Positions 1 through 64,000 of a stretch of 64,000 bases of DNA are shown one piece after another. The stretch is from Microbotryomycetes sp. JL201 (Eukaryota; Basidiomycota; Microbotryomycetes). The translations under genes and the position numbers were made by a program. The DNA is taken from NCBI GenBank assembly GCA_033819885.1, contig JAQYUZ010000025.1, positions 170,872 through 234,871 of the forward strand, read 5' to 3'. Numbering within the stretch: position 1 is the stretch's first letter; each line of letters begins with the position of its first letter. The notes beneath the pieces were generated by a model. That model searched no databases. It was not told where the DNA came from and was given only the letters and a program-made list of their open reading frames with translations.

Positions 1-1412
1 ATCGGGTCTTTTGATCATGCTCGGCAGGACCTGACTCGTCATAAGGTTGAGGATGGATTTTCGAGACCATGGCGAATACCGGTATAGGTAATATGCTGAG
101 GGTCGTAGTCAGCTCTGCCAAAGCAGTGGGCTCGAGGCAAATGGACACACACTGAGGCGCATCTCCAAATTTGAGGGTCAAATTGAAACGTTGAGCCGTC
201 TTTGTCAGTCGTTTCGAAATATCCTTGCCCTTGCTCGTATCGAAACTCTTGCCGGCATGAAAAGCGTACGTCTGTCGGTTCTGGTCGAGATAGCGTCTGC
301 TGAACTCAAGCTTTGTGCCGTGAGGCTGATCAATTCCCTTTATGCTCATGAATCCAATGGTCTCCATATATCGACCAGCCGCGAGTGACATTGACCAAGG
401 ATCCTCTTGTACACAATCACGGATCTGATAACAAAAAGCGACAGAATTCGTAATCGACTCGAGTGAGCACTGGTAATGCTACGTACGTGATGATGTCCAC
501 CGAAGATGGCGATTGGTACGGTCGAATGCACCTTACGAATCGCCTTGACGACCGCGCTCCATTCCGAGTCAGGTTCTTTCCTAACCGACATGTGGCCGAC
601 AAGCAGGAAAAGAGACGGTTTGTCTTGTATAGCACCAATAAACCAGGGCTCCTTGACCATGTCTGACGGCGCTTGCACGTTAATTCCCCTGTCATGCGCC
701 CGAAAGTCGAACAAAGGGCCGAAAGCGGTCACGTTCCTGCCCATTTCGGTGTGAAATTTGCGGAACCGGTGTCCGAGAGGGCTCGTCTCTTGCAAGCCAT
801 CCCTGTTTGTCACTGTCAAGTTGACATTTGAAGTCACATATCGCTCGCCGAAATGTGAGACCAGCCGTTGCCTAGTTGCGACTGCCGTTGGATACTTGTA
901 TAGCTCGTGGTTACCAGTCGTCACAATGTCGTATGGCATTTCACGGAAGTAGGACATTGCTGTCCATCTGCGAAGGAATGTCAGGCACCTCGAGCAAGCG
1001 ATCTGAGCGGTGCCGGACCGTACCCTTTGACGTGCTCTGGCGGTTCGCCATCCACCAGCCCGTTGCCATCGACTCTGTCCCCCGAGTCTACCATGAGCAA
1101 ATCGACTCCTTTCTGCTTCGCCTGCTGTCTCAGTCGCGCCTGGAACGAGAACAGATCGCCCCAATCCCCCGAATACGCCCCTTCGCCCCTCTCATGCCCC
1201 ATTAGCCAGCCATGTGTGTCTGTTGTTGCTAATATATTGATGTCACCCCATGGCAGGGGTCTGTAAGGCCAATCTGAGCTTGTCGGCGGACTGGCGTCAG
1301 GTTGACTGAAGCGGATTTGCTGTCCGCCATCGTGATACTGGGCACCAATGCCTGTTATAAGGCCTGCGATTGCCCAAAGCCTCGCGTGACGGTTCGGCTT
1401 GTGTCTAGGCAT
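1..1412 (-). CDS. Metallophosphoesterase of the fungal YHR202W type (5'-nucleotidase-like), 5' part only
   Basis: The gene starts at 1412 and runs leftwards off the window, so the C-terminal part is missing. The N-terminus (HARLWAIAGLITGIGAQ) looks like a signal peptide, suggesting a secreted or vacuolar enzyme. Visible metallophosphatase motifs in order are TTDTHGW (metal site), MVDSGDRVDGNGL, TTGNHEL and GGHHH, the set shared by bacterial/fungal 5'-nucleotidase-like enzymes. A small intron near 1000 shifts the frame before the GNHE motif. A second intron at about 431-488, whose donor directly follows the GGHHH codons, restores SLAAGRYMETIGFMS, a conserved block of this family, and the frame then stays open to base 1. 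The substrate is unknown; the assignment rests on motif order. It shares a 720-bp upstream region with the divergent bZIP gene. Confidence 0.8.
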
Positions 1413-1775
1413 GGCTCAAAGCCGAGTTGCTTCGGTGAATGGTCCGGGGCCCGCCAAGGCCCCGCCTGAGCTGCGCCAAAGTTTGCCGTCTTCATGGTGA
1501 TGTATACCGTATCATGGAGCTATTGCTGGGGGGTGCGGGTCTGACGCTCATGTACATCAATGTGCTGGCCAAGCCTCCCCCTATCGCATGGCGTCAAATC
1601 ATCTGTTTTATCGCAATGATATTGATCGCGAAACCGAATCTAATCTGTTTTGCGTCCGCCGTCTAACGCCGCCGGCAGGCGACGTGGGGTGCCGCCGTCG
1701 GCTGCCCTCTTGGCCTCCACCCCATCGCAAGAAATCAGACACCTCTTCCATCAACCACGTAGCCGAGTGCCCAAG

Positions 1776-1787
1776 ATGTCTGCTTAA
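1776..1787 (+). promoter_or_regulatory. Three-codon upstream ORF (uORF1 candidate)
   Basis: ATG-TCT-GCT-TAA lies 358 nt before the start codon of the Gcn4-like gene. Yeast GCN4 also has tiny uORFs hundreds of bases upstream. Whether this one is in the mRNA is open: the TGACTCA site at 1872 lies downstream of it, and if that site is a promoter element, transcription may start after this uORF. Confidence 0.35.
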
Positions 1788-1871
1788 GCGTCGAACCGTC
1801 TCACGCGTACCGAAACCCCTCGATTAACCTACAACCCGAACTTTAGACCAACGAGTGAGTCGCTGTGGTTT

Positions 1872-1878
1872 TGACTCA
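1872..1878 (+). promoter_or_regulatory. TGACTCA, Gcn4/AP-1 type binding site
   Basis: A perfect TGACTCA (followed by T) lies 256 bp before the bZIP start codon, with TGAGTCG ten bases upstream. TGASTCA is the known binding site of Gcn4/Cpc1 bZIP proteins, the same family as the downstream gene, so autoregulation is the likely meaning. Confidence 0.6.
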
Positions 1879-1942
1879 TCGCCCGCCCGGCGGACGAGGA
1901 AAAGTCTTTCGCCTATCGACTGCACACGCGAGCTGACCAGGG

Positions 1943-2086
1943 ATGCATTCGATCATCAGTCTTCGGATCTCGAATAGTCTTGTCATCATGACGTCCCTTC
2001 AACCCAAGCCGCTCTCGTGCTCGCCTCAACAACAACTCTCGCCTGCCGCCCCCGCCTGCAGCCCGCCCCCGTGCCCCGCACCATAG
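1943..2086 (+). promoter_or_regulatory. 47-codon upstream ORF in the bZIP leader (uORF2)
   Basis: An ATG at 1943, with a second in-frame ATG at 1988, opens 47 codons ending at TAG 2084-2086, 47 nt before the main ATG at 2134. These two are the only ATGs between the TGACTCA site and the main start. The peptide is Pro/Ser/Gln-rich and looks unconstrained. Cpc1/CpcA genes of filamentous fungi carry a uORF of similar size (about 40 codons) shortly before the main start, where it makes translation respond to eIF2 phosphorylation. The position fits that role here. Confidence 0.6.
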
Positions 2087-2133
2087 ACCTGCCATCTGTG
2101 CCCTATCGTCAAATAGTACAGTCTCATCCCAAA

Positions 2134-3393
2134 ATGACTGCTCAAACTACACAACGCACCCAGACTACGCCTGCCGACCAGCAGAAAGCGATCATGAACC
2201 AAATGTCTGCATCAACAATGCACAAGCCCGGTTTCGGTGAGCAGTTCTTTGATTGTAACTTCCTCATGGACGCATGCTGATGACTTTTTGCTGGATCAAC
2301 AGCTGATGAAGCCGGGCAGGACTTCGCGTCCTTCCTCGACCTGTCGTTCACAGAGTCGGCCGCTTCGCTGCCCCTGCCGACGCCGACCCTGTTTTCGGCC
2401 ACGACCGCGCTCGTGCCGTCGTCTCAAGCTCCCACGTCGGCGGCTCAACCCGCTGTATTCGCCAACGCGTTCTCGCGTCATGATGACGGCACGCTCGACT
2501 CGCCACTGGGACTGTCGCCCGCGTCGCTCGGTGGCAGCAGCTCTGCAAGTCCGTTTGATTTCGCCCACGGCGACTTTAATAGCCCAATGATGTCGAGCGT
2601 CTACGGCACGCCCGACCTGTTCAGCGAAAGCCTGGCTACACCATCGGCCGAGTTCCCGAGCCTATTTGGCGCAGCGCCTGCTTTCAAGTCTGCCATTACC
2701 TCGGCCACCGTCTCGGCTCCTGTACTTGCACCAACCATGATTGCTGTCAGCCCCTCACTCATGAGCCTCGATGGCGACGATCTGAGCGGTCCTCCGACCC
2801 CGGCATTTGCCGAAGAGTCTCTTGCTCAGACCGATGTCAAGCCCGTGCGCGCATCGTCTCGCAAGCCAAAAGTCAATGTGTCTCGCCTTGGGAAGACGGA
2901 CGATGAACTCGCGCTCGAAGACGCCATGTCGCGCTTGCCTGTCAAAGACAAGTTCACTGGTACTCGCAACACCAAGATCAAGCCAATCCCGTTGGATGCG
3001 CCCACGGTCCAGAAGAATTATGCCATCCCTTCGGCCACATCTCGCAAGCGCGCTCCCTCAGTTGTCGCCAGCAAGTTGGTCGCTGGCGCATCCGCAGGAG
3101 GCAAGGGCAACAAGCGCGCGCGTCGCGACTCGACACCAGCGTCGCCTGCCCTTGCAGCGTTGCCGGATCTACAATCCGCTCCTGACGGCTCGATCAACCC
3201 AGACGACCTGCCTGAAGAAGTCTTGACGGCCATTGAGCTCAAGCGTCGCCAAAACACTCTCGCAGCACGTCGTTCGCGCATGCGCAAGGCCGAACACTTG
3301 TCCGACCTCAAGGCAGCGATCGAAGAGCGTGATCAACGTATCGCTGCACTCGAGGAAGAACTGCTCGCCCTCAGGCGCAAACTAGGCGAATAA
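2134..3393 (+). CDS. Gcn4/Cpc1-like bZIP transcription factor
   Basis: Join 2134..2236 and 2303..3393 keeps frame and gives 397 aa; the intron starts GTGAGC and ends AACAG. The C-terminus is a bZIP: basic region KRRQNTLAARRSRMRKAEHL, then a short heptad zipper (LSDLKAAI.. to LALRRKLGE at the end). NTLAARRSR is the DNA-contact signature of the Gcn4/Cpc1 branch. The rest is Ser/Pro/Ala-rich with acidic-hydrophobic patches (FASFLDLSF, TPDLFSESL, EFPSLFGA) that look like activation segments. The family activates amino-acid biosynthesis genes under starvation. The leader has uORFs and a TGACTCA element, which supports Gcn4-type control. It could be another fungal bZIP of the same branch; general class is certain, orthology probable. 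Confidence 0.85.
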
Positions 3394-5462
3394 TCGGGCT
3401 CGCCACCCACAACAAAAGGAGTGCTTCGTTGCACTGCCACTTCCGCATCAACTTGCATACTTGAATGCAAGCATATGCGCGTCTTGTCTTTATTCATCTT
3501 GTCTGTTTATCTTAATCTCTGATTCTAATTTTCCGATGTGGATTTCCTTCCGACTTTGTTCCCCTTCCGTAGTTTGCGCCAGTTTTCTTTTTTTCTTGCA
3601 AACATGGTATACACAACTTTTTGCATGTCTGGCGCGAAGGAAGATAGAATGGCTTCTGCCCGCTTCGCCTGCAAGGTCATTGTGTCAGGCAAGTTTTGGC
3701 GCAACGAATTTGCTAATGAAAAGCGGGCGCAACCAGCATTGCTCTGTTTCATTTCGCTCAGCTGATACGTAGAGTTGAAATGACAGGTGACGCCGTTCCC
3801 AACTATCTACATGCGCCGCCTTGACGAGACGATACGTTTGCCACGTACCCGGGGCAATTTTGCCGTCAGAAGCTCGCGCCGGATGTTGCGCGAAACGTCT
3901 ACTGCATACGATGTATCGCGTAGGAGTTCCGGCCAGTGCACAGTGCGTATTATCGCCAACCCCCAACACAGTCTGCTGCTCTTTTATGACAGTGTAGTGC
4001 CGCCGATCATGAAAGTCTCACACAGCTCATTATGCTTTCGCCACTTGTGAGAACCCCGGCGAGTTTTGGATAGTAAAGGTGATTTTAGGTACATTGCGCC
4101 CTTTACAACCACGCGCGGTTTGATCGTCAGTCAGTTGCATGCTTGAGAGATGTTGGTATTCGTCTCGAACGAGTTTGTGCGGCGGAAAGGAAGGAGCTTC
4201 CGCGATTCCCTTTGCAGCTTCACGGTCAGCTATCTCAGCTGGAGGCGCGAAAGGCTCTAGCTTTGCGGAGCAAGATCTCGACGAGAGGTGAACAAAGGGA
4301 ACCTGAATGACGTCGTGTGATCGCCCGGAACAAGTCGTGGTCACGCTTGATCGGAAAGCATCAGCAGGATCGAGGCAGCAAAAAATCAGAAGCCGTTTCT
4401 GGCATCACAGATCGTCGGTGGGTCACCTTGACTCTCAGTTGAATGCCTCGCTTGCGGTGGATTGTACTGAGACGAGCAACGGCATCAAGACGAAGGTTTC
4501 ATTGTGCGCAAATATCCCGTGCTTCCCCCAAGTCCGCAAACGCCGAGTGTTGCAACTCCCGGGCATGCGTTCATTCAAGTTTCGGGGTGCCACAGGCAAA
4601 CAGCTCGACCGACTATCCCTAAGAAAGATATCGATGCGAAAGAAACAGGACCAATGAATTAGCGATGGGCTTCGCTATTGCTGAAAACCTTTGTAGCTTA
4701 TTCTGGAGCGGAGCGGTTAAGACCTAGAGGTCAACGGTTCCTGCTCCATATGATTCTGTGGTTTGCACCATTCTCCGTTCATCGCAATCGCATCGGCTGG
4801 CCCACGACCAGCATTCTCCAGTGGTCGATTTGCCTCCGACTACTGCAGAGAATAGCTTCCGATCCTCTTTTCACCAGCACGCTGTTTATCACGCTGTCTC
4901 CACCGGTGACTCAAATCGATTTTCTAGACACAGGACTGCCAAACTCGATGCGAGCGTACGAAGCAGACTTGACGGAACAGGGCCACGGCGCATGTCTCAG
5001 AAGAATGCCGCGTACATAATGTCAAGCTCGACGGCTCAAAAGCTATGCGAGACCGAAAGTGAAGCGATATCGTTCAGGTTGGGGTTCGCTTCGCGGTTTC
5101 TTTGTATTTCGTTATCAGAAGATCATTTTACTGACCACCGACCTCGAACAATGCCGTCTCCGGCAGTTCGTGCCGTATGCATCGAGTGCAAATCTGGCCA
5201 TGTTCTCGCATTGACGCTGCAGTCTAGTCACCCAAAATGATTGTAAAATGGACGCTCCCGGGGGCGATCAGTCGCAACTTCTCTGGGCCCTGCATCTCTT
5301 CAAAGATGAACTTTAACCGAGATCATCAGGAGGCAGGAGAAGACTAGTGGGTTCAGATCCTAGTGACTGTGCGTCATGCTTGGGGCGTGAGGTCGAGGCA
5401 CTTGCTCGTGGGCTGTTCGATCCCAAGCTCAAAAGTCACGTGCTTCCCATACGGCCGCTTTA
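3394..5462. other. Two-kilobase stretch without a recognisable gene
   Basis: This holds the 3' flank of the bZIP gene and the 5' flank of GPI18. Open frames on both strands (up to about 160 codons) show no family motif, no plausible splice chain and ordinary out-of-frame composition. I found no tRNA, transposon ends or tandem repeats. It is by far the longest empty interval among the host genes of this window. Confidence 0.5.
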
Positions 5463-6920
5463 ATGGGCGACCCATTGCCGGTCCGGCGGCCCGTCACTGT
5501 GCTCATTCTACTGTCAGCCGCGTTCAAGTGCGTCACCGTGTCACTGTTGCTACTGGTTGGCAGCGTCCTGCCATCATTCGACGCGTCGAGCCGCGTCGTT
5601 GTCGACTCGCCAAGAAACGTGCCACTCGTCAGGTGGGACACGATCTACTTTCTGGAAATTGCCAGCAATGGATATACGTCAGAGCAGCAAACGGCGTTCA
5701 TGCCTGGGCTGCCTTGGCTGATGCGACAGTCCGCGAGAGCTCTACGCACAATCGTCCTTGTTGATACGGAGCTATGGACAGGTGTCGTATGGTGTGCGAT
5801 AGCTTCCACAGTATCCATCGTCTGCATGTACCGGTGAGCTGCAGAGCTGTGACCTTTAGAACCACCGATTCTCACGTGCTTTGTCACTCAGATTAACGCT
5901 GCATATGTTCAAATCTCGGCAAATAGCTCTGGTCACGGCGCTCGTATACTGCGTCCCTCCGTCATGGCCAACGTTCCACGCCGTCCCTTACACGGAGCCA
6001 TTTGCCGCTGCATTCACTCTACTTGGCATGCTTTTGTTCGTCAAGGACCACTCTGTACTGGCTACGGTTGTTTGGGCGGCAGGAACAATGTTCCGTGCAC
6101 AAGGAATTGTGCTAGGTCTTGGATTTTTCGGATGGAGCTACATCCTCGAGCGGCCTTGGGCAAGCGGCAAATTAGACAGCAGGGCAAGTAGGACGGCCAA
6201 GTTGCAACAACACGTCAGCTGACGCAACAGTTCAGACGTTGCTCGCTGGAGCTCTACGCTTCTTTGGGCTGTCCCTCGTGTCAATTTCGCCCTTCCTAGC
6301 GTTCCAGCTGCATGTCCGTTGGCAATTTTGCGGTTCTTCGAGCCAGCAAAGGCCATGGTGTGATATTGGACTTGGTCTGCCATACGACTGGGTTCAGAGT
6401 CATTACTGGTGAGATGTGGCCCCGAGTAGATTGCCGCCAATCCCTTGACTGACTGCTCGATAGGAATGTTGGCTTTCTCAAGTACTGGACCCTACAGCAA
6501 GTGCCCAACTTTTTGTTTGCTGCTCCTGTTCTGGGCATGTCGATTTGGACGTCCGTATGGTTTTATTCGACGTATTCCTACGAAGTCATCACGTCGACTT
6601 TGCCATTTCTCTCTCTTCCATGCCCGAGGACCGAATTCCCACGAGGAGTGCCACGGGAGACGGTCCACACATTGGTTCCATTTATTCACCTTCATACTGC
6701 ATTGACGCTCCTCCTCTTGGTGACGGCTCACGTTCAAATCATTCTCAGAGTGTGCGTCACGAATCCCGCCTTGTTTTGGTTCGTCGCTATGAACCTTGTC
6801 GAGCCACCAACTCCGGACAATCACAAGAGACGGCTGTGGTCAGAGAGGTGGATCAAGTATTGTGTCATTTGGGGTCCCGTGTCTGTCGTTTTGTGGGCCT
6901 GCTTCTTGCCTCCAGCTTGA
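5463..6920 (+). CDS. GPI18: GPI mannosyltransferase 2 (PIG-V/Gpi18)
   Basis: Join 5463..5833, 5892..6187, 6231..6408 and 6464..6920 keeps frame and encodes 433 aa, normal for the family. Gpi18 adds the second mannose to the GPI-anchor precursor in the ER lumen, using dolichol-phosphate mannose. Diagnostic blocks are RWDTIYFLEIASNGY (luminal catalytic region of PIG-V), FMPGLPWL, HAVPYTEPFAAAFTLLGMLL, RPWCDIG..PYDWVQSHYWNVGFLKYW and LQQVPNFLFAAPVL. Many hydrophobic segments fit a multispanning ER protein. The ATG at 5463 lies just before the first membrane segment. It converges with WRAP73, whose coding end is 66 bp away. The assignment is secure. Confidence 0.95.
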
Positions 6921-6985
6921 CACGCATCCGTTTTGGAAAAAGATCACCAAACTGTTATTGTACAAGCAAGCAATGAATTCCTTTA

Positions 6986-9275
6986 CTACACACAACATGG
7001 CAAATAGAGTCGAAAGGCTGGGACTGCCGTCACTTGATGACGGGGTATGCGACTGCAAACGTTTGCTTGTCTGCCAACAAAAGCGCTTTGCCCGTCCGAG
7101 AAAATTGCAAGTTTGTAGGTCCAAACTCGGTTTCTACCCCAATCGAATATAAGAAAGAAAAACATAATCAGCGACTGTCTACCATATCTCGGCGTACATG
7201 TACGCGAAAAAAGAAACGCTCTTGACTGACGACTCGGCACTCCGACGCATTCGGCCATACCGACTCGCTCGACTTCGTCATCGGGGTTCGGTTCCCTCCA
7301 CACGGTAAAACCCCGCTCGCCAGATGCGATGGTCAAGGTTTCTTGAACGTCGTCTTCTTCTTCTTCAAAGCCCTCGCCGCTACCATTGCTGGCCATAGGC
7401 TGCCAGACAAAGGAGCTGATAGAGCAGTTGTGAACAAGAGCAGAATGCAGATGAGGCCGGAACTGATGATTCTGTGAGGATAACAGTGAAAAGATCCAAA
7501 CGATGCTGGGATAGGTTTCTGTTCATAGTTGCGACATGATAAGTCTGTGCTGCCCTGCCCATCATAAAAAGGTATCACTTACGGTTCAGTGCAGCGAGCC
7601 AACAGCCTGACGGTGACCAAGCGAGTTGCGAGATGCCCAGCTTTGGATTCGGCTTGGTCACATCGGGCCGAGTGGCAATCAGGCTATACGGAACGGTGAC
7701 GGCATCGACTATGCGACGGAGGCATCAATATGGGCAAATTTAGAGAAATGGACGGAACTTGCATGGGATGATGCCTTTACCGCGAGTTCGCTCTGTCCAT
7801 TCTGCAGGTTCGCGCCACACCACCTGCTAGAACGTCAGATTGGGACGCACCGAGTTGCTCCGCAGTACTTACAGTCTGTGACATGATCCGCGTGGGACAG
7901 TTCAGCTCGGCCACCGGCAACCAACCTTGCCGACTGAGGATCCGAATCTGTTTTGAATAGATCGATCAGCGCTATCGCCTGCTGCCTACGGGAGCAAGTC
8001 AAGTCGCACCTTTCCATCATAGCCTCCTAGAGCGAGCCATTCTCCAGTTGTTTGCCATTTTAGAACCCTGGTGCCGAGCCCGACCCAGCCCTGCGTGCTG
8101 CGGTCTCGTCGTGCCACCTCCATCATGGATTCGGCAGTCGCGGGAGCTCGTCCCAAGGATGCGTACGGCTCGAACGTGCTCAGGTGTCTTCCGTCTGGTG
8201 TATAAATATGAGCGACATACTGCGCGAGTGGAATAATGAGCGTGTGCGAGAGTGGCACACCGTACAAGGGACATACGTCCGTAACGGCTTCGTTAATTGC
8301 CAAGAAGCGGCCACATGGAGACCAGTGGACGTCACTGGCATCTACAGTCGGTGACGGGAGTAGAAAGTGCTTTTTCCCCATGAGAATAAAAAGGCGTCAA
8401 TCAAGGTGCACGGGGTCGTGGGATTGCTTTCCCCCCCTCACCTTGAGTAGGGACCATTGTGCACAATCGTAAATGCCGACACTGTCTCGACTGTTGTGTC
8501 TTTCTAGAACAGCCATCAGCGATCCATCAGCATTGAAGGAAACCCCTGTTGACGCCAGGGTCAGCAATTGTCTGGCATGTTCCGGCTTCGTTCGCTGCAT
8601 CTTGCCTGCTGGGTATGTGCTTTTCGGATTGGCGATATGTACGGTAGGCGACGGTCTCGCCAGGTCGTACACGGACAATCGCAGCTGTAGTGTGAGCGGT
8701 CAAATAAGTCACACAAAGGTATTGCGCCACCGTTGTTTCTGACTGACATGGCTGTTGCTCCAGGCGAGGACAGCTTGGCCGTTCCTTGACCATACAACAT
8801 GTGAAGCTCCTTCTGCTCCAATGTCGAGCTGTGCGACTGCCTGATCTTCGTGAAAGTCAAAGATGTACGCCCGCCTGTCGCTCGCTGCAAACGCCAGTAC
8901 GCGAGATGTAGGTCCATCGGACACTGCCAAGTGTGTCAAGCACGGCTCTTGTTGATGCGCATTCTGTGCAAAGGGCTTGACATTGCCTGTGCTTTTATTG
9001 TCAATGTTGAACGGGGTGTTTGTGATTGCCGCCTGGCGCAGGTCCTTCAGAGGCGCGTGCTTGGCGTTGGTTGGCAGGGTCCAAGCGCGCAACACTTGCA
9101 TCGCGTCAGTGTGCCTGACAAGCAGCTGGTTCCCATGCTGCGAGATGAGCTTGTCGTCGTGGATGACGCTCACGGCGTGCCGGTCTGCGCCAAAACAACA
9201 GCAGATCAGCGACTGTCTAGCTGTCGATCGCCCGAACGACTTGCATAGCGGCGACAACTCCCACTCTGTGGCCAT
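6986..9275 (-). CDS. WRAP73: WD-repeat protein WRAP73/WDR8 (spindle-pole anchoring factor)
   Basis: The start is the ATG at 9275 (MATEWELSPLCKSF). Exons recover the WDR8 order: RHTDAMQVLRAWTLP, SHVVWSRNGQAVLAWS, STGVSFNADGSLMAVLER, DASDVHWSPCGRFLAINE, YTPDGRHLSTFEPYASLG, VLKWQTTGEWLALGGYDGKV, then in short downstream exons VVWREPAEWTER, TKPNPKLGISQLAWSPSG and SIVWIFSLLSSQ..SSFVWQPM. The last exon reads TLTIASGERGFTVWRE followed by an acidic tail. WDR8 family proteins form a complex with Msd1/SSX2IP-type proteins and anchor spindle microtubule minus ends at the spindle pole. The start lies 83 bp from the divergent kinesin-5 gene. The 3' end at 6986 is simply the first stop of the last frame; a further intron is possible. 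Confidence 0.85.
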
Positions 9276-9330
9276 TATCGATGTGCCGCGCGCAGAGGCA
9301 CAGGAGGCTGCGAAACCAGTCGCGCTTCGT

Positions 9331-9338
9331 TTTGGCGC
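9331..9338 (+). promoter_or_regulatory. E2F/MBF-like site TTTGGCGC between WRAP73 and kinesin-5
   Basis: The 83-bp divergent promoter contains TTTTGGCGCGC at 9330-9340, which includes a perfect TTTSSCGC E2F-type core. Fungal G1/S regulators (SBF/MBF) bind related GCGC-containing cores. Both flanking genes act in the mitotic spindle, so cell-cycle control from this site is plausible but unproven. Confidence 0.4.
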
Positions 9339-9358
9339 GCGTTTGTTGAGTGAACGCC

Positions 9359-12300
9359 ATGGCGACGCGCAGGCCACCAGCGGCTGCAACAGCCAGGCGC
9401 ACACTCGCACAGACGTCGAGCATGGTGTCGAGTACGTCCACATCGTCGTCAACGTCGTCTGCATCAGTCGCGGCTCGCCAACAACAACAGCAGCATCACG
9501 CGCGCCAGCCGTCGACTGAAGCAACGCAGGCAGCGAAAGCTGCGATTGGGGCCGCAAACAAGCAACCGCGCATGTCGTACCGCCCTCGCGACGCCGAGGG
9601 CAACATCAACGTCGTCGTCCGATGCCGGTCAGTCGAAACAATCGTGGTCGTCACATGACTTCGCTGACTCTGCAAATCTATATAGTGCTCGATCAACTCA
9701 GGAAACCAATTCTGGAACAGCACTGACAACCGCAGTCAAGAGCCTGCGCGGCACGGCCGTCACTCTCACGAACCCCGCCCTCGCCCCTCCGCCAACTGCA
9801 CTCTCGACCGCAGCACCCATCTCGCGCACATACGACTTTGGCAGCAGGCCACAAGAGGGAAAAGAAGGACTCGGAAATGTCTTTGGCCCAGACGCCGACC
9901 AGGTGATGATCTACAACGATGTGGCGAGGCCGATCCTCGACGAAGTCTTGCGAGGCTACAATTGCACCATATTTGCATACGGCCAAACAGGAACCGGAAA
10001 AACGTGCGACCACTCCCGTCTCACTGCTGACATCCCACGCTGACAGTCGCAATCACAGCTATACCATGGAAGGCGACTTGTCGCTCGCTCGCGGCATCTC
10101 AACCTCGGCTGGCATCATTCCACGCACATTGTACTCTCTCTTTGCGAAACTGGCCGAAGACAAGTCGGACTTTTCGGTCCGATGCTCGTTTGTAGAGCTT
10201 TACAACGAAGAGCTGCGCGACTTGAACGCGCTCGATTACTCTGAACCAGGCTTCAACGCAGTGCCAGATACGAAACAGGGACCCGGCTCATCTGCTCCAT
10301 CGCTGGCCTCGAGCGGTTTGCGCATCTATGACGACAAAGTGACGGGCTCTGGAGTCATCATACAAGGCCTCGAAGAGACGTTGATTACGAGCGCCGAGGA
10401 CGGTCTGAGAGTCCTCAAACGAGGCAGCGAGCGCAGGCAGAGCGCATCAACAAATTGCAACGAACATTCAAGGTTCGTCGGCCAGCTCGTTCGCCCAATG
10501 AAAATGAGCTGATGTGCATCGTCTGTTTGCAGTCGAAGTCACTCAATCTTCACAATAACTATTCACATCAAAGAGCCGTCAAAAACGGGCGGCGAAGACT
10601 TGCTCAAAGTCGGCAAACTAAATCTGGTCGACTTGGCTGGATCCGAGAATATCGGGCGTTCCGGGGCTGTTCAAGGACGAGCGCGCGAAGCGGGCATGAT
10701 CAATACGAGCTTGCTCACGCTCGGCAGAGTCATCAACAAGCTCGTAGAGAAGCAATCTCACATTCCCTATCGGTAAACGGCGTCGCTCTTGCGTAGGGGA
10801 GCGATCACTTTGCTGACGAGCACGATGCAGCGAGTCGAAACTCACGAGGCTACTGCAAGACTCGCTTGGCGGTCGAACAAAGACTACAATTATTGCCACA
10901 ATCTCGCCAGTAAATTTCGACGAAACGGCTTCGACGCTCGACTATGCTTTGCGCGCAAAGAAGATTGAAAACAGGCCCGAGATCAATCAGCGCATGACCA
11001 AGAACGTGCTCTTGGGACAGTACGCAACAGAAATTGAGCGTCTGAAGCAGGACTTGGTAGTAAGCATCAAGCGTTGCGCTGGCGATTTTCTTTGCGCGTA
11101 AAGTTGACGGCGTCTCGTATTCTCAGTGCGCGAGGGAGAAAAATGGCATCTTTATCTCGTCCGAATCGTGGACGGAGATGAATGCCGACCAAGACGTTCG
11201 CCGGGCACAGCTTGAAGAAACAAAGCGCTTGCTTGAAGTCAACGATGCACAACTCGCTACGGCTCGAGATCAATTTGAGCAGGCGATGCGCATGCTCGGT
11301 ACTCGCGAGGAAGAACTCGTCAGAGCGAACCAAGCAATCCAAGCTCACCAAGACGAGATTCGCCGTACGTTCGTCCAGTTGGAAGGCGTGCAGGCGCGCC
11401 TCGAGCAAGAAACTGCGTTGCGCGAGGCTTTCGAAACAAGTCGCAAGGCTTGGCAGAGCACGGCAGGCGATGCCATCTCTGACGTGGCGGGACTCAGGGC
11501 TAAAATCGGTCCGTCCGGTTTCTGCACTTGTTTTAACGATCCTGATGTTTCTCCTTTGTCAGCTCGCAAGGCTAGCGTTGAGCGATCCAATCTGCGCACG
11601 CTAGAGACCGCTTCGTCAGCCATCTCGTCCCTCGCTTCCAATCTCACAAGCCAGCTCGACATCTTCAGACAAGAACAGGTCCAGAAAGTTGCGCAACGTC
11701 ATTCTGCCTTGGCAGCGCTCGATCAACACCAGCAAGCGGAAGTGCAAGCTTTTTCAGCCGAGGTTCAGGCTCAAATCGCCTCGATTCGTTCGAGACGTGA
11801 GGCAGCGACAGGCGACCTCGATGCGCTGCACTCGCACATCACATCATTTGAGGACATTGTTGAGGCAAAAAGCTCGGCTTTGATGGAAGAGCTTTCTCGC
11901 AAAGCAAGTTTGTTGGCCTCGGAGCAACGAAAGGCGATGGGCTCGATCGTGTCTCGCTTGACGTCGCATGCCGAGCAGGTACGTCTGAGCGCAAGACAGC
12001 GGCATGCTTGAGCTGATTGCCGTTGTCACACATCTTTGTAGACGGCGCAAGCGATGCTAACAATAGTCGAGCCCGTGCTGGCGACCCAAACACGGATCTC
12101 AGAGCTGTTACAACAGAACAAGCAAGCGATAGCCGAGCTCGAAACTCGAGAGGAGGCTTGCTTGAAAGACGAGGTCTGTTTCGCTTCGCTGGCAAAGAAG
12201 TTCACTTGACTGATCCTCGGATCGCAGAACGCAAGATTGCGAAATACCGTTGTCGAGTTGAAGGCCGAATTGGACCGAGAGCGGTGTCGAAGCGAAGTAG

Positions 12301-13597
12301 AAGATGGCGAGCTTGTGGCGCTTTTGCAGTCACGGCTCAAGGACAGATCTAGTCAGCGAGCCGAGCGGATGGACAAGGCGGCAGCGTCAGTTGCATTTAC
12401 AGTCGAAAGCGAAAGCACAAAGAAGGTTGCAGATTTTGAGCAAAGGAGGGAAACGCTGCAAAGGCTCCGGTCACAGGAGGACGGCGTGGTGGAGAGTGTC
12501 AATGCAGGCGTCTCATCAGTCGCCAAGCAAGCCGAAGCTGACAGAGAGGTGTGTCTAATGTCACGGTCGTCGCAGCAGCCACTCATGCTCGCTTTGCGCA
12601 GTCGCTTTCGCAAAGCCTTCAGAGCGTTCTGGCGCAATTGGAATCGAACGAAAACGATGCGCAAAGCGCAATCGCTACACGAATCGCGTTCGTCGATTCC
12701 ACATGCCGGGAAATGGGTATCGCGCGCGTTCAATGTGAGCTTTTCGGCGTTCAGTCAGATGAGCGTTGAACTGATACTTGACGGACCAGTTCACCAGCGT
12801 ACCGCCGAGACCCAAACCCAGGTGCTCGGCGCCATCAATGACATGGTGTCTTTGGCCGAGTCTGGCGCTGATCGGATTGAGTCACACATACACAGCATGT
12901 CGACTGGTATTCAGATTGGTGCTAGTAGCCTCAGACTCACAGTAAGCGTTCTTTAGGTTGCACAAGGAATCGCATGAGCTGATTCCTACGATTTCAGCTG
13001 GACGGAATGGCCCAGTCTGAAAATTCACTGGTTACAGAGACTGTTCAACAGTTAGTCGACCTGAAAGGTCACGTCGATGTGTATCTATCGAAAGACATCA
13101 AAATAGATGTTTCTACCGGACAAACTCCTCGCAAGCGCGTGTGGCCCGGCGATCTCCTCGCACCGGTTGTTGACTTGGACAGCTCATCGAGGACATTGGT
13201 GGTGGAGAAGCTCTTGAGCGCTAAAGAAGTTTACGGAGGTTTGGACCAGGCACTCGCATTGAGTGAGATCGATTCGAACGGATTTGCGCCCGAATCAAAC
13301 GACACGTTTGCCGAAAATAACGACAGCGTCGACGACACGACTTCAGATTCCACGCCGTGTAACGATGACGATGACGATGCACTTGACTTGCAGACTAGAG
13401 CTGCCGACGCCGAATATGCCTCGCCAACGCCCCCGAGCGCCCGGTCTCTAACACCTATCGAAATCGAAACCAATGCGAGTGTGGACGCTGCGAAGCTTGT
13501 ACCGCTCATCAAGAAGAGCTCGCTCGATTCGATTGTGGCGCTTGATGAACGTGACCACAATTCAAAGCCAGGTACTCGAGTGGCGCGCATGCGATAG
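9359..13597 (+). CDS. bimC: Kinesin-5 (BimC/Cut7/Eg5), bipolar mitotic motor
   Basis: Roughly 1,200 aa from about ten exons; the ATG at 9359 sits in a strong context (AACGCCATGG). The motor domain has [32 protein letters not shown], the P-loop [10 protein letters not shown] (split by an intron before YTMEGD), switch [15 protein letters not shown] (exon junction about 10470/10530), switch [18 protein letters not shown] and [16 protein letters not shown] long coiled-coil stalk follows. Near the C-terminus [17 protein letters not shown] is the BimC box, whose Thr is the conserved Cdk1 site that targets kinesin-5 to the spindle. The tail ends RVARMR. Kinesin-5 tetramers slide antiparallel microtubules and separate spindle poles. 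It is divergently paired with WRAP73. Confidence 0.95.
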
Positions 13598-13716
13598 ATA
13601 CGCGAGATGCGTGGCGTGAATGGTGTCTGACTGATTGTGTATCTATGCTCGTCTCGTCTGTGTCTCTTACATCTCTGTGCAACGAACGCCTCGCCTGTTG
13701 TCTTCTATCCACCGCC

Positions 13717-15088
13717 ATGGAGCCGCTCGGGCCTCGAGTGGCCATCGTGCTGCGGCCTTTGCAGATGGCGACACTCGTACTCCTGCACGTCGTATTTGCA
13801 TTGTGTCGGTTGTTTGTGCTCGTCAAACGCCTGTTTGCTCGTGCAGCGCTCGAGTATACTCGTGCACGTCGTCGTGCACATCCGCCAAGAGACGAACAAC
13901 GCACAGTACCATTATCGTTCGAGCCCGACAGCGTCAAAAAGAGGTGGTCAAAGCTACCAAGTCATGTCGCGATCGTGTTTGTCGACTGTACGTGGTGGAA
14001 CGTGCTTCGAATCCGTGCGAGCGGACTTGTTCGATGGACAATGAGAGACAGTCACGCTGCCGGGGACGATAGAGACGTACAGGAAGATGTTAGAAAAGTG
14101 AAGGATATGGTCAAAGACGTCGATAAGCTCGTCAGATGGTGCGAGCAACTCGAGATTAGAGAAGTCAGTTTGTACGACGACAAGGGTGAGCAACAGAGAC
14201 GAACAACGTTACAAAGCTCCGTATCGCAAGAGAATTGATCGTTCAAGATCGGTCAACAGGTTTACTCGACAAGTATGCAGACGTTGTCGCAAGTTTGCTG
14301 GGTCGTTCGTTCCCGACCGATGGCGTTATTGACGACGTCGCGGGCGGATTCAAAAAGCTCAAGATTGCATCAAACGTTCTCATGTCGCGGTCAAAGAGGA
14401 TAAATGAGCTCGCTCTTCCGAGAGGCGAGGTCGATAGCGGATGTGGCGTGTCTGATGCTGGACCTGAAGGTCAGACAGCCACCGTGTCGATATGGTATCA
14501 ACACCGTCTCTGGTGCTGATTGCTGAGTTTCTTGACAGGCGCACTAACTCCTACAACCCTGTCAAAGGCGACCTGCATCACCATCAATTTGCTCTCGAGG
14601 CGATCCGGGCAAATTCAGTTGGCGACCGTAGCACAGACATTGGCTCGAGCACGACAAAAGGGCATACATACTGTCGAAACAATCACAACAGAGCTTGTCA
14701 CAGAAACAATAGAAAGTGAGCTTTCGATTTTTTTTTTATTTTTTATTTTTTTTTTTGCCTCTCTCGCGTGGCCGATCACTCACGCTCGTGAATGTTGTCG
14801 CAGATTCGAGTTTTGGCGATCCACAACTGATGCTCGTGCTTGGAGGACCTTATCTACGGTTGCACGGCTTTCCGCCATGGCAAATTAAACTTACCGAAAT
14901 GTTGTACGTCCCTTAGATTTCGTTGAACGTTTTCGAGACTCGATCAAGGTGACAAGCTCATGATTGGTTCATTTTCGTACAGTCATCACCCTTCTCCGTC
15001 GTGGTTGCCACCACCCGTATTGACAGACAGAATCTTTGCAAGCGCGTTGGACTTGTATGGCGGGGCAGAGATGCGTTTCGGACGTTGA
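13717..15088 (+). CDS. NUS1: Nus1 (NgBR), subunit of dehydrodolichyl diphosphate synthase
   Basis: Join 13717..14185, 14260..14469, 14539..14715, 14804..14903 and 14983..15088 keeps frame and gives 353 aa. The ATG at 13717 has the best context (ACCGCCATGG) and precedes an N-terminal membrane segment (QMATLVLLHVVFALCRLFVL). The cis-prenyltransferase-like domain has VRWCEQLEIREVSLYDDKG, ATCITINLLSRRSGQ, LVLGGPYLRLHGFPPWQIKL and ends ALDLYGGAEMRFGR. The C-terminal R-x-G (RFG) is the motif through which Nus1 contributes to the active site of its catalytic partner. The complex makes the dolichol backbone used for N-glycosylation, O-mannosylation and GPI anchors, on which GPI18 and PMT1 in this window depend. 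It follows kinesin-5 by 119 bp on the same strand. Confidence 0.92.
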
Positions 15089-15419
15089 ACCTCGTGTTCG
15101 ACTGTTCGACAGCTGTAAAACATTGTACGAGACCAGAGGAAGCCGAGGTAGACAAGCAAGGTGGTGCCATGTGTGAAACCCGAGTTACAAAAGACAAACA
15201 TTCACGTGATTGAGTGTGATTGTACAGCGGAGACCGCCACCAAAAAAAAAGGCAGGCTGATGATACAGAAGAAAACAAAGCTGTCGTGCGCGCGAACGCG
15301 CCCGCGCCAAGGTGGAATACACGTGCCTTTCTCAAGACTCGCAATTTCCTCGAGATTACTAATCCCGATTGATGAGCGTCAAAAGTGTCTGTCGCGAACG
15401 ATCATGGACCGTATTTTCA
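15089..15419. other. Convergent intergenic region between NUS1 and the Ppz phosphatase
   Basis: The 331 bases between two converging 3' ends hold no supported gene. An A9 run is at 15242-15250. I see no RNA gene. Confidence 0.5.
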
Positions 15420-17293
15420 TCAGGCAGACGATTGCGTCTGTGCGCCTGCCAACCTTCGCCTGTGTTTGCTCAGCTCTTTCTTGAGCGCAGCGTTATCCAG
15501 CGGCTAACGTCAAGGGGGCGTGTCAAAAGACTGTCACGTCGTGGATCGGGCTGCTCACCTTCAAAAGCTCGAACGAGCACAGCAAGTCGGTCGAGACGCT
15601 CATAGCCGCGCCAAAGTTGTCAAATTCGCCTGAAAAAGTCGCAAGCAAGTCAGCCGCTAGAATTGATTCGAGTATGGCTTGCAGGAATGCGCACCGCAAT
15701 AGTTTCTGCAAACGAAAGTGGTCAGTGACTCTTTTCGGCAAACGACCGCAAGGAGACGACTGACGGAGCGGAAAATATGGTGACAAGCGTTCGTTCGTTC
15801 CAAAACTCGTACCCGTCTGCCCGTGTTTCGCTCGTTAGCTGCTAATGTCTGCAGGAAGGCTCCAGGCAGCTTGACTCGCCTTCAACCACCATGTGTGCTC
15901 GACATATCAAGTCAAAATCGTACCGCGCCAAAAAGGCGCTGATGACCGTCTTGCCAAAGCAGTAGCTGACGCCTCGCTCGTTGTCTTCCCAATCGAGCGC
16001 CGTATCGCTTGGATCACTCCACAGCAAATCATTCAGCAAGCCGTAATCGGGTACGTCTGTCGGTCTCGATATTCTTCGAATGTCGTCCATTGACGACAGT
16101 GAGGGTGATAAGCCGCCGTGTACGCAAAAGATTTTCGACGCGACTACGGCCGCGATCGGGAGGCAGTTGAACACGTCGATGAATGTTTTCCAAATTTTAA
16201 TGTTACACCGTCGCTTGCACTCGTCGTAGAACCCGTAGACTGCAGTGCGTGGACATGCCTTCGTTAGCGGCCGATGACGATGGAACCCAAGTTGTCGGAC
16301 GAGCTCACCTCGTGTCACGTTTGCACACTCGTGGTTGCCGCGCAACAAGAAAAAGTTTTCAGGGTATTTGATCTTGTAGCACAGCAGCAGCAAGATTGTC
16401 TCGAGGCTCTGCTTGCCTCTGTCGACGTAGTCGCCCAGGAACAAGTAGTTTGCCGCCGGTGGGAATCCGCACATCTCAAACAGCCTGATCAAGTCGCTAT
16501 ACTGGCCGTGCACGTCTCCTACGATCTTGACTGGTGGTGACAACTCGATCAAAGTTGGTTGTGACAAGAAGACTTCGCGCGCCGTCTGACAGATTGCCGT
16601 AATCTCTGCGTTTTTAAGGCAGACTGATTTCGACACTTTGCCAGAATAGCCCGTGTCGAGCAGTCTGGCGATCATGTCGTCAATGTCAAACATTTGACTC
16701 GGTTTGGACGCTGATGTGGGCGACGTTGACAGGTATTGGGTCGGTGGCCCAGTCGCTGTTGTTGGAGTGGGAGGCACTGACGACGACGGTGTCGCGACCG
16801 CGGTGGTTGCGATGCTCGACAGTTGTGATGACTGTTGCATTTGTTGCTGCCCGCCGGCTGGGCCTGCTTGCGAGCCAGAGGCAGTTGCAGAGCCCGGGCC
16901 CGTGATCGGGTTCGACAAGATCGGGGCCTGCCCGTCCGTCGCTGCACTGGATGCGACTTGGCCAGAGTCTGATTGAACTGCAGCAGTGGTTGCTGCCGCT
17001 GTTGGTGATGCCGCTCCTGCTGCGGTGGAAGACGAGGCGACGAGGGACGATGACGCCGCCGGTCGTCCGTCAGCGCCGACCGTCGGCGCCGAGTTCGCTG
17101 TCGCCGTGCCGGCTTGTCTCGAAGGTGTACCATCTTGCCTCGTCGTTGCTGCTGTCGCTCCAATGTTGTTGCTGTTGCTGGCGCTGGCAGTGCTCTGGAT
17201 CGTGTCGGTCCGCGGCAGCCCGCTGCCAGAGTCACCGCTTGACGTGCTCAGCGACCGCCGCTGCTTTTTGTCTTTTGACGAGGAGTTGCCCAT
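15420..17293 (-). CDS. PPZ1: Ppz-type Ser/Thr protein phosphatase (PP1-like) with myristoylated N-terminus
   Basis: Start ATG at 17293 gives [14 protein letters not shown], an N-myristoylation motif typical of Ppz1/Pzl-1. A roughly 220-residue Ser/Thr/Ala/Gln-rich region precedes the catalytic domain: [53 protein letters not shown] (intron of 69 bp at 16240-16308), [66 protein letters not shown] and [14 protein letters not shown]. All metal ligands (DVH, GD..DRG, GNHE, H) are present. The last short exon ([10 protein letters not shown].., stop at 15420-15422) follows a gtgagc intron and is less certain. Ppz enzymes are fungus-specific and regulate cation homeostasis and cell-wall integrity. 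Confidence 0.92.
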
Positions 17294-17681
17294 CGTCGCT
17301 CGTCCGCCCAAGCGACTAGGCGGGCGGGCCGAGGGCGGGCACGGGGGACGCGCGTGCGAGTGGGGCCGCTGCTCGCCAAGACCTCGGGCAGGCAATCACC
17401 TGCAGCTGACTCGCGCTCGGCTTCAAGCTTGTGCAGACAATTTGCTGCAACAGGCGGGCACAAAAAACGTCGGGCGTCGTCAAGACAGTCGGATCGCGCA
17501 GTGCGTGAGAGAGCGCAATCAGCAGGCGGCGATCACATGTCAATTACACAATTTGACCAATTGCATTGCAGTGCACTCCAACACCGGAAAAGACATAACA
17601 AATGATAAGCACGGCAGCGGCACAAACTCGAGTTCTGTTCAAAACACGTTTCTTTTTCCGCCCGTCGTTGATCGGTCCAGC
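17294..17681. other. Spacer between the Ppz gene start and the SAC1 3' end
   Basis: This 388-base interval holds the Ppz promoter/5' UTR and the SAC1 3' flank (both genes are on the minus strand). Open frames crossing it are GC-rich shadows. I see no other feature. Confidence 0.5.
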
Positions 17682-20414
17682 TTAATCCTGCTTGGCCGTC
17701 GAGCCATTGCCACTCGCACCACCACTCAACATGGGCAGCACCGAATTGGCAACCGTGTGCTTCTTCGTCTGGCCTTCAACGCTCTTGACCTTGGCCATGC
17801 GCAGAGGACGTCCCCGACGACCAGACTCGTACCCTTTGCCATTGTAGTTGAGCACATCGTCGATGCTGACGAGCTTGGGATGTGAGACATAGTAGATGCC
17901 ATTGTTCGTGATAAAGTTGAACGTGAGAAACAGAATGCCGACGGCAAGCAAAGCAAACCGCTTGCTGGCGAGAATATGGTCTGCGCAACCCCAGCCGTCG
18001 TCAGCACTTGCCGAGCCAAGCGCTGCAAGAAAGCCCCCTCACCGTCAATAAATTGAGGGGCAACCAGCACGAACAAGAGACCGAGTACGGCCGACAACAA
18101 GATCCAAGGTGTCTGTCGGACCAACAATTAGAGCGTCAGTCAACGGTCTCTCATGTGAGCGCATGCTTCGTTCCACGGACATATCTGACCAACAGCGTTC
18201 GCTGGTCGCGCCAACTTTGCGTATCGCCTTTGCGAGGCTGCCATGCGCCAGTCACGAGGTCATACGCGTCTTGACGAGGGCCGTCAAGATAGTTGTTCTT
18301 GATGTAGCGTACGAGAGAATTAACGCCATCTTGCAACGCTCCCTCTTTCGAACGTTTGCCCGTGCGCGTGTAATCCGTCTTGAGCGCACCAGTGCCACTG
18401 TATGCTCTGCTGACCACGTCAGCATTGTCTGCCCACACTGCAAAGCATGCCGACGGTAAGTTCCGGTGAATCAAAGCGTAGGAGAGTCTACTTGGCCCGC
18501 TTACCGTGACGGAACAAGCTCAAGAATGCAGAGTGCTCGTCGATCGACTCTTTCGTGCTGAGGACACCAATCTGCCGCAATTGGTTGTTGAGTACCCACT
18601 TGCCGAGAGCACTCTGCACAACATTTGTACGGTCGAGACTGCAAGGTATCGTTCCATTTTTAGGATCTACTCGAAGTGAATACTCCAGGCTTGCTCACCA
18701 GTCCATGCAGTTTGTGCGGACGACTGACGTCTGAGTTTGCTGAGGTCGAGATGGTGACTGTGTAGCGTCATGGAAAAAGTAGCTGCAGATTCTTGTGTCA
18801 GCCTGCAAGATCGGGAGTGTCCTTGCGCAACGACGACGTCATCCTACCCTTGACGCTGCAGTTCATCCCCAAGACCGTCAATCAGGACCGACACACGGTC
18901 AAACCGTAAACCTTTGCACTCGTGGTGGAAATCAAAGTAGGTGTAGTGTACGCGCGGATTCCTCATGGCCTCGATCGCTTTTTCGTATGCCTCTTTGACG
19001 GGCTTTTCATAGCCTTTCTGGTTGACGAGGTTGACGAGGTATTGGTCTCCATACTGCTCGATTTGCGCGTCAAAGTGTCGCTGCAGAGACTCGGCCTAGG
19101 ATCGGGAAGGCGTTGGTCAAATCGCCTTCCGAGAAAGAACGAGTTTACGCGCTTACTGTCGAAGACAGGTCCATGACTTTGAGGTCTGGCTTGTATCGCA
19201 GATTGACAATCTCTGCCCAGTAGACGGGTACGCTGCCACGAGTCTGAACGTACGAGAACCGGATGTCGCCACGAGCGGGTGAGCCTGGAGCGCTCTTCTC
19301 GCCCTGGGCATCGAGCAGCAGGACCTGCTCCGTTTCGTTAAAGTTGGACACATTGCCCTCGCGGTCAATACCGCGTGAAAAGTACCGCGTGCCGGCACGG
19401 TACCTGTTGCGGCGCGAGATCAAGCCAAATAGCACCTGGCGACCGTTGATGGTCGCGTCTTTGAATTCGAAGAAGCCGAAAATGACGGGCAAGATGAAGC
19501 GCTTGCAATCTTTGTCCGATGTGCTCGTACTCGTATCGATCAATTTACGTTGCAAGTGACGGTTCCAAAAGAAGCGGTCGTCTGCCTGAATCGCCGTATG
19601 CGCCAAGAGTCAGCAAGTGTCTCGCGTGTTTCTGATTCACTCGATTCTGTGCAGCGCACCCTTTGCCACAATGGTTGATCCGCATTGCCGACTTGCTTTT
19701 GCAACCTGGTCGTGACATCGTACGAGCCGCCGTACGTAAAGTAGAAGGGCGCCGAGTACAAGTGGCTCTTGAGCAATCCTAGCAGATATGCCTCGTCGGG
19801 TTCTGCGAGCAGTTGTGTCGTCGTTGAGCGTTCGATCGGAAACACGGAAAAGTCTGTCGCGGCGTAGACGGGCGTCGACAGGATTGTGGCGACCTTGTTG
19901 CGCTTTGTGATGACGACGAGGTAGTCGGCTGAAACGTAGGGCGGCAGGAGTCGAGGTTACATTTTTGATTGCGAGTTAAATGTCATGCACACGAGTTTCG
20001 TGCAGGCGCGCGCGCGAGAGAGAGAATAAGGCAACGGGGGGGCAATGCACAGTCAGCTCGCCGTCCGGCGACGTTCTGGAAAGCTTTGGGGCCCGGGCGC
20101 GGCGGCCGAGAACTGACATTGGAGCAGCGTAATGATGCCAAAGAGGCCGTAGACGACTTGAGTGCTGTCACGTTTAGCTGGTGGATTGTTGCCAGCTGTG
20201 CCAGCGCGTGTGTGTGCGTGTGCGAGTGCATGTGTGTGTCAGTGACGAGTGTTGCGTGAATGCGCCTGGCAAAGAGGTGTGACTGACCTGCGATCGACAC
20301 GTTGCCCGAAGCCCGGTCAATTGTGAGCGTCTCTGCCTTTTCGCTGTCACCGACGAGCGTGTACGCGTCGTCGCTGATGTACAGGCGCAGGTCCGAGTGG
20401 AGCGTCGAGGCCAT
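17682..20414 (-). CDS. SAC1: Sac1 phosphoinositide phosphatase
   Basis: The start is [18 protein letters not shown] at 20414. The SAC domain follows in several exons: [117 protein letters not shown]. An exon junction near 18660-18710 rebuilds [15 protein letters not shown], the catalytic Cys-x5-Arg loop. After [20 protein letters not shown] and a helical region come two membrane segments ([18 protein letters not shown] and [15 protein letters not shown]), giving the ER/Golgi tail anchor expected for Sac1. The C-terminus is [12 protein letters not shown] and a short Gly/Ser tail. Sac1 dephosphorylates PI4P at ER membranes and ER-PM contacts. A stretch at 19960-20280 is an intron-rich part of the gene with a GT-rich run. 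Confidence 0.95.
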
Positions 20415-20676
20415 GGCGGGCGGGCGAGCGACGATCGAGTCTCGCCGTTGGCTGTGGGATGGCCGATCTGAACAATCTCAAAGTCGCTTGCTGACTGTTC
20501 CGAAGGACGTGCGTGGCGTTAGAGCAGAGGCGAAAGCGCTCAGCTGCCGGTTGCGCTTGGTTCCATTCACTCTTGCCCCTTTTCAGGTTGCCGAGGGGCC
20601 GTCTCCGCCGCCGCTCCCGCACTCAGTCCAATACAAACGGCATCTTCCTTTGCCCGGTCGAGTTCCTCGCACTTGC

Positions 20677-22171
20677 ATGGCGACGGCGACGGCGTTGCGG
20701 TCGGCGACGTCCACGAGCGCCAAAGGTGAGTCAGCAACACACACGCACAACTTGCTCCCGCGCCGCGTGCACGTCATTTATAAGAGTACAGTCACGTCAT
20801 TGACGCTCTTCGTCTCGCGCAGACCGGCTGCCGGTTCTGGACGCGCTCAGGCCCGACTTTCGACACTCCGAGTTTGCGATAGAGTCATTCATCAAGCACG
20901 AACTCAACATCAAATTGGACGCAGACGAAACAATATGCAAGCAGTACGCAGAGACAGGCACGTGCACGAAAGCCGTCAGCTGTCCGTTCAGGCACGTGAC
21001 GCCCGCACCCACAAACTTTCAACCGCCTCCGCCCGTGCCAAAGGAGGTACACGCGCGTACAGTGTGCAAACATTGGTTGCGAGGTTTGTGCAAAAAGGGA
21101 AAAAAATGCGACTTTATGCACGAGTACAACTTGCGCAAGATGCCAGAGTGCTGGTTCTTTGCAAAGTACGGATTCTGCTCAAACGGTGACGAGGTGCGAA
21201 GCGTGTGATGCGAATGTGCGTTTGAGACCTAACCAACTAATGACTGTTCTCTTGTTGCGTCACGCCAGTGCATGTACCTGCACGTGACAGACGACATGCG
21301 AGTGCGCGAGTGCCCCCAGTACCGCAAAGGCTTTTGCCGTAAAGGTCAGTCCCGACTCGTGCTCGCGCCCGTCTCGTCGACTTGTCAGAAGTGGCTGACA
21401 TTTGTGTCGGTGGCCTGTGACAGGACCGGACTGTCCACTCAAACATATTCGACAGGTCATCTGCACTGATTACGTCGTTGGATTTTGCCGCCGGGGGCCG
21501 GAATGCCCGTTTGGACAGTCAGTCATTCCTTTCCATTCGTGCCTTGAAACGAATGGAACTGATTCGCTCTTCCTCGTTGCCAGCCCTAAGTTTGAACCCG
21601 AGCCAGAGCCGGCGTTGTCGTCGACGCGTATTCCCGACGTTTCGGGCGCACGTTTCTTGCCAGAAGCAACTTTCCGGTTGAAACGAAAAGACTGGCTCGA
21701 GCACGCCGCCGACCCAATGTCAACCGTGCGCGCGCCGCCACAGTTCAATGCAGACAGGCCAGGCTTTGTCAAGCGAGATTTGAGGTGGGTGTCGCGCCGG
21801 ACTTGACCATCTATCAAAAATTTGACTGATCGCGTTTCTCGTTGGTTGCAGCCAAATCGACTGCTTCAAGTGCGGACAGAAAGGGTCAGTCGGATACAGC
21901 GGATTGACGGCGTTCCAGAACATCTACTGACAGACACCCCTCGATCGTGCTAGACATTACGCAAATCAGTGAGTATGATTTCTTGGGCTCGAATCCGACA
22001 AGTGCTAAGCAATCCCGACTTGGATCTTTGCAGTTGTCCGAATCCTGCGGTGGTCAGTCGCTGGCAGTGTGACAACGTCCGCGAGACCTTTTGCTGACAC
22101 CCGTCACGTTCTGACAGCCTGGAGATCGTGGAGGCCTGCATCGATACCAGCAACAGCGTTATACAGGCTAG
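20677..22171 (+). CDS. YTH1: Yth1/CPSF30 polyadenylation factor with five CCCH fingers and a CCHC knuckle
   Basis: Nine exons, 20677..20725, 20823..21193, 21269..21344, 21424..21517, 21584..21784, 21852..21884, 21954..21968, 22034..22052 and 22118..22171, keep frame and give 303 aa. Five CCCH fingers start at CKQYAETGTC, CKHWLRGLC, CWFFAKYGFC, CPQYRKGFC and CTDYVVGFC. After a linker, three tiny exons encode the zinc knuckle CFKCGQKGHYANHC. The protein ends PAVPGDRGGLHRYQQQRYTG, a conserved CPSF4-like tail. CPSF30 recognises the poly(A) signal within the cleavage and polyadenylation complex. S. cerevisiae Yth1 lacks the knuckle, so this one is the metazoan-like form. Exon 7 is only 15 nt. Without the last intron the protein would end slightly earlier at 22097. 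Confidence 0.93.
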
Positions 22172-22346
22172 AGTACTTTGGGGTTCTATTCCATTCCCCC
22201 CTTTTTCTTTATGATAACAGAAAGACTTGTTGTAACGATCGCACCACGACGATGATTTTCCAGAAAGAACTAATTTGCATGTGAATGAATTGTTAAAGAG
22301 TAGATGCATGAGACAGAAGGGTGCTGCTGCTGGTTTCGCATCGACC

Positions 22347-23423
22347 ATGACTGCGCCAATCGTCCACCCCGAGGCACGCCCTCCGCACATTCACACACTG
22401 ATCAATGGCGTCGACAGGTACAATCCCTCGAGTGAGTATTCGCTCCTGTGTGGTTACTGCACGCGCGCGCGCGCCCCGTGAGCAGGACGAAACAGAAACT
22501 GAAAACACGCTCGTCAATCGTGCAGACTGCCACCTGTTGGAAGATTACCTGAGCGTTCAGATGAAGAACAACAGCTACGACCTCATGTCAAACCTGGCTC
22601 TGCTCAAGCTGTACCAATTCAACCCGGCGTTGCTGTCGCCGTCGAGCGTCTTGTCCGTTTTGTTCATCTCGTTGAGCCACGCGCCGTTCTCACCAGACTT
22701 TGCTCTCGCGTGGGCATTGCTGGGAGACTCGTTCGTCAACGGTGCAGACTTGCCCCCGCCTCAGCCGACTTCGGACGATGAGGACGACGACGAGGACGAG
22801 CGCGCGCGACAACCTCAACAACCCAACGGCGAACGAGAGACGGCTCAACATCTGCAACAACTCAGTCAACACTTGCACGCGAGGCAGTTCAAGGCGTTCT
22901 GGCAAGCACTCAGATCACCGCCTCAAAAAGCCACAGATCAACTCGCAGACTTGACGGCTTCAGCGAGCGGGTTCGAGTCAACACTCAGGAGCAACATTGC
23001 GAAAGAAGTCGAGCAGAGCTTCCGCAGCTTGTCGAGACAGACGCTCGCTTCTTTCCTCGGCGTTCAAGGTGAGCACTCGCGCTTGTTCAACGCCACACCC
23101 AACGCGTTTCCTTGCGACTCGGAGTGGCTGACACCGCGTGTTTCCTCGCTCTGCGCAGCCGACTCGAACGTGATTCAAGACCTTGCAACATCACAAAACT
23201 GGTCAATCGAAGCCGACCAAGTCAAGCTCGGCAAGAACGAGAGCAATGCGCCAACGTCTACCGTTACAAACGAAAAGATTACCATTGATCGTCAGTTCTT
23301 TTTTCAATTCCCTACTTGGTTCTGCATTTCGTCCCTTCTCCATTGCTGCATTCGACTGACTTGTTTCTTTCAACGTTTGCCGCTGCAGAACTGTCTCGCC
23401 TGCTCGGAAGGACGCAGGCTTGA
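22347..23423 (+). CDS. eIF3k: Translation initiation factor eIF3 subunit k
   Basis: Join 22347..22431, 22526..23068, 23159..23290 and 23389..23423 keeps frame and gives 264 aa. The N-terminus HPEARPPHIHTLINGVDRYN and LEDYLSVQMKNNSYDLMSN followed by LALLKLYQFNP are signatures of eIF3k. The HAM/winged-helix region follows, including FKAFWQALRS and SFRSLSRQTLASFLGV, and ends QLSRLLGRTQA. An acidic Asp/Glu insert with a Gln/Asn-rich stretch after ADLPPPQPTSDDEDD makes it slightly longer than animal eIF3k. eIF3k is a non-core subunit of the 43S initiation scaffold, absent from S. cerevisiae but present in many other fungi. It converges on RNR2. Confidence 0.93.
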
Positions 23424-23725
23424 GGAGTTATTTGAATGTTGAATGCAATGATGAAGCGCAAGCTGCGATGCATACGACATAATCGGATACATTGGTAGAG
23501 GGGAGAGTAAACAATTGAGAGAGGGGGGAGTAAACGCAATTGAGACAGCTACAAACAGCAAAGAACGACGATGCAAGCAAAACGACGAGTGAGACAGCAA
23601 ACGATCCGAGTTTGAACACGAATCGCGTACGAGCGAAGTTGTCAAATTGCGCGAAAAGCGCTCGAAAGAAATTCGAATGAGCCCGTCGACAATCCGCATA
23701 TCTATATAGTTAAGAGTAGGCAACT
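23424..23725. other. Convergent intergenic region between eIF3k and RNR2
   Basis: These 302 bases hold two 3' flanks and a small purine-rich repeat at 23497-23546. No gene is seen. Confidence 0.5.
23497..23546 (+). repeat. Two imperfect copies of a ~25-bp purine-rich unit
   Basis: The block GAGGGGAGAGTAAACAATTG is followed at once by GAGGGGGGAGTAAACGCAAT, so a unit of about 25 bp occurs twice with small differences. It lies in the shared 3' region of two converging genes. No function is indicated. Confidence 0.5.
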
Positions 23726-25357
23726 CTAAAAATCTTCGTCGAGCGAGAACCAGTGTGGTCGGTCAGGGCCAACATCAGGCGAAGCTTGGTGCGACGAAAC
23801 ACCTGCTTTCTCTGTGATGGCAACGAAAGAGAAACATCAGCACATATGAAGCACGAAATCCTGAAGAAAAGCTCACGGTATGCAGACACCCTATGCTCGA
23901 AAAAGTTGGCCTTTGTCTCCAGAGAAATGTTTTCCATGAACGGGAATGGGTTTGTGGCTTCAAACAGCTTCGGATTACCCAACTGGACGAGAAGTCTGTC
24001 GGCAACGAAATAGATGTACTGCGACATGAGATCGACATTCATGCCAATCAACGACACGGGCAGAGCCTCGCGCAGAAACTCTGTTTCGATCTCGACGGCT
24101 TCGCGAACAATCTGGGCAACCACGTGCGAGGGCGGACGGTGCCTCAGGTATGAAAACAACAGGCAAGCAAAGTCGGTGTGCAAGCCTTCATCCCTGGAGA
24201 TGAGCTCGTTTGAAAAGCACAGGCCCGGCATCAGTCCACGCTTCTTGAGCCAGAATATTGACGCAAAGGAGCCTGTTGAAAACCAGAGTCAGTGACATTC
24301 AAGGCAAGTAAGGGTGAACAATAGACTTTACCAGAGAAAAAGATGCCTTCGACACATGCGAATGCAACCAATCTGACGGCGAACGTGGATGCCACATCCT
24401 CGATCCACTTGAGCGCCCAGTCTGCTTTTTTCCTGATGCACGGTACTGTCGAAACATGCTTAGCCAACTCGAATGTGTGCGCTCTGCCGATGCGGCTGCT
24501 TACTCGTCTCGATCGCGTAAAACAAGTGCTCTCTTTCCCGCGTATCTCGCACATATGTGTCGATCAGAAGCGAATATACCTCTGCGTGTACGCATTCGAT
24601 CATACTTTGAAAAGCGTAAAAAGAGCGAGCTTCGGCACATTGGACTTCTGCGCTGAACCTCTCGACCAAGTTTTCGTTGACGATACCGTCCGATGCCGAG
24701 AAGAACGCGAGCACGTGAGAGATGAAGTACCTCTCGTCGTCAGTCAGGCGGTCGTTCCAGTCGCCGAGATCATTGCCCAAGTCGATCTCTTCGGCCGTCC
24801 AGAATGACGCTTGTGCCTTTTTGTAGAATGCCCAAATCTGTTCAGCGAAGGATTGCGGGATCAGTTTTGGGTACGGGCGGAGCTTGTACCTATGCAGTGT
24901 TGCCTGTCGCCACTGGCTCGGGTGGCGCCATGACGTACCTCGTGCCACGAGATAGGATAGAGTACGAATCGCTTGGCTGAGGGTCTGTGCCACGATGAAC
25001 GCGAGATGTTTCAATGTCAGCTCGTTCAAAGGGCGAATGATGGTGTCGATAGCGAGGAGAGCGCAGGCGCGCTCACCTCAAAAGCGGCTCCTCGTCTTGA
25101 TCCGACGCGCGCTGCTTGCCTTTACGATCAGGCGCGTCTGGCGCTTGAATGAGATCAAAGTCGAGGTGATTGCCGGCGTGCATCGGCCTCGGGTGGCGGT
25201 AGGGCGGCGAGTGGTTTGGCGGCGTCGGCGGCAGCGAAGGCCTGTGCGCGCCGAGCTGCTTGGAGCTGCTCGCGCTGCTCCGACGTCTGCCAGACTGCCT
25301 GAGCTTGTGGCCTGGTACGCCTTGCTCTGGCGTCGCCGGCGGAGTATGGACTAGCAT
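23726..25357 (-). CDS. RNR2: Ribonucleotide reductase small subunit (R2)
   Basis: The start at 25357 gives [19 protein letters not shown], a Pro/Arg-rich extension ending DEEPLLR, which matches the EEPLL block just before the R2 core. An intron then leads to [69 protein letters not shown] (E-x2-H iron ligands and radical-site region), [49 protein letters not shown] and [19 protein letters not shown]. The last exon ends [17 protein letters not shown] is the C-terminal tail that docks to the large subunit. R2 carries the diiron-tyrosyl radical for making dNTPs. It shares only 81 bp of upstream DNA with the divergent P-loop kinase gene. Confidence 0.96.
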
Positions 25358-25438
25358 TGTCGATGAGTCCGAAAGAGGGCCAAAGAGCTCGCAGCGACGG
25401 CGGCGGCTGCTGCTTTCCTCTGTCCCTTGAATTCACCC

Positions 25439-26492
25439 ATGAGCCAGCCGCAGCAATCGCAGCCAACTGCGATCGCGCTCGACAGTTTGCCGCACGAGCA
25501 AGTCCTACTCGTCTTGTGCGGCGTCGTCGGCTCGGGCAAGTCGACGCTCGCAAGCGCCATCGTCCGCAACCTGCCAGTGAGCACTCGCGCCAGGTTCAGC
25601 AAGCCTACGTTGTACCAAAACGAAATCTAATCCTGGCTCCCACGCAAATCAGAACTGGACTCGAGTTTGTCAAGACGACCTCGGTGACAGGCGTGCTTGC
25701 GAAGACATGGTCAGGCTTGGGCTAGCACAGGCAAGGTGTTTGCAGCATCAAGTTCAATTGCAGGCTCAGCTCAACATAGTCATTGCTGCAGGGCAAATCA
25801 GTCATCGTAGACAGACAGAATTTTGACCGTTCGCAGCGGCGGACGTGGCTCGAGGTGGCAAACGCGTTTCCGACGGTGAAGGTGGCCGCCATGGTCATGT
25901 CGACGTCTCCAGATGTATGTATAGTCCAATTGCGCCAGGTTTTGATCACACGCAGCTCAGCTGAAGGTCGGTCACGTGAGCACATCAGGAGTGTGCCGAC
26001 CGTCTTCGGTGGCGGCAGAACCACCCAACGGTCGACAATCCCAAGCTCGCGTTGCAGCTGCTTGACAGATTTCTCAGCTTGTGGCAAGAACCGCGCGTTG
26101 AAGAAGTGAGGACATTCGCGACTATCAGACACGATTAGCGTCGACTGACGCTTAGCCCTGAGCAGGGTTTTGATTGGCTCGTGTGGCTGCCACGGTTGCC
26201 TTCAATCGAAGGACTGACGCCTACGTACCTCGAGAACCTGATCGCCTCGGCTTTGCGCGCGCCACAGAATCCAGCGGCGCATTATCAGCGACAGGTTGCA
26301 GTGGGCGGTTTCCCGGCTCGATCCCATCAAACTCAGCCGCAACTACGTAACTTTGACCCTGCCTACTGCCGTCCTGTTTCTGAGATGCCTAGCACACGTC
26401 AAGATCGGCCTGTACCGTGGTCGATGCCAGCTGCTGCGTTCCCCCCTGCACAACACAAGCCGCCCACTGAAATTCCAAGGAAAAACCCTTAA
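25439..26492 (+). CDS. P-loop kinase related to the PNKP kinase domain
   Basis: The first ATG in frame is at 25439. Exon 1 has the Walker A motif LLVLCGVVGSGKSTLA. Inferred splices add NWTRVCQDDLGDRRACEDM, SLLQGKSVIVDRQNFDRSQR (the conserved DRxNxxxxxR block of PNKP-type kinases), FPTVKVAAMVMSTSPD, then ECADRLRWRQNHPTVDNPKL (lid-like Arg-rich segment) and QGFDWLVWLPRLPSIEGLTP. The last part is Pro/Gln-rich and ends at 26492. The pattern fits small fungal P-loop kinases related to the kinase half of polynucleotide kinase/phosphatase; I see no phosphatase or FHA domain. A role in DNA or RNA 5'-end phosphorylation is an inference, mildly supported by divergence from RNR2. It could phosphorylate another substrate. 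Confidence 0.65.
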
Positions 26493-27116
26493 TTCTGAAA
26501 AAAAAAAAAAACCCCGCTGTCGATGAGCGCTGTTTCATCCGGACACGGTGCCCCGCAGGGCGAGGAGCGCCGGACCGTAGTTGATTTTCTTGTTGTTCTC
26601 GGTTCTGACGTGCATGCGCAAAGTTGTTGTATCGCACACACGGGCACTGTTTATGTATGAAGGATGTCGCTATGGCCCATCCACGAAAGACAAGAAATGT
26701 ACGACAGCAGTGCAGCATAGCCCATTGTGCGTTTGAATGCACCGCCCGGCCGGTGCGGACGCCCGGTTCGTTGGGTCTGAAAATAACTTGACGTCCCGTA
26801 TGTTTTTGACGATCGTTGTTTCTTGGCTACTTTGATTCGTGTCGACGTGATTTGTGTGGCAGTCGAGACAGTAAAGCGCCGAACTCGGATCAGTTCTCGG
26901 CTGCGAGCGTGCGAGGAGGTGACGCGCACCGCACACGCGCGCGCTGTGCTTGTCGATCCAGCACATTTTAGCTCCTCCGCGCACGACTCGACTTGACCAG
27001 AGTGACAGAGCACCACCAGCGGCAATAGCTTAACCACAAACACTTGCTGTACCGGCTGCCTACCTGCGTGCTTTCGTGTGTGGTGCACAGTGCGCTTAGC
27101 GCGCAAAGCCGACGTC
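26493..27116. other. Intergenic region upstream of the GT62 gene
   Basis: These 624 bases lie between two plus-strand genes. An A14 run is near 26499 just after the upstream stop codon. A 155-codon minus-strand frame at 26651-27118 shows no family signature and I do not call it. No RNA gene seen. Confidence 0.5.
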
Positions 27117-28802
27117 ATGTTTTGTTCGCCCAGTCACGACAAGCCGGCATACGTGCCACTCGCCAAGGAGGATCCGCAGTCGCACTTGTATACACCTTCA
27201 GCTCCATCACAGCCGGGCGGCGTGCAGCTGCACGACGTGGACGGCCCCGCATGGACTCAAGCGCACCGCCGCCGCCGAATCCAACTCGTCCTCGCCGGCG
27301 CCGTTACTCTGCTCGCGCTCATCGTCTTTGCCGCCTTTGGCGTCTACTTTGTCGTCGCGTCTAGCCTCGGCAAGATTCAGTCGCTGCCATCCTACTCTGC
27401 TGCACAACTGCGCGATGCCGGGTGGCTCAGGCCGGCGCTTGTGCTCGATCAGCCGTTCCACTCATCACCAGACACTGAACCACTCGGCAAACTGTCTGTC
27501 TTTGACTGGACTTCGACCCGGTCCTCGACTCTGACTGTCGACAATGCCAGCGTACGCCACAGCGGCGCGCACGAGCCCCTCGTGCCAACGTCCGCTTTGC
27601 ACCTCCTCATTCTCACGCCGCTGTGCAATTCCGCACAGCAACTAGACATGTTGTTTCGCAACATAGACAGCTTAACACACCCAAAGGCAAACACGTCAAT
27701 CGGATTTCTCGTGTCCGACACGCACGATGACACGGGTGCACGGCTGCGACAGTTTACGGACGAGCGACTCAGCTCGTACCGCGAAATCACGTTGCTCGAA
27801 AAAGATTTCAACCTCGACCTACCGTCCGGCAGCGCCAGACACAGATTGTGGGCCCAAGGGCAACGCAGGTCCATTATGGCAAAGGCCAGAACAACGCTCC
27901 TGATGTCGACTCTGAGGCCAGACGTCGACTGGGTCTTGTGGCTAGACGTGGATGTTGCAGAAATGTCGCCGAGCTTGTTCGAAGACCTGATGTTGTACGG
28001 CAGCGCTGGAGTGACGACAGAAGCGCCCAGCCACGAGGTTGCAAGACCTAGATCAGAATGGGCGGATGTCATCACGCCAAACGTATTTGTCGTAAAGAAC
28101 AGCGGTTTCGTGCAAGGATACGACCTCAACAAGTGAGTATAAGTATAACTGGTGTTTCGACAATCGCTGATCGCACACTCGCTTTCTTAGCTGGGCAGAA
28201 ACGGCCGCGAGTCGCGCCGCCACGGCAAAAATGTCGCCCAACAAGCTTTTAATTGAAGGAAACCGTTGTAAGAATCTCTGACATTGCTCAGTCGCGTTTA
28301 TGAAGGCTAATCGTGCTCGTTAGTCTTAGCCACAGGTCGATTGCACCTTGTCGAGCAGCGCGTCACGCCAAACGTGACATTACCTTCGCTTACGGCCTCG
28401 GCGTTCGAGTCCTTGCGACCTGTAGGCTGGGAGGAGAGTGACTTGTATGACAGACGGTCTACAGCATTCGTCGGCAGGCGCGTAGAACTCGATGCCGTCG
28501 GCGGAGTTGCGACCCTCGTCCGAGCGGAAACTCATCGGTGCGTTGTAGGCCAGTAGTGCGCGCTGCAGTCGGACTGACCTGTTCCCTTGCGATCCGACAG
28601 ACTGGGCGCCGTGTTCCCAAGCTGGATCGAGGGACACGAGCTCGAAACCGAAGGATTCGGCGGTGAGTTTTTCGTTGTCGTCAGTGTGCGGATTGGAAAG
28701 CTGACCTTTGCCGATGCGTATTTAGTATTAGCAAAGAAGGTTGGCGCACGCATTGTCGGATTGCCAAACTACGTTGTCGTGCATGGTCAGCCATTCTCAT
28801 AG
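27117..28802 (+). CDS. GT62 (Mnn9/Anp1/Van1 family) alpha-mannosyltransferase
   Basis: The start is MFCSPSHDKPAYVPLAKED at 27117. A cytosolic tail of about 60 residues is followed by one membrane segment (LVLAGAVTLLALIVFAAFGV), the type II topology of Golgi glycosyltransferases. The GT62 domain shows LHLLILTPLCNSAQQLDM, SIGFLVSDTHDDTG, RRSIMAKARTTLLMSTLRP, DWVLWLDVDVAEMSP (DxD metal site), WADVITPNVFV and GYDLNNWAETAAS. Spliced exons supply STGRLHLVEQR, RRVELDAVGGVATLVRAE, GAVFPSWIEGHELETEGFG and ARIVGLPNYVVVHG. The stop is TAG at 28800-28802. The family builds the mannan backbone on N-glycans in the cis-Golgi. It looks like a divergent paralogue, so I do not choose between Mnn9, Anp1 and Van1. 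Confidence 0.88.
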
Positions 28803-29275
28803 CGTGATCATTTCTCGAGCGAAAGCTGATTCATTTTGTTTTACTAGCAAATCGTTGAATGTTCACTAATCTATATCGCACAACTTAATTCCACTTTACG
28901 CGAGCATACACGAACAGCTCCTTCTCGGAGCTGTAGCATCTACTCTTTCTTTTTTCCTTTGGAGTTATTGTTGTAAAAAGGTCAATGGATCATAAATTTG
29001 AACGAGCTGTACAATTCGACTGCTTCCGACCCGACGAAAGGGTCTTGAGACGTTCTGAAGCAGCAATGAACATGAGACAGTGCGGATCACGCCATTGAGT
29101 GCAGCAGGCAGTCTGGCCGGATCAGGCGCTTGGGTCATCTCAGTACCCGTACCAACATACGCTGCCCATTTAGTGCCGCGTCAAGGTGCCATATGCAGCA
29201 TCGTACAATTACATCACGATTGTGCAAGTGGACGTAGTGTAACTGCAGAGGTCACTCGAAGCGCTGCCTGCGAGC
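28803..29275. other. Convergent intergenic region between GT62 and SSADH
   Basis: The 473 bases between two converging stop codons are AT-richer than the genes (for example 28830-28985) and hold no supported feature. The 73-codon frame at 29080-29301 overlaps the SSADH end and has no signature. Confidence 0.5.
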
Positions 29276-31443
29276 CTAAACAGCTTGCGCGACGAGCTTG
29301 ATGTTCTGATACTCTGCCATGCCGTATTTCGAGCCTTCGCGGCCGCTTCCGGACTCTCCGATGCCTCCAAATGGCGCGCAAGCTTGTGAGATCAAGCCAG
29401 TGTTTGCGCCGACCATACCGACCTCGAGCGCAAGAGCGACGCGGTTCAGCCTCGAAGCGTTTTCGGTGAAGAAATAGCCAGCGAGGCCGACGTCCGGCTC
29501 ATTGGCACGTGCGATTACCTCTTCTTCCGTCTTGAACCGGTACAATGCTGCAACGGGGCCTGCATCACAAGTGATGAGAAAGGTACGGCGAAACGCTATC
29601 CGCGTTCGAATACGTACCGAACGTCTCGTCCTCGTCAATAGCACAATGCTGGACTTCTCCGAGAACAGTTGGCTGCGCTCACAGCTGTGAATCAGACTCG
29701 ATTCATGAATCAGAATTGATGGCCTACGGGCGCACCTGGTAAAAGTAGCCAGGCGCGTCCATCTTTGCGCCACCAAGCAACACGCTCGCTCCTTTGCTCT
29801 TTGCGTCTTGCACGTGCTGGTCAACCTTGTCCTGCGCCGCCTTGTGAATGACAGGCCCATGTGTGACGCCTTCTTCTGCTCCGGGGCCGACTTCGAACTT
29901 TTTAACAGCTTCAACCAATTTGGCGGCAAATTCGTCATAGATTCCGTCCTGAACGAAAATCCTATTGGCACAGACACAAGTCTGTCCGGATAGACGAAAC
30001 TTGCAAGCGATGGCGCCGGCGACGGCTTTATCGACATTGGCATCGTCAAACACGATGAAGGGCGCGTTACCGCCCAGTTCCATGCTCAGTTTTTTGAGTG
30101 TGCTGCTTGATTGAGACATGAGTATCTTGCCAACGCGCGTCGAGCCGGTGAAGGAAACCTTTTTGACCGTTGGGGACTCGCACAACGCCTTTCCGACGTC
30201 TGCGACGTGACTCTCCGTAACGATGCAATTCACAACTCCCTTTGGAAAGCCTGCCCTCTCAGCAAGCTCGACTATAGCCAAGACAGAGTATGGCGTCTCT
30301 GCTGGTGCTTTCATGACGACGGTGCAGCCGGCAGCGAGAGCGGCTCCGACCTTTCGCGTGACCCTGTTAACGTGATGTAAGCAAACGAGTCGATATCCGT
30401 AGGCCCGCAAAGCTCACATGGCATTGGGAAAATTCCAAGGGGTGACTGGGAGAAACACTTGCATCAGCCAAGATGCCGAGCGAGGCCTAGTGCGACTGAC
30501 TGATTCCGCATACGCCCACAGGTTGCTTGTAGACTCGGTTTTCCAGACCAGGCACTGACGCAGGGATTATGTCGCCGTAGCTGCGGACTGCCTCCCCCGC
30601 AAACCACCTGCAGAGGGCGCTGTCAGCCTCGTGCCTTCAAGAGACCGGTGTGGCGACAGAGTCTTACTCGATGAAGCTCGCTGGACAGACAAACAGCCGC
30701 AACAGTGTCAGAAGCATTATCGTCAGATAAGCGAGTAGCACACTTGCCTCCATAGGTGACTTCGCCTCGGGCGTCCGTTAGAGCTTTGCCGTTCTCGGCC
30801 GTGATGATTTGCGCCAAGTCTTCGGCATTATCCTTCATGAGCCTGGGCCAACAATGGTCAGACTCTGATCAGTTCCACTGGATCTTCGTTTACACACTGG
30901 AACAGCTTGTTGAGCATAGCCGCACGCTCGTATTCCGATGTGCGCTTCCACGACCCAAAGGCCGTGTGAGCATGCTCGATGGCCTCCTTCGTGTCTTTGA
31001 CAGTCATGTTGGGCAGTCTGCCGATCTCTTGCCCTGTACCAGGGTCTGTGCCAGCGTCGAGCGTCAGCCCTCAAGTTGATGGCACGTGACCTGCAACCAG
31101 ATACGGACTGTACACCGTGAACTCGTCGTTCGCGGAGCCTGCGGTCCATTGTCCGTTGATGTAGCCGCCTTTGGTCTTGAACAAGGACGAGTCGTTGAGC
31201 TGCACGATGCGATGCCCGTCAGCGCGGGCATTTGCGCGTCGATAATTCCCGGAACCGAAACAGCCCTAGCTGTACCTTGAGCGGAGCAGCAGCTGAGAAG
31301 ATGTACAATTCAGAATGAAGCGACAAAGACACCGAGTTGCAGAGCGGCAGGCGCTCACCGGTTGCGAGGCAGCGTTGCGTCGTTGGCAACAGCCGCTTCA
31401 GCCCCAAACTACCATGACACATGCTTCCTCGTAGCACTTGCAT
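29276..31443 (-). CDS. UGA2: Succinate-semialdehyde dehydrogenase (ALDH5 type)
   Basis: The start at 31443 gives MQVLRGSMCHGSLGLKRLLP, which resembles a mitochondrial presequence. Exons continue with LNDSSLFKTKGGYINGQWTA, DAGTDPGTGQEIGRLPNMTV, EIITAENGKAL-like DLAQIITAENGKALTDARG, FIEWFAGEAVRSYGD, VTPWNFP, RKVGAALAAGCTVVMKAPAE, KVSFTGSTRVGKIL, KLSMELGGNAPFIVFDDANV (catalytic Glu), RLSGQTCVCANRIFVQDG (catalytic Cys), ETFGPVAALYRF, GLAGYFFTENASR and ACAPFGGIGESGSGREGSKY. The GQTCVC context and the C-terminal PFGGIGESG block are typical of SSADH. It oxidises succinate semialdehyde to succinate at the end of the GABA shunt. Confidence in the ALDH5 class is high; the first-exon boundary is less sure. 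Confidence 0.9.
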
Positions 31444-31648
31444 CCTTGTGATGACGTTCGGCGGTTGTGGCGCAACGCATACAAACGAGGTCGCGCAAAC
31501 TCGCGATCAGCCTCAAGGTGGTGCGCCACAGCTCGGTCGAGTTCGAATTCGAGTTCATGCGAAACAAATGACACAGCGTGTATCCTTCCATTTGACCGTT
31601 GTTCTGTGCGCCTTAAATTACTGATGACTACAGCAATTTATTTCAATC

Positions 31649-33256
31649 TCATAGTTCGGAACTCTCGTTGCTATCCAATTCCTGTATCTTGGCGCTACAG
31701 TCGCGGCCTTCTCCGGATTCCGCTACTCTAATGACCTGAGTTTGTTGATTGGCGTCATTCAGATCGGCGTTGCGAGCCGCCGCCGTTAGTGCCAGCTCCA
31801 TCGTCAATTGTTCAAGGCTGTTCGCTGATGGCGACCCAGCTCGACAACGTCCGACGAGGCCTGAATAAAACGAAGCCTTACGAGAAGCAGCGCATACGGC
31901 CGACCGTTTCAACCGAGGTGATGCTTTGAGCCCTCTTGCAGTACCCTCTTGGTGAAGTAAGCGTTGCAAGTCTGACAAGGAGGCGAGACTCCGACTGAGA
32001 CAGCATACGTGGTCGCTCTTAGTCACAACAGTGACTTTGTCAGGTTGAAGAAGGTATGCAGCATCCTCAATGACGGTTGAAAGTGAAGACCCGGCGAACG
32101 TCTGCGAACGGGCTAGAGTGAGCATTGGAGAGGAGATCATCGTGTTCCCACCAGCTGACATTTGTTGGCGCGCGTGACGCAACATATTCGACAGCTTGCT
32201 CCACCGAGTCTAGTTTCAGCGTCGAATGTTCAAACAAGAAGGGAACGCAATCCGCTAGTAAGTGGATGGTTGCGACCATGTCTTCGGCCGAGTCGGAAGA
32301 CCGTTCAAATGACTTGACGCCACTAGTACGGATTGCGAAGGCATATGCGATCCTGAGAGAAGAGATCAATTTAGTCCAGGTCGAGGTTTGGCCGAGTCTT
32401 GGATGAAGACAAGCTCACACGAGGGCCGTCAGATTGTACCTGAGATCGATCAGGTGTCGTTCGTTTTCCTGAGATGCACCCGATGTGGTGAATGCGTCTT
32501 TGAGCAATGTTGGGCGCGCAGATGAGTGGCGCGAGTCGAAGCCGTCTGTGTCTGCAGAGGTTGTTTCTGGCACGTCCAATTGCTCGACTTCCCACCACGG
32601 TAGTTCTGGAGCGACTTCGGCGGCAATGAGCTTTTCGGCACTCGCTGTCGATGCAACAGAAGCGTGGAACGCTGCCTGGTCCTCTGGCGAGAGCAACTGA
32701 AGCAGTTCCTGCGGCGACATGGCGTCTATGCATTGGGATCGATATTCAAGTGCATTTTGCCACGACTTGTCAGTTGTCGGTGCCAAGATGAGAGTCTGCA
32801 TGGGACTGACCAAGGTCGACGTCTTTGAACTTGCTGGCGAGCTCGTCGTAGCCGCCGCGTGTGTTGTCCAGCTCGTCCTGGTCAAGACTGTCACTCTCAA
32901 ATCTTGTGAGCATATCGAGCATGGCCTGTTTCTGCTGCTGCGTCTGTCCTGGTGCGGCTGCAATGTCGTTGACGAGGCTCGAGCGGTCAAATGACTCGGC
33001 GCACTCGGCGTGTTCGGGCGAGCGGTAGCACTGCAGCGAGCAGTAGTGCAAGTTGCACTTTGGACAAGTGTACCGGCTGACTTGAGTGTTGCACCTGCCG
33101 CGGCCCCGTGTGTCAGCACGGTATTTCGCTCATGACCTTGGATCGCCCGGAAAGGCGAACTGACATGCCACAAACGTCTTGTTGATTGAACGAGATGGGC
33201 GTCTTGCGTCGTGCTCGAGACGACTGCTTTGGACCGAACCTCAGGACGCCGTGCAT
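31649..33256 (-). CDS. ZNHIT2: HIT-type zinc-finger protein, ZNHIT2-like
   Basis: The start ATG at 33256 gives MHGVLRFGPKQSSRARR. An intron joining AT|G rebuilds the zf-HIT domain: VCGMCNTQVSRYTCPKCN, then YCSLQCYRSPEHAECAESF, with the full set of Cys/His ligands. A conserved central region has ELLQLLSPEDQAAFHASV and ELPWWEVEQL; the PWW block is characteristic of ZNHIT2. The C-terminal half is helical and ends at 31649. ZNHIT2 works with the R2TP/HSP90 chaperone in assembling U5 snRNP and other complexes. The gene is divergent from PIF1 with 94 bp between starts. Confidence 0.85.
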
Positions 33257-33350
33257 CGATTATGTCAAGGCGTAAAGGAAAGCCCGCGCCCTCGCGCACG
33301 CGCGCGCAGCTTTCGGCGCTTCTTTGCCTCTACTTTACGACCCCATAAAC

Positions 33351-36108
33351 ATGGGCTTCCTCGCGTCACAACCCCGGCGCAAATGGGGTTCGGATGATGG
33401 AGCGGAAGATAGAGAGAATGAGCACCCTTCCGCCCCGCCGTCATCGTTCGTGTTGGATGAGCAAGACTGGCCACCGACGCCCCCGCCGAAGCGCGCGCAG
33501 ATCCGCGCCAGCATGGCCAGCAGCAAAGCTGACAACCTGTCATTGACCGTCTCGGCACACGCTGGCGCTCAAATGACCGGGCAGCAGCCGCAGCCGCGCG
33601 TGTCACAAGCGTTTCAGCCGCCGCGCGCAGTCGCACCGCCCAACAACGCACACGTACCTGTTCAAGCGCGTCAGAAGCCAGCGATCACGGCTATGACGAG
33701 CAGCCACCGCGCCTCGACTGTCACCGGGTCCCGTCCTGCTACCGCAAGCACGTTCCAGGCGCGTGCGACAGGCACATCATCGACCACTGCCACAACGCTG
33801 CAGCAGCCTATCAAGGTCATCAAGCCAGCTGCACCAACCAATGTTAGGCCATGGGATAAAAAGGTGCCCACGCAAGGCACACTGGCGTGGCCGCTACCGC
33901 AAAAACAGGCGCGTCTGCAACAGTCACGTGATGCGCCAGACGCACAGGCGAACCAGCGCAAAAAACGCAAAATGCCCTGGGACGACGTCATTGACGCTAA
34001 GCCGTCAACGAGCGCGACATTCGAGCCAATTTCCAACTTCCATACAGTCGGCGGCGGCGCAGCTGGCGGATCGTCGACCATGTTGACTAACGAGGCGATC
34101 AACATCAAACACAAGCTCGTGCTGAGCGACGAACAGCTTCAAGTCCTTGCACTCGTTGTCGACAAGGAGCGCAACGTGTTTTTCACCGGCTCAGCAGGCG
34201 AGTATCCCAGTCGAACCTATCCTGACGACTTCTGCTGAACTAGACTTCCGCGTTCAGGCACGGGCAAGTCTGTTTTGCTACGAGAAATTATCGAGGCGCT
34301 CAGACACAAGTACAAGCACCAGACGGATGTTGTTGCCATCACCGCCTCGACAGGCCTGGCTGCTTGCAATATCGGCGGCATGACGCTGCATTCGTTCTCG
34401 GGCGCAGGCATAGCCACCGAGACGCTCGATAAGCTTATCCCTCGTGTCAAGAAGAACAGGAACGCCTCGGCCAGATGGAAGCGCACAAAGGTACTCATTA
34501 TTGATGAAGGTGTGTCTGTGTGGCACTGAGTGACAAAACCAGTGACTGATCGCCTCGTCGGCAGTGTCCATGATTGATGCTCAATTTTTCGACAAGTTGG
34601 ACGGCATTGCGCGAGCTTGTCGCAACAAAACGTCACATTTGCCTTTCGGTGGAATTCAGGTGAGTTTGCGTGACGCGCTATTCCGCGGCTGTCCCAGCGA
34701 ACTGAGCCAGCCATCGTGCCCAGCTCGTCGTGACCGGTGACTTTTTCCAGCTGCCGCCTGTCGTCAAAGGAGCAGAACCATCGTTTGCCTTCGAAGCTAG
34801 GACGTGGAAGGAATGCATTAATTGTACCGTCAATCTCGACAAAGTGTTCCGTCAAAAGGATACCCGTGCGTGATTCTCGGACATTCTCACAGAACCAACA
34901 CAACAAGTGCAGCTCATCATGTTGTCCCCAGGCTTCATTGACATGCTCAATGAGATGCGGTTTGGCATGCTGTCTGAAAAGTCAATCGCGCAGTTCAAAC
35001 AATTGACGCGCACACCGCTCAACATCGGTCCCGACATGGAAGCGACCGAGCTGTGAGTGTGTTGAGTGAATCATACAGAGGTATGCTGAGCGCAGAACTC
35101 CCTTCAGCTTCCCAATGCGCGCCCAAGTCGAGCGCTCCAACTTGTTGAGACTGCAGCACTTGCCTGGCGATATGACTCGATTCAAAGCACTTGACAAGCA
35201 TTCTGGTACAGAGTTTGTGCACCTCAAATCTACCTACGACAACTTTATGGCGCCGCAGGTGCTCGATCTCAAGGTCGGTGCCCAGGTCATGCTCATCAAG
35301 AATCTCAGCAGTGGCGAACTGGTTAACGGCACGATGGGCAAGGTTATTGGATTCCACGCAGACGGAGAATATACGGCTGCTGTCGGAGCAGACGACGATG
35401 AGACTGACATCGACAAGAAGCTATTCAAACGACCAAAGCCGACAGGCAGTGGCGAAGTGTTTCCGGTCGTGCGCTTTGTTTTGCCGAATGGAACGACTTC
35501 TGAAAAGCACATCAAGCGCGAAGAGTTCAAGACGGAAGACAACCAGGGCAAGGTCATTGCCTCGCGCAGTCAGGTCCGTCTTCGCGTGTGCGAGAATATT
35601 TTCTGAGATGCTGACTCGAACCGGCATCCAGGTTCCATTGATTCTGTACGTCGAATTGAAACCCCATATTGGTTTGGCTAACCGCTTGGTCCCGGTGCAT
35701 ACACCTGGTAACAGCGCTTGGGCAATGAGGTGAGCCATCGTGTGCTTTCGGGGTTTCTTTGTCCTTATGCGAACGTGTCCGCCGCCAGCATACACAAATC
35801 TCAAGGTCAGACCTTGCCGTGCGTCAAAGTAGATCTCAAGGGAGCGTTCGAGAAAGGCAAGCCGCCTCCTGATTCTCCAGCGGGCGTCCGCTGATCGTTA
35901 GTATCGAGCAGGTCAAGCTTACGTGGCTCTCAGTCGAGCGACGTCCTTGGAAGGTCTACAAGTGCTCAATTTTGAGCCGAGGCGTGTGCTTGCGCATGAC
36001 AAGGTCATCCGTTGGAGCGTGAGTCACGACTGTCGCGTCACGTGATTTCCAGACTGACCGTATGGCTGTTTGTTTGTCGTCCAGAAGTCTTTGCGTCCAA
36101 TGTCATAG
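33351..36108 (+). CDS. PIF1: Pif1 family 5'-3' DNA helicase
   Basis: The start is [17 protein letters not shown] at 33351. A disordered N-terminus of about 240 residues, with a PIP-like or nuclear-signal candidate KKRKMPWDD, precedes the helicase: [14 protein letters not shown], Walker [19 protein letters not shown] (split by an intron), [32 protein letters not shown] (also split), [67 protein letters not shown] and [20 protein letters not shown]. All superfamily 1B motifs are present. Pif1 unwinds G-quadruplexes and RNA-DNA hybrids and acts at telomeres, forks and mitochondria. One intron near the end is GC-AG. The end at 36108 assumes a final gtgagt intron (ending IRWSKSLRPMS); without it the stop is at 36045. 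Confidence 0.94.
35857..35911 (+). other. GC-AG intron in PIF1
   Basis: The exon end GAG-AAA-G is followed by GCAAGC, and the intron closes at GAGCAG before GT-CAA-GCT. Only this 55-nt GC-AG intron joins GAFEKG to [11 protein letters not shown] in frame, which is a contiguous conserved segment in Pif1 proteins. GCAAGC fits the known GC-donor consensus AG|GCAAG. Confidence 0.75.
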
Positions 36109-36176
36109 CTGTTTTGAGAGTGTTCCCGCTTGGCCTGCATTGTCACTTGTTGTGTCTTGCTCCTTTGCATTAGGCC

Positions 36177-39100
36177 ATGATCAGAGGTGCTTACCAAAGT
36201 TCCGGAGACCGGCATAAGATGAAGCTGACGCGCCGTGATTACGTGTCCAGCGATTGATGAAGATTCCGTGCACCGAATCACCTCGGGCCAGGTGGTAGTT
36301 GACCTGCAGACTGCCGGTGCGCCTCGCTTTCGATCGACACATATCGTGAATGGCAACTAACATGACGCGTTCCATTGCATTTGTTGGACTGTCCTGTCCG
36401 ACGTGTCTAGTCAAGGAGCTCGTTGACAATGCGCTGGACGCGGACGCGACGAGCATCTGTCAGTCTGCACGTGACTCAAATACACGGCTCTCTTTCTTTC
36501 TGACGCTTTTGCCTCTCGGTGTTCAGCCATTACGTTTCGAGAGTACGGACTGGATAGCATCGAAGTGCAGGACAACGGGCGCGGCATTCGCGAGCAAGAT
36601 TGGCCGAGCATCGGTCAGTTTTGACACTGTTACGAGTACACAGGCGCGTCTGACATGTCGCAAATTTGCAAGCTTTGAAACACCACACGTCAAAGCTGAG
36701 CTCATTTGACGACCTGACATCCGTTGCCACCTTGGGATTCAGAGGCGAAGCCTTATCGTCGCTGTGCGCCGTCGCGCGTCTGAGTATGACGACCGCAACC
36801 GCCGAAACGGCCCCCGTCGGTGCCGTACTTGCTTTCGACTCGTCTGGCAAGAGCACGCCCATGGGCCGCATCGCGCGGACGATTGGCACCACCGCCACTG
36901 TGCAGGAATTGTTCAAGACGATGCCTGTGCGTCGCAAGGAATTACAGAAAAACATCAAGCGCGAATTCGCGAAAGCTCTGGAGCTATTGCAAGCGTATGC
37001 GCTGTTCCGTTCAGGTGTGCGATTTGAAGTCAAAAACAACGTCAAAGGGTCAGCGTGCTCTCGTTTCGTGTTCCAGCTTCGAGGCAAGGTGCTGACGGCA
37101 AAGTTTGCGTTGTCCACCTTGTACAAATAACAGCAAGATGTCGACGCAACTGCAGACGCCGCCGAACTCCTCACTCAGATCCAACTTCTCTGCGCTGTTT
37201 TCGGCGAAAGCTCTCGCCTCGACAGTGTCGCTGAGCATCGAGTTTGATGTGCGCCCGGACAAAAGCTTACAAAAGCTTGCAAATTCACATGAGTGAGTCG
37301 CAGTTGTCGCCTGTCAGACCACGCTCGCAAACAGCTTGTCTTTTCAGGCCGATTCGAGTCGCAGTCGAAGGCCTCATGTCAAAGGCGGAGCTAAATTGCG
37401 GCAAGGCGGCCGGCAACAGGCAGTATTTCGCCCTCAACGGGCGTCCATTCCTGCCCACAAAGGTGCGGTGAAAGCGCAAGCTCGTGTCCCACTACTCACA
37501 AGCTTATGCAGATCCCACGAGTATTCAACGAGGTGTACAGGGCCGTTATACCAAACACCTTTCCCATGCTTGCGGTTGACTTTACGATTGCTGCCGGTCA
37601 GTCAATGTGCTCAAGTCTGTTTCAGTCTCGTGGTTGAAAGAGCTTGCCTTCCACACCCAGACTCGTATGACGTCAATGTCAGCCCAGATAAGCGGACGAT
37701 ATATCTTCATAGCGAAAACAACTTGCTCACTGCCCTGCGAGTAAGGTCACAGCTCTTCGTCTGGCTTGCCGTTGCTGAAGACGGCAATTTGCAGTTGGCG
37801 CTGGAGACTTGGCTGCACGAATCACATGGTACCTACGTACCCGCCATTGACGCCACAGGAAAGGCGCAGGTACCAGGTCATCGTTCGGCCTCGCCAGGAT
37901 TGCCAGCAGGTCCTAGTGGCGATGACCTGTTGGAGGCGCCAGCTGCCCGCAAAAGACGACGCGTTGAATCGAGCGACATCGGAACGGAAGACATGCACGC
38001 GGAACGGACGCCGTTTCTTCCTTCTCCGCGAGACCGAGACAACGAGCTCGCCGGAAGCGACGATGAAGGGGACCAGCCTTCACCAACCAAGACTTTCTTG
38101 CCAAAACGGCCCTCAGCACAGATATACGGCTCATTCGAGCTGAATCACTCTATTCCAGCGACAAAGTCGCGAGCGCCGTCGTCGGCGAATCCCGAAACAA
38201 ATCAACCTTCTTTGCGACAGTTTCTCCGCCCGGCAGATTCTGACGCTGATGCCGTTGTCGCGGATGTTGAGGTTGAAGTGCGCGATGATTTGCAAGCGAC
38301 AAGGCTGCAGTCGCAGACACGTGCGTCAAGATGCGAAGGTGGTGAAATGTCCGGATCCACGTCGACGGGCAGTCTGTTGACTAGCTCACGTCCACCAGGA
38401 AGTCCATCTGATGTCGGCGAGGATAGATCTCTGTCGGATACAGCTGGCGCTGGCGCGTTATCATCGTATGCGATTGTTGAAGACGAGAACTTGGATGTCG
38501 AGATCTTGACCGAATCTCTACCCTTGACGAGCGCCGATGAGGAGGAGGCTACTTCCGGAGGATTTGCCATACAGGTTTCGGATTCAATCGTCGCTACTCG
38601 CATGTCTGACATTTGTGCCAGCTGGACCGAGCGTCGCGCTGGACGAGATGACCCGTCAGAGCCCATCGGAGCGGCGACCTCGAATAGCATGGAGGACGCG
38701 GGCTTGAATGGGGCGACACTGGATGCAGAAGACGCCTTGTCGAGGAATGTCTCAAAACAAGATTTTCTCGGCATGCAGATCGTCGGCCAGTTCAACTATG
38801 CCTTCATTATCACCCGTCGCAGGCAAGCGAAGCAGGGAGCCGGTCTGGCAAACGATGATTTATTCATTGTGGATCAACACGCCTCGGACGAAAAATTCAA
38901 TTTCGAGGATTTGCAGACAAACACAGTCATGCAGTCGCAACAGTTGCTGCAGTGAGCCGTACGTTGCCCACAAAGGTCAGAGTTACTGACGACCTGTGCT
39001 CGACAGATCGCAAATCCTGCATTTACCCGCGCATGACGAACTTACGGCAATTGAGAACGCCGACGTGCTGCGATTGAACGGATTTGGTGTCCAAATCGAC

Positions 39101-39580
39101 GAAGAAGCCCAGGTGGGACATAGAATCAAGCTCGTGGCCAAGCCCGTATCGAAAGACACCGTGTTCGGACTAGACGGTTAGCCTTTCCCTCCCAGCTGAA
39201 TCGGCACTCAGTGCTGAGCTCGACTGAACCCGCAGACCTTGAAGAACTTTTAGAGCAGATTTCGTCCAGATCCAAATCGACTGTTGCCAGGACTAGCAAA
39301 GCGAGACGCATGTTTGCGAGCAGGGCCTGTCGCAAGAGTGTCATGTTTGGAAAAGCGCTTACGCAAAGTCAAATGCGCACGGTAGGCTTGATCCTCGTTG
39401 CTGTCGGTATTAGATGCTGAACTGGGCGGTGGCAGATCCTGACTCACATGAGCGAAATGCATCAACCTTGGGTGGATCAGAGCTACGTGATATGATCTCG
39501 TAGACTCCGGCTGATTGGGGTTTCTTCCGCAGCATTGTCCGCATGGTCGACCGACGATGCGTTGGGTGCGTCTCAGCTAA
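36177..39580 (+). CDS. PMS1: Pms1/PMS2-type MutL mismatch-repair endonuclease
   Basis: A ten-base first exon (ATGATCAGAG, 36177-36186) is inferred because it splices in frame to [20 protein letters not shown], giving the typical MutL start. ATPase motifs follow: [36 protein letters not shown]; then [26 protein letters not shown] linker of about 300 acidic/Ser-rich residues leads to the C-terminal endonuclease: [27 protein letters not shown] (DQHAx2Ex4E), [15 protein letters not shown], and [10 protein letters not shown] at the end. The metal-site motifs DQHA..E, ACRK and CPHGRP are all intact, so it should be nicking-competent, as in MutL-alpha with Mlh1. It starts 68 bp after PIF1. Confidence 0.94.
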
Positions 39581-39752
39581 ATAATCAGGCTATGTCTACC
39601 TCATCAAACTGATTCTGCATGAATGAAACAGCTGCATGCGCTCGGAGCAACTCGTGAACGTATCAATCTTCATGACGAAATCATCGCCCAAATGGCGAAC
39701 GATTGAAATGTCAAAAGCTCTATTGCAAAGAAAAGTGTCTGTATGTCGGTTA

Positions 39753-42107
39753 TTACCAGAGAGCGTGCGACGGAGCGCACATTGTGTGATCGGAGACAAG
39801 TGCCGACGCTTGGACGTCTATGTATGCTGAGCCGTAATCGTACTGACAAGGCGACACAGGTTCAGTTCCTTTGTCGCGAAACGCCAGACTGTTGGTCACT
39901 CACCACACCAAAACTAATGAGAACAATATCGTCAAGGAAACCATGGTTCAGACCAAGACCGTGACTGCTTGAAGGGTGATCCCCTGTGGACAGAAATGTT
40001 TCAGGAGTTTGATCCAGAAACATGCTCATGCCGACCTACAAGCCATAGACACTGTGAAAATTGGATCGGCTTGATTCGTTCCGCTGTATGTGAGCGGTTT
40101 CGAAACGCTCAAATACTCATACGGGGATGTCACGTTCCAGGTCACCACGCGGCGCTCGTAAAACAGGTAGGGCTGGACCGAACAACAGAATTAGTCTCTC
40201 TTAAGCTGACAGCGGGCCAGGCTGATTACACACAAGTGGGTGGTACTTGATGTGGATAATGCCAAAGAGGACTGTGTTGTGAATGTCGGGCTTGCACTCG
40301 CCTCGCTTGCACAAGGTGACACGAAGCAGCGGAGTCGCATGATGAAATTTGACGCGATTCATTTCTGCACCGATCGTCTCCGTCAAGCAATTATGCGCAG
40401 GAGGCGAGGGGTCGAGCGCGCGCAGCGTCAAACCTGGGACCCATTTATAGATTTCTTGCGGAACTAAAGACACGTGGAAGAAGAGCTGTGGACCGGGTGT
40501 CAGCTGTCGTCAGTGTCATATTTGTGGATCTGCAAAGAAATAGCAACAAACTTCGTCTTTTTCGCCCAAGAATGGTGCCCAATTCTTTTCGATATTGAAC
40601 TGGTTCTCACGAATTAGGTCTGCAACGAAAATTTGGATTCAGCGCTTGGCATTTCTAGTCGCACGACACACTGACCTGTCTGTTCCTTGAAAACGATCGG
40701 CGGATTCCAACCGGACTTTTTGAGAGCGCCTTCGAGACCAGGAATGACCACACTGAGGGAAACAAACTCAGCCGAGTTGCATTAGCATTTTCGGCTCGAA
40801 GTGCCATACCGAGCGTCAATCATGAAAATCGCGCGACAGATATTTGGCGATCGACCGGTCTGAGAGTACAGCAGAAGCGGTTGACCGTCGTTCGTAAAGA
40901 ATAATCGAGGGTCTTCGGGGCCAATGAACTGCGAAAAGACCTGTCAACGCGGGATCTACTGAATGAGGACAAGAGCAGCCACCTGGTCGAAAGTTGGATC
41001 GTGGCAACGCAGGTATTCGACTTTACGCTGCGCAGGCAGATCCAGCGTTTCGAGCTCGCTCTCGCGGGCAAGGTATGGCAAGTTGAGGTGCGCCCTCTTG
41101 AGTGGCGTCAGGAAGCAACTGAATGATGTGCTGAGTGTCAGCCCCGGGATTGAGGAGCGGAAGGCTCGTTCCTCTGCGCTCACCCTAGCACGCTCTCCCA
41201 TCGCGTGTCTTCGCCATTGATTACTTCGTACTTTTCTGGTCCTCGGGCAACGACGAGATGACGGAAACCTACCCCGGCTGTATCTGGCAGCACAAGGACG
41301 GAAGGGTTAAAGACGCCGCCAGCGTAAGGATCGATCAAGTTGATGAATCCGTATGGATTCGTAAAGCTCTCTAGCACTCTGGCTTTGTTGCCCGTGAGCT
41401 CGAGCGTGGCCGAGCGCGTCACGTTTGGCGTTGCTCCGGTCAAGACGGCATGATGCGGATTCGAGTGGCGGAAGGACGCTGATCGAACAAGCCCTGACGA
41501 GCCGCTTAGGCGCAGGATGACTAGGATGAAAAAAAGTGTTACTGCAACGAGCGCTCGCCGCCGTGGAGGAACGACTGCCGCTGTCCGACCGAGTTTGTGG
41601 GCGAATTGCCGCGATTGGGCTGCCATGCGTTGTGGACTGAGCTGAATGCGTCTGACACGGGCCCATACACTGAGTGACACTCGTTCAGCATGTTTCCGGC
41701 TAAGTAACGCGACATTGACACGCTTGCGCATGCGCCAGCGTCCCAAGCCGCAAAGGACTGACCCGGACCAACCATCGCGCTCGTAAACGCGTTTCCATTG
41801 TTTGGCGGTCGACTGTGCTGTTGACATGAGATCCTGCCAGTCTTGGGTGCCGTATTCTGGCGCATAGTGGCTGCCGTTGAGGTGCGTCGAGGCGCGTCCG
41901 GACGCGAACTTGTTTGCGTGCGCGCCCGTCGAAGCCTGGTCATCCTGCCTGTGCGACGTGTACGTGTGGATGGTGTTTGTCGACGCGTAATGCCCTTCCT
42001 CTGCTGCGGCAGCTGCGAGCAGCTCGCGCTTGTCCGGGTCGAGCGACGACGCAACGTTGGGGGACGGGAGCGGCGAACGCCGGGCGCCGCCGTGCTCTCG
42101 CGCCGAG

Positions 42108-42149
<42 letters not shown>

Positions 42150-42184
42150 CTTGCCGGGCCCGTCGAGCGCGGATCTTTCGCCAT
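39753..42184 (-). CDS. Type II membrane protein with a five-bladed-propeller glycosyltransferase-like domain
   Basis: The start is MAKDPRSTGPAS at 42184, followed by 13 Gln. After a long cytosolic region comes one membrane segment (ALVAVTLFFILVILRLSGSSG), then a luminal domain read over about eight exons: GVFNPSVLVLPDTAGVGFRH, VVARGPEKYEVINGED, EYLRCHDPTFDQFIGPEDPR, LLLYSQTGRSPNICRAIFMI, QEIYKWVPGLTLRALDPS, NTVLFGIIHIKYHP, then inferred exons LFYERRVVTWNVTSPYEYLS, HGLGLNHGFLDDIVLISFGV and YGSAYIDVQASALVSDH, ending at 39753. The NP, EDPR and HGFLDD blocks recall the arabinanase/levansucrase-type propeller found in fungal beta-mannosyltransferases and related enzymes. A Golgi sugar-transfer role is inferred; the family name is uncertain. 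It converges on PMS1. Confidence 0.6.
42110..42148 (-). repeat. CAG repeat coding for 13 glutamines
   Basis: On the minus strand twelve consecutive CAG codons plus one CAA encode a Gln13 tract near the cytosolic N-terminus (about residues 13-25) of the propeller protein. Almost pure CAG suggests recent slippage and possible length variation between strains. Confidence 0.9.
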
Positions 42185-42352
42185 CCCGACCGCCAGCAGA
42201 AAAAGTTCCGAAGCGGGCCACAAGCGCGCACCGAAACGGCATAACGATCAAAATCCCAGTCAAAAATAAGGGGATCTAAAAATGCAAAACGACGACGACA
42301 CGACCTAGAACATACTCGCGCTCCCAAGATCACTGCCTTATCTCACGCTCGC

Positions 42353-45300
42353 TTACACAGTGAGACCGGCTCGCTGCAGAGTTTCGCATGCTTAGGCATT
42401 CGGTCAAATCATTTCGATCGTTCCCTGGAACAACTAACCTGGACCTGCTCGGGCATGCTTTGCCGCAGCGCTTGGACAAGCTGCACGATCCGTCCCTTGG
42501 TCTCTTCCGTGATCTGCGCACCGTCCGCGGAAGGATAAAACCCATTTTGAACGGACGCAAGCGCTTGGTTGAACACGCCCAGTAGATGATCGACGTGGTC
42601 GCGAGCGACAGGGTTATTTGTCTCAAACAAAGAAAAGACGGCGTTGAACTGCGGACGAACGACAACTTCGAATCAATCATTTCGAGGCAACCTCAGCTCA
42701 AAAAAGGGCTCACCGTCATCTCGGACTCGGCGAAATCCCTTCTGAGCGGCAAAGCTTGCAAGAAAACTGGTACCACCTGGCAGAGCAAAAGCTGGCAATC
42801 AGTGGCGACGAGGGGAAAGTTCGCGCGCTCTGGGCTGACCTGGTCCATTGGAAGCACGTCTGGGCGCTTGAGCAGCATGCGCGCAACTGCACCGCAGGCA
42901 TTGTCCCGTGCGTTCTCGGCTGAAGTCGATGAGAGCTCACCCACAAAGAACGAATGCAGCGCAGACAAAACATTCAGATATTGGCCCGAGAGATCGGCTT
43001 GAGTGTGCCACAGTAATGAACCCATCGCGAATGCCGCATTGCTCCGGACCTCGGCTTCTGGATCGGACAATGCTCGCAGAAAGAGAGTGAATAGTTGATC
43101 GGTGAATGGCGTTACCTGTCGCAGCAAAAATCACATCGGTCCACTTGTCAGACTACTCGCAACTGCCTCAGTTGTGCAGCACTTACGGCGCTCTCCATGC
43201 CGTTGACAATCTCGGCCAAAGAGCCGATGGCCGTCGATCTGTCTCCCGTCGTCCTTTGCAGGTCCTGTAATGACGGAGAACAGCTTCAATGGTGGTACTC
43301 ACACATTTGACTTGATTGAGAGACTCACGTAATACTGCGCCATGTTGGGCAGGAATGTTGGGAAAAGCTGCGCGAAATCCGCTCCGAGGACGCTGGCGAG
43401 GGTGCCGACCAGGTCGCACGCTGCGCCAATGAGGGCGGCATCGTATTCAGACTGATCCCCAAGGCCAGGAGCTGGCTCGTCTTCTTCTGCATCCTCGTCC
43501 ACTTGGCACGGCGCCTGTCGCCGCAAGAGTTCATCCAGGTGGGTGCACATTTGTTCGACATCTGACGACAAGACGTGAGCACGCTGCGCCTTGTTGGAAA
43601 TTCATTGCGAACTGACATTGTGGCACGATAAGACCGGGTCCCACCGCCAGCAGAGCAGCGGAAAAGCTGTTGCAAATTTCATTTACGACGTCCCGTTCCT
43701 CTTCCTTGGCCCACATTTCAAAGATTGGTGGCAATACGGCAGCAGCTAGCTGCGCAAGATTTCCCTGCAACTCATTCTGACCAGTAGGCAGCTCGTCAGC
43801 GTTTACGCTAGTGCAGAATTGTAGGAGCTCACGCCTGCGGCGCCTTTCCTCCATTTGGGAAGGTCGCTCATCGAATGAATCGTGGTGACAAATCCAAGCA
43901 AGGCAGCAACTGAGCTTTTTCGGATACCATCGTGCCAATGGTGCGTCAGACCGGGGAGCAACGCCTCGACCGACTTTTCAACATAGGGCACGAACGGCGC
44001 TCTTGTGTTGCTGAACATTTCTGCGATAGCGTCGGCCGCGCATTCTTTTTCGATAGCGATAGCGGTGCTGGCGCTGAAGAGAGCTTCCTCTTCGTCGGAA
44101 TCGATCTCTTCATCGAGATCCTCGAAGTCTCCGTCCTCGTCGTCAGAATCCACTCCGGTTGCAAAGTCGTTTGCATTGGAAGAGGCTGGCGTGTCCATCG
44201 AATGTCAGCGGTCAGTGCGACGAGCGAAGAACGAACACGCACATGCAAACAAGGTCGCTTCATCGATTTCAGATTGCGAAACGGCGGCGAGAAGGATGGG
44301 CATGACGGTAGGCAAGTGCTGTCCGTACTCTTCGCCATAAACGCGTGACATAACGGCGAAAAAGATGTATGAGCACTCTTTAAGATTCGGTGCGTTCGGG
44401 ACTGCTAGAGCCTCGAGAGCTGCGCGCATCAGGGGCTCATAGTATGGTCGGAACATCTCTTTGCCGACAGCCTCTGCGAGCGTGCCGACCGTGTCTTGCG
44501 CAACGCCGCGCAGCTGAAGCTCCTCGCCTTCTTCCGTCAACGAAAGGAACGGCACGATGCGCTGCATGGACGCCTCGAAGTAAGGAGCGAACGCAGTCTT
44601 CGAGGCGTGCGCCGCAGACCCGATGGCGCCGACGACTGTGCCCTTGAGGCTGAGAGGGGCGGTGTCAAGCAGGGCGACAAGAGCCTGCATCAAACTAGGA
44701 ATGTATGGCTCAATATCCTTGCCGAGCACTTCCAACAAGCAGTCGAGCGCAGTACATGCAGATCGCTGAGTTTCTGCGTCGCCCATCAACCGAGAAATGA
44801 TCTGAGTGTAGCAGAACAAAGTCAGGGGGAACTAGCGGCGAGGCGGACAATCGAGCGGACTCACCGGTAGCAGAATGGCGTGCTGTTTTGCACATTCCTC
44901 TTCCAACATCTCGCAGAGACAACCAAGAGCATTGCAAGCCGCTTTGCGAACGACAACCTCGGGGTCGTTTAGTGCGCCTTCCACCAAGGGCCACAAGCTG
45001 TCAAGGTGCGGTTGAATGAACAGAGAGCAACCCTCCACAACAACGCCAAAAGCAGTGATCGCTGCCTTGCGCATATGAGCATCTGGAGAAGCCGCCAACT
45101 GTCGAACTTGCTCGAATAACGGAGGGAAAACTTGCGCAGGTGGCAAGGACGTGGCGAGAGCGTCAATGACTCGAAAGGCAGATCTTGCGGGGACGTCATC
45201 ATCGGCGTCTTGTGGCTCTGGTTCAGCACCGATCGGTAGTAAACCGACAACGATCGGCCCAGCGAGATTGAGAGACTGAATCTTTCCTTTTTTGCTGCGA

Positions 45301-46739
45301 ATCCGCGAGTTTAGCGTGAATGGCGGGAAAAGGTCACGGCTGTGCAGCTACTGACAATTTGACAATCCATAAAAGGGCGTTGAGGACTGTAATGCGCAAG
45401 TCATTGTCGTAGTTGACGTTGGCGGAGGCCGACAAGAGAAATTGGACCAATGAAGGAAGATGCGGATTGAGCAAAGGCGTCTCCTGCAACAGGATCAAAA
45501 AATTTGAGTCCAACTGATCGTTGTCGTGGACGATTTTTCGCACGACGCACTGCAAGCGTGAGGCTCTCCAGCACCTCAAAGCCAGATTTCGCCGCAGCCT
45601 CGTCGTTGGCCTCGAGCGTTTGCGAGAGAACGCCGATAATGCCCGGAACTAGAGATTGGAACGCAGACTAGAAGACCCAGCGAAGACCGTTAGTGCTCAT
45701 GACCGCGAGACGCCGACCCAAGTCTCGCACTGACAATCTCTGCAGTCTCGCCTTGCTCAATGAATTCTGAGAGCTTGCCTAGTGATCTGACCGTCCACAC
45801 GCGTACGTTTAGACTGTCTGCATCTGCCAGTGTTCTATTGAAGAGGTCGAGCAACTGGGTCACGTGGTTGCGCAGCGATCCTCCTGGCTTCGACGGCGTG
45901 ACGACGAGGGTATCGAGAAGCATAAAGATGGTCTGAAGCGCAACTTCCCTTTGAGCAGAATCCTGAGCCGACGCAAGACTCCACAACCACGGCAGCAGCT
46001 CGGGCCAAGTGCCATTGCCCAGTTCGATGCGCGCGAGAGCTGAGATCAATCGGGTGGCTGCCGCACGCGATTGGCCGCTGTGAAAGCACAGAGCAGCATG
46101 CATCAGCTTGTGACTCTGGAGTACAGACGCATCTCCCCGACTGACGATTGCTCGGCGACAACGGCCTCGAGCAGACGCGCTTTGATGGCCGCGCGCACCT
46201 CTGGCGTCTGTTTGAGCCATTGCTTCGATTTCTTGGCCGTCACACGCTTCCGCAGCTCGACGAGAGCCAGTTGCCGGATCTGCGTCGTAAAGTGTGGCTC
46301 AGGTCAGCTGTTGCGCGCTCGGACTTCAGACCGACAGCCACGTACAGACAAGTCTTGGCTGGAAGTAGCAATGTCGAACAATGCGGGCACGCATTGCGCG
46401 TCCGTGTAAAAGTGATTGTTCAGCTGCACAGTCGCCTACAGAACCGGTCGGGCGAGGGAAAAAGCCGTTCAACAAAAAAAGGCGTACCGTCAATCGTTCG
46501 CGTCAGCGCATGCTCGATGACAACGCCAGCCAAGGCAGACGACTAGTCTCGAGCAGAACTTACGGCTTTGATTGTCTGTGTGTCAGGTGCGATTGTCTGC
46601 TGCAAGGTCGCAAATAGCGACGCAGTGAACGATTCCTGCACGTCACCGCCAGCAAAGACACTGCAATCAGCAGCCGAGCATGATGACCAATCCCAGTCCT
46701 GGAAATCGGCCGGGTGCTGCTTGTACTTACCGCCGCCAT
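42353..46739 (-). CDS. KAP123: Importin-beta family karyopherin, Kap123/importin-4 type
   Basis: A nine-base first exon (ATGGCGGCG, ending 46731) followed by an intron ending GTGCAG gives MAAESFTASLFATLQQTIAP, the best in-frame start. The protein is HEAT repeats throughout: NHFYTDAQCVPALFDIATS, SVRQLALVELRKRVTAKKSK (importin N-domain), GVVEGCSLFIQPHLDSLW, VRKAACNALGCLCEMLEEEC, AACTALDCLLEVLGKDIEPY-like ACTALDCLLEVLGKDIEPY, GTVVGAIGSAAHASKTAF, an acidic loop SDDEDGDFEDLDEEIDSDEE, SVEALLPGLTHHWHDGIRKS, and DPEAEVRSNAAFAMGSLLWH. The end RAGLTV follows a small intron, stop at 42353-42355. The order and acidic loop match Kap123/IPO4, which imports ribosomal proteins and histones H3/H4. About ten introns are present; exact boundaries were not all fixed. 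Confidence 0.87.
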
Positions 46740-46856
46740 CGTTCCTAGAAGAGAGAGGGCAAAGAAAGCGTCCGGACTGCGCACGTTTGAATGTTTTCTT
46801 GGCAACGAACACCTGATGCAACGATTCAACCTGAAATCCGGAACTTTGTCATAACT

Positions 46857-49800
46857 CATTGCAGTGCATCGTTTATTTCGTCGTCCTCGGCGCCAGCGAG
46901 GTCACGTGTCGCCGTGCCTTCAGCAACGGCGGGCACGGCTACTGCACCGTCGTTATCTAGCACTTGTCGAGAATCCACCGATTCAGTTTCGCCAGCTTCA
47001 GCCATGTCATCTAGTCCTCCATCGTTCAAGTCGTCTGCGGCTGGTACACTGGACGACGCAGCAGCTGTATCACGCCAGAAAGTCAATCGTCTGCCTTGAT
47101 GCTCTCCGAAAATGCCAGCATACCTTTGGCCATATCTTCCCCGAAAGCCAGTCTCCCAGGTTCGGCAGCATCCAGCTTGGCCGTGCCCGTCCCAGAAACT
47201 TCGGCGTTGTGCGCCACTGGGATGGTGGCGGCGTAGTCCGAAAGCTGTATATGGCGATCAGGATCGGGCAACCCGAGCTGAACGTCTGCAAACCTTACCT
47301 TTTCGGGAAAATCATTGCTACGAAAGTGCCTGCGTGAGCTGCAAACAAAGCTCTATTTGTCCGCCCAGCTTACCAAGAAAAGTCCCAATGACGGCCCCAT
47401 TTGGCACGCTCACACTGCCCTCTTGTCCATTCTCCAGCGTATGTCAAGGGAGAAAAGTGCCAGAACGACCAGAAGACGAAGATAGTCAGGACGATGACGA
47501 CCTGCAGTCGGAGTCGCGGCCTCAATCTGCTCGTCGCCAGGTCAAAAACGACTGCTAGCAACAGAATCTGCGTGAGACGCAAAGTCAGGTCATCATAAAT
47601 ACTTGACGTATCTTGCACACGCACTGCGAAGTACAATGCCGGTAAATAGTGGTGCAAAAACAGCTGGCGACCCATCAAAAAAAACGGGAAGTAGTGCAAC
47701 GCCCAACCGAGTGCGAGCACCCCACAAAGTCTGTCGTACGTGCTGACTTGAGCTGAGAACCATCAGGTTTTAGCTGGCTTAACTAGTGTCTCAGTCTGAA
47801 CGGTCTCACTGTTGCTGAAGTCTGAATAGCCTCGCTGAGCACGAAGCACCAGCAAGATCCTGACGGCAGCATAGAAAAATACGGCAAGTGTGGATGACCA
47901 CCAGACAAACGGATTGCCGATAAGGTACACTTGTCGATGGTCTTTGACCCAGCTTCAGAAAGCCCGGAAGTGTCAATCAGCGGCTTCCGAGCATATGCAA
48001 GTTTCACGTACAAGTTAATACCACGTCGAAGAATGGGCCATGATTGGGGACGCGAGTCGTACGCGTGCCTGTCGGTTAACCCAGCATTTGTGCGCCACAT
48101 GACTCGCTGCAGCTCAAGGAATTTTGACAAGAATCCTGGCCTCCGGTAGTTGACTTTGGCCGCATTGTCCGGCACTGCAGCGAGGACGTGTAGATGAATC
48201 TCTGCTTTTTGTATCGACGAGCTGAAGCTTACAGGCTTTATGGGTATTGGTCTCAATGTACCATATAGCGTTTTCGCGGGACGGATTCTTGTTGCAAGTG
48301 ACTTCTTGCTGCTCGAAACCCCAGTCCGGCAACTTGACCTTGTGACTGAACAAGTAGCAGCCTGTAAGTACGTGGCGCAGGCGGAATCGAGTTCGGAGCG
48401 TTTGAACGTTCTGCAGCGAGTCTTTGCCGCTCATGACATCCGTCTCGACGCGGTCAATTTCCAGTTGGAAATGGTCATTGGCATCGCCCTCAAACCCCTC
48501 AAAACCGTACGCAGACACTTCATTTTGGTAATCAACCTCCGTCACTGGCGCTCGAACATCGTGAGAATGGAGCTTCTTGTCGGTCGTCAAATGTCTGAGG
48601 ACGACAATTGCGTGCTGTTGAACTGGCGTGGGAGGCGTAGAGCTCTCCGGATCGGGTATGTCAGAATTTGCTGTCGCGTTGAGGATAACCCAGACGTTGT
48701 TATCGTCGCGATGCGGATAAAGCGTGATTTGTTGCTCTACGTGCATAGCAGACAAGAATCCGATGTCATCTTTCATAAATTCGAGTGAGAAAAAAACCAG
48801 ACGTACGCTTGCTGCCCGCGGGATAATTATGCGGATGTGAATGCAGGTAGCCTCCTTGCGTATGCGCATGCTTGATCGTAACGTGCGAACCGACCATGAC
48901 GTCTGTTCGGACTGTGGTCAGCCATTCTACTTGACCCGTACAGAGCATTTGGCACTAAGATGATTCTTACCGAGGTACGTGTCTTCCATTCCGTGACCAC
49001 GCAGCGTGTGCTGGAACTCGCTCGACATGAATCCATCGCCATCGCCACTGTTGCTTAGTATGGCAAAGTGGATGGCAAACATTGACAAGTAGAACAGACT
49101 CGGAACGGCGATCAGGCACACCGCTCTGGCCGCGAAGTGCCGTGCAAGCAACGGCAGCGGCACGCGCAAATCGCCAAGAAGCGTCCACAATTGGTGAACC
49201 GTTAACAATCCGACAGTCGCGATGGTGAACAGTCCTACCCATTTGCAGCTGACGACCGCGCCCAAAGACAACCCCGTGAGCACCAACCAAGTCCACCAAG
49301 GCCGGCTGAAAGGACCAGATTGCCCAGATCGATCCCTGGCGGCGTCGTTCTCATTGGTGAAGCAGATCCAACACAAAGCTGATAGCGCGGTGAAAAAGAC
49401 CAGGGGTGAGTCGAGCAGAATGAAACGAGACTGCGTCACGAAGCTGTTGTCAAACATGATGAGGAGAGCGCCCGCAAGCGCAGACGTCGGCCGGGTTTGT
49501 AGCGCTCGCAGCGTCAAATACGTCATTGGGACCAAGAGGAGCCCAAGAGTGGCGGGTAGTAGTCGCATGGCAATGTATGGCACGTGTTCTGGGCCGTACT
49601 CTCGCCCTGGACAAGCCAAACAATCAGCGGTGGGCAATGAAGGGATCTCCGCCCAAACGGCGGTCTCACCGATGTCTTTGAAATCAAAGCTGCCACCTTC
49701 GAAGCCCGACAGGTATGCCATGAGCGTGATCAGAAGCTTGGCTAGGGGTGGATGGACGTCCATAAAGAACCGGGACTGAATGTATCTGCTCGGATCGGAT

Positions 49801-50313
49801 CAGCGCGAGCGCTGCCGCGGTTCTCGGACGAGCGCACTTGTTCGCAAAACTAGCGCAGAAACGTGCGTTCCAATCAGCATGGATGCAATAGCGTATGCTG
49901 AGCCGACCTATGCTTACCCGCCAAAGTGGACTTCGTCAAACCTGGGAATGAGACCAGATGGAGGACATGGAGCGAGCGACAATTATGTGAGCGAAACGGA
50001 TTGCAGAATGATTTGGTGTGCCTCACACGACGCTGCTCGGCCGACCAATTTTCCACAGCCTGACGACGGCAGCAAGGACGGTCAAGCCCGCCACGACGCG
50101 CGTCTCGCCAGTGCTGAGGTTCAGTCCGCCACCAAGACGTGTCCAATATGACGTGTGCTTGGTTGGGGTGCCATCGTATCGACTCGGTTTGTCGTGGGTC
50201 CCGCCGTTGGTGCGCCAGTCGCGGCGGCGCAATGGCCCCGCGGACGCGTCCAAGGCGCCCGAGCCTTCGGACGATGGTGTCGCCTTGACCGCTCGTGAGC
50301 GCAGAGGCTCCAT
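46857..50313 (-). CDS. PMT1: Protein O-mannosyltransferase, Pmt1 type, with an acidic C-terminal extension
   Basis: The start is MEPLRSRAVKATPSSEG at 50313. After a membrane segment, spliced exons give VFDEVHFGGFANKYIQSRFF (catalytic Asp-Glu), MDVHPPLAKLLITLMAYLSG, FDFKDIGET, LLIMFDNSFVTQSRFILLDS, LTGLSLGAVVSCKWVGLFT, GDGDGFMSSEFQHTLRGHGM and MIR-domain blocks (DVMVGSHVTIKHAHTQGGYL, QITLYPHRDDNNVWVIL). Later membrane segments end LHYFPFFLMGRQLFLHHYLP and HFSPLTYAGEW. FDEVHFGGFA.K and FDFKDIG identify the PMT1 subfamily. The enzyme transfers mannose from dolichol-P-mannose to Ser/Thr in the ER. Two further introns extend it by 140 residues beyond the usual end HWDFSC; retention of the first of these puts TAA directly after HWDFSW. 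Its 3' end is 117 bp from the importin start. Confidence 0.92.
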
Positions 50314-50514
50314 CGTGGAATCCAGCGGTGCGTCGGGGTTTCAGCGCCGCGCGACCAAGTTGAAAGGCCCGAAACTGCCGTGCTGGCTGCGCTCCGCTTC
50401 GCACTCCGTGCCATCACTCGCCTATCACTGTGCGCACGCGCGACACGGAATGGCCAACGGGGGTTAGTCAAATGTTTTGTCGCTCTCCTTACGCTTGCAC
50501 ACACGAGCGCCAGC

Positions 50515-53500
50515 ATGCTGACTCAATTGGATGCGTTGCGAGTAGTCGTGGTACCACCGGCGAAGGCTGTGCCGTCATCGACAGCCACCTCGGCTGTGAG
50601 CGACTCGGTCCAATTGCAAGTGCAGCAAGCCGTCGACGAGGCAAAGGTGTGTCAGCTTGGCAGACTCTAAGCCTCTCTGGTTCGCTGTGCATCGCCGAGC
50701 GCGCTTTGGTTGGGCTCCACACGTGCTCTGCAGCAACAACTGACAGAACGCTGGGCGGCGGTGACAACAGGGAGCGACAGTACACCAGTTTGACCCCGAT
50801 GCGTCTCCAGAGGAAAAGGCCAGACTCGCTCGCAAGGGTGCGCCGTCATCGGTCGATATGTCCGCCTTGTCAAACGTCAAACCGCCAGAGAGAGCACATT
50901 TCGAGCAGAACGGAGGAATGGCTGTTGTAACAGACATTGGAACAAAGTCTGCTCTGGTTGAACCGACAACAAATTCGGCAGAAATCGATGCGGCGGCAAT
51001 AGTGGCAGCCGAGGGCCGTGTGGATCAGAATGGTACACCTGCACCCCCAGGAGCAATGCCAGCGACAGCCACAAAATTGAGAGAGAGTGCGTCTTGCCAC
51101 GCGCCACTTTTTCCCGAAGCTCCTCCGCTGACCCATGCGCTCTCGTCCCTCAGTCCCCGCTTGGTTTGCAATTGTACGTTTGAGTGCCGTTTCCTGACTC
51201 CCTGTGCGCTCTCTAAATGCGATTACGCCCTGTGGTAGGGCTGGACTGGCCAGGACAAATCCTTATTTCTGGCTCCAGAAGAGGCGAGAGCGCACTCGAT
51301 TTTGTCCGAGTTCATTAGCGAAGCCTACTTTGGACAGTGGTGAGCTCATCATTCGTGCTCAGAAGCTCTGTCATTTGCACCTAACATGTTGCTCTTGGGT
51401 TTTCAGGTGGCACAACGCCGGAATCATCATTTTCGCCGTTTTGGCAACTCACTTTACGACGCTCTTCGGAGGCGGCATGGCATCTTTAATCGTCATCGTG
51501 GCGGTGTGTGCCACGTACTATCAAACGAGTCTCACGCGCACGCGGCGCTATGCTCGTGACGACTTGGCGAGAGAAGTGGCGAAAAAAGGGCTTAACACGG
51601 ACGTCGAGTCGGCAAGCTGGCTCAATCACTTTCTGACTCGCTTCTGGTTGATTTATGAACCTGTGCTGTCGGCAACGATTGTCGCATCTGTCGACCAGGT
51701 GCTATCTGTCTCGACTCCCGCATTCCTGGATTCGGTAAGCGGGTGCCATTGCCTACAAACATTGTGCTAATCTAGTCTCTCAGATCCGAATGACTACATT
51801 CACGTTGGGCACAAAGCCACCTCGGATCGATCATGTCAAGACGTTTGTGAATACAGATGAAGGTATCTCCGATGCGCAATCAAGCTTGCTTGCAGTTGCC
51901 TGAATGACACCTCTCCGCCTGTAGACATCGTACTCATGGAGTGGAAGGTTTCTTTTGTCCCGAACGACGTGCAAGATTTAACAAAGGCGGCCACAGATAG
52001 GAAAGTCAATCCAAAGATTGTCCTCAACGTCCGCTTCGGCATCGGGCCAGCTGTCGTTGGAAAGGACATCGTGGTGGAAGACATCAGTTTCCAGGGCACG
52101 ATGGTCAGCGTACAAGCTTGGTCCCCTGGAAACTTGAACTGACCAGCCAGCTCTGTCCAGCGAGTTCGAATGAAGTTGATGACCGCTTTCCCACACGTCA
52201 AGCTCGTCGATTTGTCTTTCATGCAGCCGCCAGTCTTTGATTTCATACTTAAACCAATTGGCTTCGACTTATCCATGGTTCGTGCTCATTACAGGTCCTG
52301 CTCAGGCGCTGTTCTGACTACAAATCACTTCGCAGATTCCGGGACTCAGCCCATTCATCATGTCGCAACTTCACGCTACCCTTGGTCCAATGATGTATCA
52401 TCCGAACACCTTCACTCTGAACCTGGAGCAGATGCTGTCTGGCACGCCGATCGATACAGCCTGTGGCGTGCTTATGATCAGATTGCATAGCGCTAAGGGC
52501 ATCAAAGCAACAAAACTCGGCGGCGGAGCGCCTGATCCGTATATCAGTGTCTCAGTCGCCAATCGAGCTGAGCTTTCGCGGACGAGCACCAAACGCAGCA
52601 CGTAAGCGCACGCCTGCCTTCCGCTGTGGCGGGTACTCAAGTTCCTTTCAATTCACAGGTCATCGCCTAGATGGAACGAGACTGTCTTTATTCTACTCAA
52701 CAATCTGAATGAGACGCTTTCGCTTCGCGTCATGGATTACAATGAACACCGCCCAGACTCGGAATTGGGCACGGTCAGCTTTGACCTCAAGACTCTGAAC
52801 GACGACGGTCAACAGGAGGGCGTCGCCGGTGACGTACTCTTCGACGGCAAAGCCAGGGGCCAAGTTAAGTTTGACGCAATCTATTACCCTGTACTTGTCG
52901 CCAAGAAACTTGCCGACGGTACTGTCGAGCCCATTCCAGAAACAAGTGTGTTGTGGGTCAGTCCCGGGTGTAGTGTAGGCTGACTGAACATATGTTCAGA
53001 GTCCGGAGTTGTACGCCTGGTGGTCCACCAAGCCAAGGAGCTGGATCCTCACGGTCAGCAGATCAATCCGTTCGTCAATGTCACCCTGAACGCTCGCAAG
53101 GTGCATCAGAGCCAGACGCTGAAGCGCACGCCAAATCCTGTATGGGAACGTCCATGCGAGTTCTTGGTCACCGAAAAGGACAAGGCCGTGATCGGCGTTC
53201 AAGTCATGGACGACAACGCAATTCAAGCCGACACAAGGCTCGGCAACGTCAATGTTAAATTGACCGACATCATTGCCGCCAACGCTAAGGGTCAAGACTG
53301 GTTTCCACTGAGCAACGCCAAATCGGGCCGAGTCAGGCTCACTGCAGAATGGAAGCCTGTATCTATGGCGGGGGCAATTAGCGGTGCTGGCCAGTACACG
53401 CCTCCTCTCGGGGTTGTTCGGATCTTGTTCAAAGGTGCGCGCGACCTCAAGAACGTCGAGTTCAGCGGAAAGAGCGATCCGTATGCGCGCGTGCTTCACT

Positions 53501-56243
53501 CGGGCATTGTCTTGGCGCGAACGCAAGTGTCAGTCTGGATCTTCTTCGTCTCCAGGCTGTTTCATCGGCTTATTATTTTGTCTGGCAGTATTGACAACGA
53601 CCTAGATCCCGTTTGGGACGAGTGCGTTGGCCTCTCGGTGTTAGATGTGCGCAAATGTCTGATTGCTGCAATTCGCAGGATCGTATACATACAAGTCCAC
53701 AGCAAGAAGGATGTTTTCGTCGTCGAAGTCATGGACTATCAACACCTGTCTAAAGACCGCTCCCTTGGCGTGACCGAGCTCACAGTTGCGGACCTGTTGC
53801 AAGAGGGGTCGGACAAGACAGTCCATCCTTGGATCTCAACGGGCAAGCACTTGCGCAAAGAATCCCTCCGTATCGACGGTAGGAAGGCGGTGAAGGGTCT
53901 CATCGAGTACGAGGTCGAGTTTTGTGAGCAGGAATCTTTCGCCGATCTGCAAATTCGCTTGCTCACGTTCTTTGCAGTCCCATGCGCACCACTTAAGAAC
54001 GTACGATTCGACACTCCCGAATCAGACTCGATCCCGGAAAACATTGCTGTGAGCAATGGAAACGGGGAACAACAGGACAAAGAACCCGAGATAGGCATCG
54101 AGATCTCGCGAGACGCGCTGATGAAAACCGGTGAGCTCTTCCATCATAGCATAGAGCATGACAGCTGATTTGCACTGTCTGTTCCGCAAAGACACGGGTG
54201 TGCTGGCATTTCAGCTGAGAAGTGGACAACTCTCAAAAAAGGGCGCTCGTCTGGAAGTTCTCTTCGATGATGGTCAGTTTTGAAGAGAAACTCGGGCCAT
54301 CACGTACTATTGACTCAACTCCTCTGGTGATTTTTGTGCTTACAGGCTACTGGCCGGCATGTGAGTCACTTTCAGGCGGAAACCTCGAGGATGAGTCTGA
54401 CGCGAGACTCGTCAGACTCGACTGAGCCGGCAAGGTCAACCCATGCTGTCTGGGACGAGATCGGTGAAGCTGTCATACGAGAGAAGCAGTGGAGCCGTAT
54501 CATATTCAAGCTGAACGAGGCCGAGAAAGAGACGCGCGAAGACATTCTCGCTTCGTTGACGATGGACGTTGATACTTTCCTGGACGCCTGTCTCGACAAG
54601 CCAGGAACGTTCACGTTGACGGATCCTGCCGGTAGCTCACGCAGCACGATCACGGTAATGGCAAAGTACATACCGATTTACATGGAGATCGAGCCGCGCG
54701 AGAGCATCAACAATACGGGCACGCTGCGGGTAGAGCTTGTTGGAGCGAGAGGCCTCCCAGCTGCCGATCGCAATGGGAAGGCAGACCCTTGTACGTAATG
54801 GCGAGTGCATTCTGTAGTCTTGTGCTGATGCACATATCACCGTGCGCAGATGCCATTTTTCATCTCAATGGTTCTCGCATTTTCAAGTCAGAGACGGTCA
54901 AGAAAACGCTTGCGCCGACCTGGAACGAGAGCTTCGAGTGTCAGGTCCCAAGTCGCGTTGCTTCCGACTTTGTTGTGGAAATTTTAGACTGGGATCGGGT
55001 TGGTGAGTGGATCCTGCTTTCATCTCGTGAGCTTGCCATTGACATCACAACTTGCACCTAGGCTCGGCAACCAGGCTTTGCAAAGCCCATATTGACTTGA
55101 ACAGCCTCGAGCCGTTATCCTTGACCGAGATGGAGCTTCCGCTGGAGCCCTTCAAAGATCTGAGGCATAGCAAGGACGAACCTGTCTTACATATCAAGAT
55201 TCTCTTTCGGCCAGGCTTCCTTGCAAAGTCGCGCAAGGCAACATCGACTTTTAGCGCAGCCGGCCGAGTTGGAACTAATATTGCCGGCGGCGTGGTTGGC
55301 GTTGGCGGCAACATTGCTCATGCTGGTGGTGCGGTTGGCAAAGGCGCCATTGCAGGAGTCGGTGTCGTCGGTAAAGGTGCTGCTCAAGGAGTTGGCGTCG
55401 TCGGGAAAGGGGCTGTGCAAGGCGTTGGCGTCGTCGGCAAAGGGGCAGTCACCGGGGTCGGAGCTGTTGGTAAAGGCGTCTTTGGGGGCATCCGCAAGGT
55501 CACTGGTGCGTCTGCCCACGGCCGCAGTGCTTCCACGGGATCCGGAAGCATTCCGACGTACATGGTTGAGCAAGATGGTGCCCCTGTCTCGCCCGACATT
55601 GAGCTGCTAGCCGACCCCTCCAGCATTGGAGCAGCTGTACCTCAGTCGCTCCAAGTGAAGCTCAAGTCGCTTGACAACTTCAGCGAGGGAGGTGGGAAGA
55701 CACTCGTCACGATTAAGGCCGGAGGAAAGACGATCAAAGAGGCGAAGGCGCGAAGCAGCGGAAGCGACAGTACAGTATTTGACGACGTAGTGAGCATCAA
55801 TGCCGGGCAGAGGCCATTGAACTTGTCGTTCATCATTCAGTGAGGCCAAGCCTGCCGGTTTGCGAGTCTGACTGCGCTAACGCCTAATTGCCGGCTCGGC
55901 CAGTCACAAAAAAACGTTTGGCACCGACAAGCCGCTGGATACATGTCACATCGAGGACGTTTGGGATGTCCTCTCGCTCGCCAGTCAGCCGCAAGTCTTT
56001 GCGTTACCTTTGACTGAGCATCGCGGACAGCTGTTGGTTGAGCTCTCTGTCCGTCGAGGCCCTCTCACCTTGACTCAAGCATGCTACTAACCGTGCTCTG
56101 TCCTTCCCTGCATTCAGTGGAGTCCGCTTGCAATTTCCGCTTCGGGTTCGATCGTTGACGCTGACAATGTCAGCATCGCCGGCAGTGTCAGTCCTTCGAC
56201 AAAGGCACGATCCCGTTTTTCTGCATTTGGTCGTAAACATTGA
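50515..56243 (+). CDS. TCB: Tricalbin (SMP and multiple C2 domains), ER-PM contact tether
   Basis: The start is MLTQLDALRVVVVPPAKAV at 50515. Exon 2 (TVHQFDPDASPEEKARLARK) leads to FISEAYFGQWWHNAGIIIF and a membrane hairpin (AVLATHFTTLFGGGMASLIV). The SMP lipid-transfer domain includes SASWLNHFLTRFWLIYEPVL, FTLGTKPPRIDHVKTF and VVEDISFQGTMRVRMKLM. C2 domains begin at GVLMIRLHSAKGIKATKLGG, GVVRLVVHQAKELDPHGQQ, GVVRILFKGARDLKNVEFSG and GTLRVELVGARGLPAADRNG; a degenerate fifth begins at LQVKLKSLDNFSEGGG. Between C2 four and five lies a Gly-rich 11-residue repeat. The end is RFSAFGRKH, stop 56241-56243. Tricalbins move lipids between ER and plasma membrane in a calcium-dependent way. About twelve introns; several exact ends were not fixed. 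Confidence 0.93.
55334..55480 (+). repeat. 33-bp tandem repeat coding VGKGAxxGVGV in the tricalbin
   Basis: Four in-frame 33-bp units at 55334, 55367, 55400 and 55433 encode VGKGAIAGVGV, VGKGAAQGVGV, VGKGAVQGVGV and VGKGAVTGVGA, followed by a partial fifth VGKGVF. Third positions vary while the residues stay constant, which indicates selection on the peptide rather than fresh duplication. It lies between the fourth and fifth C2 domains. Confidence 0.9.
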
Positions 56244-56339
56244 AAGTACATCGTCTAGGCTTGTGTTTGTACAACTGAAATAATAATCTTCTTCGCCTAT
56301 TCCAAGTCTTGCTTCAGTGTCTTGCCCTCTCCCTTCGAC

Positions 56340-57704
56340 ATGCGTTTCACACTCTCGGCCTCTCTGTTCGCGCTTGTTGTTGCAGCTTTCTGGACTTCTG
56401 CTGTCGAGGCTGCGAAAGGACCAGTCATCACAAACAGTGCGTGGCACAGCGTACTTGACGGTCGAGGCGCGCATGCGCGCCCATGCTGACTGTCGCGTGT
56501 CTACTAACGCAGAGGTCTATTTTGATATACGACATGGGGAGAAGGTCCGTTGGGCACAAGACTACGGCCTGTGGTCGTCGCCGTACTGACATCGACTGAC
56601 ACGCGCTCTGTGGGCGCCATTACCGTCAGGACCTCGGTCGCATCGTGATCGGGTACGTTGGGCCAGATTAGGTGATCTACATTCAGCTCCAATCTGACAT
56701 TGATGCCTTCAGCCTTTTCGGCAAAACCGTGCCTCGAACAGCGGAGAACTTTCGGTAATTGACTTGCCAGTGTTATTCATCCGGGTTTTGAATAGTCCTG
56801 TGACGCCCCTGCGGTTGCACAGTGCTCTTGCCACTGGCGAGCAGGGTTTTGGCTACGAAGGTTCTGCTTTCCATCGCGTGATAAAGTCAGTGCTGCAACT
56901 TCTACATGTTTCCATCATACTCACAAGCCCACTGATTGAACTGCTAGGTCATTCATGATTCAAGGCGGAGATTTCACGCGCGGCGACGGCACGGGTGGCA
57001 AGAGGTGCGTTGTCTTTTGCGGCTTTTGCTCCGTGGACGGTCCTGACTTTGTTGATGCAGCATCTATGGCGATCGTTTTGCCGATGAAAAGTAATTATCG
57101 CAGGCTGTCTGGAACACCTTGAAGCGATTGCTAATACACCCGAATCAGCTTCAAGCTTCGCCATTCCGGCCCTGGCGACGTGTCAATGGCGAATGCTGTA
57201 AGTTAGCGGAGCTACTAAACGTGGCTTGCATGCTTAATGGGCGATGTCAACTCCGCTTCTAGGGGAAGGACACGAACGGTTCTCAGTTCTTCATCTGTAC
57301 GGTCAAAACTTCCTGGCTTGACGGTCGTCATGTGGTGAGCATCACTGCAGTGCACACGTGCGCAGTTGCACATGAGCTCCACGCGCTGTGCTGACGTTTC
57401 TTTCAACGTAAGGTCTTTGGCCGTGTTCTCGAGGGTATGGACATTGTCACAGCGGTGAGTTGCTGTCTCGATTCTGCGAAGACGGAGGCCGTGCTCATGT
57501 CTCCCACCTCAAGATTGAAAATGTGCCCACTGGCCCTGGGGATAAACCAAGGGAAAAGGTTGTGATCTCCTCCTCGGGTGAGTCTGCAAGTTTGACTTTT
57601 TGCGCAAAAGCTGATCGACATGTCGATGCTGCCCAGGAGAACTTCCAATCGAGCTTGAGATCGATGCTGACGGTGCGCCGGTTCCTCTTCGCGCTGAGCT
57701 GTAA
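56340..57704 (+). CDS. Secretory-pathway cyclophilin (cyclophilin B type peptidyl-prolyl isomerase)
   Basis: The start at 56340 gives a signal peptide ([20 protein letters not shown]), cleaved before AAKGPVITN. Small exons supply [128 protein letters not shown] and [20 protein letters not shown]. Catalytic residues are present: FHR, QGG, QFFI, and the Trp of SWLDGRH that goes with cyclosporin binding. The C-terminus is [21 protein letters not shown] is close to, but not, a canonical HDEL-type ER retention signal. At least seven introns interrupt a short protein. It acts in protein folding in the ER or further along the pathway. Confidence 0.92.
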
Positions 57705-57844
57705 AAGTATTCAGACGCAATGCTTTTCTGACGATCAACGGAAATGCCCAGAGCGAGTCGCCGCTTGACAGAAACTTCTGTGAAGCAATGTTACCGGGAT
57801 GATGTATTGAGAACTAGTTTTTTGCGAAAAGAGTTGTGATTTCA

Positions 57845-59792
57845 ATGCTTGGTCTCGCAGCGCCCTTTCCCACCTCTCGCACTGCTGGTCAAAGCAAGCC
57901 GCAGCTCGCGCACGAACGAAGCATGACAGCAGCAATGTGTCAGGCGTCACATGAGGCGTCATGTGAAGTGCTGGACGATCATGCGCCGCTGCTCGGATTG
58001 CGTGCGGCGGGCAATGGCCGCCGGATCAAGAGCGAAGACCGGTCCGAAGGCACAGCTTCCCTGGTGTCGTGCGTCGCCAACTTGACCAATACCATCATTG
58101 GAACCGGAGCTCTAGCTATGTGAGCTTGGGTGGCATGCTTCCGGCTGTCACGGGGCATGTCGGCTAAAGACGAGCTCGGATGCAGCGACTATCAAGTATT
58201 GTACACTGAGTTTATGTCCCTTATTCTTCAGGCCTCATGCGTTCGCTTCAGGTGGCCTTGTGCCTGGTATCGTCACAGTCGTGTTTTGCGGCTCTGCGAG
58301 CGCGTTCGGTTTGTACTGTCTGTCATGCAGCGCGCGCAGAGCCCCGCCGCGTGAGGCGTCGTTTGCAGCGCTCTCCGCTCTCACGTATCCTCGCCTCAGT
58401 CGCGTGTCAGTATATCCCGATCCTGTGCGCAAATTTGAGCTCATCCTTGTTTGGCCAGGTTTGACATTGCGATCTTTCTGAAATGCTTCGGCGTGTCTGT
58501 CAGTTACCTCATCGTCATAGGAGCCCTGATGCCGCGCGTCGTATATTCGTTCTCGGCCGCCTCCCCGACCTGGACGCTGGATCGTCGAGTTTGGATCCTG
58601 CTGGCCATGACAATGCTTTGCCCATTGGCCTTTTTGCGGAAACTGGACTCGCTCAAAGTCACAAGCTATATCTCATTATGTGCTGTGGGAAACTTGGTCA
58701 GTAATTGTGTCGCTTGCCGGAATGGTTTGCTTGCTTACTTGACACGTTGGTACAGATATTTGTTGTTGTGTACAAGACATTTTTCCACCGCGATGGCCTG
58801 CCAGAGAGTGTGCCAATACATCTCATCTCCTTGGGACCGTCTTTCATACAAAGTCTCCCTGTCCAGGTGCGCATTTTGGAGACCTACAAAGCAGTGAAAG
58901 GTAGCTCATCCTATTAATGCTGCTCAGGTGTTTGCATTTACATGCGCTCAGAGTACGCCCCTTCTTCTGCCAGTGAACAAGAGCTCACAGACATTGAAAC
59001 AGATCTTTTCGCGGTTTTCAACGAACTTAAGTCCAATACCCAGGCACGGCTGAATATCTGCATTGGCACCTCAATCTCATCGGCAGCAATCGTGTATGAA
59101 GTGCTAGGGGTCCTTGGATACATGACGTTTGGCAGTTCCGTTGGTTCCAACATTATAGAGTGAGCTCTATATTATCACGGCATCAGCAGTGAGCTGATTT
59201 GCTTTGAAGGATGTACCCGCACTCGATTCTGGTCTCAGTATGCCAGTTGGGTCTCGTGGTGCTGGTGCTTTTCTCGTATCCACTCCAGCTGCACCCCGCC
59301 CGTGCGTCGCTGGACAAGGCTCTCTTCCCACCCACAGAGGAAGATGCATTGTCTGCAAACAGCTCAGATATACCGTTGGGCCGCTTTGTCGTCGAGTCAT
59401 CTGCCATCTTGCTCTCAACCTTTGTGCTTGGAATGTTTGTGTCATCTCTGGACACGGTTCTTGGCTTTGTTGGAGCCACAGGCAGCACCACAATATCCTT
59501 CATCCTACCAGCAATTTTCTGTAGGTGCTCATTGTACTGATTGTCAGGGCTTGTTCTTTTGCTGATCCAAGTGCATACATTGCATGCAGATTTGGCATTA
59601 TTTCCAGAAAGTTTGACGTTGAAGCAGAGACTTCTGAGAGGTCTTGCCATTGCTTTGTTGACCTGGGGAGTACTTGTCATGTGTGTTTGTCTCACTCTGA
59701 ATATATGTAAGCTGCTCAATTTAGGAGTTTTGCCAACGCAGCTGACAGCACAATTAGGGAATTTATTCAGCGCTCCAACACCACAACTCTGA
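57845..59792 (+). CDS. AVT-type vacuolar amino-acid transporter (AAAP family)
   Basis: A hydrophilic N-terminus leads to ASLVSCVANLTNTIIGTGAL, the first conserved AAAP helix. Spliced exons give PHAFASGGLVPGIVTVVFCG, FDIAIFLKCFGVSVSYLIVI, LLAMTMLCPLAFLRKLDSLK, VTSYISLCAV, VFAFTCAQNLFAVFNELKSN, YEVLGVLGYMTFGSSVGSNI, YPHSILVSVCQLGLVVLVLF, FVVESSAILLSTFVLGMFVS and GATGSTTISFILPAIFY, about ten to eleven membrane segments. The P-x-A start of helix 2, the VFAFTCAQN block and GATGSTTISFILP match the AVT5/6/7 branch, which exports amino acids from the vacuole. Start choice is open between 57845, 57923 and 57935. The C-terminus at 59792 follows the last hydrophobic segment; a final small intron is possible. 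Confidence 0.85.
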
Positions 59793-60120
59793 CTGCTGAT
59801 CATGTATTATAACTGGTCAACACTCTGGATACATTGTATGACTGTTGTTGTATTATTCATGACCAATGCAAGCATGTGCAAGCCTAGAGGAGGCAAGGTC
59901 CGTTCTCTCTCTTGCAATCACCTTCCCTCTTTCAAGCATGCAGCATCTCAAGTGACTCTGACCGCTTGTAGCACTGCAACTGTCTTCTCTTCTCCGCACA
60001 TGGCATTGCTTCCGCTCCATCTATTCAAAGTATGCAATGCAGCTGGTGGTACACCTGTAGCAAGTGGACAAGTCTCTATGTGAGCGCCAAGCGACAAGGA
60101 TGCGTTGGAGAGAACAGCTA
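59793..60120. other. Spacer between the transporter and the retrotransposon remains
   Basis: These 328 bases show no coding motif. Composition is AT-richer than in the genes. This is the boundary between host genes and transposon DNA; I could not define a target-site duplication. Confidence 0.45.
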
Positions 60121-60213
60121 TGTTGTGGTAAGAAAACAACCCAGCTAGTCCGGCTAAGCTCAGAAGCCTAGGCCCTAGGGAAAGCAATGAGAGAAAAGAT
60201 ATACCGCGTAACA
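60121..60213 (-). repeat. Candidate short LTR (93 bp, TGTT..AACA) of the left copia element
   Basis: Read on the minus strand it starts TGTTACGCGG directly after a polypurine tract and ends CCACAACA, so the ends form TGTT/AACA inverted repeats as in Ty1/copia LTRs. There is no second copy in the window to confirm the boundary, and the far end could lie elsewhere. Confidence 0.35.
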
Positions 60214-60226
60214 CCCCGCCTCGCTC
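60214..60226 (-). other. Polypurine tract of the left copia element
   Basis: GAGCGAGGCGGGG on the minus strand lies just before TGTTACG and 37 bp after the RNase H stop codon. It closely resembles the tract GAGCCAGGGGGGG of the right element, which supports both calls. Confidence 0.55.
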
Positions 60227-60263
60227 AATGCTTTGATGCTGCCAACTCCCATTTGGCAAGGTG

Positions 60264-60656
60264 TCAAAGTCCTAGACCCAATTGATGACAGACAAAGGCT
60301 GGTGCTGGCAGCGGCTTGGTGAGCATGTTGGCAGACAGAAGTTTGGTGGAGATGTAGGTTGGTGTCACAAGGCCAAATGAGATGTATTCCCAGATGAGGT
60401 GCTCCTCCTTGGTGATGTGCCAATTGCCATGGTGGTTGACCAAACTCTGCAACATCTTCAGCGCCCCTTGATTGTCGCCGTAGAGAATAGAAGGTTGAGT
60501 CTGCATGAAACCAAGCTCATCCAGCATGTTGCAATGGCCTTTGATTGTTGTCCCTGTCTCGTTCAAACCCAAGTACTCCGCATCCAATGATGAGAGTGCA
60601 ATACGCTTCTGCTGAACAGAACGCCACGAGATTGCACCAGTGCCCAGGACAGCCAA
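60264..60656 (-). pseudogene. Ty1/copia RNase H 3' remnant (left element)
   Basis: The frame encodes about 130 residues from the end of a copia polyprotein: GTGAISWRSVQQKRIALSSL, DAEYLGLNETGTTIKG, PSILYGDNQGALKMLQS, HITKEEHLIWEYISFGLVTP and TKLLSANMLTKPLPAPAFV. These are the RNase H blocks of Ty1/copia. Sequence differs clearly from the RNase H of the right element (for example LSSLDAEYLGL against DSTTDAEYIAL), so it is a second family. It is cut at its 5' side, where a TAG and then the fold-back arm begin at about 60660. The integrase and RT are missing. Confidence 0.85.
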
Positions 60657-60663
60657 CTATTTG

Positions 60664-61115
60664 AATCAACGGGCGACGCCTACCGATACCTCTATTCGCT
60701 CTACGGAAGACACACTGTACAGCAGAAGGTTGTGTCGATCAACGAACTCGTCGCTCGCGCTGGCGCACCCATGCCATTGGACGCAACAGGCGCCAACGAC
60801 TGGTACAAGTTGTTTGCAAAGGCCGCCATTTGCGTTCAACAAGAGCAATTTTCCACGAAGGACTGGATCTCAATAGTTCGGCTGGGACGGCGCCGAGCAG
60901 GAAGGCTGAGATCCAGTCCTTTGTGGAAAATTGCTCTTGTTGAACGTGAATGGCGGCCTTTGCAAACGACTTGTACCAGTCGTTGGCACCTGTTGCGTCC
61001 AATGGCATGGGTGCGCCAGCGCGAGCGACAAGTTCGTTGATCGACACAACCTTCTGCTGTACAGTGTGTCTTCCGTAGAGCGGATAGAGGTATCGGTAGG
61101 CGTCGCCCGTTGATT
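60664..61115. repeat. 209-bp inverted repeat (fold-back of copia gag) with 34-bp spacer
   Basis: Left arm 60664-60872 and right arm 60907-61115 are reverse complements, 202 of 209 positions identical. The right arm belongs to the gag reading frame of the element on the minus strand; the left arm is the same gag segment inverted, so the same peptide (GRHTVQQKVVSINELVARAG) is encoded on both strands. The 34-bp spacer (60873-60906) continues gag in frame (AFLLGAVPAEL). All seven differences are transitions, six of them at CpG-derived sites. An RNA across it could form a long hairpin. Confidence 0.95.
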
Positions 61116-61506
61116 GACAACGCGACATTGTTGTCAGAATTCTTTGCCGGCGACAACGCGCTTTGGCAAAAATGATGTCGCACACGCGGATGTCGGCTCG
61201 CATGCAAATCATGTTCTTCCATTGGAGGAAGTTGTCGCGTCCGCTGAGTACATAGCTGTCGGGGAAACAATCGATTGGCTTCTGGTTGATCTGTCTCAGC
61301 TTTTTGGTGAAGGACAAATTGCTGGTGCTCATGGCTGCGTGCAGGTCGACTGTGTGTTTGGCGTCGTTTTTCCGCGTCGGCGTAGCGGGCGTTGTGGAAG
61401 GGCGCGTCGCTTCTGTCGCCGTACTTGTGCTGGTGAGCTCATGGCTCGCCTCCGGTGAGCTGCCTGGATAGGCAGTGTCGCCGTCGTGTCCCTGCGCAGG
61501 GCTCAT
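60873..61506 (-). pseudogene. Ty1/copia gag fragment broken by the fold-back
   Basis: The frame starts at the ATG (61504-61506) inside the primer binding site (MSPAQGHDGDTAYPGSS) and continues MSTSNLSFTKKLRQINQ, DSYVLSGRDNFLQWKNMI, MRADIRVCDIIFAKARCRRQ, STGDAYRYLYPLYGRHTVQQ and FSTKDWISAFLLGAVPAEL. The VLSGRDNFLQWKNMI block is the gag start region of copia elements (SG..NFxxWK). True gag sequence ends at 60873, where the inverted copy begins; the frame then runs into antisense sequence and stops at 60739. No zinc knuckle or protease remains. This copy cannot make a complete polyprotein. Confidence 0.8.
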
Positions 61507-61510
61507 AACC
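61494..61510 (-). other. Half-tRNA(iMet) primer binding site
   Basis: GGTTATGAGCCCTGCGC on the minus strand directly follows the LTR end. It is complementary to the anticodon stem-loop of fungal initiator tRNA-Met (GCGCAGGGCTCATAACC in yeast, as I recall it). Copia and Ty5 are known to prime from this internal half-tRNA position instead of the tRNA 3' end. The ATG within it is the complement of the CAU anticodon and opens the gag frame. Confidence 0.8.
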
Positions 61511-61715
61511 TGACGATATGTGTGCGGAGCACGCACGTCGGACTAACGAGAGACACGAGATGCTAGTGAGCACAAGTGTATGCGGTACTAGATGAGGTGA
61601 AGGAAAACCAGAAGGAGAAACTGAGCCTAAGTCCAAGTAAAGACAGGAGGTCTGTAGCTAGTTGAGATAAGGAGGAGTTTGAGCCAGTATGGGAGGAATA
61701 CCATGAAAACCAACA
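61511..61715 (-). repeat. 205-bp copia LTR
   Basis: On the minus strand it begins TGTTGGTTTTC right after a G7 polypurine tract and ends ATATCGTCA right before the primer binding site, so both borders are set by functional signals. The ends are TG..CA. The same LTR is at once the 3' LTR of the pol-bearing element on its right and the 5' LTR of the gag fragment on its left. Confidence 0.8.
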
Positions 61716-61728
61716 CCCCCCCTGGCTC
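61716..61728 (-). other. Polypurine tract of the right copia element
   Basis: GAGCCAGGGGGGG on the minus strand overlaps the pol stop codon (61727-61729) and abuts the LTR. This is the standard position of the plus-strand priming tract. Confidence 0.75.
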
Positions 61729-64000
61729 AATGCTCAATCTGATCAACTCCTAGCCATGTCCGGTGTTTTGTGAACAACGGTCCGTCCAATGCCTTGATGA
61801 AAATGTCGGCCGTCTGCTCCTTCGTAGGCAAATATGACACGCGGACAATGCGTTCCTTCACGTGCTCGCGAATCAAATGCTCGGCAATGCGAATATGTCG
61901 AGTGCGGAAGTGTGCAGTTGGGTTGTTGGCGAGGGCCACTGAAGCAGTGTTGTCGCCAAGGAGGTTGGTTGGGCCATTCTGGATGATGTTGAGCTCACCA
62001 GTGAGTTCCTGCAGGCAGATGACGCTCTTGGAGGCCTTGCCAAGCGCAATGTATTCGGCATCCGTGGTCGAGTCCGCGACCCGAGTCTGCATGTGGGACT
62101 TCCAAAAAATGGCGGCGCCATTGAGCTCAATGAAGTGACCCATTTGTGAGTGTGAATTGACAGGTGCGTCGGCCCAACTGGCATCACTGAGTGCAACAAG
62201 TTGCAGTGCATGCGGTCGGCCGGGTCCATCAAAAACCAGGCCGAAGTCAAGTGTGCCTCTGATGTAGCGCAGTACCTGTTGAGCAGCATTCCAGTGGTCT
62301 TGACTTGGGTTGGCATTGAACTGTCCTAGATACAATGCGGCAAATGCAAGGTCTGGTCGAGTCGCGGTGGTGGCGTACGTGATGCATCCAATGGCCTTCT
62401 GATAGCGGTGTATCTCATCCGGTGTTGCCTGGCCTGTGTTTGGAGCCAGTTTGATTTTGGATGGCAGCGGTACCTCACTTGGCTTGCAATTGCAAAGGTC
62501 AAACTGGTCAAGCACGCTCTCAAGATACTGACGCTGAGAAAGGCTGATGGAACCGTCAGGCTTGCGCGTAATCTGCAGGCTGAGCACAAACTCAGCATTG
62601 CCGAGGCGCTTGATGCCGTATTCACGCTCGAGATTGTCCAAGGTTTGTTCAATTACTGCTTGGTTGGGTCCAATGAACAAAAGATCGTCCACGTAAAGCG
62701 CAATGTAGTACTCGGCGCCGTTAACCGTCTTAGCAAAAATGCAGTTGTCTTTGATGCATTGCTGATACCCAAGGGCGCTGAGCGTTGCGGTGATGCGCGT
62801 GTTCCAGGTTCGTCCGGCTTGCTTCAGGCCGTAGATTGACCGAGTGAGCCTGAGCGCCTTGCCGTCGTAACCCGCAATACCTGTTGGCGGATGCATGTAG
62901 ATCTCTTTGTCGAGCTCTCTGTGTAGGTATGCTTTGTCGACATTGGCTTGAATGATGTGTAGACCCTTTGCGGCGGCAATGGCGACGAGCAAGCGGATGG
63001 AGTCAAAACGCACAACCGGAGAGAATGTCTCACCATAGTCAATGCCAGGGCGTTGTGAGAAGCCCTGAGCCACCAGGCGTGCCTTGTACTGCGTGGGTGT
63101 GCCGTGTTGATCGCATTTTGTTTGAAAAACAAACTTTGACCCAATGAGTTTGGCGGCCGGCGGAACGCTGGAGAGTGGCACGGCATGGAATACCTCGTAC
63201 TCACAAAGAAGAGAATCAAATTCGTCTTCTGCGCTGACGCGCCAGCGCTTGCAAAGTGGCGAAGCCATTGCCTGTTGCCATGTTAGCGGGTCGCTGCCAG
63301 GGACCTCAATGACGGCGTCCTCAAGCTGCTGATTGGTGTGATTGGTGCGCAACGCGGTTGGCTGATGTGTCAGGTAGACAGAGCCTGTCAGCATGTTGAT
63401 CGGGTCCGGTGATGACGGCGGCGTTGTGATTGGGTCGGTGACACCAAAGTCTGGCGCACGTGGTCGAGGGATTTCTTGTCGATCCAGCACGTCGCGATGC
63501 CGTATCTTGCGGGGAGTGCGTGGCGCAGGTGCTGGTTGTGGTGTGGGTGGCAAGTCAAGAGCTGATTCTCTGATCTCTTCAAGCCTCGGGGCGTCTGGCT
63601 GCGGCGTTGCCGGTGGCGTAGGGGACGCTGTGAGGGTGCCAGTAAGTGGCACTGACTGTTCCCTACTGACCGCAACATCACTCACGGTTGGAGGGGCGTT
63701 GCCACTGCGTAACCGTCCCCCTCCAGGATTTGAGAGCTGTGAATCAAGTGGTACATACGAGGGGCAGACTGGTTCTGTCAAACCATTGCAGCAACCGGGA
63801 GAAGCGCTTGCATTTGAGTGCCCAGGAAAGTCGCTCTCATTGAAGATGACGTCGCAAGTTACCTGAACAGCGCCAGTTGCGGGATTGAGGAGGCGCCATG
63901 CTTTGTGTTGTACATTGTAGCCGATAAAGATGCGTGGTTGAGCTTTGAGGTCCAACTTGCCGCGGTGGGTGTGAGTCTTTGCCCATGCTTGACATCCAAA
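61727..64000 (-). mobile_element. Ty1/copia polyprotein, 3' part (integrase end, reverse transcriptase, RNase H), open at the right edge
   Basis: An uninterrupted frame of more than 750 codons runs from the right edge to TGA at 61727-61729. It starts within the integrase C-terminal region (FGCQAWAKTHTHRGKLDLKA, PRIFIGYNVQHKAWRL), followed by a Pro-rich linker with GSDPLTWQQAM. The RT has KARLVAQGFSQRPGIDYGET, ANVDKAYLHRELDKEIYM (first catalytic Asp), LTRSIYGLKQAGRTWN and the YVDD box (62684-62695). RNase H has LVALSDASWADAP, RVADSTTDAEYIALGKAS, LLGDNTASVALANNPT, RTRHIRIAEHLIREHV and YLPTKEQTADIFIKALDG. No stop or frameshift is seen, and catalytic residues are present, so this copy may be young. 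Gag, protease and most of the integrase lie outside the window. Confidence 0.93.

What the first reader, a model, noticed from the sequence alone, without database searches (positions are those of the whole stretch)
60664..61115. 209-bp copia gag fold-back: possible natural hairpin RNA
Inverted arms of exactly 209 bp (96.7% identical) with a 34-bp gag-derived loop sit downstream, in the direction of transcription, of an LTR that could drive them. Transcription would give a long double-stranded RNA matching gag of the neighbouring element. Such a locus could act as an siRNA source that silences the family, much as known inverted-repeat transposon derivatives do elsewhere. Origin by template switching or snap-back synthesis during reverse transcription is plausible.
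Basis: partly seen in the sequence, partly recalled or inferred. Interest (0 to 1): 0.7.

Follow-up and report, generated by a model that had tools for sequence, protein, structure and literature searches.

The report
Copia gag fold-back in transposon island
A scrambled piece of a copia retrotransposon has ended up as a 209-bp DNA hairpin next to a promoter-bearing repeat, in a genome that has RNA-silencing genes, so it could make silencing RNA, although it is most simply a rearrangement by-product.

Summary
The fold-back is real: arms 60664-60872 and 60907-61115, 202 of 209 positions complementary, 34-nt loop. All 7 arm differences are transitions, 6 CpG-type, so an assembly artefact is unlikely. 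The structure is larger than reported. On the minus strand: copia LTR A, gag, a 52-bp inverted gag block, gag, loop, inverted gag (to 60649), then the RNase H end of another copia family: four junctions with 0-2 nt in common, as left by strand-switching synthesis or end-joining. The LTR is also the 3' LTR of a neighbouring element with an open 757-aa pol frame. The genome (17.15 Mb; fungus, inferred) has an Argonaute, a Dicer-like gene and a DNA methylase; no RdRP was found, without a working control. Its copia copies show TpCpG hypermutation. The hairpin-siRNA idea is possible and testable but not shown: no RNA data, no sign of selection. Precedents exist (N. castellii, Mu killer). Best reading: a rearrangement by-product that may incidentally feed RNAi.

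The parts
60664..60872 (+). left arm of the fold-back: copia-A gag fragment reading on the + strand (inverted relative to the LTR-gag unit); gag homology continues to 60649
60649..60663 (+). 15-nt extension of the left arm with no partner left in the right arm
   Evidence: 60649-60872 matches C35 and C24 as one ungapped 224-nt piece; alignment
60873..60906 (-). 34-nt loop, the continuation of gag in the minus-strand direction
   Evidence: 60873-61115 matches C35 95-337 without a gap
60907..61115 (-). right arm: gag in normal orientation behind the LTR
61117..61168 (+). 52-bp inverted gag block; roughly 80 nt of gag that follow it in other copies are missing
   Evidence: 61114-61168 matches C35 475-421 and C24 350-296 in inverted orientation; 61117-61168 matches C28 3810-3861
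61169..61506 (-). 5' part of gag in normal orientation; the open frame 61542-60742 runs on through the inverted block, right arm, loop and into the left arm (267 aa)
   Evidence: start codon at 61506 read by eye
61511..61716 (-). LTR of copia family A, shared: 5' LTR of the gag piece and 3' LTR of the neighbouring element; candidate promoter of the hairpin (limits approximate)
   Evidence: 20 genome matches (a capped, lower-bound list); a run of G (polypurine tract, read by eye) and the pol stop abut it
61730..64000 (-). open pol frame of the neighbouring copia element (757 aa, RVT_2), running off the end of the contig
60267..60648 (-). 3' end of RNase H of a second copia family (B), cut at 60648 by the fold-back
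   Evidence: 60053-60648 is 96% like C28 750-1346; RNase H named from the translation by eye, no Pfam hit
60020..60213 (-). 3' LTR region of family B (upper end read by eye at a TGTT after a G-rich run; lower end not determined)
   Evidence: matches at several other contigs

Best explanation
This is a by-product of templated strand-switching inside a copia retrotransposon cluster. A copia-A piece (LTR-gag) was copied or joined so that synthesis turned back on itself, leaving a gag fold-back with a 34-nt loop. The outer end of the fold-back was joined to the RNase H end of a second copia element, and a second small inversion with deletion altered the right arm. The copying could have happened during reverse transcription, with capture of the aberrant cDNA at a break, or during repair of a chromosomal break. 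Shown: anatomy, order of blocks, near-blunt junctions, diverged arms, RNAi genes in the genome. Inferred: mechanism and order of events. Secondary, unproven: if LTR A drives transcription, the RNA would be a 209-bp hairpin that the host's Dicer and Argonaute could turn into gag siRNAs (my estimate: about 0.3 that any hairpin siRNAs are made, about 0.05 that this is a selected function).
For: Block order and orientation from blastn against four other loci. The four junctions, read by eye against the copies, share 0-2 nt. The arms differ from each other at 7 sites and from C24 or C35 at 9 or 10, and a 34-nt loop favours one event over two independent insertions. Other inverted arrangements in the sequence held: an LTR-LTR palindrome at C60:64001-64304, LTR-gag-inverted LTR at C29:183493-184837, and a long gene palindrome at C20:840-2233. 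Yeast break repair yields fold-back inversions with a 41-nt loop and 0-5 nt (median 2) at the outer join, up to about 150 bp, and double inverted insertions (PMC11724301, passages). 18 of the 20 LTR-A matches listed lie within about 6 kb of a contig end (for the 2 on C68 the contig length is unknown), i.e. repeat clusters. Argonaute, Dicer_dimer and DNA methylase found.
Against: No trace tells cDNA copying from break repair. In the yeast work the fold-back point itself used a 10-bp imperfect inverted microhomology, and a median of 6 bp in double inverted insertions; here the fold-back point and the RNase H join show none by eye, so plain end-joining of fragments fits them as well. C24 and C35, two separate loci, also differ at only 7 sites in the same stretch, so arm similarity is weak evidence for one parent; the sites shared by the arms are CpG sites that could mutate twice. 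The other inverted structures come from a non-random sample (family copies and contig starts).
Confidence: 0.62

Rival explanations
1. Functional natural hairpin: LTR A drives a hairpin RNA that Dicer cuts into gag siRNAs, silencing copia A in trans; in a host without RdRP this would be a main source of copia dsRNA.
For: Hairpin and orientation; Argonaute and Dicer-like genes; RdRP not found; of 309 arm 21-mers, 85, 81 and 23 occur in C35, C24 and C28; precedent: palindromic loci gave 74.1% of 22-23-nt siRNA reads in wild-type N. castellii (PMC7528652, passages).
Against: No RNA data; LTR promoter activity unknown; copies are hypermutated and a methylase is present, so the locus may be silent; the arms differ mostly at CpG-type sites with no compensation seen; the RdRP absence lacks a positive control; 0 of 309 arm 21-mers occur in C29 or C60.
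Confidence: 0.12
2. Two independent copia-A insertions or fragments in opposite orientation, end-joined after deletion so that two gag ends happen to lie 34 nt apart.
For: At C29 the inverted LTR belongs to a subtype with an internal 57-bp duplication unlike its partner LTR, so there two different copies met; no microhomology at the fold-back point; the arms are no more alike than C24 and C35 are (7 differences each).
Against: Needs two unrelated breakpoints within 34 nt of one another in gag; each arm is nearer to the other (7) than to C24 or C35 (9 or 10).
Confidence: 0.18
3. Assembly or library artefact (chimeric inverted read).
For: The contig is one of 92 and ends 2.9 kb away in a repeat.
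Against: Arms differ at 7 sites with the same CpG bias as between loci; unequal arm ends, a second inversion and a foreign copia piece at the outer end are not what a hairpin artefact leaves.
Confidence: 0.04

Closest known systems
Palindromic siRNA loci of Naumovozyma castellii (RdRP-independent budding-yeast RNAi)
   Same: Fungal inverted repeats whose transcripts fold into hairpins; host with Dicer and Argonaute; palindromic loci gave 74.1% of 22-23-nt siRNA reads in wild type (PMC7528652, passages).
   Different: There siRNAs are sequenced and Dicer is called unusual (abstract); here there are no RNA data, the Dicer-like gene has a helicase piece, and RdRP absence is not proven.
Mu killer of maize
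   Same: Partial inverted duplication of a transposon gene, proposed to give a read-through hairpin and siRNAs (PMC3440606, start of abstract in a listing).
   Different: About 4-kb hairpin RNA of a DNA transposon, read through from a flanking gene, and able to silence MuDR/Mu lines; here 209 bp of a retrotransposon gag, LTR-linked, untested.
Fold-back and double inverted insertions at DNA breaks in yeast
   Same: Inverted copies with loops of tens of nt and 0-5 nt outer joins (41-nt loop there, 34 here); double inverted insertions from one locus (PMC11724301, passages).
   Different: Those are mostly under 14 bp, up to about 150 bp, and turn back at a 10-bp imperfect inverted microhomology; here an arm of 224 bp, no microhomology seen at the turn, and retrotransposon DNA on all sides.
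TpCpG RIP-like hypermutation of Microbotryum retrotransposons
   Same: Differences between close copies concentrate on TpCpG (PMC5381629, passages; here).
   Different: A context feature of copia copies here, not of the fold-back itself.

Membership tests
natural hairpin siRNA (hpRNA) locus | long inverted repeat with short loop able to form dsRNA | tested here: met
natural hairpin siRNA (hpRNA) locus | Argonaute in the organism | tested here: met
   Piwi at C2, 215.1 and 42.2 bits against cut-off 28.9
natural hairpin siRNA (hpRNA) locus | Dicer in the organism | tested here: met
   Dicer_dimer at C20 over cut-off (28.3 and 26.1 bits against 23.7) with a Helicase_C piece upstream over cut-off (26 against 23.5). 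The RNase III part is weak: of 3 downstream pieces, 2 match RNase III models below cut-off (E 0.018 and 0.077) and 1 nothing; in PDB one piece finds Dicer-like 3 at E 0.006, another nothing; motifs otherwise read by eye
natural hairpin siRNA (hpRNA) locus | transcribed, with small-RNA reads mostly (over 80%) from the hairpin strand | not testable with these tools
   no RNA data held; strand criterion from PMC9757828 (passages)
RdRP-independent palindromic locus (N. castellii type) | host lacks RNA-dependent RNA polymerase | tested here: inconclusive
   PF05183: 0 matches at E up to 0.001 and up to 10, but no control genome rang
Mu killer type silencer | inverted duplication of an autonomous element's gene | tested here: inconclusive
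   a gag fragment is inverted, but whether its source element was autonomous is unknown
Mu killer type silencer | silencing in trans | not testable with these tools
   needs genetics
fold-back or MITE DNA transposon | terminal inverted repeats flanked by target-site duplication, in several copies | tested here: not met
   arms are internal to a copia-type LTR unit; no flanking repeat visible by eye; the 6 places that match the arm are this pair plus four single places, though the C24 match lies at the very start of its contig, so a partner there could be missing
fungal miRNA-like hairpin | short imperfect stem (recalled) | tested here: not met
   209-bp near-perfect stem

The most novel reading that the evidence does not exclude
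In a fungus with Argonaute and Dicer but no canonical RdRP, spontaneous retrotransposon fold-backs (this locus, C60, C29) and other palindromes (C20) are the host's entry point for dsRNA: each new rearranged copy becomes an LTR-driven hairpin that silences its family, alongside TpCpG hypermutation and DNA methylation.
Probability: 0.07. Interest if true: 0.65.

Novelty: new member of a known kind. Interest (0 to 1): 0.33.

Why it matters
If it makes siRNAs, it would be a natural long hairpin feeding RNAi against a retrotransposon; a review-scale re-analysis of fungal hairpins says exploration is still needed to show clearly whether long hairpin RNAs act naturally (PMC9757828, passages). It would also show how chance rearrangements can seed transposon immunity. 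If it does not, it is still a readable record of strand-switching rearrangement in a retrotransposon cluster.

Tried and rejected
Rejected: a fold-back DNA transposon (internal gag arms, no target-site duplication seen); a miRNA-like hairpin (stem far too long); a simple assembly palindrome (diverged, unequal arms). Tried without result: SSU rRNA search to place the organism (searches failed on the machine); RdRP search (nothing, no control rang); PDB search with one RNase III piece (none); the sigma-70 promoter and terminator scan, a bacterial-type test that says nothing about a fungal LTR. The RNase III match at C24:202449-202859 may be the mitochondrial ribosomal protein mL44, judging from a below-cut-off match (E 0.0027); I do not count it as Dicer. 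Relatives outside this genome were not searched: the tool says G000 has no relatives on hand, and I ran no scan of viral contigs, genome contigs, phages or plasmids, which hold viruses, prokaryotes and plasmids; metagenome scans were capped at 0. That scan also listed two short inverted repeats of 46-47 bp (L008, L011) and further opposite-facing LTR pairs within L037; I did not pursue them.

Paper searches: 7 of 10 used. None of the titles listed describes this locus; subscription literature is mostly not held. Papers seen as passages only: PMC7763443, PMC9757828, PMC7528652, PMC7175516, PMC5381629, PMC11724301. Start of abstract only, in a listing: PMC3440606.

Full report
Observation. Arms 60664-60872 and 60907-61115 are 209 nt long, agree at 202 of 209 positions and enclose 34 nt. 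It is the one inverted repeat listed by a blastn self-comparison of the 64-kb window. The minus-strand RNA folds at -434.9 kcal/mol against a shuffle mean of -160.5, with none of 100 shuffles as good.

Anatomy. I compared 58000-64000 with four other loci of the same genome that carry the gag piece (C35, C24, C28, C29). Read on the minus strand the order is: LTR of family A (61716-61511); gag in normal sense (61506-61169); a 52-bp gag block in inverted orientation (61168-61117); gag in normal sense again (61115-60873: right arm plus loop), with roughly 80 nt of gag before it missing; an inverted gag copy (60872-60649, the left arm); then the RNase H end and LTR region of another copia family, B (60648 to about 60020), of which 60053-60648 is 96% like C28 750-1346. 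The left arm is 15 nt longer than its partner, so the original fold-back was probably longer than 209 bp. The LTR is abutted on its far side by a run of G (read by eye as the polypurine tract) and the stop of a 757-aa copia pol frame (RVT_2, E 1.1e-62) that runs off the contig end. The LTR therefore ends one element and begins the gag piece. Gag and RNase H are named by position and by eye; neither piece has a Pfam match.

Junctions. Compared by eye with the other copies, the four joins share 0 to 2 nt: 2 at each edge of the 52-bp block, none at the RNase H join, and none seen at the fold-back point (the progenitor's bases there are unknown). Alternating strands, a short loop and near-blunt joins are what strand-switching synthesis leaves. 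In yeast, fold-back inversions at breaks were seen with a 41-nt loop and 0-5 nt (median 2) microhomology at the outer join, from 2 to about 150 bp, most under 14 bp; double inverted insertions from one locus also occur (PMC11724301, passages). Against an exact parallel, the turning point there used a 10-bp imperfect inverted microhomology (median 6 bp in double inverted insertions), which I do not see here; joining of two fragments therefore stays open. Reverse transcription with strand switching, followed by cDNA capture, would look much the same; I cannot separate these.

Arms and their history. The 7 arm differences are all transitions and 6 are CpG-type. The same holds between loci in this stretch: 7 of 7 for C24 against C35. 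Over 606 aligned bases, 20 of 29 C24-C35 differences are CpG transitions, 14 of the 20 in a TpCpG context, against a TpCpG share of 23% among the CpGs of C24 (binomial p about 1e-5). TCG/TTG is 1.10 in window 1-56000 (not annotated by me, taken as mostly genes) and 0.11-0.38 in six copia-bearing stretches. This resembles the TpCpG RIP-like signature reported for Microbotryum and, by that paper, conserved in Pucciniomycotina (PMC5381629, passages). Results the other way: in more distant pairs the CpG share is far lower (42 of 198 for C28-C29; 8 of 22 for family B, window against C28), and CpG observed/expected in 60649-61716 is 1.12, not depleted (window 1-59800: 1.14; pol 0.89; family B 0.43). 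So the process is clear among close copies but has not stripped this locus of CpG. A DNA methylase is present (PF00145, two matches at C8:158447-159602). Two consequences follow. The arms have drifted since they formed, which argues against an artefact. And the 3% arm divergence probably overstates age, because few changes lie outside CpG. The arms are closer to each other (7 differences) than to C24 or C35 (9 or 10), but C24 and C35 also differ at 7, and the sites shared by the arms are CpG sites that could have mutated twice, so common parentage is favoured only weakly.

RNAi genes. Argonaute: Piwi matches at C2:417186-417881 and 418087-418224 (215.1 and 42.2 bits, cut-off 28.9), E 4.3e-59 to a PDB chain named Protein argonaute-2. 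Dicer: Dicer_dimer at C20:103872-104170 over cut-off, a Helicase_C piece upstream, and downstream pieces with RNase III-like motifs by eye but only weak matches in two of three and none in the third. RdRP: 0 matches at E up to 10, but no control genome rang, so absence is not established. That the organism is a fungus, perhaps of the Pucciniomycotina, is my inference from genome size, intron-bearing genes and the TpCpG signature; the rRNA searches failed.

What it does. Nothing here shows transcription. If LTR A fires, its RNA would run into the hairpin, and read-through from the neighbouring element would do the same. The product could feed Dicer; 85, 81, 23, 0 and 0 of 309 arm 21-mers occur in C35, C24, C28, C29 and C60, so it could touch some but not all relatives. 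In N. castellii many prolific siRNA loci are inverted repeats and palindromic loci gave 74.1% of 22-23-nt siRNA reads in wild type (PMC7528652, passages); Mu killer is the plant precedent (PMC3440606, start of abstract). Against a dedicated function: the family sits in clusters of broken copia pieces (18 of 20 listed LTR-A matches within about 6 kb of a contig end, 2 unknown), although repeats also tend to break assemblies there; other inverted arrangements occur in the family (C60, C29) and elsewhere (C20); and the arms differ without visible compensation.

Verdict. A confirmed fold-back of ordinary raw material, most likely formed by multi-step rearrangement, in a host where it could incidentally make siRNAs. 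It works, at most, like a hairpin silencer; membership in that class is untested on its key feature, small RNAs.

Noticed in passing
L034 (G000:C20) 840-2233: Large palindrome: 77 differences in 677 aligned bases between the arms (88.6%; 87% in blastn), with a centre of roughly 40 nt that pairs poorly; cysteine-rich open frames (238 and 156 aa) lie in the two halves. Another candidate natural hairpin.
   Followed up: partly
L037 (G000:C60:61900-65900) 2102-2405: LTR-A fragment (98 nt) directly abutting a full inverted LTR-A: a near loop-free LTR palindrome.
   Followed up: partly
L011 (G000:C29) 4494-5838: LTR - gag - inverted LTR arrangement; the inverted LTR is a subtype with a 57-bp internal tandem duplication.
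   Followed up: partly
L009 (G000:C24) 1-4: Contig C24 begins 3 bases before the point that corresponds to the arm edge of the fold-back; a second fold-back that broke the assembly there is possible, or coincidence.
   Followed up: no
L008 (G000:C35) 732-868: Gag of family A joined almost directly to the RNase H end and first bases of the LTR of family B: another A/B chimaera.
   Followed up: no
copia-bearing stretches in the window and in C24, C28, C29, C60: TpCpG-biased differences between close copia copies (TCG/TTG 0.11-0.38 against 1.10 in window 1-56000), and a DNA methylase at C8:158447-159602.
   Followed up: yes
window 61500-61511: The stretch just after the LTR resembles the anticodon arm of elongator tRNA-Met rather than a tRNA 3' end, suggesting an internal-tRNA primer as in some copia elements; recalled, not tested.
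   Followed up: no
window 60742-61542: The gag frame stays open (267 aa) through the inverted 52-bp block, right arm and loop.
   Followed up: no
G000:C15:241429-242949: A copia-type pol match (32% identity) inside an uninterrupted 1754-aa frame near a contig end.
   Followed up: no
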